This document shows, one piece after another, positions 1 to 38,898 of a stretch of 38,898 nt of DNA. This DNA is from Verrucomicrobiota bacterium. Its GTDB lineage: Bacteria > Verrucomicrobiota > Verrucomicrobiia > Chthoniobacterales > UBA10450. How positions within the stretch are numbered: position 1 is the stretch's first letter; each line of letters begins with the position of its first letter. The notes beneath the pieces are model-generated. The model ran no database searches. It was given only the letters and a program-made list of their open reading frames with translations, and was not told where the DNA came from. Location of the stretch: NCBI GenBank assembly GCA_003218305.1, contig QHMY01000051.1, positions 17,965-56,862 on the forward strand. Direction: 5' to 3'. The translations under genes and the position numbers were made by a program.

Positions 1-1817
1 GACGGGCGGACGCGGAGGTGACGGAGCTTCCCGGTCGCAATTGGATCGATCCACATTTTTCGCCGGATGGCCATGGGGTCGCCGCTGTTGGTGGAGGTGA
101 ACTTCATGTTATCGATCTGGAGACGAAATTGGATGTCTTCCTGACCTCCGGCGCGTCGGAGACGATCCAGCATGGGGTGGCAGAATTTGTCGCGCAGGAG
201 GAAATGGACCGGCACGAAGGCTTCTGGTGGTCTCCGGATTCGCAATCGATCGTGTATCAGGAAACGGACAACAGCGGAGTCGAAAGCCGTTTTATTGCTA
301 ATCCACTCCATCCGGAAACGCCGCCCGCAAAAAATTTCTACCCACGCGCCGGCACCGACAACGCCAAGGTCCGCCTCGGGATTATCAACCGCTCCGACCA
401 GGACAAGGTAACTCGCTGGTTGGAATGGGATCGTGAGAAGTATCCGTATCTGACCCGCGTCATCTGGAAGGAAGCGGACGCGCCGCTCTGCCTGCTTGTA
501 CAAGATCGCGCGCAGCAGGAAGAAATCTTGCTCGCGGCCGGCCCGGCATCCGGCGCGACGCGAGAGCTACTCCGAGAAAAGGATTCCGCCTGGCTGAATC
601 TTGGTTCGGCCCCTATGCCGGTGTGGTTGAAAGGCGGTCAGGAATTTTTGTGGACCACGGAGCGAAATGGCGCCTGGCAGGTCGAACTCCGCTCGGCAGA
701 TGGCGCACTCGTGCGCGCGATTACGCCCGCCGATTTCAACCTGGAACAATTCATCGATCTCAACGAAGGCGATCGATCGATCGTCGTCGCCGGAGGGCCG
801 GATCCGCGCGAACGCCACCTCTTTCGTTTTTCCATCGACGCCCAAGGTGAGCCGCAACGACTGACTCAGGAACGCGGGCGACACGACGCCATCTTTGGCG
901 AGGGAAAGGAGCAGTTCCTGCATCGCTTCAACCTCATGGATGGGCGTGCTGGGTGGGAAGTGTTGCGCGCTTCCGATGGTGGCAGCCTCGGCCCCCTCCC
1001 GACGGTGGCAGAGCGTCCGTCGTCGCTACCGAAGGTCGAGTTGACGCGCACGGATGGCCCACGCCCCATGGATGCGGCGATTGTCTGGCCTCGCAATTTC
1101 ACGAAGGGTAAACATTACGCAGTAATCCTCGACGTTTACGCCGGTCCGCATTCCAAACAGGTCATCGCACAGCCCGATCGCTACATGATTGACCAATGGA
1201 TGGCGGACCGCGGTTACATCGTCGTCCTGATTGATGGGCGCGGGACTCCGGGTCATGGGCGCGCATGGGAGCGCGCGATTCGCGGCAATTTAATCGACGT
1301 CGCTCTCGAGGACCAGGTCGCAGGTTTGCAAGCGCTCGCCAAAAAGGAGCCCGCGATGGATCTCAAGCGGGTCGGCCCGGTCGGTTGGTCATTCGGCGGA
1401 TATTTCTCAGCCATGGCGGTAATGCGGAAGCCCGACATTTTCCAATGCGCCGTAGCGGGCGCGCCGGTCGTGACCTGGGAAAATTACGACACGTATTACA
1501 CAGAGCGTTATATGGGATTGCCATCGGAGAATGCCGAAGGATACCGGGCCAGCAGCGTGCTGACGTACGCCGCCGATTTACGCCAACCGCTTTTGCTCAT
1601 TCACGGCCTGACCGACGACAACGTTTATGTTCAACACTCGATGCAACTCGCGGATGCACTCTTCAATGCCGGCAAAACGTTCAGCTTTATTCCGCTTCTC
1701 GGTACCCACATGGTGAGCGATCCCGTGCTCCGGCTACGGCGCCAGACGCGGATCGTGGAGTTTTTCGACGCGAACTTGAAGGAGCGTTCGATCGATCCTA
1801 AGTCGCCGTCGCGGTGA
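1..1817 (+). CDS. S9 family peptidase (dipeptidyl peptidase IV-like), 5' end truncated by window edge
   Basis: ORF open to the window start (no in-frame stop before codon 18); DPPIV N-domain text 'EVTELPGRNWIDPHFSPDG' and 'DRHEGFWWSPDS'; catalytic 'GWSFGGYFSA', 'LLLIHGLTDDNV', 'GTHM'. Confidence 0.93.
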   Translation, partial: RADAEVTELPGRNWIDPHFSPDGHGVAAVGGGELHVIDLETKLDVFLTSGASETIQHGVAEFVAQEEMDRHEGFWWSPDSQSIVYQETDNSGVESRFIANPLHPETPPAKNFYPRAGTDNAKVRLGIINRSDQDKVTRWLEWDREKYPYLTRVIWKEADAPLCLLVQDRAQQEEILLAAGPASGATRELLREKDSAWLNLGSAPMPVWLKGGQEFLWTTERNGAWQVELRSADGALVRAITPADFNLEQFIDLNEGDRSIVVAGGPDPRERHLFRFSIDAQGEPQRLTQERGRHDAIFGEGKEQFLHRFNLMDGRAGWEVLRASDGGSLGPLPTVAERPSSLPKVELTRTDGPRPMDAAIVWPRNFTKGKHYAVILDVYAGPHSKQVIAQPDRYMIDQWMADRGYIVVLIDGRGTPGHGRAWERAIRGNLIDVALEDQVAGLQALAKKEPAMDLKRVGPVGWSFGGYFSAMAVMRKPDIFQCAVAGAPVVTWENYDTYYTERYMGLPSENAEGYRASSVLTYAADLRQPLLLIHGLTDDNVYVQHSMQLADALFNAGKTFSFIPLLGTHMVSDPVLRLRRQTRIVEFFDANLKERSIDPKSPSR

Positions 1818-1820
1818 AAG

Positions 1821-2046
1821 CTTCAAGGAGCGGCGGTTTACAAACCGCCGTAAGAAGGTGGGCGGTTTGGAAAGCGCCCCTCCTTGAGGCGCATCTTGAT
1901 TCCCTCTTTAACCCGGGCGCGAAGCGGCACGCTGGCAGTAGCCTCGTTTCGCCACCACTGTGAGAGCATCAAGGATCGGCGGTTTGAAATCCGCCGTAAG
2001 AAGGCGGGCGGTTTGGAAAGCGCCCCTCCTTGGGGCGCACCTTGAT
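1821..2046. repeat. two ~80-bp direct copies (about 1821-1900 and 1966-2046) of a palindromic intergenic element
   Basis: Both copies read '..caaggaKcggcggttt..a.accgccgtaagaaggYgggcggtttggaaagcgcccctccttgRggcgcaYcttgat'; located between convergent genes. Confidence 0.85.
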
Positions 2047-2053
2047 CGCCAAT

Positions 2054-3019
2054 CTAATCCACGCGCGGAGCGACAAGTTTGGGTAGGCCCGCTTCGATTT
2101 CCCCGCGGTTCGGTTCCAACCAGGGCGGAAGCACGAGCGACTCGCCCAGACGCGCGCGATCTTCATCAACCGCGAAGCCTGGACCTTCGGTAGCAAGCTC
2201 GAAAAGGACGCCGCCCGGTTCCTTGAAATAGACGGACTTGAACCAGAATCGATCGATTACCGGGGTCGCATGTGCGCCTTCTTGCGCGACACTCTCGCGC
2301 ACTTCGAGCTGATGCGCGTCATCGTCCACGCGCCAGGCGATGTGATGAACGCTGCCGGTGCCCCAGGCGCCGCGGATGGCTGTTGGTTCCTCTCGAAGAT
2401 CAACGTAAGCCCCGGATTTCCCGTCGCCGACGCCATAGCGATGCCAGCCGCTCTCCGTTCCGAGATGCCGAAAGCCCATCGCTTTCGAGAGAAAGGACGT
2501 CGTGACAACAAGATCACGCTCGACCATGCGCGCGCTTTCCAATCCACGAATCTGATGTTCGACCGGGATCGGGCTTCCGTCCCAAGGCGAGAAGACCCGG
2601 CCGAGCGATTCCTGGCTTTCGACCAACGCCAGAGGCAGGCCATGGGGATCGATCGCCGGCAGGACATTCTGACCGAACCTTACTTCCGCTCGGCCCATCC
2701 GAATGCTGTATCGCTCGAGCCGTCCCTGCCAGAAGCTGAGACTGCCGGGCGGCACCGCGAGTGAAACCTCGTTACTGAGCCCGTAACCGTCCCGACTGGG
2801 CGCCATTTGAGCCCAGGGAAAAAACGTCAGATCGGTGCCAGGGTTACCTTCAGCATCAGCGTAGAAAAGATGGTAAGTGCCCGGATCGTCCTGATTTACA
2901 CTTCTCTTAACCAGCCGCATCCCCAGAACGCCCGCGTAGAAATCGAGGTTCTCCTGAGCCGGCCCGGCGATCGCCGTGATATGATGGATACCTTTGATGT
3001 CTTTCATGAATTCCGGCAT
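2054..3019 (-). CDS. ring-cleaving dioxygenase / glyoxalase-bleomycin resistance superfamily (MhqO-like)
   Basis: 'GIHHITAIAGPAQENLDFYAGVLGMRLVKRSVNQDDPGTYHLFYAD' and 'GSVHHIAWRV', 'RFWFKSVYFKEPGGVLFELATEGPGF': two VOC modules. Start chosen at an internal Met to avoid overlapping corA. Confidence 0.87.
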   Translation of the reverse strand: MPEFMKDIKGIHHITAIAGPAQENLDFYAGVLGMRLVKRSVNQDDPGTYHLFYADAEGNPGTDLTFFPWAQMAPSRDGYGLSNEVSLAVPPGSLSFWQGRLERYSIRMGRAEVRFGQNVLPAIDPHGLPLALVESQESLGRVFSPWDGSPIPVEHQIRGLESARMVERDLVVTTSFLSKAMGFRHLGTESGWHRYGVGDGKSGAYVDLREEPTAIRGAWGTGSVHHIAWRVDDDAHQLEVRESVAQEGAHATPVIDRFWFKSVYFKEPGGVLFELATEGPGFAVDEDRARLGESLVLPPWLEPNRGEIEAGLPKLVAPRVD

Positions 3020-3023
3020 TGCT

Positions 3024-4109
3024 TCAAAGCCAACGTCGCCTCTTGAAATAGACAAGCTGCAATACGGCCAGCGCCAGCATCAATAGCATCACGGTAACGT
3101 AACCCCACGGCTGATAAAGTTCCGGCATGTTCCACGGCAGCTTCTTGCCGTCCACTTCGCGGGCGAAATTCATTCCGTAAACGCCCACGATGAACGTGAG
3201 CGGGATAAAAATGGAGGAGATCACGGTAAGGACCTTCATGATTTCGTTGGTGCGGATCCCGACGCTGGAGAGATACAATTCCATCAGCCCGGAGAGGACA
3301 TCACGGTAAGTCTCGACCAGATCCATCAGCTGCACGGTGTGATCGTAGCAATCGCGCAGGTAGACCTTCGTCCCTTTGGTTACGAGGCCCGTCTCCTCGT
3401 GCAACATCGCGTTGATCAAATCGCGCACTGGCCAGATGAAGCGCCGGATTTGCGTCAGCGTCTTCTTGTAGCGATGGAGATCGCCCACGGGACTCGCTTT
3501 GGGCGCGTCGACCAACTCGTCTTCGATCTGGTCGATCGAGACACCGATGCTTTCGAGCACCGGGTAATAATGATCGACGATGGAATCGAGCAAAGCGTAA
3601 GCGAGATAATCCGCCCCCTGTTTGCGAATGGCGCCGTTGGCCGCGCGAATGCGCGCGCGCACCGGCTCGAAAACGTCGAAGTCACCCTCCTCCTGAAGCG
3701 TGATGAGGAAATTCTTCCCGAGGAACATGCTGACTTGTTCGCCGCACATTTGCTTTTGCTCGTTCAGGTAGAGCATTTGCGCGATGATGAAGAGATAGCC
3801 GTCGTACTGCTCCAGCTTGGGCCGCTGACCGGTCGCCAGCACGTCTTCGAGCGCAAGAGGATGGAGATTGAACTGCGAACCGAGCGTCTTGAGAACGTCA
3901 ATATCCCCCAGCCCGTCAATGTTGATCCAGGTGATGCGGGGATTATCGAGACAAGATACCAGTTCGTCCCTGTTCGTGATGGTGTGTTCTTCGAGGTGCG
4001 CGCGATCGTACTCAATCAGAGTGATGACGGGCGCATGCTCGGCCGCATCGGGGCGCGGTTTGAGCACTCCGGGCGGTTCGCCGGGAATCGGGTAACGGGT
4101 CTTGAACAT
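3024..4109 (-). CDS. corA: magnesium/cobalt transporter CorA
   Basis: C-terminal 'IFIPLTFIVGVYGMNF' followed by a second TM and basic tail; N-terminal CorA cytoplasmic domain. Confidence 0.95.
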   Translation of the reverse strand: MFKTRYPIPGEPPGVLKPRPDAAEHAPVITLIEYDRAHLEEHTITNRDELVSCLDNPRITWINIDGLGDIDVLKTLGSQFNLHPLALEDVLATGQRPKLEQYDGYLFIIAQMLYLNEQKQMCGEQVSMFLGKNFLITLQEEGDFDVFEPVRARIRAANGAIRKQGADYLAYALLDSIVDHYYPVLESIGVSIDQIEDELVDAPKASPVGDLHRYKKTLTQIRRFIWPVRDLINAMLHEETGLVTKGTKVYLRDCYDHTVQLMDLVETYRDVLSGLMELYLSSVGIRTNEIMKVLTVISSIFIPLTFIVGVYGMNFAREVDGKKLPWNMPELYQPWGYVTVMLLMLALAVLQLVYFKRRRWL

Positions 4110-4170
4110 GCCCTATTCTGCGGCAGAGGAGCGCGGGCGGCGAGTTGAAAGCAAAATGCGTTGGGGCGAA

Positions 4171-4360
4171 TGAAGGAGCGGCGGTTTGGAACCGCCGAGT
4201 TTGTGATTCCGACCCGCCTACGGCGGGATCCTTCGGCTCTGCTGCGCTTCGCCCAAGATGGCATTCATTTCGCGCCGCATCATCGCGCGTAAGGCGTCAG
4301 TCGACTGCGAACAACCTGCCGCCGAGAATCGATTCGGCGGTTTCAAACCGCCGCTCCTTG
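4171..4360. repeat. paired palindromic element (inverted arms 4171-4198 and 4333-4360)
   Basis: 'aaggagcggcggtttggaaccgccga' ... 'tcggcggtttcaaaccgccgctcctt'. Confidence 0.8.
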
Positions 4361-4361
4361 G

Positions 4362-4790
4362 CTATGGGATCACGTCCACTGCTGCGCCCGAATTTTTCCG
4401 GCGGCGCAGTTCCATCGCCCAAAGACCCAGGACAGTGAGGACGTCGCTCACCAAATGAGTCCGCTGGACCGCGTTTTCCAAGGCGGGAGTAAGCGTAGGC
4501 TCAAGAAGATCGCGGAGCGGCTTGATCTCCGCAGCAGCCGACGAATCAACCTGCTTGATCGCAGCCAGGGTGGCGTGCCGCTGCCTCGTCGCCGTCATGA
4601 TTGCATCCATGTTCTCGTAGGCGAAGAGACCGAAAAGGAGGGTTACGATCAATGTGGTCACGGCAGCGGGCAATTTCCGCAGCGAGGAAAAGGCGAGCAG
4701 ACCGCCCACGATAACTACGTAGAGCGTCCAATAGGCCTGAAGCGCATTGGAGCGTTCGAAGTAGAGCTGTATCAATTCGTTATATTTCAT
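4362..4790 (-). CDS. small membrane protein of unknown function, last gene of the lipid operon
   Basis: 142 aa with hydrophobic segments; start codon overlaps the stop of the upstream gene by 4 nt (4787-4790). Confidence 0.75.
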   Translation of the reverse strand: MKYNELIQLYFERSNALQAYWTLYVVIVGGLLAFSSLRKLPAAVTTLIVTLLFGLFAYENMDAIMTATRQRHATLAAIKQVDSSAAAEIKPLRDLLEPTLTPALENAVQRTHLVSDVLTVLGLWAMELRRRKNSGAAVDVIP

Positions 4791-6142
4791 AAGCCGCGCC
4801 GATTATGGAGGGGCAATTCACCGAGGCGAGCAGAAAAGACAGGAGCTGCCATTGCCTCCGCGAACTCGGACAGCGCGGAAAGCACTTCGCGTCGCACGAC
4901 CATGGAAGGTCGAACCTGGCGCAACATTTCGACGGCTTGGTCGACGCCCGCGGCCTTGCCGCTCTGAATCAAATAAGCTGCTGCCGCTGCCGCCGTTCGG
5001 GAATAGCCGATCTTGCAATGGATGTAGACGATCCCCTTCCCCAACTCCTCGTCGATGAATGTCGCCATCTCTCGCAACTGTTCGATCGAAGGCGCCGTGA
5101 GATCGAGGATGGGAATGTTGTGATAGACGAGGGCGCGGAACGGCTTCGCCTCGGAAAATTCCGCAGTGAGATCGAGCACCGCCGTCACGCCAAGCTGAAT
5201 TGCTTCTTCCGCTTCATTGGCATCGAGAACACGGCCAATCCAGACTTCCGGCGTGAGCTTGTCCCACGACCGGCATTGACGCTGATAAAAAAGCAACGAG
5301 AGCTGCTGCCCTAACAAGCAGGGAGCGAGAACCAGCCGGGCGCTCCAATGCAATTGTCCATCGGCTTTGCGAAAGATGATCGGGCCCAATCCGAAATAGG
5401 CGCTGGCGACGATTCCCAGCGACATCGCCGGCCAAAGCAGCAGCGCGCCCCAAGGCCAAAGCCAGGTGACGATACCGACGACGATCAACGTGCCGAAGGC
5501 GTAGTGAGAACCGACGCGTCGATTCGCGATAACTGGAAGGTGCGGCTCCGGTTCGCGAATGAAATAGATGCAGGAAACGCCGAGAGCGAAGCCGGCTACG
5601 ACGTCCATCAGGTGATGTTGATAAGTAAGGAGCGTCGAAAGACCGACGAGGACGAACCAGAAATTCGAGGCCGCGCGCAGAATTCCGCGAGTATGCCGGT
5701 GATAGAGTTGAGCCAGAATCGTTCGAAAAGCGATGTGGAGCGATGGAAGGAGGTTGTAGGGCAGGTCCATTCCGCGGAACCAATCGAAAGCGATTCCAAA
5801 CCACCCACTGGCATGCGGGCGCTCAAAGGCGAAACGCAGAGGAAAAAGAAGGAAACAGATTCCGGCCACACCGATGGAGACGACGATGCGTTTGGACAAT
5901 GTGGACAGTTCCCGCGCGTCGCGGCAAAGGAACGGCGCCCCGACAAAGAAGAGGTCGATCGACATGTAGGGCACGATCATGAGTGGCACGAACGGGATAA
6001 GCCGTTCCCATTCGAAGAAAAGGGTGCCGACATCGTGGCGTTGCGCGGTAATCCAGTTGCACCAGCCGTAGACCAGGAGGAAGAGAGCCGAAAGCCCGAC
6101 GGACGCGGCAAGAGCTTTGAGGCGCAACGAGCTGTTCAACAT
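4787..6142 (-). CDS. PAP2-family / dual-specificity protein phosphatase fusion (YnbD-like)
   Basis: N-terminal multi-TM PAP2_3-like region 'LLPSLHIAF' and 'TYQHHLMDVVAGFALG'; C-terminal CX5R 'VYIHCKIGYSRTAAAAAAYL'. Start at an internal Met (MLNSSLRL). Confidence 0.87.
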   Translation of the reverse strand: MLNSSLRLKALAASVGLSALFLLVYGWCNWITAQRHDVGTLFFEWERLIPFVPLMIVPYMSIDLFFVGAPFLCRDARELSTLSKRIVVSIGVAGICFLLFPLRFAFERPHASGWFGIAFDWFRGMDLPYNLLPSLHIAFRTILAQLYHRHTRGILRAASNFWFVLVGLSTLLTYQHHLMDVVAGFALGVSCIYFIREPEPHLPVIANRRVGSHYAFGTLIVVGIVTWLWPWGALLLWPAMSLGIVASAYFGLGPIIFRKADGQLHWSARLVLAPCLLGQQLSLLFYQRQCRSWDKLTPEVWIGRVLDANEAEEAIQLGVTAVLDLTAEFSEAKPFRALVYHNIPILDLTAPSIEQLREMATFIDEELGKGIVYIHCKIGYSRTAAAAAAYLIQSGKAAGVDQAVEMLRQVRPSMVVRREVLSALSEFAEAMAAPVFSARLGELPLHNRRGL

Positions 6143-6180
6143 GCCTGGCTTCTCCAAGATAGAAGCGCTCTCGCCCCTCG

Positions 6181-6251
6181 CGGCTCCGCAGAGCGTCGCC
6201 CTACCAATGCGCGCTCGTCGTCCGTTGGTAGGGCGAGACTCTGTCGAGCCG
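6181..6251. repeat. imperfect inverted repeat, 27-nt arms, between the YnbC-like and YnbD-like genes
   Basis: 6181-6207 'cggctccgcagagcgtcgccctaccaa' vs 6225-6251 'ttggtagggcgagactctgtcgagccg'. Confidence 0.8.
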
Positions 6252-6278
6252 CGCCGCTGCTACAGTGAATCATTATGC

Positions 6279-7994
6279 TCAGCAACGCCGGGCAACCGAG
6301 ACCGTGAAGATGCCCCATTCATCTACTTCCATCGTGACCTTCTCGAATCCTGCCACGCGAACCAGTTCATCCATCTCCGCCGTTGTCCTCCGCCGCATAA
6401 TCCAGGGCTCGCCTTCTCGATTTCGCAGGACGCGCGCGATGAATTCAACCTGCGGATGCCAGGGCTGGTTGGTGTAAATGAGGTGTCCGCCCGGCTCGAT
6501 CGCGTCAGCCAGTCCCCGGAGCGACGTCAGCACCGCATCGTTCGACGGAAATAACTCAAATAACCCTGAGACGATGCCGATCGTCGGACGCGGCTCGACC
6601 GCAGCCAGCGACGCCCGGTCGAAAGCATCGCCGAAAACGGCTGTCACGTTCGTCAAACCCAAGTCCGTGGCCAGCCGGGTGGCAGCGTCGACATTCTCTT
6701 GCTTGTAGTCACGCAGGAGCGCCGTCATCGGAATTTTCGACAATGCCTCCAACGTCTCGAGTAGGTATCGTCCTCCACCCGCCGCGATATCGACGATCCG
6801 CACCGGCCGGCCGGCTGCATGCGTTTCCTCGATCACTTTCCGCAGCAATTTCTCCAGGTTCTTTTTGCGCTGCCGGATACCGCGCCAGCCAATGCTGTTC
6901 AAATAGCCCTGATCAATGAAGCGGCCCAGCCGGGTCGCTCCCTGAGCTTTGTTCTCGTAGACGTAATCGAGGGAGAGCCCGGAATCGAAACCGCTCCGCC
7001 AGCCGAGATCGATGCCTTTGCTCAAGCGTCCGCCTGTTTTCATCCCGACACGGACCACGGCAAACTGCGGACCCCCGCGCAGCTTCAATCGCTCGTATTC
7101 TTCCCAGGTGTAGCCGAATTTATCCGCTTGGAGCAGCGAAGGTGCGGCCCGCTTTTCGACGAAACGTTCCTCAATAAACTCGCGCGTCCGCTCGACGACC
7201 TGCGCCCGCTCTTTCTCGTGAAAAATGGCGTGAAACGCCGCAGGAAAAACGTGCATCCGTTTCACGGATGACGAGAGGCCGTTAAAGAATTCTCGCTGCG
7301 CATCCAGACTGACGACCCAGTCCCGCCCAGCGCTTAGCATGAGGGTCGGCAGATTGATCGCCCCGGCATCCGCCAGCAGACGCGTGCCGGCGTCGTGCAG
7401 ATCGATGAGCACGTTGACCGCGATTTGGCGGAAGATCAGCGGGTCTGCGTTGTAAAGCGCCGCCTGGACCGGGTCGTGCGTGAGCATTTTCGCTTTCACG
7501 TAACTTTTCACAAAGCCGGGCCCGACGAACTTTTGCTTGAGCCGCAGCGACGGGATGGCGAGCGGGACGTAAAGCCGGACCCGGAACGCGGGCGTGGCCA
7601 GAATCATCGCGCGAATCGGCGGCGCGTAGTCATGCACCCACGCCGCGACCGAAACCGCGCCGACGCTGTGAGCCAGGACGATGATGTTCTCCAACTCGAA
7701 GCCGTGATGCTCGGCTATATGGCGCACGAATGCGTCCACATCCTTTACCATCGCTCCAAAGTTTTCTGCGGACCCTCGTTCGCCCGGCGAACGGCCATGC
7801 CCCCGCGCATCCCACGCGAAGACCGCCACGTCGGGCAGGCCCAGCATTTCCACCACCTCCGACCAGCGGCCGGAATGCTCATGCCCCCGATGAAAGAGCA
7901 GCAACGCTTTTTCCTTCGCGGTCGGCGGAACCCACGCGCGATAAAAAAGCTGGGCGCCGTCCCAGCTCGCAAACGTATGTTCGGCCGCGTTCAT
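6279..7994 (-). CDS. bifunctional alpha/beta hydrolase / class I SAM-dependent methyltransferase (YnbC-like)
   Basis: N-terminal 'LLLFHRGHEHSGRW', nucleophile elbow 'VLAHSVGAVS'; C-terminal SAM motif 'VRIVDIAAGGGRYLLETL'. Single uninterrupted ORF; start at internal Met MNAAEHTF. Confidence 0.9.
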   Translation of the reverse strand: MNAAEHTFASWDGAQLFYRAWVPPTAKEKALLLFHRGHEHSGRWSEVVEMLGLPDVAVFAWDARGHGRSPGERGSAENFGAMVKDVDAFVRHIAEHHGFELENIIVLAHSVGAVSVAAWVHDYAPPIRAMILATPAFRVRLYVPLAIPSLRLKQKFVGPGFVKSYVKAKMLTHDPVQAALYNADPLIFRQIAVNVLIDLHDAGTRLLADAGAINLPTLMLSAGRDWVVSLDAQREFFNGLSSSVKRMHVFPAAFHAIFHEKERAQVVERTREFIEERFVEKRAAPSLLQADKFGYTWEEYERLKLRGGPQFAVVRVGMKTGGRLSKGIDLGWRSGFDSGLSLDYVYENKAQGATRLGRFIDQGYLNSIGWRGIRQRKKNLEKLLRKVIEETHAAGRPVRIVDIAAGGGRYLLETLEALSKIPMTALLRDYKQENVDAATRLATDLGLTNVTAVFGDAFDRASLAAVEPRPTIGIVSGLFELFPSNDAVLTSLRGLADAIEPGGHLIYTNQPWHPQVEFIARVLRNREGEPWIMRRRTTAEMDELVRVAGFEKVTMEVDEWGIFTVSVARRC

Positions 7995-8004
7995 TTTCGC
8001 AATT

Positions 8005-8059
8005 GTAGGGCAGGCGCGCCGCCTGCCAATCAAAACGGCAACCGGAGCGGGTGCCCTAC
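8005..8059. repeat. palindromic element 'gtagggca...tgccctac' inside the operon
   Basis: 'gtagggcaggcgcgccgcctgcc..aaaacggcaaccggagcgggtgccctac'; related sequences at about 29800-29868 and 36215-36314. Confidence 0.75.
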
Positions 8060-8066
8060 TGTTTCT

Positions 8067-8795
8067 TTAACCGCATGCGTGCTGTCGCGCCAATTGCTCC
8101 ACGGCGTCGCGTAGTTCAGCAGCGATCAAAGCGCTTGCGCTCTTTTCGGGCGGCACGGCGCCGTAATTGCGCGGGGCGCCAATAATCAGCCGCACTTTCC
8201 GGGGCCGTGGCCAGCGGCTGCCCTTCGGCCAAGCCCGAAAGGCGCCATCCAAATAACAGGGCAACACCGAAACGTCCCGGCCGGCGACGAGGGCGCCGAC
8301 GCCCCCCTTGAATTCCTGAAGTTCACCGGTAGTCGAGCGCGTGCCCTCCGGAAAAATGATCAGGACGTTGCCGGCATTCGCCAGCAATTCGCCACAGATC
8401 GCGAGACTTTGCCGGACATGGGTTTGACGCGCGAACGGCAGCGCATTCACTACCACCGTCGCGATCCAGGTGCGCGGCACGCTCTTGAAAAAATAATCCG
8501 CCGCCGCCGCGGGAAAAGCTCGATGCAACCGGCGCAGCGGCAAACCGGCGAGCAGGCACACCGTGTCGAGGTGACTGGAGTGATTGGCGACGAGGACAAA
8601 GGAACGATTGCTCCGCAAATGCTCTTCCCCGATGATTTCGAAACGGCAGTACGTCTTCAGCAAACCTCGAATGATCAGAGCGACGAGGGAGCGCAAGCCA
8701 TAGACGAGCATGTCCGGTTCTCGAGGAAAATTCCGGAGCCGCTCGACCAGCGTCTGGTCGAGATCGGCCGCCGGGGCGTATTGCCATTTTTTCAT
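8067..8795 (-). CDS. lysophospholipid acyltransferase family protein (PlsC-like)
   Basis: Acyltransferase motifs 'NHSSHLD' (HX4D) and 'FPEGTRS'. Confidence 0.93.
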   Translation of the reverse strand: MKKWQYAPAADLDQTLVERLRNFPREPDMLVYGLRSLVALIIRGLLKTYCRFEIIGEEHLRSNRSFVLVANHSSHLDTVCLLAGLPLRRLHRAFPAAAADYFFKSVPRTWIATVVVNALPFARQTHVRQSLAICGELLANAGNVLIIFPEGTRSTTGELQEFKGGVGALVAGRDVSVLPCYLDGAFRAWPKGSRWPRPRKVRLIIGAPRNYGAVPPEKSASALIAAELRDAVEQLARQHACG

Positions 8796-9745
8796 CGCAA
8801 CTGGTGATAATAACCCGCCATGTGAAGGAAGAGCGGCGCGACATAAATAAGGCTGTCGATCCGATCAAGAATGCCGCCGTGCCCCGGGATTAAAGCTCCC
8901 ATATCCTTCGTCCCGATGTCACGCTTGATCACGCTGATGGAAAGATCGCCCAGTTGTCCGCCTATGCCCACGATCAATCCACTCAGGATCAATTGCCACG
9001 GACCAAATTCAGGAAACGAAAACCGCAGCAGCCAGGGCAGAATCATCGAAACCGCGAACGCACCAAGCGCGCCTTCCCAGGTTTTGTTCGGGCTGATTTC
9101 ACTGCGCAGCCGGTGACGGCCGAAAAGCCGGCCGAAAGTAAACGCCGCCACGTCGCTCAACTCCGTGGCGAAGATTACGTAAAGGAGATAGCCGTAGGCG
9201 TTGACGGCATTCGCGAGAAATCCGAGGTGCCCGAACATCCAGCCGATGTAAACAAAGCCGACGATGGCCAACGACATACGCTGCAATTCACCGCGCGCGC
9301 GGTTGCGCAGAATCGGAACGATCAGAATGAGGGCGATGGCAAAGACCGGCACGGCGACAAAGAATCCGTACCAACCGGAACCCGGTTCCTCGGCCCGCGG
9401 GTGAGGCATCAGCGAAGCCGAGCCGACCGTGATGATCCCGGCGTAAACGGCACCCGTCATCCACCAGTCGCGATACAACCCGGAAGCGCGCGCGAATTCC
9501 TTGAATCCGAAAATTGCGAGAAGCGTAACGCCAATAATGGTGGGAATGCGGCCGGCCAGGATCACCGCCATTCCTATGGGTGCCAGGATGAGCCAGGAGC
9601 GATAGGTGCTCCAGATCGAGCCGAGTTGCTTCTTCAAGCCCCAATGCAGGAGGACGAGAACAAGCCCGCCCGCCGCCAGCGAGCCAAAGATGATGCGCAG
9701 GTACGCGAGAAAAACCGGGTCGTGGAGCGCGTGGTGTGGCGACAT
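8792..9745 (-). CDS. phosphatidate cytidylyltransferase (CdsA/YnbB-like)
   Basis: C-terminal CDS signature 'SVIKRDIGTKDMGALIPGHGGILDRIDSLIY'. Start MSPHHALHD gives a TGATG overlap with the upstream gene; stop overlaps the plsC-like start. Confidence 0.94.
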   Translation of the reverse strand: MSPHHALHDPVFLAYLRIIFGSLAAGGLVLVLLHWGLKKQLGSIWSTYRSWLILAPIGMAVILAGRIPTIIGVTLLAIFGFKEFARASGLYRDWWMTGAVYAGIITVGSASLMPHPRAEEPGSGWYGFFVAVPVFAIALILIVPILRNRARGELQRMSLAIVGFVYIGWMFGHLGFLANAVNAYGYLLYVIFATELSDVAAFTFGRLFGRHRLRSEISPNKTWEGALGAFAVSMILPWLLRFSFPEFGPWQLILSGLIVGIGGQLGDLSISVIKRDIGTKDMGALIPGHGGILDRIDSLIYVAPLFLHMAGYYHQLR

Positions 9746-10410
9746 CAATGAGCGGCGGATTTCGACCGGAGCGCCGCCATTATTCGTTTCAATCGGATCG
9801 TCATCGTCTGGACACAGCCGGCGACGACAATAAGGCAGACCCAATCCAGCACGGTCAAGCGCCCGAATCGAATCGCACTTTCATTCCACCAGAGGCAGGC
9901 CAGCGTGAGCCAGGCCCCGGCATGCAGGATGACCATGCGCCAGGGCTTCGACATGATCCCGCTAAATTCTCGCTGAACGCCGACGGCTTGCCCAAACATT
10001 CCCACGTACGCCGTCAGGAGCGCAAAAATTGCCGCCCAGTAGGCGATGATCGGATTCATCCATCCGCTGTGCGCAACACCGGCAAAAATCAGGACATCCG
10101 AAATGCGATCCGGCAGGTCGTTGAGAATCTCGCCGCGCCAGCTCGCTTTGCCCGACGCAAGCGCGACCATGCCATCGAGCATGTTGCACCACAGCCGGAG
10201 GTAGCAAAACCCTGGGGCAAACAAGAGCAAAATCGGGTGGGCACCCGACTTCCAAAAGCAAACGCCCGCGAGCGCAGCCGCGAAGAGGGAAAGGTAGGAA
10301 ATCGCGTCTGGATGAACACCGAGCCGTAGACACAAGCGGGTCGCACCCTGGGCTGTCCGGCGGAAAACCTCTGCGATCGGACGCCGCGAGGTAGGTTCAT
10401 AGTCGGCCAT
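9745..10410 (-). CDS. CDP-alcohol phosphatidyltransferase family protein (YnbA-like)
   Basis: 'NMLDGMVALASGKASWRGEILNDLPDRISD' matches a variant CDP-AP motif; multi-TM; first gene of the operon. Confidence 0.88.
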   Translation of the reverse strand: MADYEPTSRRPIAEVFRRTAQGATRLCLRLGVHPDAISYLSLFAAALAGVCFWKSGAHPILLLFAPGFCYLRLWCNMLDGMVALASGKASWRGEILNDLPDRISDVLIFAGVAHSGWMNPIIAYWAAIFALLTAYVGMFGQAVGVQREFSGIMSKPWRMVILHAGAWLTLACLWWNESAIRFGRLTVLDWVCLIVVAGCVQTMTIRLKRIMAALRSKSAAH

Positions 10411-10447
10411 TGTGGTCAAACGCAGATGGAGTACCGCTCGTCGCCCC

Positions 10448-10783
10448 TTACGGATTTCCCAGCGGGCGGATTTCTCCGGTTACCTCGGAAACGACGGGAT
10501 AACCCTCAAGCGTCCTGGGTATCACACGTTCGGTTTCCGCCGTCTTGCGCGCGAGCATGACTTTCAAACAAGGCGTCTTTCCATCGTCGAGCAGAGCGAC
10601 ATAAACTCCGACGACACCAGGGATAGCGAGAAGTTCTTTATCGTGATCGCGCAAGACGGCGTTGATGTCGCGCTTCGGCAAAGGCGAATTATTCTGCGGC
10701 ATATGTTCCCCGCAACCAGTCGCCAAGGCCACACCCCCCAGGCAACTGAGATGTATCGCCCAATGCAATCGGTCTGGGTGCAT
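10448..10783 (-). CDS. small putative lipoprotein, resembles the N-terminal domain of the adjacent protease
   Basis: Signal/lipobox-like 'GGVALATGCG'; 'IPGVVGVYVALLDDGKTPCLKVML...LEGYPVVSEVTGEIRPL'. Confidence 0.7.
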   Translation of the reverse strand: MHPDRLHWAIHLSCLGGVALATGCGEHMPQNNSPLPKRDINAVLRDHDKELLAIPGVVGVYVALLDDGKTPCLKVMLARKTAETERVIPRTLEGYPVVSEVTGEIRPLGNP

Positions 10784-10814
10784 CAGATAATTTCATGGCA
10801 ATCCGTCAAAACGA

Positions 10815-10847
10815 AAGCACCCGTTCGCACGGAGCGAACGGGTGCTT
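10815..10847 (-). terminator. rho-independent terminator-like hairpin downstream of the protease gene
   Basis: Perfect 14-bp stem aagcacccgttcgc / gcgaacgggtgctt, 5-nt loop; minus-strand downstream text is T-rich ('tcgttttg'). Confidence 0.7.
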
Positions 10848-10868
10848 CGAAACTTCACCAAGGACAGG

Positions 10869-12011
10869 TTACGGAGTGCCGACCATGGTTGCGCCGAGAA
10901 AGCTCAAGACCTGGCCGATCGGATTTGCGATCGCGGTGCTGCTGCTACCCGCGAAGAGCAAGCCCACCGCGCGAGGATTGGTTGCAACATCCTGAACCAT
11001 CAGTGAACCGGAGTCGCCGCTATCAAGGAATCGGCTCCCGTTATTCTTGATTACGATCTGGCCGGTAAATGTCTTCGTAAAAGCGGTGCCGCCGGCGCAT
11101 TCATTCTCATAGGTGATGCTGACCGTTGCGTTCAAGCCTGAGACTGTGCTGTTGGTCAACCCCGTGGTGCGGCCACTTTTTTTCACGGCCTGGTTCAACG
11201 AGGCGGCAATAGTTTGCGACGAGATTGTTCCTATCTCGAGGATGGCTCCGCTGGAGTTTACCATTCCAGGAACAACTTGGGCCACGGCGCAATCGACATT
11301 GCTGCCAGGGAGAGAGTTTTTTTTGACCAGGGTGGCCACGTTTTGCGCTGTCGCGGCATTGCAGTTGACGTCGATCAGGCCTGGCTGAGCCACTGGATCG
11401 CCCGTTTGGGCGACGCGGCTATTGCCACCGGAGACGATATCAGCCTCGAACACGTGGTAATTGCTGAGGATGTGTTGGACGCCGCCAATCGAGACCAGAG
11501 ATCCGAGGGTGCCGCCGCAGCAATAGCCATTGGCGAGATCGTAGCTCCAGCCACCCGAGGTCCCGAGCTGAATGGGCGGTGTCTGTTTCGCTGTATGACT
11601 AACGCCCCCGCCCCCGCCTCCGCCGGGCCGCGCCATGGCGCGGAATTTCTCTGTGAGCTGCACCTGCACTCCAATGCCACGAATGTTGCGCGGAAGATTA
11701 CGCACCGCTTCATCAGCTTTACTGGATTCCTGGTCGACGTAGACCAGCAACGTGGTGTTGCCAGAATCATCGATTCCAACTGCGGTGCCCAGGATTTCCG
11801 GCTGCCGCATCCAATCCGCGGTGACGTCCTGCTGCACGGCCATAACCGCTCGGACGTTTGCGTGGGTGTCATCAAGTACGCCGGCGGGCGGAGCCGCCAA
11901 CGCAGTAAGGGAAACAAATCCGGAGAGGATTCCGGCCGACAGCGCTGCTAGAGCACGGAGGAACTGACGAGGGTTTAACATGCCCGCGATCCTATGACCG
12001 GGAGCAATCAA
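10869..12011 (-). CDS. secreted trypsin-like serine protease
   Basis: N-terminal signal region; 'ILSNYHVF' (His), 'SNVDCAVAQV' (Asp), 'LDSGDSGSLMVQD' (Ser). Confidence 0.82.
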   Translation of the reverse strand: MIAPGHRIAGMLNPRQFLRALAALSAGILSGFVSLTALAAPPAGVLDDTHANVRAVMAVQQDVTADWMRQPEILGTAVGIDDSGNTTLLVYVDQESSKADEAVRNLPRNIRGIGVQVQLTEKFRAMARPGGGGGGGVSHTAKQTPPIQLGTSGGWSYDLANGYCCGGTLGSLVSIGGVQHILSNYHVFEADIVSGGNSRVAQTGDPVAQPGLIDVNCNAATAQNVATLVKKNSLPGSNVDCAVAQVVPGMVNSSGAILEIGTISSQTIAASLNQAVKKSGRTTGLTNSTVSGLNATVSITYENECAGGTAFTKTFTGQIVIKNNGSRFLDSGDSGSLMVQDVATNPRAVGLLFAGSSSTAIANPIGQVLSFLGATMVGTP

Positions 12012-12131
12012 GACAAGCTAAAAACGCTCGATGCGAAACAATAACACGGACAAAAATCGAAATGTTCGGGGAAATTTGCTGAACTTTCACAGGCCAGCCG
12101 ACTGGTATCAGTTCGTCTGTTAAAAAACAAA

Positions 12132-12153
12132 GGCTGCATCTCGCAATGCAGCC
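12132..12153 (-). terminator. second hairpin of a tandem terminator
   Basis: ggctgcat / atgcagcc stem; on the minus strand followed by 'tttgttttttaa'. Confidence 0.7.
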
Positions 12154-12157
12154 CGAC

Positions 12158-12194
12158 AAAAAAAGAAGCGCAGGATATGGAAATCCTGCGCTTC
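12158..12194 (-). terminator. strong rho-independent terminator after the small ORF
   Basis: 12-bp perfect stem gaagcgcaggat / atcctgcgcttc, 6-nt loop, followed on the minus strand by TTTTTTT (12164-12158). Confidence 0.88.
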
Positions 12195-12211
12195 CTGTGA
12201 GCCGAAAAGGC

Positions 12212-12406
12212 TTACATGTAATTCAACGCGCCGCAGCGCCAGCACGTAAACCACGTCCAGCTTGCCTCGACGTAGTTGCCAGCGCCGTCCGCGAAGCATG
12301 TGTAAAGTAGCTTCCGTCCGCGACCACCGGCTTCACTGGTGTCCGCATTTTCCCCGCCGGATCCACCCTCTTTATCTGGCTTTTTGCCTGCTTTTTCGTC
12401 GGCCAT
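12212..12406 (-). CDS. small protein of unknown function, charged/Gly-rich N-terminus and aromatic/Cys-rich C-terminus
   Basis: 64 aa 'MADEKAGKKPDKEGG...RKLLYTCFADGAGNYVEASWTWFTCWRCGALNYM'; good Shine-Dalgarno ('aaaggacagtaagttATG'); followed by two intrinsic terminators. Confidence 0.75.
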   Translation of the reverse strand: MADEKAGKKPDKEGGSGGENADTSEAGGRGRKLLYTCFADGAGNYVEASWTWFTCWRCGALNYM

Positions 12407-12584
12407 AACTTACTGTCCTTTCGTGTTGTTCTTGGTTTATTTCACCGCCACATCACTCGATCTGGCGACAAATCTTTACTGATTTCCTCCGGCGTGACAA
12501 GCCCTTGCCTGTCCACCGTTGTTGGTTGTTAGACTGATAAAGTTTGCGGTTTTGCGAGTAATCTTCACGGCTGGCAACGGAAAA

Positions 12585-14663
12585 TCAGGCCGAGACGGCG
12601 GCCGGCGCTTGTTCCGAGACGGGCGCGCCGTCGGCGTGGTAGAGATCGTAGAATAAGCCGCGCCGGGCCAAGAGTTCGTCGCTCGTCCCGCGCTCGGCGA
12701 TTTTGCCGTCGTTTAGAACAAGGAAATAGTCGCAGAAGGGCAGCAACCACCGCAGATCGTGATCCACCACCATGACGGTGTGGTTCTTGGCCGCCTGCCG
12801 GATCATCGGCAGAATCCCGAACTTTTCCTGATTATCCATTCCAACCGTCGGCTCATCGAGGAAGAGAACCGCGGGATTGCGCAAGAGGCAGCGGGTCAGA
12901 GCCAGGAGCTTTCGCTGGCCGCCCGAGAGACGCCGGCCGGCCGCAAACTCCGCATCCAACGGATTGCCCGGCAAGCTGGCCTCCAGGACTTTCCATACGC
13001 CCGTTTCCTCGCAAATGGCGCGGATTTCCGCGTCAGTCGCATTCGGTTTGGCCATCTGCATGTTGGCCCGAAGCGTGTCGTGAAAGAACGCGGGAAACTG
13101 CGACATCATCGCGATGTGATCGTACAAATTGTCCGCCGCGTAATCCCCTACCGGGCGTCCGCCGAGGACCACCTGGCCCTGCTGCGGGTCGTAAAAACGG
13201 AGCGCGAGTTTGAAAAACGTTGTCTTCCCCTGCCCCATCTTGGCCACGAAGCCGGTGATTTTTCCCGGCGGCAGTTCGAAGGAAACGCCGTCGAAAATGC
13301 GCCGCGAATCGGGTTTGTAGGAGAAAGTAATATTTTCCGCAACGAGGGTAGGCGGCACCGATTCCACCCGCACCGTGCCGGAACTCTCCTCCCGACCCGC
13401 TTTCGACTCGAGCATCTTGTTCACCGTTTCGATCCGCGGCCACGCGCTGCCCGCCATGACGATGTAGGCCGAGAGCGAGGCGATCGGCGACATCAGGGCC
13501 GGTGTGAGAAGGAAAATGGCGACGACATTTCCTGCGCTCTCAGGATTGCCGGAGCGGATGGCAATGAAAACGCCGAACGCGAGCATGACGACCTGGATGA
13601 ACCAGCTGGGCAAGCCGTTGACGAGATTGACCGCCTCGATCGTGATCGTGGATTTCAAGCGTGATTTGAGCAGCGCCTGAAGTTGCCCATCATGCTTTTC
13701 CGAAAAAATCGGCTCCGCCTCCATGGTCTGGATTTCCTCTGGAGATTGCATCGCGCCGGTAACGAGGCTGTTGAGCGCCAGCATTTTTTCCTGCATATCG
13801 CTCGAGACATTGCGCACGCGATTGGCCAGTTTCCCGGTGAGGTAAGGCGAGATGAAGGCGAACACCACGATGCCGAGAGGAATAAGCGACGGCGGAATCG
13901 TGAGACCGAGGATCTCGGGAGCCGGTCCCTTCATTTGGAAATTGTAGATCAGCAGCGCAACCGTGCCGCCCAGGATGGAAACCTGCAGGAGCATATCCAG
14001 CGCGATCTGCCGCAGGGTCATGGAGGCCTCGATCGTAAACTGGTTCGCGACGGCATTGAGTTCTCCGGGATCATGGATGTGGTAGAACTCAGGCCCCTGC
14101 CGCAACAGCCGCTCGAAAAGCCGGCTCCGAAGCCGATTCGAAAGAGTGAGATCGAGCTTGGTCGCGATCGCTCGAAACGGAATGCCCAGACCGAGGACAC
14201 CCAGGGCGCAGATAGCCCAGAGAATGCAGATCCCAATCAAACGACTATTGTCTTTCGCCGCTGGTGCTGCCGCCGCCGTCACGCTCACGGCAGGGTTAGC
14301 AGCCGCAGTGGTCGGCACATCCGCGGGCACAACCATTTCCGCCGGGCGGGTCAACTCCTGGGTGATCTTGCCCAGGAGCTGCGACATCCCGAGATTCATC
14401 CCGTTTTGGAGGAGGGTCATCAGGCAGTAGATGAGCGCGAGATGTTTGCAGTAGGCCAACATCTTCCAGCCCATCTTGAAGATCACCCCCCAGCGCACGT
14501 CGCTCAGTTTGACCTCTTCTTCCTCCTGCATCCCTGGGGGCCCGCCTTGGATTCCGCGCCCACTCGGTGGCTTGCCTGAGCCGGACGGCTGAGGGCCTTG
14601 TGAAGACTGGGGTCCCTGGCCTGCCCGGCCCGCCGTTTGTCCTGGTGGTGGTTTTCCCGTCAT
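12585..14663 (-). CDS. ABC transporter, fused permease/ATP-binding protein
   Basis: TM region followed by an NBD with 'AKMGQGKTTF', 'RRLSGGQRKLLALTR', 'AVLFLDEPTVGMD', 'VVDHD'. Start at internal Met MTGKPPPGQ. Confidence 0.9.
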   Translation of the reverse strand: MTGKPPPGQTAGRAGQGPQSSQGPQPSGSGKPPSGRGIQGGPPGMQEEEEVKLSDVRWGVIFKMGWKMLAYCKHLALIYCLMTLLQNGMNLGMSQLLGKITQELTRPAEMVVPADVPTTAAANPAVSVTAAAAPAAKDNSRLIGICILWAICALGVLGLGIPFRAIATKLDLTLSNRLRSRLFERLLRQGPEFYHIHDPGELNAVANQFTIEASMTLRQIALDMLLQVSILGGTVALLIYNFQMKGPAPEILGLTIPPSLIPLGIVVFAFISPYLTGKLANRVRNVSSDMQEKMLALNSLVTGAMQSPEEIQTMEAEPIFSEKHDGQLQALLKSRLKSTITIEAVNLVNGLPSWFIQVVMLAFGVFIAIRSGNPESAGNVVAIFLLTPALMSPIASLSAYIVMAGSAWPRIETVNKMLESKAGREESSGTVRVESVPPTLVAENITFSYKPDSRRIFDGVSFELPPGKITGFVAKMGQGKTTFFKLALRFYDPQQGQVVLGGRPVGDYAADNLYDHIAMMSQFPAFFHDTLRANMQMAKPNATDAEIRAICEETGVWKVLEASLPGNPLDAEFAAGRRLSGGQRKLLALTRCLLRNPAVLFLDEPTVGMDNQEKFGILPMIRQAAKNHTVMVVDHDLRWLLPFCDYFLVLNDGKIAERGTSDELLARRGLFYDLYHADGAPVSEQAPAAVSA

Positions 14664-14895
14664 AAACTGTCCAATCGTCAAGAAATCCGCGGTCCCGTTG
14701 CTAACACAAACAACGGCGTCCCGCGGTTCGAATGGAGCTTTGCCAGATTTAAGGGCACGACTGCAAGAAGAAACGGTGCGCAGTGGGTGACTGGGGCCCT
14801 CCCGAGAAATTAACGCGGCGGGCCAGGCACGCGACTTGCACAAGATGTTGGGCCGGTTGACACAACGCGCCTTGCGTTGTTAAGATCGCCCTACC

Positions 14896-15750
14896 ATGCG
14901 TGCAATTTGGAAAGGTAGCATCAGCTTCGGTCTGGTTTACATTCCCATCGCCGTCTACCCGGCCACCAAGGAGGAGAAGCTCAGTTTCCGGCAGCTTCGG
15001 AAGACCGATCTGAGCCCGATCAAGTATAAGAAAGTCGCGGAAGCAGACTCGAAAGAAGTCTCCGCCGACCAGATCGTGAAGGGCTTCGAATACGAGAAGG
15101 GTCAATATGTCGTCTTAAAGGAAGAGGACTTCGCGAAGGTAAAGATTGAATCGACCCACTCGATCGACATCACCGACTTCGTCGAACTGGGCCAGGTCGA
15201 TCCGAAATTTTTCTACAAGCCGTATTTCCTCGAGCCGCAAAAAGGCGGCGAGAAAGCGTATGCCCTCCTCCATCGGGCTTTGGCCGGCACGGGCCGGATC
15301 GGGATCGCCAAGGTGGTAATCAGCAATCGTGAGCACCTCGCCTCCGTCAAACCGGACGGTCTCTTTCTGATTCTCGAACTGATGCACTTCGCTTCCGAGA
15401 TTCTCAGCCCGGAAGAGCTGAAGAGCGGGCCGACCAGCGCCATCACCGACAAAGAGTTGAAGATGGCGCAGTCGCTCATCGAAAGCATGTCGGTGCCTTG
15501 GGAGCCGGATAAATACCGCGACGAATACCGGACCGCCGTCATGGAAATGATCGAGCAAAAAGCGCAGCACAAGGAAGTCGCGGGCAAGCCGGCGCCGGCC
15601 GTGCGCGCCACTAATGTGGTCGATCTCGTGAAAGTGCTTCAGGAAAGCCTGAATCGAAATCAATCCCTCAAGCCGAAGCGAAATGGCACGCGCGCAGCCA
15701 GTCGGTCGACATCGACCCTGGTGAAGCAGAAGCGTCGCGTCGCGGCCTAG
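14896..15750 (+). CDS. ku: Ku protein (non-homologous end joining)
   Basis: 'MRAIWKGSISFGLVYIPIAVYPAT', 'IDITDFVELGQVDPKFFYKPYFLEP': bacterial Ku core. Confidence 0.95.
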   Translation: MRAIWKGSISFGLVYIPIAVYPATKEEKLSFRQLRKTDLSPIKYKKVAEADSKEVSADQIVKGFEYEKGQYVVLKEEDFAKVKIESTHSIDITDFVELGQVDPKFFYKPYFLEPQKGGEKAYALLHRALAGTGRIGIAKVVISNREHLASVKPDGLFLILELMHFASEILSPEELKSGPTSAITDKELKMAQSLIESMSVPWEPDKYRDEYRTAVMEMIEQKAQHKEVAGKPAPAVRATNVVDLVKVLQESLNRNQSLKPKRNGTRAASRSTSTLVKQKRRVAA

Positions 15751-15792
15751 TCCAAGAACCATCTCATCGATAGCCGGGCGCGTGGAGGGGAG

Positions 15793-15848
15793 CCCTCACC
15801 TGGCGCTGCGCGTCCTCCTCTCCCTTGGGGAGAGGATTGAGGTGAGGG
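15793..15848. repeat. inverted-repeat element between convergent genes
   Basis: Outer arms ccctcacc / ggtgaggg; inner hairpin cctctccc..ggggagagg. Confidence 0.6.
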
Positions 15849-15891
15849 ACTCTCGCAGTTCTATTTGCCTGTTGATGACTTGAGATGGCTT

Positions 15892-16605
15892 CTAAGAAAC
15901 AGTCTCGCCGAGAATCTCGCGAAGCCGCGTGGCCAGTTTGGGACCGATCCCGGCTTCCTCGTGCTTGAAGTAAACGAAGGCGTCCGACCAGACCTCTGTT
16001 TGGGCACGAATCGTCTCCGCCCAGCGGGTAACGTCTAAGGCCTGATAGTCCTCCCGTCGCAAACGCAGGTAACCGTAGTCAGCCGTGGCAACGATCGGCG
16101 CGGCGATGTTTTCGCTCTCTGCGATACAAAGCGCGATGTTTTTGCTTTTGAGCAGCTCGAAGATTTCGTCGTCGAACCAGGAGGCGTGACGAAATTCGAA
16201 AGCCGCGCGCATTCCCGGCGGAAAGTCCTCGAGAAACGCCGCCAGCAGTGGTCCGTCTTTCGTAAAGGCGGGCGGCAACTGAAACAGGACGACTCCCAAT
16301 TTCGCCTCCAAATCCGAGATGATTTGATAGAAATAGCGCAAGGTGTCGCCGCAGTTCTGCAGCTTCGCGAAGTGTGTCACCTTCTGCGGCGCTTTCAGGC
16401 TGAACTTAAAACGCTCCGGCGTAGCGGCCCACCAGCCCTGGATCGTCTTCGCGCTTGGGATTCTACGAAACGTGTAGTTGATCTCAGTCGTCGACAGCCG
16501 CTCGGCGTAATACGGCAACATCTTCGCCGTGGACAAATCCTCCGGGTAAAATGTCCCCTTCCACTCGGAATATTGGAAGCCTGACGTGCCAATCCACATG
16601 TTCAT
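15892..16605 (-). CDS. DUF72 domain-containing protein
   Basis: 'WIGTSGFQYSEWKGTFYPEDL', 'FKFSLKAPQKVTH', 'AFEFRHASWF', 'YLRLRRE'. Confidence 0.93.
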   Translation of the reverse strand: MNMWIGTSGFQYSEWKGTFYPEDLSTAKMLPYYAERLSTTEINYTFRRIPSAKTIQGWWAATPERFKFSLKAPQKVTHFAKLQNCGDTLRYFYQIISDLEAKLGVVLFQLPPAFTKDGPLLAAFLEDFPPGMRAAFEFRHASWFDDEIFELLKSKNIALCIAESENIAAPIVATADYGYLRLRREDYQALDVTRWAETIRAQTEVWSDAFVYFKHEEAGIGPKLATRLREILGETVS

Positions 16606-16661
16606 ACGTGATTAATTTCCTTTGGCCGTGACATTGAACTGTATCCGTTCAGGATCGCTTG

Positions 16662-16808
16662 ATGATCACAAAAAACATCGGGATGCTCCTGTTAGCGATT
16701 TATCTCATCCTCGTAGGTATCATTTCGCTTATGCCCCTGGGAATCCCCGTTATTATCCCCGGCATCCTGGCCCTTGTCGCTGGCATCATGATTCTTATGG
16801 GGAAGTAG
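16662..16808 (+). CDS. 48-aa small hydrophobic membrane protein (absent from the supplied ORF track)
   Basis: Hand translation MITKNIGMLLLAIYLILVGIISLMPLGIPVIIPGILALVAGIMILMGK*; two hydrophobic segments. Resembles a recurrent short 'NIGMLLLAIWLIL.G' family as I recall it. Confidence 0.7.
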   Translation: MITKNIGMLLLAIYLILVGIISLMPLGIPVIIPGILALVAGIMILMGK

Positions 16809-17667
16809 CCGGGGTCCAGGAGCGCGGGTGCCGCCAGACAACAATCGCGGCAATTGTGACCGTAATGACGAGTCCGATCCCGAATTCGTCGATAATGTAC
16901 TTGGTCGGACCGGTCTGGCGCGTAAGTGGCGTGAAGATCGATTGAATGAAAAGGTTGTGACTGCCGTGAAAGATGGCTGCCGGCCAGAGGCTGCCCGATC
17001 GCAGCGTCAGCCAGGCCAGGATGAAACTGTCGGCGACCACCATGATTGTGAAGCAGGACAACCCATACCATGGAGGGGTGCCGGCGTTGTAATCCGCAAA
17101 GAGCAGAACCGGGTAATGGTAAACTGCCCACATCAGACCGCTGATGATTCCGATCGCTGGAAAGCTGACCACTTTGGCCAGCTCCGGCACCAGAAAGCCG
17201 CGCCAGCCGATCTCTTCGCCCAGAGCGCGCGACGTCTTGCCCACGAGTCCCAAAGTAGCGGTTAGCAAAATGAACAGAGTGAGCGTCAAAGCCGGCGGGA
17301 AATTCGACCAGCCGAATTGTGCCGCCGTCTGTTTTATGAACTCCGCATCGGCAAACCCGCCAAGCCCGCCGACCCAGACTACCAGATACACCGGCAGGGC
17401 GTAGGCGATCGGAATGAGGTAACCGAGCCAGGGATACCGGATCGGTCCCCACTTCCAGGGCAGATCACGAATGCGTTCACCAAAGATCCTTTTTGTCGCA
17501 AACGCCGCGAGCGCTGGGCTCCACATGGATCCGGTGACGTAAAGCAGATTGCCCGCGTCCATTTTTCCCGCATGCAGGACGAACCCATCGAAAATGCCGC
17601 TGAAAAGCATGGTCAGCCCATAAAAAAGGCCGATTTTTTTCCACGCTCGAGCCTTGCCGTTCTCCAT
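16795..17667 (-). CDS. CPBP family intramembrane glutamic endopeptidase (Abi/CAAX protease-like)
   Basis: 'ALGEEIGWRGFLVPEL' (EExxxR) and 'IFHGSHNLF'; multi-TM. Confidence 0.93.
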   Translation of the reverse strand: MENGKARAWKKIGLFYGLTMLFSGIFDGFVLHAGKMDAGNLLYVTGSMWSPALAAFATKRIFGERIRDLPWKWGPIRYPWLGYLIPIAYALPVYLVVWVGGLGGFADAEFIKQTAAQFGWSNFPPALTLTLFILLTATLGLVGKTSRALGEEIGWRGFLVPELAKVVSFPAIGIISGLMWAVYHYPVLLFADYNAGTPPWYGLSCFTIMVVADSFILAWLTLRSGSLWPAAIFHGSHNLFIQSIFTPLTRQTGPTKYIIDEFGIGLVITVTIAAIVVWRHPRSWTPATSP

Positions 17668-17731
17668 CGGACCGGAAGGCTATCGGAAGCTGGGCTTAGC
17701 GCCAACAGCGCAGACGAGCCGACGAATTTCG

Positions 17732-19876
17732 TTACTGGAGATAGTAGGCTTCGATCAACGCCGTGCCCGTTCCGCCATTCACGCCGCTGACTACGGCCGT
17801 ATAGCTTCCGGGGGCAAGATCGGAGAGAATGGCCGACTCGGCGTCATCTTCCGGAGCTGCGCCCGTGTCCTGGATGAGTGTTTGCTGCGAATCTCGCCAG
17901 TTGTTGTTCGTGCCGATTCGCGTTCCCTGGCCATCGAACAAATCCAGTTGCGGATCGGCCAGGGCCGACTGAATCCCTCCTCCGGCCAAAGACGGCCCGA
18001 TGGCGCGAAAGAGAATTTTCGCGGGATCGGGCCCAAGGAGAATCAGGCCGCCGATCATCACGTTCTGGCCGTTCCCAACGGATCCCCGAGTGCTGATGTT
18101 CGCCAGTTTCGAGGTGGGCCCGTGTTGCAGATCGTAAACTTCGACCAAGCCAATGCCGGTGGTGTTATTCTTGCCACTCATGACAGCGGTATATGCACCT
18201 GGCGGCAGGGATGTGACAATGGCTGACTCCAAATCGTTGGACGGGGCGAGCATGGTATCCCGAATGGCCTGTTCCTGCGTGTCTTTCCAGTTGTCGTTCG
18301 TTAGCAGCACATTTCCGCTCGAATCGCGCAGTTCCAAGGTCGGATCAGCCAGCGCACCCTGAAGGCCCAGGCTGGCGAGTGAAGGGCCGATCGCCCGGAC
18401 GATCACATTTTTCGGGACGTTTCCCGCAATGATGAATCCTCCGATCGAAACGTTCTGTCCGGTTCGCACATCCATGCGGGTGGAGATGTTCCCCATACTG
18501 GCGCGGCCGGTGACGTGCACGACCAGCGCATCGTAGGCAACCGTGTGCACGCTGTCGTTCGCGCTCAGCATCAGCGTGTAGGTGCCGGGCTGATTGAAAC
18601 TCGCGGTCGTGATGGCGTGGCTCGAATCCGCAAACGTTACCCCAGCTGGTCCCGAGTAGAGCTGCCATTGGATCGCCGCATTTCCCAGCGGCGCGTTCAC
18701 GATTCCATTCAGCATCGCATTCGCGGGAAACTCAATGAACTGGTCAGGCCCAGCCTCGACCGTGGGGGCGCCGGGAGATCGCGGACCCTCTTCCGGGCCG
18801 GTGGTCGAGATCACCTCGAAGTTATCAATGGTGATGGTCGAAAGATGATCGAAGGCATTGTTGGCAAAGCGGTCATCGGGACAAACCGAGATGGAAAAGA
18901 AGTTGCCGTTGTCGGCCACGATCGCGCCATATTTCTTGAACGCCCGCAGCACCGCCTTTTCCTCGATCGTCCAGTTTTCGGGAATGACAAAGCCGGCTTT
19001 GAGCCGCACCCGCTGGCCCATCGCCGGATAATTCACCGAGGTGGCGGGGATCGATGAGGCAAAATGCCGCGCCGGATAAATGTATTCACGCCGGGATTTC
19101 GCGACGACCAGTCGCATGGCGTGTTCGACCATTCCGCGCCGGCATTCGTCGTAGCGAACGAGCGCTGGAAACATCGGCAGACCGGCGGCATCGCCCGATG
19201 TCCAACCGGCGGGACGTAATGCATTCGAATTGAGATCGAACTTCGCGCCATTCGACGCTTCCCAGCCGTTCGGTGTGAGCCTGGTCAGCCAGGTCTCCCA
19301 AATCGCGCCGGCGCCGGGTGCGACGATGATCGCATGCCGATCGCCTCCGGTGTTGTTCACGTCCTGCTGCCATTGCTGCAGGGTGAGATTGCCGGTGCCC
19401 TTCGGCCAGGTTTCGATCGGGAGGTTCGGCGGAATCGGATAACTGCCGTTGGGAAACGTGCCGCCGTCGAGATCGGATTCATCCGGGTAATTGAAGAACG
19501 GGATCGTGAGCCGAGGCTGATTGTCCGGAACGAGGGCGTAATTCATTTCATAAAACGGCCGCAACGTTCTCCGGTTGACCGCGAGGTCGCTGACGACCTG
19601 CGCGATGATGGCGCTCGAATTCGGAAGCAGAGGCCGCTGAGAAATGTCTTCATTCCAAGCGCTATCCCGCGGCATGATTTGCATCGCGGAAACGATCGCG
19701 TCTCCCGCCGACGTGTTAAACAGAATCGGCGTGGTCGCCACCGGCGGCGGTCCGAGAATTCGTCCCTCCTGGTTGATCCGTTCCGCGCGGGTGGTGAAAG
19801 AAAGTATCGTGACGAGCAAGACCACGAGAACGATGCGCCCCGCGCTGATGCCTGATGATTTGGTTTTCTGCGCCAT
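17732..19876 (-). CDS. large secreted protein with duplicated C-terminal 'VRAIGPSL' domains
   Basis: Signal/TM N-terminus; PKD-like 'PGTYTLMLSANDSVHTVAYDALVV'; two consecutive modules 'NISTR...GQNV.IGG.I......RAIGPSLA..G.Q.ALADP.L.L.D..G......NW.D.Q...I.DT..AP..D.ESAI...L.PG.YTAV.SG.N..TG..L.E.Y.L'. Confidence 0.85.
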   Translation of the reverse strand: MAQKTKSSGISAGRIVLVVLLVTILSFTTRAERINQEGRILGPPPVATTPILFNTSAGDAIVSAMQIMPRDSAWNEDISQRPLLPNSSAIIAQVVSDLAVNRRTLRPFYEMNYALVPDNQPRLTIPFFNYPDESDLDGGTFPNGSYPIPPNLPIETWPKGTGNLTLQQWQQDVNNTGGDRHAIIVAPGAGAIWETWLTRLTPNGWEASNGAKFDLNSNALRPAGWTSGDAAGLPMFPALVRYDECRRGMVEHAMRLVVAKSRREYIYPARHFASSIPATSVNYPAMGQRVRLKAGFVIPENWTIEEKAVLRAFKKYGAIVADNGNFFSISVCPDDRFANNAFDHLSTITIDNFEVISTTGPEEGPRSPGAPTVEAGPDQFIEFPANAMLNGIVNAPLGNAAIQWQLYSGPAGVTFADSSHAITTASFNQPGTYTLMLSANDSVHTVAYDALVVHVTGRASMGNISTRMDVRTGQNVSIGGFIIAGNVPKNVIVRAIGPSLASLGLQGALADPTLELRDSSGNVLLTNDNWKDTQEQAIRDTMLAPSNDLESAIVTSLPPGAYTAVMSGKNNTTGIGLVEVYDLQHGPTSKLANISTRGSVGNGQNVMIGGLILLGPDPAKILFRAIGPSLAGGGIQSALADPQLDLFDGQGTRIGTNNNWRDSQQTLIQDTGAAPEDDAESAILSDLAPGSYTAVVSGVNGGTGTALIEAYYLQ

Positions 19877-19972
19877 GTCGTTGTCGCGGAGAAAGCTCGG
19901 AGAAGCTGGCGGCTTCCCTTGGAGCAGTACTTGCGCCGACACTCCGCGCGTTTGCTGCACTAATACGACCGA

Positions 19973-20500
19973 TCAGCTGCGCAACGCCTGCCCGAACCGA
20001 ACCAGCTCGTCGGCCAGTTCTTCGATCCGTTTCCCGACCTTCTTGTCTTTCAAGTCATCGCCTTCAAACGCATCGCCTGTCGCATAGACGAAGCGCGGAA
20101 TGATCACGCAACGAAAATCGAGCATCAGACTGTTCGCGAAGGCCATGACCGACATGTAGCTGCTCATGCCGCCTGCGGCGCAAAGGAAGCCGACGATCTT
20201 GTTCTCCCAGGCGCTGCCTGTCAGCTCGACCATGTTCTTGGCTGCCGCGCTCACGTCGTAATTGTAAACCGGCGTCGCCACCAAAATCGCGTCCGCAGCT
20301 TTAATCACACCGCTCAGTTTTTGGGCCGCGGGCTGAGTGTAGCACGCATCCGCATCGCACAACGGCAGGCCCAGCTCACTGATATCGAGCCATTCGCAAT
20401 CGACCTTTGCCTTTTGCAGATGGCGAAAGGCTACCCGGCCCATTCTCCGGCTGTTGCTGTCGGGATTACCGCTGGTGCTGACGACGAGATATTTCGGCAT
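19973..20500 (-). CDS. NADPH-dependent FMN reductase family protein
   Basis: 'LVVSTSGNPDSNSRRMG', 'ADAILVATPVYNYDVSAAAKNMVEL', 'GFLCAAGG'. Confidence 0.9.
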   Translation of the reverse strand: MPKYLVVSTSGNPDSNSRRMGRVAFRHLQKAKVDCEWLDISELGLPLCDADACYTQPAAQKLSGVIKAADAILVATPVYNYDVSAAAKNMVELTGSAWENKIVGFLCAAGGMSSYMSVMAFANSLMLDFRCVIIPRFVYATGDAFEGDDLKDKKVGKRIEELADELVRFGQALRS

Positions 20501-20609
20501 GGGCTAATCTACTCTCGCAATCTCGCCAAACCTCAACCAATTACGATGAGACCTTTGCCGGAGTGCGGTCGATCTCATAACGGTATTCGTGGAATGAAAT
20601 TATCTCACC

Positions 20610-21650
20610 ATGGCACCTGCTAGCTCTTCTTCCTCTCCCGGACCGCACCAGCGCCGGCCGCGTTATCGCGGCAAGCATCCGCGCCGCTTTGAAGAGAAGT
20701 ACAAGGAGCACGACCCGCAGCGTTATGGGGAGACTGTCGCCAAAGTCCTGGCTTCCGGGAAGACACCCGCTGGCACCCACCGTCCTATTATGGTCGCGGA
20801 GATTCTGGAGATCCTTTCGCCAAGGCCCGGCGATATCGCCGTCGATTGCACCCTGGGTTACGGCGGGCACACTCAGGAAATTCTTACCCGCATTCAGCCG
20901 GGAGGAAAATTGATCGGACTGGATGCGGATCCCATCGAACTGCCCAAAACGGAAGCCCGCCTTCGCGCGCTCGGATTTGGTCCTGACACTTTCACCGCGC
21001 ACCGATCAAACTTCGCCGGATTGCCCAAAGTCCTAGCTTCTGTCGCAGCGAACGGCGCGGATATCATCCTGGCGGACCTCGGTGTCTCGTCCATGCAGAT
21101 CGACGACCCGGCGCGTGGCTTCTCCATCAAGCTTGAAGGGCCGCTGGACATGCGGATGAATCCTGAACGCGGCCAGCCGGCTTCCGTCTTCCTGCAAAAA
21201 ACCAGCGTGGACGCCCTCGCTTTCCTGCTTCTCGAAAATGCCGATGAACCACACGCGGACGCGATCGCAACTGCTCTGGACGGAAAAGCCTTCGCGACCA
21301 CGATGTCGCTGGCCGCAGCCATTCGAGCCGCCTTACCGCGCTCGAAGAGCGATGATGTCGATCTGTCAGTTCGTCGCGTTTTTCAGGCGTTGCGAATCGC
21401 GGTTAACGACGAGTTCTCCGCCTTGGACACTTTTCTGCGCAACCTGCCTGCCTGCCTTAATCCCGGTGGGCGCGTGGCGATCCTGACCTTCCATTCCGGA
21501 GAAGACCGCCGCGTGAAGAAATCCTTTGAGGCAGGATTGCGTGATGGATTCTATTCCGAAATCGCCCCGGAAGTCATTCGTCCCACCGCCGCAGAACGCG
21601 CCTCTAATCCACGTTCGACCTCTGCCAAACTTCGTTGGGCGCGAAGGTGA
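20610..21650 (+). CDS. rsmH: 16S rRNA (cytosine(1402)-N(4))-methyltransferase
   Basis: 'HRPIMVAEILEIL', 'DCTLGYGGHTQEIL', 'ADLGVSSMQIDDPARGFSI', 'FHSGEDRRVKKSF'; basic N-terminal extension. Confidence 0.95.
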   Translation: MAPASSSSSPGPHQRRPRYRGKHPRRFEEKYKEHDPQRYGETVAKVLASGKTPAGTHRPIMVAEILEILSPRPGDIAVDCTLGYGGHTQEILTRIQPGGKLIGLDADPIELPKTEARLRALGFGPDTFTAHRSNFAGLPKVLASVAANGADIILADLGVSSMQIDDPARGFSIKLEGPLDMRMNPERGQPASVFLQKTSVDALAFLLLENADEPHADAIATALDGKAFATTMSLAAAIRAALPRSKSDDVDLSVRRVFQALRIAVNDEFSALDTFLRNLPACLNPGGRVAILTFHSGEDRRVKKSFEAGLRDGFYSEIAPEVIRPTAAERASNPRSTSAKLRWARR

Positions 21651-21662
21651 AACCGCTGTAGC

Positions 21663-21682
21663 CGCCCCGCTCAGTCGGGGCG
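21663..21682. repeat. GC-rich palindrome after rsmH
   Basis: 'cgccccgctcagtcggggcg' within '..tgtagccgccccgctcagtcggggcgcctcaggggctac..'. Confidence 0.65.
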
Positions 21683-21728
21683 CCTCAGGGGCTACGGCGA
21701 CAGAGCTCCGTGGCTCCAGCGAAAAACC

Positions 21729-23042
21729 TTAACGCGAACGCGATCTTCCCCAGGAGCGGCGCGGCGCAGCACCCGGGCCGCGACCGTGACCGTTACGTCG
21801 CGCATCGCCACTCCCGCGCGGCGAATTGCCCGGCAGCCTGGGCTCCACCTTCGGTTGGGAGACACGACGCTCGCCTCGGCGCCGCTCCTCGCGCGGCGGC
21901 GCAGCTGCGTTGTAATCGAATCCCTCCGCCCGCTTCCGGACGATCCCGCGTCCGATGAAACGCTCGAGCGAACGCAACGGTCCGTGGTCTTCCGACGTAA
22001 TGAAACTGATCGCGTCCCCAATCGCAAGCGCCCGACCGGTCCGCCCAATGCGATGAACGTAATCCTCGGGATGCATCGGAAAATCGTAGTTCACCACGTG
22101 CGAAATTCCGTCCACGTCGATTCCCCGCGCCGCGATATCCGTCGCCACCAGCACGCGGACCGCGCCTGACTTGAAATCCTTCAGCGCCCGGAGCCGCTGA
22201 TTCTGCGAGCGGTTCGAATGAATCGTTCCGGTCTTAATTCCGCTGCTCTCGAGCCGGCGCGCAATTCGGTCAGCGCCGTGCTTCGTGCGGGTAAAGACAA
22301 GAACGGTGTCGAATTGCGGATCGGCCAGCAGATGGAGCAGCAGTGCGGGCTTCAGGTGCGATGGCACTTCGTAGGCGAGCTGAGTCACTGTGTCCGCCGG
22401 GTTGGCTCGCCGACCGATCTCAACAATCTTCGGCGACTGCTGGAACTCGTGGGTCAACTTTTCGATCTCCCGGGAAAGCGAAGCCGAGAACATCAGCGTT
22501 TGGCGCTTCCGCGGCAGCGCTCTCACGATCTGCCGGATGGGCGGAAGGAAACCCATGTCCAGCATCCGGTCCGCTTCGTCGAGCACGAGAAATTCGAGGC
22601 CGGAGAAATTGGCCGCACGTTGCCCCATCAAATCGATCAGGCGGCCAGGAGTCGCCACAACCAACTCGACGCCGGAACGAAGCGCCTCGAGCTGGGGTCG
22701 TTCACTGACGCCGCCGAAGACCGTCGCCATGCGTAAAGGCAAGTGTTTCGCGTAGGCGCGCACGTTCTCCTCGATCTGCACCACCAGCTCGCGGGTCGGC
22801 GCGACTACCAGAGCGCGCGTGCCGCGCCTTGGCCCATCGCCCATGGAAGCCGCCAGCTTCGTCAGGATAGGTAGAACGAACGCAGCTGTCTTGCCCGTGC
22901 CGGTCTGCGCAATCCCGATGAGATCGTGGCCCGCGAGAATCGGTGGGATCGCCGCCACTTGAATGGGAGTCGGCTCAGTGTAACCGGCTTCATTCACGGC
23001 TTGGAGAATTTGGGGAGAAAGATTTAGGGCACGAAATGGCAT
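21729..23042 (-). CDS. DEAD/DEAH box RNA helicase (RhlE-like)
   Basis: 'AQTGTGKTAAF', 'VATPGRLIDL', 'VLDEADRMLDMGF', 'FSASLS', 'VATDIAARGIDVDGISHVVNYDFP', 'HRIGRTGRA'. Confidence 0.96.
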   Translation of the reverse strand: MPFRALNLSPQILQAVNEAGYTEPTPIQVAAIPPILAGHDLIGIAQTGTGKTAAFVLPILTKLAASMGDGPRRGTRALVVAPTRELVVQIEENVRAYAKHLPLRMATVFGGVSERPQLEALRSGVELVVATPGRLIDLMGQRAANFSGLEFLVLDEADRMLDMGFLPPIRQIVRALPRKRQTLMFSASLSREIEKLTHEFQQSPKIVEIGRRANPADTVTQLAYEVPSHLKPALLLHLLADPQFDTVLVFTRTKHGADRIARRLESSGIKTGTIHSNRSQNQRLRALKDFKSGAVRVLVATDIAARGIDVDGISHVVNYDFPMHPEDYVHRIGRTGRALAIGDAISFITSEDHGPLRSLERFIGRGIVRKRAEGFDYNAAAPPREERRRGERRVSQPKVEPRLPGNSPRGSGDARRNGHGRGPGAAPRRSWGRSRSR

Positions 23043-23192
23043 AAGCTGGGAACTATCGTCCCGATAGGGGGCTCTCGCACCCCTTATCTCGTTATGGAGG
23101 TGCTTGTGCCAGACACCTGTTGTTTAGATTGGCTCGCCGCGGCAAGCGCCTCTACAACCGCCCGCATTGCCCAACAGACGTCGTCCGGCTTA

Positions 23193-23238
23193 TCCTCGTA
23201 ATCGTGCTCGTGCTCCTGCTCGCGATCGATCCCATCAC
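23193..23238. repeat. CTC-rich interspersed repeat, copy 1
   Basis: 'tcctcgtaatcgtgctcgtgctcctgctcgcgatcgatcccatc'; related copy at 24590-24631. Confidence 0.6.
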
Positions 23239-23241
23239 TAA

Positions 23242-24555
23242 ATGAAAAAAAACCTCTTCTGCTTGTCGGCGCTACTCCTCTTCTTCATCTTCCCCTCACC
23301 CATGCGCGCCGAACCAACACCTGCGGAACGCGTCGCGGCCATCCAGGCCGCATTGCGCGCCGCCAGGCTCGATGGCTGGCTCTTCTATGATTTCCGCGGA
23401 AGCGACCCGCTTGCCGCGCGCATCCTTCGGCTCGGCGACCACGCCTCCGGTTCGCGCCGCTGGTTTTATTACATTCCCGCTTCCGGCGAACCGACGAAGA
23501 TTGTCCATTCGATCGAGCGTTACAAGCTCGATGCCCTGCCGGGAAAACGCCTCGTTTACCGGGGGTGGCAGGAACAGCACGCCCATCTCCGCGAAACTCT
23601 CGCTCCGACAGCGGGAAGTACGTCCAGCCCTCCAGTCTCGAAGTCAAAGGCTGCGCCGCGGGTGGCCATGCAGTATTCGCCCATGAACGACATCCCGTAC
23701 ATGTCGCGAGTTGACGCCGGCACGATTGAGCTCGTCCGATCTTTTGGAACCGAACCGGTCACCAGCGCCGAGCTGGTCCAGCAGTTCGAAGCCGTCTGGA
23801 CTCCGGCGCAAAAGCAATCGCACATCGAAGCCTCCGACAAAACGCACCTCATCATTATGGAAGCGTTCGCGGAAATCGCCCGCCGCATCCGCGCCGACGA
23901 ACCGACGACCGAATACGACATCCAGCAATTCATCGTCCACCGCTGGGAACAGGAAGGTTTAATCCCCGAACCGGGCATTGTCGCGGTCAACGCCAACAGC
24001 GCGAACCCGCATTACGCTCCGACCCGCGAAGTAACCCTCCCGATCAAGAAAGGCGATTTCGTCCTGATCGATATCGCCTCCAAGCTGAAGAAAGAAGGCG
24101 CCGTCTTCACCGATCAGACCTGGACCGGCTACGTGGGCGAAACCGTGCCAGAAGAGTTCACTCGCATCTTCAACATCGTGCGCGAAGCCCGCGATTCCGC
24201 CGTCGAGTTCGTCCGCAAGAATGTGCGCGCGGGCAAGTTCGTTCGCGGAGCAGAGATTGACGATGTTTCCCGCGGCGTCATTGAGAAGGCTGGCTACGGC
24301 GAGCAGTTCACTCACCGGACCGGGCACTCGATCGGCGAGGAAGGGCACGGCAACGGCGTTAACATCGACAACTTCGAGACCCGAGATTCGCGCCGCCTCA
24401 TTCCGGGGATCGCCTTTTCCATCGAACCCGGCATTTATCTCGAAGGCAAATTCGGGGTCCGATCCGAGATCGATGTCTACGTCGCGGAAAAGGATATCGA
24501 AGTGACCGGTCAGCCGATCCAGACCGAAATTGTGCCAATCCTGAAAGCGCCGTAA
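23242..24555 (+). CDS. M24 family metallopeptidase (Xaa-Pro aminopeptidase-like), secreted
   Basis: N-terminal signal peptide; 'DFVLIDIASKLKKEGAVFTDQTWTGYVG', 'HRTGHSIGEEGHG', 'FSIEPGIY', 'VRSEIDVYV'. Confidence 0.92.
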   Translation: MKKNLFCLSALLLFFIFPSPMRAEPTPAERVAAIQAALRAARLDGWLFYDFRGSDPLAARILRLGDHASGSRRWFYYIPASGEPTKIVHSIERYKLDALPGKRLVYRGWQEQHAHLRETLAPTAGSTSSPPVSKSKAAPRVAMQYSPMNDIPYMSRVDAGTIELVRSFGTEPVTSAELVQQFEAVWTPAQKQSHIEASDKTHLIIMEAFAEIARRIRADEPTTEYDIQQFIVHRWEQEGLIPEPGIVAVNANSANPHYAPTREVTLPIKKGDFVLIDIASKLKKEGAVFTDQTWTGYVGETVPEEFTRIFNIVREARDSAVEFVRKNVRAGKFVRGAEIDDVSRGVIEKAGYGEQFTHRTGHSIGEEGHGNGVNIDNFETRDSRRLIPGIAFSIEPGIYLEGKFGVRSEIDVYVAEKDIEVTGQPIQTEIVPILKAP

Positions 24556-24589
24556 CTCGGCAAGAAAATCGCAAAACCCTCCGGACCCG

Positions 24590-24631
24590 TCCTCGTAATC
24601 GTCCTCCGGCTCGTGATCGATCTGACCGATT
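24590..24631. repeat. CTC-rich interspersed repeat, copy 2
   Basis: 'tcctcgtaatcgtcctccggctcgtgatcgatctgacc'; same orientation as copy 1. Confidence 0.6.
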
Positions 24632-24665
24632 AGATTCGAGCTCGGTTACGACCGAGCACCTGCTT

Positions 24666-24782
24666 GTCATCCCGAGTCGCGCAGACGACGAGGGACCTCC
24701 CTCCAGGTATTCGATCACGCTGCCAACCAAGACCCTGACCTGCAGTTGCGGGGTACCTCGCTGTCTACGCAGCTCGGGATCA
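24666..24782. repeat. degenerate paired element 'gtcatcccgag...ctcgggatcac'
   Basis: Ends resemble the pair at 33672-33753. Confidence 0.5.
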
Positions 24783-24793
24783 CACCCGTTCCT

Positions 24794-25441
24794 CTACCGC
24801 TTCCCCAACTCCCGAATCTTCGGCACATCCAGAATCCGCACCCCGTCCGCCGGATTCTCCACCGCCCACACCATCGCATCCAGCATCTGCGCGATGGTAA
24901 CCAACCCCAGCCGTCGCGCAGACTCCCTTGTTGGGGGCAACCGTTCGCAAACCCAATAGAACGGCAGAAGCGCATACGCCCAACGATGGCCAGGCCCCAG
25001 CACGTACCACGGCCTAACGAATGTTGCCGCCATCCCGCATTCGCGAATCATCCTTTCGCCTTCGCTTCGCACCGCGATGAAGGCCTGCATCAAACTGGCC
25101 GGCTGCGCCACACTCAGATAGATGAAGTGCCCGATCCCCGCCTCGCGCGCCGCCTTCACCGCCACTTGCGCCGAGACCAGGTCAATCTCCCGAAATTGCC
25201 GCGCCTTAGCCGGACTCGGATGCGGCACGCCGATCAAATGAACGAACGTATCCGCACCGCTGACCTGCGCTGTGTAGGAATCCATCCGAAGCGGGTCAGC
25301 GACGATCGGCGTGGTTCCCGCCGGCAATCGCGCCTCCGATCCCAGGCGGACCAGGGCCTTAATCTCATGACCACGTTGCCCCAGCAGCGGAATCAGTCTG
25401 CTGCCGATGTAGCCAGTTCCACCGGTGAGAAAAACTCTCAT
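24794..25441 (-). CDS. NAD(P)-binding / NAD-dependent epimerase family protein
   Basis: 'MRVFLTGGTGYIGSRLIPLL' Rossmann motif; 'HFIYLS', 'FVRPWYVLGPGH'. Confidence 0.9.
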   Translation of the reverse strand: MRVFLTGGTGYIGSRLIPLLGQRGHEIKALVRLGSEARLPAGTTPIVADPLRMDSYTAQVSGADTFVHLIGVPHPSPAKARQFREIDLVSAQVAVKAAREAGIGHFIYLSVAQPASLMQAFIAVRSEGERMIRECGMAATFVRPWYVLGPGHRWAYALLPFYWVCERLPPTRESARRLGLVTIAQMLDAMVWAVENPADGVRILDVPKIRELGKR

Positions 25442-25524
25442 AGCCTGCGGAAAATAGCATAACAAACACTCGTCCCCCTCATCCCGCATTGACAGGCCGC
25501 CGACGTTGAACCTATCCCTCGCGT

Positions 25525-26613
25525 ATGCAGACGACCATTCGACGGTTCCTGATGGCAGCCGCTTGCTGCTGCTCCCTCCTCGCGATCAACGCGTCGGCCC
25601 AGCAAACCCTTCGTGTTGTGACCAAACCGGTCGAGCCGTTCTCCTCCACCGAAAATGGCAAGCTGGTTGGATTCAGTATCGACCTCTGGGAGGCCGTGGC
25701 GCAGGAGGCAGGATTTCGATTTGAGCTCCGCAGCGTGGAAACCGTGTCCCAGATCCTCGAGAGCTTGAAAAAGCGCGAGACGGATGTCGCCATCGCCGCC
25801 ATCAGCGTTACGTCGGAACGTTACGCTTTCATGGATTTTTCCCAGCCCTACTACGACTCCGGCCTGCAGATTCTTGTCGCAACCAATGCCGAACGCGGTG
25901 GAAATTTCGCCACCAACCTTTCCAGCCAATTCTTTAACTGGAACACCTTTAAGGTCATCGGGCTGGTGCTCCTGGTCATGTTGCTAATATCTCACATCGT
26001 CTGGTGGTTCGAGCGCCGGCATAACGCCGAGATGTACCCGGAGTCGTACGCGCCGGGCGTCTGGGAATCATTCTGGTGGACCATCAGCATGCTTTGCACC
26101 GGTGGTTGCGAAGCGAAAGGTCCTTCGGGTGTTCCGGCACGATTCGTCGCCATTCTGTGGATGCTCGCCAGCATCGTCTTGATTGCTTACTTTACCGCGG
26201 CGGTCACGACCGAGATGACGGTCAAGAGTCTGACTGGAGATATCAGCGGACCCGCCGACCTGCCCGGCCTCAAGGTCGGCACGATCGCCGACAGCACGGC
26301 GGAGACCTGGCTGAAACGCAACAAAGCCAGGGTTACGACTTACCCGGATATTTCGACGGCTGTCGCGGCGTTGAACTCAGGCGAGCTAAAAGCGGTCGTC
26401 TATGACGCGCCCGTGCTTCGCTACTACTTGTCGAAACAAAAGGGAACGCGGCTCCGCCTGGTCGGTCAAACCTTCGAGAAACAATTCTACGGCATCGGCC
26501 TTCAACAGGAAAGCCCCCTGCGACTCCCGATCAATCGTGCGCTGCTCGCCCTGAACGAACGGGGCTTCATCGACACCCTGCAAAAGAAGTGGTTCGGTTC
26601 GGTGCCGGAATAG
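25525..26613 (+). CDS. prokaryotic ionotropic glutamate receptor-like (GluR0-type) channel: split periplasmic binding domain with inserted TM-P-loop-TM
   Basis: Signal peptide; S1 lobe 'LRVVTKPVEPFSSTENGKLVGFSIDLW'; TM1 'VIGLVLLVMLLISHIVWWFE'; P-loop 'VWESFWWTISMLCTGGCEAKGPSG'; TM2 'FVAILWMLASIVLIAYFTAAVTTEMTV'; S2 lobe 'LKVGTIADSTAETWL'. Confidence 0.9.
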   Translation: MQTTIRRFLMAAACCCSLLAINASAQQTLRVVTKPVEPFSSTENGKLVGFSIDLWEAVAQEAGFRFELRSVETVSQILESLKKRETDVAIAAISVTSERYAFMDFSQPYYDSGLQILVATNAERGGNFATNLSSQFFNWNTFKVIGLVLLVMLLISHIVWWFERRHNAEMYPESYAPGVWESFWWTISMLCTGGCEAKGPSGVPARFVAILWMLASIVLIAYFTAAVTTEMTVKSLTGDISGPADLPGLKVGTIADSTAETWLKRNKARVTTYPDISTAVAALNSGELKAVVYDAPVLRYYLSKQKGTRLRLVGQTFEKQFYGIGLQQESPLRLPINRALLALNERGFIDTLQKKWFGSVPE

Positions 26614-26642
26614 TTCCTTCGTTAGTTTCCGTCGGGCCCTGG

Positions 26643-26708
26643 TTGTAGAGGCGCTTGTGTCAAGCGCCTGGCTATCAAGAAAGGCGCTTGGCACAAGCGC
26701 CTCTACAA
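26643..26708. repeat. near-perfect inverted repeat, 26-nt arms, 1 mismatch
   Basis: 26643-26668 'ttgtagaggcgcttgtgtcaagcgcc' vs 26683-26708 'ggcgcttggcacaagcgcctctacaa'. Confidence 0.92.
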
Positions 26709-26785
26709 CAACAAGGCTGCGATTCCCGCTAAGTTTTTCGCCCGCTCGGTGTCTGACTGGTAGTTGGAACAGAAAGGATTCAGTT

Positions 26786-27400
26786 ATGACCGCAGTTCTA
26801 CTCTATCAGCCAAACCAGGAGTGGCGCATCGGAGCTGCCCTTGGCGCAGCCGCTCTGATTCATCTGGCCGCGATTGCATTCGCGACCTATCCCCGGGAGC
26901 AGATCGATGACATTTCTTCGCCGGGACCTCCCGAAATCACGGTCGAGCCTATCTCGCCTCCCAATGATTCAACGCCGCCACCAGACACCGTGGAGCCAAC
27001 CCCGAGCCAGGATACCGTCGACACTTGGTTTACCGATAAAACCACTCCGCCTCCGACTCGGCGACAAGACAACAAACGCTCCACACCCATCGTGAAAGTG
27101 AGCAACACGGGCCCCGGCTCGCTAAGTTTGTCGTCGGCGAAGATCGTCGCCCTCAGCGCTCCCCGACCGGAATATCCTTACGAAGCGAGACGGCAACGAA
27201 TCACTGGAAGCGGGATCGTCGCAATAACGGTCGATCCGCTCACTGGAGCAGTAACTGACGTCTCGATGTGGCAAAGCACAGGCAGTCCTTACCTCGATAA
27301 TGCAGCTATGACGGGATTTCGGCGATGGCGCTTCAAGCCGGGCATGGCCTATAAGATCAAGTCGCCGATTACCTATACTTTGACCGGCGCGTCCTACTAG
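26786..27400 (+). CDS. energy transducer TonB
   Basis: Hydrophobic anchor, Pro-rich spacer, C-terminal 'PRPEYPYEARRQRITGSGIVAITVDPLTGAVTDVSMWQSTGSPYLDNAAMTGFRRWRFKPG'; SD 'aaagga' before ATG. Confidence 0.9.
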   Translation: MTAVLLYQPNQEWRIGAALGAAALIHLAAIAFATYPREQIDDISSPGPPEITVEPISPPNDSTPPPDTVEPTPSQDTVDTWFTDKTTPPPTRRQDNKRSTPIVKVSNTGPGSLSLSSAKIVALSAPRPEYPYEARRQRITGSGIVAITVDPLTGAVTDVSMWQSTGSPYLDNAAMTGFRRWRFKPGMAYKIKSPITYTLTGASY

Positions 27401-27564
27401 GATTGTTCGGCGGACGGAGCGGCCCGCAGGGCCGCTGCTACGGGAGGCGGTGATCTCGCCCGGGCCGCGGGAAAGGCGTTGACTTGCCCAGCAACAGTTT
27501 CTATCACCGTCGGACCTGACCGGCCGCTAAGGATTGCCGCGCGGCGGGTGGCGCCTGTCCAACC

Positions 27565-28416
27565 ATGAGCTTTGAATTCGTCCCCGCCTATGATGTGCCC
27601 ATGGCGGAACAGGCGGAAATCTTCACTCAAGCCTTCGCCGGCTACGTCGGAGGTTCATTCGAAATGGATGCGGGTGGTCTGGCCCGTTTCATTTTCCACC
27701 AAGGCGCGGATCTCTTTTACAGCTACTTCGTGCGAACCGCGGAGGGTCTGACTGCCTTCGCTTACCTCAACCGGATGGGAAATATATCGCGCGTCGCCGG
27801 GATGGGGGTCCTGCCTGCGGCACGCCGATCCGGCCTGGCGCGACGGCTTCTCTCTCATCTCCTCGAGGAAGCAAAGGCGCGAGGCGACCAGACCATGATG
27901 CTTGAGGTTATCGAACAGAATCCCGCAGCGCATCGGCTTTATCTCCAGCAAGGGTTCCGCGAGACCGGGCGCCTCCCAGGTTGGCGGCGCAAACCCGGGA
28001 CGCCGCCTACCGAATCGACAGCGCAGCTCGAGGAGGTTTCGTTGATCGAAGCCAGCCAGTTGCCCAGCGCGCTCGAATATCCCGATATCCCCTGGCCGAT
28101 CTCACGACATGCTCTGGCTAAGTCGGCCGCCCGACATGCCTTTCGCAGCGGCCCGACCCTCGTCGCCATTGGTGATCCGCAGGTCACGCCGACTCGGCTG
28201 CATGTCCTCTCCTGTTCTGAGACGATGGATTGGGCCGCATTGCGCAAGACTGCTGGCGCGCTCTTGCAACGCTATCCGGGCCACGAGTTTTTCACCCCTC
28301 CAGTGTTCCCCGAGGAATTCGGCCAGCAAATCTTTGAGCCGCTCGGCTTCGCCCGGGAACCGCTGAGCCAGTTCCTGCTGCGTCACGATATAAACGCCGC
28401 CAGCCCAAAATCTTAG
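27565..28416 (+). CDS. GNAT family N-acetyltransferase
   Basis: 'GMGVLPAARRSGLARRLLSHLLEEAKARGDQTMMLEVIEQNPAAHRLYLQQGFRETGRL'. Confidence 0.92.
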   Translation: MSFEFVPAYDVPMAEQAEIFTQAFAGYVGGSFEMDAGGLARFIFHQGADLFYSYFVRTAEGLTAFAYLNRMGNISRVAGMGVLPAARRSGLARRLLSHLLEEAKARGDQTMMLEVIEQNPAAHRLYLQQGFRETGRLPGWRRKPGTPPTESTAQLEEVSLIEASQLPSALEYPDIPWPISRHALAKSAARHAFRSGPTLVAIGDPQVTPTRLHVLSCSETMDWAALRKTAGALLQRYPGHEFFTPPVFPEEFGQQIFEPLGFAREPLSQFLLRHDINAASPKS

Positions 28417-28465
28417 CCATGCGCACGGTCTGGACTTTTTGAGAGCGTCTCAATAGCGTTAATTG

Positions 28466-29791
28466 ATGAAGATCAAATTTCGTCGCGACCTGTGGTTCTT
28501 TCTTGTTGGCGTCTGTTCTTGCGTCGCCACATCCACGATACAGGGAGCGGAGGGATCGGGACCCGCCAGTCTGCGCGGCGTTGCCCAGGCGAATCTAAAT
28601 TTCGATTCTTCCCGCCTGATCGTTCGCACGCGAACCGGAGAACTGGGCCTCTTTGACATCAAGAAGAAGACACGCATCGCCGGCGACGCGACCCTCAAGA
28701 AACCTGCTAATTCCTACATCCTGAGTCCGGACACGCGGAAATTTCTGGTCGACTTCAAGGGAGGCAAGGGGCGCGTCTTTGACACCTCTTCCGGCGCTGC
28801 TGTCTCCCCCGTCCTCGATCTTTCCCTCCGCGAAGAGGCCAAACCGAAGGCTCTGTTTTCTCCTGACGGCGCCACCATCTTATATTTTGGAGAAAAAGAG
28901 TCATCGGTACTTGATGTAAAGACCGGCAAGCGAATCGCCACCATCCCCGTTCCGTTCGAGTTGGAGGAGAACTCGGATTCAACTGCAACGGCTCTTTTTG
29001 CCAGCGGTGGCGCCAAGTGCTTCGTGATGGATCCACATGGCGTGGTCACGGCGTATGAAACCAAGAGCTGGACCCCGGTTGGCCAGCCGATGAAACATCC
29101 GACCAATGAATTCGCCTATGACTTTGGCTTCGATGCTAGCAGTGACGCAAAGTGGCTCGTGACCTTCGACGGCCCCGGCGAGAATGGGCCGAAAGGACAA
29201 CTCCAGGTTTGGGACGCGTTGACCAACAAGCCGTTAGGCGCTCCCCTTTCGGCCGTGAACGGAATGTCCGGCCGGTTTCTGCCGGGTCAGGATCGCGTCC
29301 TGGTCGAATCAGGGCGCGGCGAGGCTACGGTGCGCGATCTTCCTTCCATGGCCACCGCCTATGTCATCAAGCAACATGACGATCTCGATGGCCCGAGGGT
29401 AGCCCTTTTCCCCAACGGGAAATGGCTGCTGGCCTGGGGTCCCGACCGAAATATTGATCTCATCGACACCGCTGACGGCAAGGTATTGAAATCACACCTC
29501 GCCCCTGCCGCCGTCTCCGGGATGGTGATGCCACCAGATTCGTCCGGCTGTTTCGTGGGTTACGATAACGGCGCCTTTGCCACCGAGGGTTATTACGACA
29601 GTTACCTCCAGCGCGTCGACGTGCCGGAGTTCGAATCAAAGGGCTCGATCCGGATCCTGGATTTTGTGTTGCACCAGTCTATTTCCCCGGACGGGCGCTG
29701 GATCATCATCGTCCAGGGAGCATCCGAGCAGGAAAAGGTCGCCCTGTTTGATGCCACCACGCTGAAGCCGGTCGAGTGGTCGAAGCCGTAG
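28466..29791 (+). CDS. secreted WD40/beta-propeller-like repeat protein of unknown function
   Basis: Signal-like N-terminus; repeated 'LSPDTRKFLVDF', 'FSPDGATILYFG', 'SISPDGRWIIIV' blade patterns. Confidence 0.75.
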   Translation: MKIKFRRDLWFFLVGVCSCVATSTIQGAEGSGPASLRGVAQANLNFDSSRLIVRTRTGELGLFDIKKKTRIAGDATLKKPANSYILSPDTRKFLVDFKGGKGRVFDTSSGAAVSPVLDLSLREEAKPKALFSPDGATILYFGEKESSVLDVKTGKRIATIPVPFELEENSDSTATALFASGGAKCFVMDPHGVVTAYETKSWTPVGQPMKHPTNEFAYDFGFDASSDAKWLVTFDGPGENGPKGQLQVWDALTNKPLGAPLSAVNGMSGRFLPGQDRVLVESGRGEATVRDLPSMATAYVIKQHDDLDGPRVALFPNGKWLLAWGPDRNIDLIDTADGKVLKSHLAPAAVSGMVMPPDSSGCFVGYDNGAFATEGYYDSYLQRVDVPEFESKGSIRILDFVLHQSISPDGRWIIIVQGASEQEKVALFDATTLKPVEWSKP

Positions 29792-29799
29792 TTGAATTT

Positions 29800-29868
29800 G
29801 CAACCGGTGCGGTTGCCCTACAGCTCAAGCGCGAACTCGAAATTGCAGGGCAGGCGCCCCGCCTGCCG
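29800..29868. repeat. palindromic pair 'gcaaccggtgcggttgccctac ... gcagggcaggcgccccgcctgcc'
   Basis: Same two hairpin types as at 8005-8059 (opposite order) and 36215-36314. Confidence 0.7.
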
Positions 29869-29884
29869 CATCGTTTGGCGTTGG

Positions 29885-31015
29885 CTACTGCCGGAATCTC
29901 TTGATCGAGAGAAAATCGATTTGCTGACGCGACCCGCCATCGAGCGCCAGGTCAGCTCCTATTTCGCCAATGACCGGAGCGAACTTAAAACCGTGGCCGG
30001 AAAAACCGCCGCACAGGATAAGGTCTGCATGTTCGGGGTGACGATCGATCACAAAATTCTCGTCCGGAGTCAACGAATACATGCAGGGCTTTGCTTCGCG
30101 AAACGACTGAGCCGCGCCCGGCATCCACTGCTCCAGCGCGTGGGCAACTGGTTCAACATCACGAGCCAGTCCTATTTCACGGTTCAGATGATTCGCGTCC
30201 GTCAGATCGCCGAAGCCATGAAACGCCGCTTTGACTCCATCACCAAAATCCGGAAAGCCATAGAGCGGCGCGGGAAGACCGGGCCGTTCAACCAGGAACG
30301 CGGGGAAACCGGGCGCATCATAGGCGCGGGTTCCGGGTGAAAACCACACCTGGACATTGCGTTGGACGCGAAGGCGAATTCCGATGGATTCGAGCGTTGC
30401 CTGAAACCAGGGTCCCAGCGCCAGAACGAGCTTCGTCGCCGAAATCCTTGCGCCATCCGAAAGCTCAAGCTCAAAGCCAAGGCCGGTCGGGTGCCAGTTT
30501 TTCATCGCCACTTCAAAGCGCATTTCCGCCCCGTTCGTCTTGGCCTTCTTCAATTGCGCGCCGACGGCACGTTCCGGGTCCACCACGCCTCCATCGACTT
30601 CGAAGAGGGCGACTTCATCTTTCCATAACTGCAGCGCCGGATAACGCGCCTTCACCTCCGCCTGGCTCAATGACTCTATCCGCAGATCGTGTTCAACCGC
30701 AGCCCGCCGCGTTCCTGTAATAATACCGCTGGTCTCGGCGCCTACCGAAAGCAACCCGATCGTGCGCAGGATCTCTTCGCCGGCGAATTGCTCCAGTTCC
30801 CGCCATAATTCGTAAGCCCGAAGGACCAGCGGCACATAAGCCGGATTTTCGAAGTAAGCCTTGCGAATCATTCGCGTTTTCCCATGGGACGCACCGCGAT
30901 CATGCACAGGTCCGAATTGCTCGACGCCGACCACTGAGGCGCCACGTGCCGCGCATTCAGCCAGGATGGCGCTGCCCATCCCGCCCAGTCCGACTATGGC
31001 GACATCGTAATTCAT
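29885..31015 (-). CDS. FAD-dependent N-methyl-L-tryptophan/sarcosine oxidase-like
   Basis: 'YDVAIVGLGGMGSAILAECAARGASVVGVEQF', 'SHGKTRMIRKAYFENPAYVPLVLRAYELW', 'CGGFSGHGFKFAPVIGE'. Confidence 0.92.
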   Translation of the reverse strand: MNYDVAIVGLGGMGSAILAECAARGASVVGVEQFGPVHDRGASHGKTRMIRKAYFENPAYVPLVLRAYELWRELEQFAGEEILRTIGLLSVGAETSGIITGTRRAAVEHDLRIESLSQAEVKARYPALQLWKDEVALFEVDGGVVDPERAVGAQLKKAKTNGAEMRFEVAMKNWHPTGLGFELELSDGARISATKLVLALGPWFQATLESIGIRLRVQRNVQVWFSPGTRAYDAPGFPAFLVERPGLPAPLYGFPDFGDGVKAAFHGFGDLTDANHLNREIGLARDVEPVAHALEQWMPGAAQSFREAKPCMYSLTPDENFVIDRHPEHADLILCGGFSGHGFKFAPVIGEIGADLALDGGSRQQIDFLSIKRFRQ

Positions 31016-31032
31016 GAAATGCTTATTCTTTC

Positions 31033-31106
31033 TGTAGCGGCGCTTCTGTGAAGCGCCGGGCCTTGGGCGCGAACATAGAAAGGCGCTTCACAGAAGCGCC
31101 ACTACA
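31033..31106. repeat. near-perfect inverted repeat, 25-nt arms, 1 mismatch
   Basis: 31033-31057 'tgtagcggcgcttctgtgaagcgcc' vs 31082-31106 'ggcgcttcacagaagcgccactaca'. Confidence 0.92.
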
Positions 31107-31132
31107 AATCCGCAGCTAATAACATCTGCTCG

Positions 31133-31600
31133 CTATTCGATCTCCGCGGCCCAGACCGTGCCGGTATATTTCCCCTGGCGATACGAAACGTTAACCCGGT
31201 CACCGACCTTGATCTTGTCGTAATGCGCCTTGTCGGTTTGCACTTTGATTCGTTTGAGGTCTGCCACCATTTGGACCCGAACAATCCACTGCTCGTCGAT
31301 CATGGCTCTCGGGTCCCGGCTGGTTCCTCGCGCATCCTTTTTCATGACGATGGAATCGACGTCGATCTCGTCCTCGGCCAGTTCCCGAAGCGGTATTTCT
31401 TCGTAGACAGCAGCCCCATCCACGCCGGGGGTGGGTGAAGGACTACCCGACTCCTGAGCGGCGGGGGTGGAAGTGACTTCCCTGGCGGCAATGTATTCCT
31501 TTTCGAGAACTACAGCCGACCCGCTTTTCTTATCACACCCGGCGAGGCTCACGCCCACGACCAGCACCGCAACCAAGCGAAAAATAACCTGGCAACGCAT
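31133..31600 (-). CDS. hypothetical lipoprotein
   Basis: Lipobox 'VVGVSLAGC'; C-terminal 'GDRVNVSYRQGKYTGTVWAAEIE'. Confidence 0.75.
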   Translation of the reverse strand: MRCQVIFRLVAVLVVGVSLAGCDKKSGSAVVLEKEYIAAREVTSTPAAQESGSPSPTPGVDGAAVYEEIPLRELAEDEIDVDSIVMKKDARGTSRDPRAMIDEQWIVRVQMVADLKRIKVQTDKAHYDKIKVGDRVNVSYRQGKYTGTVWAAEIE

Positions 31601-31687
31601 CGCTCCAGAAGAACTGGCGGAAACTTCCTCGTCAAGGTGGATCGAGCGCTGAGTTTACCGTGAGCGTGCTTCCTGTAGGATTGCCGG

Positions 31688-32536
31688 ATGAAGAACCCGA
31701 ATTCAAACCAAATGGCTGCCGCAGCGCGGTTTCGCGCGATGCATGATTCCGGGTGCTTCGTCTTGCCGAACCCCTGGGATGTGGGTACGGCGGTCTATCT
31801 TCACCATCTTGGATTCGAGGCCCTGGCCACGACTTCCGCGGGCGTGGCTTTCACACGGGGAAAGCCGGACGGTGCGGCGGGACTTCCGCTCGAGGAGACG
31901 CTTGCGCATATCCGTGAAATCGTCGAGGCCACGCCGCTGCCCGTGAATGCAGATTTTCAATCCGGATACGCGGACGAACCGGAAGGCGTGGCCGCGAACG
32001 TGACGCTTTGCCTCGAAACAGGTGTCGCCGGCCTTTCGATCGAGGACAACACTGGAAACATGGCCTCCCCGCTTTACCAGGCGGATCTTGCCGTCGCCCG
32101 CATTCGGGCGGCCCGCGAGGCGATCGACTCCTCGGGAATTCCTGTCGTACTGACCGGACGCTGCGAAGCCTGGCTCGTCGGGCAACCGGATCCTTTTCGC
32201 TTCGCGTTGGAACGGCTCGTCGCCTATGCCGAAGCCGGCGCCGATTGTCTCTACGCTCCGGGCGTTAGCGAACCGGACGAAATCGCGGCGATCGTGAAAG
32301 CCGTCGCGCCGAAGGCGGTCAATATCCTGATGCATGGGCCTAGCAAGGTACTTTCCGTCGCCCGCCTCGCCAATCTCGGTGTTCGCCGGATCTCAGTGGG
32401 TTCTGCCCTGGCGCAAGTCGCCTGGGGCGCTTTCATTCGCGCCGCCCAAAGCATTAAGGCAACAGGAACCTTCGACTCCTTCGCCGACGCGGCCTCTTTC
32501 GGCGAGATCAACGCCATCTTCTCGAAGCGAAGCTGA
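31688..32536 (+). CDS. isocitrate lyase / phosphoenolpyruvate mutase family protein
   Basis: 'FVLPNPWDVGTAVYLHHLGFEALATTSAGVAF', 'VNADFQSGYADEPEGVAANV', 'GLSIEDNTGN', 'VVLTGRCEAWL'. Confidence 0.92.
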   Translation: MKNPNSNQMAAAARFRAMHDSGCFVLPNPWDVGTAVYLHHLGFEALATTSAGVAFTRGKPDGAAGLPLEETLAHIREIVEATPLPVNADFQSGYADEPEGVAANVTLCLETGVAGLSIEDNTGNMASPLYQADLAVARIRAAREAIDSSGIPVVLTGRCEAWLVGQPDPFRFALERLVAYAEAGADCLYAPGVSEPDEIAAIVKAVAPKAVNILMHGPSKVLSVARLANLGVRRISVGSALAQVAWGAFIRAAQSIKATGTFDSFADAASFGEINAIFSKRS

Positions 32537-32543
32537 CAAGAAT

Positions 32544-33056
32544 TCAGGCGGCACCGGCATACCGATCCGCCAGCCAAAGCTGGCCCGCTTCCTCATCGCG
32601 AGCGGATTCGAGGAATCGCACCCACGCCTTCTTTTCGTGCCAGACCGGCGCCAGCTCCCAAACGCAGAAAGTAGGCTTGTGTGTTTTCTCGCGGGGAAAC
32701 AGCGCGAAATCCGCCATGGCGTCCCCGTCCTTGTAGAAAACGGTCTCCCATATTTCGTTGGAGCCGCGCCAGGTGCAGACGATCAGGAAATAGAAATCGC
32801 TCCCGCAACGATGGAGGATGACAAAGCCAAGTCCGCTGTCATCCAGCCGAGTTTTTGTCAGGTAGGCTCGGGCCAATGCGCTGATTGCATCCGGCACAGG
32901 CTGATCCTCGCGATACACCGCATACCACTTCAGCACACTCCCCGACGTCTCCAATATTTCGCCGAATGTTACGCGCTTGGGCCCGTGCCGGTATTCAGGA
33001 CTGACCCCCAGGTCGCGTTCTAAAATCCTCGAAAGATTTTCGGGGTGTTTGCTCAT
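32544..33056 (-). CDS. hypothetical protein
   Basis: 170-aa ORF between annotated neighbours; no family recognised. Confidence 0.65.
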   Translation of the reverse strand: MSKHPENLSRILERDLGVSPEYRHGPKRVTFGEILETSGSVLKWYAVYREDQPVPDAISALARAYLTKTRLDDSGLGFVILHRCGSDFYFLIVCTWRGSNEIWETVFYKDGDAMADFALFPREKTHKPTFCVWELAPVWHEKKAWVRFLESARDEEAGQLWLADRYAGAA

Positions 33057-33071
33057 GTTGTCCGGCCGCGG

Positions 33072-33560
33072 CTACGGCACCAGGAAGACTTTCCCGGTAT
33101 AGGGATCCTTCACTTCGGTGTCGCTCGGGAAACCGCGCACATCCACGTAGCCCGATTTGGGGGCGTACGGACTGGTTACAAATCCCGGCTTGTTAGGCAG
33201 GGGGATTCCGTAAGGCAAATCGCGCCGCGGCTGTTTGGTGGGCGGCACCTTGTCAGCCGTCCGCACCAGGGGGAGAACAGGCATGGCCGCCAGATGCGGC
33301 GTTGGCGTCGGGACGGGCGCGACGGAAGGCGCGGGCGGAGGCGTCTCGGCCGGCACGGTTTGCTCGTTTCCGGACTTCTTTCCCGTCGTGCGCTTCGGTG
33401 AGGACTTGCGCGGAGCGGGCGTATTGCTCGGATGCGCAATCGAATTGCCAAGCCTCTTGAAGAAGTCCCCAATCGGATTGCCCGCAACGGCGACTTCCCC
33501 GCCGGCGAGAACAGCCGCCGCCGACAAGATCAAAATATATCGCCTGCCCCAGAAATTCAT
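33072..33560 (-). CDS. hypothetical secreted protein, Pro-rich middle
   Basis: Signal peptide 'MNFWGRRYILILSAAAVLAGGEVAVAG'; C-terminal 'DVRGFPSDTEVKDPYTGKVFLVP'. Confidence 0.7.
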   Translation of the reverse strand: MNFWGRRYILILSAAAVLAGGEVAVAGNPIGDFFKRLGNSIAHPSNTPAPRKSSPKRTTGKKSGNEQTVPAETPPPAPSVAPVPTPTPHLAAMPVLPLVRTADKVPPTKQPRRDLPYGIPLPNKPGFVTSPYAPKSGYVDVRGFPSDTEVKDPYTGKVFLVP

Positions 33561-33671
33561 TCCCTCCATTCTGCACTACGCCGCGCAGTGTTCAATATTT
33601 CCGCTTTCCTGGTAGAGGCGGCCGCGCTTTCCAAGAAGCGCGCAAGATCGTTAACTGCTTCTGCCGATCCT

Positions 33672-33753
33672 GTCATTCCGAGCGAAGCCGAGGAGCCCCG
33701 TGGTGAAACGTGCCGGTAATTTCAGGGGGTCCCTCGACTACGCTCGGGATGAC
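33672..33753. repeat. inverted-repeat element, 22-nt arms
   Basis: 'gtcattccgagcgaagccgagg' vs 'cctcgactacgctcgggatgac'. Confidence 0.75.
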
Positions 33754-33845
33754 GTGAAAATTGTTCGCGCAGGCGCCCTCCCCGAAGCGGAGCGCTTGCC
33801 CTACAAATAAATCACACCCAGTCTTTCCAGGAATCCAATTCCTCG

Positions 33846-34148
33846 ATGGCACGAACCAAACGATCCAATCTCAAGACGCCAGACGTCTGCCCAGTCTGCG
33901 GCGAGGACGTCCCGCGTGGAGCGCTCGCCTGTCCCGAATGCGGGGCCGATCACAACTCCGGTTGGCGCCCGGACGCGGATAGCTACGACGGCGTGGATTT
34001 GCCGGACGAAGATTTCAACTACGATGAGTTCGTCCAGCGCGAGTTCGGTCCCTCGTTCAAGCCAACCGGGATGAAAACCATCTGGTGGATCACCGCGATT
34101 CTCATTCTTCTCGGAGCGGCCGCCCTTTATTTGCTGGCCATTCGCTAG
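33846..34148 (+). CDS. zinc-ribbon membrane protein
   Basis: 'CPVCGEDVPRGALACPECGAD' (two CxxC knuckles) and C-terminal TM 'IWWITAILILLGAAALYLLAI'. Confidence 0.82.
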   Translation: MARTKRSNLKTPDVCPVCGEDVPRGALACPECGADHNSGWRPDADSYDGVDLPDEDFNYDEFVQREFGPSFKPTGMKTIWWITAILILLGAAALYLLAIR

Positions 34149-34183
34149 CTCTTCATCACACCGGAACCAACGCGAGGACTGTC

Positions 34184-34660
34184 TTGCCTGTCATCGAGTT
34201 CACAACCGACATTCGCGCGCCCATCGAGCGCGCGTTCGATCTCTCGCGCAGTATCGAGGTGCACATGGCCTCCACTTCTCGGACGGGGGAACGCGCCGTC
34301 GCCGGGGTCACGACCGGTTTGCTTGGCCTCGGAGAGGAGGTGACCTGGCGAGCCCGTCACTTCGGTGTTTGGCAGCGCCTCACCAGTCGCATAACGCTGT
34401 TCGAACGACCCGTTCATTTTCGCGATTCAATGGTGCAGGGCGCCTTCCGCCGTTTCGATCACGATCATTTCTTCGCCCAGCGAGGCGAGATCACGGTGAT
34501 GCGGGATGTGTTCGACTTTCAATCACCGCTCGGCATTCTTGGTCGCATTGCCGACCGGCTTTTCCTCGTTGAATACATGAGACGCTTTCTTCTGACCAGG
34601 GCTGCTGTCATCAAGACCATCGCCGAGACGGAGCAGTGGCGTCGTTACCTAAGCGCCTGA
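34184..34660 (+). CDS. SRPBCC family protein (polyketide cyclase-like)
   Basis: 'IEFTTDIRAPIERAFDLSRSIEVHMAST', 'VTWRARHFGVWQRLTSRITLFERPVHFRDSMVQGAFRRFDHDHFF'; TTG start with 'gagg' SD 7 nt upstream. Confidence 0.82.
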   Translation: MPVIEFTTDIRAPIERAFDLSRSIEVHMASTSRTGERAVAGVTTGLLGLGEEVTWRARHFGVWQRLTSRITLFERPVHFRDSMVQGAFRRFDHDHFFAQRGEITVMRDVFDFQSPLGILGRIADRLFLVEYMRRFLLTRAAVIKTIAETEQWRRYLSA

Positions 34661-34664
34661 GGTA

Positions 34665-35972
34665 ATGACTCGAGAGGAGCATCCAATCGGCGAGGATTCG
34701 CATCGCCCTCCCAGTTTCTCCGAAGCCTTTCGGTTCTGGCTCAAGCTCGGATTCATCAGCTTCGGTGGACCTGCCGGACAAATCGCCATCATGCAGTCGG
34801 AGTTGGTGGACCGAAAGAAATGGATCGACCAGGAGCGCTTTCTCCACGCGTTGAATTTTTGCATGCTGCTTCCCGGGCCGGAAGCGCAGCAGCTCGCCAT
34901 CTATCTCGGCTGGCTCTTGCACAAGACTTGGGGCGGCATTGTGGCCGGCGTTCTCTTTGTCCTTCCGTCGGTCTTCATCCTCTGGGTACTCAGCTTTGTT
35001 TATGCGGCCTACGGGAACGTCCCCTGGATCGCCGCCATCTTCTATGGTTTGAAGCCCGCCGTGATGGCGATCGTCGCTGTCGCCGTCATCAAGATCGGGC
35101 GCAAAGCATTGCGGACTCCTCTCCTGTGGGGCATCGCCGTCGTTGCGTTCGCGGCCATTTTCTTTTTCAAGGTCCCCTTCCCTTTGATTATTCTCAGCGC
35201 GGCGCTGATTGGATTTCTCGGACAAAGAATCCAGCCTGCCGCGGGAAGCGACAGGCGCAGCGTTCCCGCCGCCAAGGTCGAATTGTCCGCCCACGTTCGG
35301 CCTTCCTGGTCTCGCGCGGCGCGTATCACAATCGTCTGCCTTTTTCTCTGGTGGACGCCGGTCTTCCTCGCCGGCTTATGGCAGGGCTGGGACCACACTT
35401 TGTTTAAAGAGGGGCTTTTCTTCAGCAAAGCCGCCGTCGTGACTTTCGGCGGTGCTTATGCCGTGCTGCCGTACGTCGCGCAGCAGGCGGTGGAAAAATT
35501 CGCCTGGCTTCAACCCGGCCAGATGATGGAAGGCCTCGGCCTTGCTGAAACCACACCGGGGCCGTTGATCATGGTGCTCCAGTTTGTCGGTTTTATGGGC
35601 GGCTGGGCCAAACCCGGCCTCCTTTCCCCGCTTCTGGCCGGAACCCTCGGCGCGCTTCTCACCACCTGGGTCACCTTCGTCCCCTGTTTCCTCTGGATCT
35701 TCCTCGGCGCGCCGCACCTCGAGCAGTTGCGTGGCATCCCAAAACTGACCGCCGCGCTCTCCGCCGTCACCGCCGCAGTGGTCGGCGTGATCCTGAATCT
35801 CGCGATCTGGTTTGGCCTGCACGCGCTCTTTCCCGCGGGGCGCGCGGTCGATTGGTTCGCCCTGGTTGTGAGCACGGTGGCTTTCTTCGGAATGTTGAAA
35901 TGGAAGTGGGGGGTCGTCCCGGTTGTCGTCGGCAGTGGCATCGCCGGCTTGCTCTGGCAAGTGGTCGCGTGA
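34665..35972 (+). CDS. chrA: chromate efflux transporter (ChrA family, long form)
   Basis: 'FWLKLGFISFGGPAGQIAIMQSELVDRKKWID', 'LPGPEAQQLAIYLGWLLHKTWGG'; second half 'AVVTFGGAYAVLPYVAQQAVEKF', 'AETTPGPLIMVLQFVGF'. Confidence 0.95.
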   Translation: MTREEHPIGEDSHRPPSFSEAFRFWLKLGFISFGGPAGQIAIMQSELVDRKKWIDQERFLHALNFCMLLPGPEAQQLAIYLGWLLHKTWGGIVAGVLFVLPSVFILWVLSFVYAAYGNVPWIAAIFYGLKPAVMAIVAVAVIKIGRKALRTPLLWGIAVVAFAAIFFFKVPFPLIILSAALIGFLGQRIQPAAGSDRRSVPAAKVELSAHVRPSWSRAARITIVCLFLWWTPVFLAGLWQGWDHTLFKEGLFFSKAAVVTFGGAYAVLPYVAQQAVEKFAWLQPGQMMEGLGLAETTPGPLIMVLQFVGFMGGWAKPGLLSPLLAGTLGALLTTWVTFVPCFLWIFLGAPHLEQLRGIPKLTAALSAVTAAVVGVILNLAIWFGLHALFPAGRAVDWFALVVSTVAFFGMLKWKWGVVPVVVGSGIAGLLWQVVA

Positions 35973-35997
35973 ATGGGACGCCGGAGGCGTCACGGAA

Positions 35998-36145
35998 ATT
36001 AGCCGGTGGTGCTAACCACCGGATAACAATGGTAACTTCGTCGGGTCCTGAAGGGACGACGGAATGGCGTCGTTCGATTCTGCCGCCCCTACCGGGGCTC
36101 GTGCGCTTGTTATCCGAGATCCGGTGGTTTGCACCACCGGCTAAT
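35998..36145. repeat. near-perfect inverted repeat, 26-nt arms, 1 mismatch, ~96-nt spacer
   Basis: 'attagccggtggtgctaaccaccgga' (35998-36023) vs 'tccggtggtttgcaccaccggctaat' (36120-36145). Confidence 0.9.
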
Positions 36146-36214
36146 ATCCAACGTCCCTCCGGGACAGGCGCGCAATTTCATCGCCCGGACTAACCTTTCC
36201 GTCGTTTCGATTTT

Positions 36215-36314
36215 GGCAACCGGTGCGGTTGCCCTGCAAACCGGCTGCCTGGTCCAAACGCCTCGACATAGCGAGGCGGCTACAGCTGTCGTAGGGCAGG
36301 CGCATCGCCTGCCC
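36215..36314. repeat. palindromic element family 'ggcaaccggtgcggttgccctg ... gtagggcaggcgcatcgcctgccc'
   Basis: Shares both hairpin types with 8005-8059 and 29800-29868. Confidence 0.7.
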
Positions 36315-36386
36315 TCGTTCAGTCGCGTTGACTTGGTTCGGTTTGATTTTACGTTGCCGTGACCGGCACCGCGCCGGCTTTGAATC

Positions 36387-38186
36387 GTGAAAAGCGTCCT
36401 CTTCGTTTGTACGGGAAATATCTGCCGGAGCCCAATGGCGGAAGGGCTTTTCCGCCGTCTTTTGGGCAATCGGAAGGATATCGAGGTCGCCTCCGCCGGG
36501 GTCCACGCCGTGCGCGGCCAGCCTCCGAGCCTGCATGCCATCAACGTTTGCCAACAAGAGGGTGTGGATATTAGCGGACTGCGCAGCCAGCCGCTCACCG
36601 CGACGCTGGTCGATCACGCCACCCATATCTTCGCGATGACGGCCAGCCACCTCGACACGATCCACATGCTCTTCCCTCACGGCGCGGAAAAGGCGTATCT
36701 CCTCCGGGAATTTGAGGAGCCGGGCATGACGGTCTGGCGCGATGTTCCGGACCCGATCGGTTGCAGCCGCGATGTTTACAGCGTTTGCGCCGCCACCATT
36801 AAAAACGCTTTACCGACCGTGCTCGCGTTCGTAGAACAAAGCGAGTTCGCGGCGCCGGCCAAATTACGCGCCGGCGGCACTTCATCCTACATCATGGCAG
36901 ACCAGCCACCCAACATCCCTGCTCCTCCACCCGTTCCAGCCCCGTCAGCCGGCGGAGGGCTGCGCAAAGTCGATCCTGAAATTTTCGAGGCAGTCCAGGC
37001 GGAAGAAAAACGCCAGCGCGAGAACATCGAGCTGATCGCATCCGAAAATTTCACCAGCCGAGCGGTGATGGAAGCGCAGGGCAGCGTCCTGACCAACAAA
37101 TACGCTGAAGGTTATCCGGGGAAACGCTGGTATGGCGGTTGCGAAAATGTGGACACGGTCGAGCAACTGGCCATCGATCGCGCGAAGCAGCTTTTCAGTT
37201 GCGAACACGTGAACGTCCAGCCGCACAGCGGCGCGCAGGCGAACATGGCCGTTTACTTCTCCGTGCTAAAGCCCGGCGACAAAATTCTCGCCATGAACCT
37301 CGCTCACGGCGGCCATCTCACCCATGGCCATCCGGCGAATTTCTCCGGCAAATTCTATCAGGTCTCACAGTACGGTGTCAGCGCGGACACCGAGCAGATC
37401 GATTACGACGCTTTGCAAAAACAGGCCGAGGAAGTTCGCCCGGCCATGATTACTGCCGGCGCCTCCGCTTATCCGCGCATCATCGATTTCCCACGCCTGC
37501 GCCAGATCGCCGATTCCGTCGGCGCGCTCTTGTTTATCGACATGGCGCACATCTCCGGGCTCGTAGCCGGCGGCCAGCATCCGACGCCGATCCCGCACGC
37601 ACAGTTCGTCACCACCACCACGCACAAGAGCCTTCGCGGACCACGCGGCGGCATCGTGATGTGCACCGCCGAATATGCCAAGGCGATCGATGGCACTGTG
37701 TTCCCGGGGGTTCAGGGCGGACCGCTCATGCACGTCATCGCGGCGAAGGCCGTCTGCTTTCACGAAGCGCTCCAGCCTCCATTTCGCGATTACCAGCGAC
37801 AGGTCGTGGTGAACGCCAGAGCGCTCGCCGCCGGGTTGACGAAGCATGGTTACCGCATCGTCTCGGGCGGAACCGATAACCACCTCATGCTGGTCGATCT
37901 CCGGCCAAAGGACATCAACGGAAAGGTAGCGCAGGAAGTCCTGGATCGCGCCGGCATCACCGTGAACAAGAACGGCATCCCGTTCGACACCTACCCCATT
38001 TTCAAGCCCGGCGGCATCCGCATCGGGACACCCGCCGTCACTACTCGCGGGATGAAAGAAGAGGAAATGCTCGAGATCGCCGATCTCATCAACGACGCCC
38101 TCACCCACCGTGACGATGCTGCCGATCTCGAAAAGATCCGCGGTAAAGTTCGCGACCTCACGAGCCGCTTCCCACTTCCCTCATAA
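36387..38186 (+). CDS. glyA: fusion: low-molecular-weight protein-tyrosine/arginine phosphatase (N-term) with serine hydroxymethyltransferase (C-term)
   Basis: One uninterrupted 599-aa ORF. N-term '[22 protein letters not shown]' and '[13 protein letters not shown]'; Pro-rich linker; SHMT '[42 protein letters not shown]', PLP-Lys '[14 protein letters not shown]'. Confidence 0.93.
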
Positions 38187-38203
38187 GAAATCTTATCGTC
38201 AAA

Positions 38204-38413
38204 ATGAACGCGGCCAAAACTGTGGGCAAGCGTACCCGGCCAGAGACGCCAGAGGAATTTCATGCCTTGGGAGCGGTGTTGGACCGCGAGATAGAATCAC
38301 TCCGCTCCTCTCCCCGGGAGCGTTTCGTCTTCAGGGCGCGCACTTGGGATGAACTGGAGCGCTTTCAAGCCCAACGTCTCCTGGCTCGTCAGCGCACAGC
38401 GCGCCCTCAATGA
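38204..38413 (+). CDS. small protein of unknown function, coupled to the downstream nucleotidyltransferase
   Basis: 69 aa; stop overlaps the next start (ATGA at 38410-38413). Confidence 0.65.
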   Translation: MNAAKTVGKRTRPETPEEFHALGAVLDREIESLRSSPRERFVFRARTWDELERFQAQRLLARQRTARPQ

Positions 38414-38856
38414 GCGACCAAACGCCGTTGTTGCGTGTTTGTACGCTCTTGAATCAACATAACGCCCGTTATCTAGTCGTCGGCGGCCGCGCTTGCTGGC
38501 TACACGGTTATGTTCGCGCCACAATCGATGTGGACATTCTGGTTCCGGAAGATCTGGATAATCACACGCGCATTATCGCCGCACTTTCCGAGCTGAGCGA
38601 TCACGCTGCGTCTGAACTGACCCCTCAGGACTTCGTTGAGAATGTCGTCGTAAAAATCGCCGACGAGGTAGAGGTCGATGTGAGCACTCGGGCATGGAAG
38701 GTTAGTTATACGGACGCCGTTGGACCATCCCTCAAAACCACAATTCAAGGTGTGGAAATACCGTACCTGGACTTGAAAACATTGATTGCGAGCAAGCGCA
38801 CGCAGCGCGGCCAGGATCAGGTTGATGTGGAACGCCTGCTATCTCTCAGTCTGTAA
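38410..38856 (+). CDS. nucleotidyltransferase-fold protein (AbiEii/MenT-like)
   Basis: 'YLVVGGRACWLHGYVRATIDVDILVPED' (GG...DxD) plus 'DEVEVDVSTRA' as a candidate third carboxylate. Confidence 0.78.
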   Translation: MSDQTPLLRVCTLLNQHNARYLVVGGRACWLHGYVRATIDVDILVPEDLDNHTRIIAALSELSDHAASELTPQDFVENVVVKIADEVEVDVSTRAWKVSYTDAVGPSLKTTIQGVEIPYLDLKTLIASKRTQRGQDQVDVERLLSLSL

Positions 38857-38898
38857 GGCAGAGGTAAACGCCGTCCGGCAATGCCTTTCATAGAATTG

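Follow-up and report, generated by a model that had tools for sequence, protein, structure and literature searches.

Lipid metabolism of Escherichia coli K-12 is often regarded as complete. Among its genes, ynbABCD forms an old orphan operon. Deletions of ynbB and ynbD leave growth normal (PMC6362211, PMC7413402); YnbB produces CDP-DAG in vitro, yet does not substitute for CdsA (PMC6362211, PMC7018664), and in a complementation test YnbD did not provide PGP phosphatase function (PMC7413402). Our search of the open literature for the full operon or for PF12147 found nothing. Bacteroides offers a precedent for a phosphatidylinositol-phosphate (PIP) synthase, a phosphatase and an AUR1-like transferase following one another (PMC9246714). 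In the PIP synthase (PIPS) of Mycobacterium tuberculosis, R155 and R195 bind inositol phosphate (PMC4634129).

Comparison with a verrucomicrobial locus casts the E. coli operon as the reduced version of a widespread lipid-assembly unit, identifies the gene that E. coli is missing (plsC), separates a core from an accessory module and provides a residue-level handle on the head-group enzyme. The function of ynbABCD is therefore directly testable in laboratory strains. The soil bacterium, and E. coli in shortened form, looks able to make an extra membrane lipid from a second small gene set.

Organization of the operon

The window, a stretch of 38,898 nucleotides from a Verrucomicrobiota contig, carries a minus-strand block (10410-4362) of six genes, W1 to W6, that overlap or abut. 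W1 starts with an ATG at 10410, and the overlaps are TGATG at 9747-9743 (W1/W2) and ATGA at 8795-8792 (W2/W3) and 4790-4787 (W5/W6). Open reading frames, strand and junctions thus verify the original prediction of six co-directional genes with overlaps at 9745, 8792-8795 and 4787-4790, and the E. coli order that it gave, ynbA-ynbB-ynbC-ynbD, is correct.

All six genes lie on the minus strand. W1 (9745..10410; 221 residues) is a YnbA-type CDP-alcohol phosphotransferase by homology, motif and model. W2 (8792..9745; 317 residues) is a CdsA/YnbB-type CDP-DAG synthase paralogue (Pfam, homology), and W3 (8067..8795; 242 residues) is a PlsC-family acyltransferase (Pfam) with NHSSHLD and EGTR motifs. 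W4 (6279..7994) fuses a YnbC-type, monoacylglycerol-lipase-like hydrolase (S110, D225, H255) to a Methyltransf_20 domain (VDIAAGGGR), and W5 (4787..6157) fuses a YnbD-type PAP2 membrane domain (PSLH, HHxxD) to a dual-specificity phosphatase (DSP; C381-x5-R387, D352); Pfam and homology identify both fusions. W6 (4362..4790) is a 142-residue protein with two predicted transmembrane segments. The domain classes first proposed stand for W2 to W5 according to Pfam; W1 itself falls below the Pfam CDP-OH_P_transf model, which 36 of 40 family members match at E <= 0.1. The catalytic residues of W2, W3, W4 and W5 are kept almost without exception among 70-91 homologues.

Four of the proteins align with YnbA-D as homologues, both fusions included: W1 with YnbA (25% over 131 residues, E 7e-11), W2 with YnbB (44.5% across the catalytic half; full-length score 95 bits), W4 with YnbC (49% identity over 582 residues, end to end) and W5 with YnbD (33% over 412 residues, end to end, E 2e-65). 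Their genes are adjacent in the relative order of E. coli, with plsC between the YnbB- and YnbC-type genes, whereas the E. coli K-12 operon has neither plsC nor the terminal small membrane protein. At the sequence level, the identity of the unit as a ynbABCD-type operon is supported.

A candidate phospholipid pathway

The operon encodes, in the reading to which we lean, a dedicated low-flux phospholipid line beside the housekeeping pathway, leading from phosphatidic acid through CDP-DAG and phosphatidyl-X-phosphate to phosphatidyl-X, with finishing steps. Such a phosphatidic acid, CDP-DAG and head-group route had been put forward in the original prediction and appears plausible; we infer every reaction, the step order and the product from homology, conserved catalytic residues, the predicted W1 fold, gene linkage and co-occurrence. 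W3 would make phosphatidic acid or a close analogue, which W2 would convert to CDP-DAG. W1 would then transfer the phosphatidyl group onto a phosphorylated alcohol, X-P, using a CDP-alcohol-transferase site in which asparagines replace two metal-ligand aspartates. The DSP domain of W5 would remove the terminal phosphate, giving phosphatidyl-X, after which the W5 PAP2 domain and the hydrolase/methyltransferase W4 would transfer or hydrolyse the lipid, remove acyl groups from it and methylate it.

The B. thetaiotaomicron cluster BT_1522-BT_1526 (PMC9246714) likewise encodes a CDP-alcohol transferase, a lipid phosphatase and an AUR1-like PAP2-fold protein. By comparison, W5 would unite the phosphatase and AUR1-like functions in one protein, and the ynb-type operon has a DSP in place of the PgpA-type phosphatase, lacks MIPS, and also contains CdsA, PlsC and the hydrolase::methyltransferase.

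The candidate head-group enzyme

W1 carries the motif N76xxD79GxxA...G93xxxN97DxxD101xxxD105, together with R102, K155, R158 and R206. This departs from the class I signature D1xxD2GxxAR...GxxxD3xxxD4: the metal-binding aspartates D1 and D3, two of the four, are asparagine in all ~100 YnbA-type sequences compared, and AR is AL in W1, so that W1 is classed as a variant rather than a standard class I member. An invariant acidic residue (residue 98 in W1) directly follows the second of these asparagines; N76, N97 and residue 98, the handle on this enzyme, correspond to N/N/E in YnbA. D2, D4, G1, G2, K155, R158 and R206 are invariant in the family. R102 is limited to one of its two clades, and E. 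coli YnbA has V rather than R after D4. The asparagine substitutions could mean an altered or absent transferase activity.

The predicted W1 model (pLDDT 92.8) has the class I CDP-alcohol phosphotransferase fold (TM 0.71 with PIPS), and the YnbA-family profile matches PIPS with E 9e-20 and PgsA with E 0.0045. On modelling, YnbA-type enzymes thus have the CDP-alcohol transferase fold, and they look closest to the PIP synthases. W1 scores well under the NCBIfam cut-offs for phosphatidylinositol-phosphate synthase (47 bits vs 170) and its archaeal type (79 vs 180). Mycobacterial PIPS (PgsA1; 6h53, 6h59, 6wmv) shares the fold, and its R94, R155 and R195 correspond to R102, R158 and R206 of W1 (PMC6506517, PMC4634129), the latter two invariant, so W1 retains the arginines that bind phosphate at the acceptor site. 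However, asparagine takes the place of D68 and D89 of PIPS in the YnbA family, which also lacks K135 and R137; inositol is unsupported family-wide. What appears new here, judged from the alignments, and did not figure in the original prediction, is this asparagine-substituted metal site combined with a PIPS-like fold and retained acceptor arginines.

An inositol-lipid pathway, in which W1 would use inositol-1-phosphate, the DSP would yield phosphatidylinositol and the PAP2 domain would act like AUR1/BT_1522, was attractive early, as the closest relatives of known structure are PIP synthases, the R94 equivalent is present and the genome encodes its own inositol-phosphate synthase. Across 45 operon genomes, this synthase also tracks R102-type enzymes (11/16 vs 2/29). 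However, that association reduces to one evolutionary event in a tree-aware test (1 independent pair), the synthase occurs in 57% of Planctomycetota anyway, and just 2 of 20 Verrucomicrobiota genomes with an R102-type YnbA have it. Two CDP-alcohol transferases that lie with a HAD gene on contig C91 could be the inositol users instead, and E. coli gave no match in the inositol-phosphate synthase search. These tests, with the loss of K135, R137 and the two aspartates, make an inositol pathway quite improbable and disfavour inositol phosphate as X.

A bolder form of the phospholipid-line reading, which we hold only tentatively, treats the YnbA family as a catalytic class of CDP-alcohol phosphotransferases in its own right, marked by a metal site of Asn/Asp type. 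This class, whose conservation extends from soil Verrucomicrobiota to Pseudomonas and E. coli K-12, would draw on a PlsC/CdsA supply of its own to make a chemically new bacterial phospholipid, new either in its head group or in having a non-standard backbone.

Proposed precursor-supply and finishing enzymes

A housekeeping cdsA distinct from the W2 gene lies next to dxr in this genome, which also encodes further CDP-alcohol transferases beyond W1. Scored against the chosen E. coli paralogues, W2 ties between YnbB and housekeeping CdsA (98 vs 98 bits), with a tree support of 87; because pairwise scores do not favour YnbB, the case for orthology is made by gene order together with a tree of moderate support. 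In NCBIfam, W3 comes closest to the acyltransferase domain of acyl-ACP--phospholipid O-acyltransferase, but scores well under the cut-off.

The DSP part of W5 has the features of PTPMT1-like lipid phosphatases (DSP fold, CX5R site and general-acid Asp), and PTPMT1 is among its better structural matches; W5 differs in the fusion to a PAP2 membrane domain. The PAP2 part scores 27.9 bits with PAP2_3 (cut-off 27) and 26.6 with PAP2 (27.2), and has only weak PAP2 phosphatase matches in the PDB; in a Foldseek search for this partner fold, the matches listed were mostly to the DSP domain.

The likeness to PTPMT1 would also suit a redundant, acyl-selective phosphatidylglycerol (PG) branch, in which W1 makes PGP from glycerol-3-phosphate, W5 dephosphorylates it, and PlsC and CdsA provide the precursor; a universal substrate such as glycerol-3-phosphate fits the wide distribution. 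We consider this unlikely: the family profile is distant from PgsA, plain PG synthesis has no use for a hydrolase-methyltransferase, and complementation results published for E. coli speak against plain PG as the product.

Distribution and modularity

The gene-neighbourhood survey finds the ynb-type gene set together across many phyla, far beyond chance. Among the well-flanked loci that have both ynbA and ynbB, 50 of 52 also encode PlsC, and they span several phyla. The plsC gene is therefore part of the widespread form, missing from E. coli rather than gained here, and the E. coli operon is a reduced version. Of the two genes originally taken for lineage-specific additions, the acyltransferase is thus not one, and the terminal membrane protein W6 is clade-specific.

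The operon is modular, with a W1-W3-W2 core and a W4-W5 accessory module. The ynbA-plsC-ynbB trio stands alone in about 15 Verrucomicrobiota loci, and many genomes have W1-W3-W2 without W5, so the core does not require the DSP step. Unlinked cases included, ynbC is confined to genomes with a YnbA-type gene (11/11 vs 18/278; p 1.4e-12, a statistic that ignores kinship).

This regularity bears on a further alternative, that the operon serves mainly lipid remodelling or supply of an MPIase-type glycolipid: YnbB would feed GlcNAc-PP-DAG, YnbC deacylate and PlsC reacylate, with the transferase activity of YnbA lost. YnbB overproduction increases MPIase in E. coli, but ynbB deletion has a marginal effect (PMC6362211). 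The hydrolase half of W4 matches monoacylglycerol lipases, an AAS-type acyltransferase/ligase adjoins the ynbC-ynbD pair in other genomes, and two of the canonical metal aspartates are missing from YnbA. Against this, YnbA is the most regular partner, present in all the ynbC genomes, and its invariant residues are unlike the pattern of a decaying enzyme, which makes remodelling as the main role hard to credit.

W6 occupies the terminal slot and is nearly restricted to Chthoniobacterales-like loci; proteobacterial loci have a different, unrelated small membrane protein there (hhalign probability of homology 0.2%). Assignment of W6 to Pfam DUF2177 was likewise rejected (18.5 bits, under the cut-off).

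Dispersed repeats lie in both non-overlapping junctions. The W3/W4 junction (72 nt) holds copies of the D4/D5 repeat families. The W4/W5 junction (121 nt), between the ynbC- and ynbD-type genes, contains a 29-nt inverted repeat (6179..6253, unstranded) forming a strong predicted hairpin (-64.6 kcal/mol, z -6.2), a repeat insertion with a possible role as an attenuator.

Operon layout and likeness to E. coli ynbABCD

The six operon genes were confirmed as open reading frames, all on the minus strand of the window, with ATG start codons at 10410, 9745, 8795, 7994 and 4790 and TTG at 6157. The start/stop overlaps that the original prediction described between six co-directional genes are present at three of five boundaries, as ATGA or TGATG junctions. 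The other two junctions (72 and 121 nt) do not overlap and both hold dispersed repeats (8005–8060 and 6179–6253); their counterparts in relatives are mostly overlapping or short. One of the two is computed to form a strong hairpin, and the operon message may therefore be attenuated before ynbD. The repeat type at 8005–8060 also occurs at 29797–29867 and 36213–36313.

The predicted likeness to E. coli is borne out for four proteins, which BLASTP and phmmer pair as W1 (CDP-alcohol phosphotransferase) with YnbA, W2 (CDP-DAG synthase) with YnbB, W4 (hydrolase–methyltransferase fusion) with YnbC and W5 (PAP2–DSP fusion) with YnbD; the order put forward for E. coli, ynbA-ynbB-ynbC-ynbD, is that of MG1655. 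In the same searches W3, a PlsC-family acyltransferase, and W6, a 142-residue membrane protein, had no partner within the E. coli operon, which, unlike that of the window, contains no plsC. W2 is the second CdsA of its genome, the housekeeping cdsA adjoining dxr on another contig. It scores equally against YnbB and that housekeeping CdsA, so it is gene order and the tree that place it in the family.

W4 carries a complete serine-hydrolase triad (S110, D225 and H255) and a SAM-binding motif, all invariant or nearly so among 91 sequences, and its hydrolase half matches monoacylglycerol lipases. W5 retains two PAP2 motifs, PSLH and HHxxD, as well as the DSP loop CX5R; its predicted structure is confident, with a DSP half matching DSP enzymes including PTPMT1. 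The segment with the last helices and the DSP domain has PRK12361 as a further match. The PAP2 half scores at the PAP2_3 threshold, and it may have an AUR1-like transfer role.

Gene content of ynb loci

A YnbC profile scan detected at least 561 relatives, of which 80 loci with flanks were kept, and ten further ynbC loci were added from Verrucomicrobiota genomes. Such loci occur in Verrucomicrobiota, Planctomycetota, Acidobacteriota, Myxococcota/Deltaproteobacteria and Alpha-, Beta- and Gammaproteobacteria. Of the 61 whose ynbC has at least 6 kb on each side, 53 carry ynbA, 52 ynbB, 54 ynbD and 50 plsC. The acyltransferase gene had been taken for a lineage-specific addition, a view that does not survive the count: plsC is found in 50 of 52 loci having both ynbA and ynbB, across several phyla; the two loci without it come from a Verrucomicrobiota genome (L032) and Gilliamella (L110). 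It therefore belongs to the common operon form, and E. coli is without it.

Gene order varies, from A-B-P-C-D (P, plsC) to the A-C-D-S-P-B of Pseudomonas and others. The slot after ynbD usually holds a membrane protein of about 150 residues (S; 36/61 loci) in proteobacteria and the W6 type in Chthoniobacterales-like loci (6/61); profile comparison of the two proteins detected no relationship. In one locus (L029, 7366–8475) a Sulfotransfer_3 sulfotransferase gene separates the ynbD-type gene from the ynbC-type gene, and in another (L027, 5610–6881) an MGDG-synthase-type glycosyltransferase look-alike, identified by eye, lies directly 3' of the ynbD-type gene.

The gene set falls into two modules. 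Full-length YnbC was found in 11 of 289 sampled Verrucomicrobiota genomes, all 11 with a YnbA-type gene, versus 18 of the 278 others (Fisher p 1.4e-12, genomes counted without correction for kinship). The ynbC–ynbD pair and ynbA lie on different stretches in five of the 11, and an AAS-type acyl-ACP ligase/acyltransferase adjoins ynbC–ynbD in three genomes with a solitary ynbA. YnbA-type genes without ynbC usually form part of a tight trio, ynbA-plsC-ynbB, at about 15 loci. Beside two trios (L146, 6706–12133; L137, 4726–7449) a small membrane protein resembles the VTT/DedA type, by a weak Pfam match in L137 only. In trees, YnbC and YnbD of an Opitutaceae MAG (L064) cluster with Verrucomicrobiota-side enzymes and its YnbA with the proteobacterial side, which suggests that the head-group enzyme is exchangeable within the gene set.

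The putative head-group enzyme and its acceptor

The four aspartates in the motif of standard class I CDP-alcohol transferases, D1xxD2GxxAR...GxxxD3xxxD4, bind two metal ions (PMC6506517). Two of these, D1 and D3, are replaced by asparagine throughout the YnbA family, wherever a sequence covers the positions (about 78 distinct proteins, plus 24/24 more), and an acidic residue always directly follows the second asparagine. D2, D4, an extra aspartate four residues further, K155, R158 and R206 are invariant. Besides W1, the genome that holds the operon encodes five other CDP-alcohol transferases. D1 and D3 are retained in the three that pass a regular-expression check, and the remaining two were judged by eye only. 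In a tree with eight standard enzymes, a branch with a support of only 69 separates the family from them, so a single origin is likely.

The AlphaFold model of W1 (pLDDT 92.8) has PIP synthases as its top structural matches, and the family profile matches M. tuberculosis PgsA1 (E 9e-20) ahead of PgsA (0.0045) and PSS (0.007). R158 and R206 of W1 correspond to R155 and R195 of phosphatidylinositol-phosphate synthase (PIPS), which bind the acceptor phosphate (PMC4634129); a phosphorylated alcohol is therefore our best guess for the acceptor.

Inositol phosphate would suit W1 R102, the equivalent of PIPS R94, a residue reported as conserved among inositol-phosphate-using enzymes (PMC6506517), and the genome encodes an inositol-phosphate synthase. 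At locus L003 (769–2010) an inositol-phosphate synthase gene has no obvious lipid genes alongside and a response regulator downstream. However, R102 marks one deep clade of the YnbA tree, and its association with the synthase reduces to a single independent pair; the synthase occurs in 57% of Planctomycetota regardless, and in only 2/20 Verrucomicrobiota genomes with an R102-type enzyme. The inositol could instead be consumed by two CDP-alcohol transferases on contig C91 of the genome, closely spaced with HAD-type and GNAT-like genes (L121, 898–2127; L122, 351–1941) in a cluster resembling the alternative inositol-lipid cluster of Bacteroides vulgatus (PMC9246714). Inositol is thus disfavoured as a general answer. 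Against glycerol-3-phosphate as the phosphorylated acceptor stands the failure of E. coli YnbD to complement PGP-phosphatase mutants (PMC7413402), although expression or specificity could account for it.

Proposed pathway

YnbD likewise does not substitute for C55-PP phosphatases (PMC7413402), and E. coli YnbB, although able to synthesise CDP-DAG and to support MPIase, cannot take the place of CdsA (PMC6362211, PMC7018664). Both results are compatible with a product that is not bulk phospholipid. In the simplest scheme using every conserved active site, PlsC (W3) would act first, followed by the CdsA paralogue (W2), the YnbA-type enzyme (W1) and the DSP phosphatase domain; PAP2, hydrolase and methyltransferase would act later.

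Other features of the window

Upstream of the operon, on the same strand, lie genes for a small protein (10448–10783) and a protein matching the C-terminal domain of rice Nal1 (10869–12011). A direct repeat of 127 nt (1803–2075) has two copies, 82% identical and 146 nt apart. By eye, a single reading frame (36387–38186) appears to join a low-molecular-weight protein tyrosine phosphatase to serine hydroxymethyltransferase.
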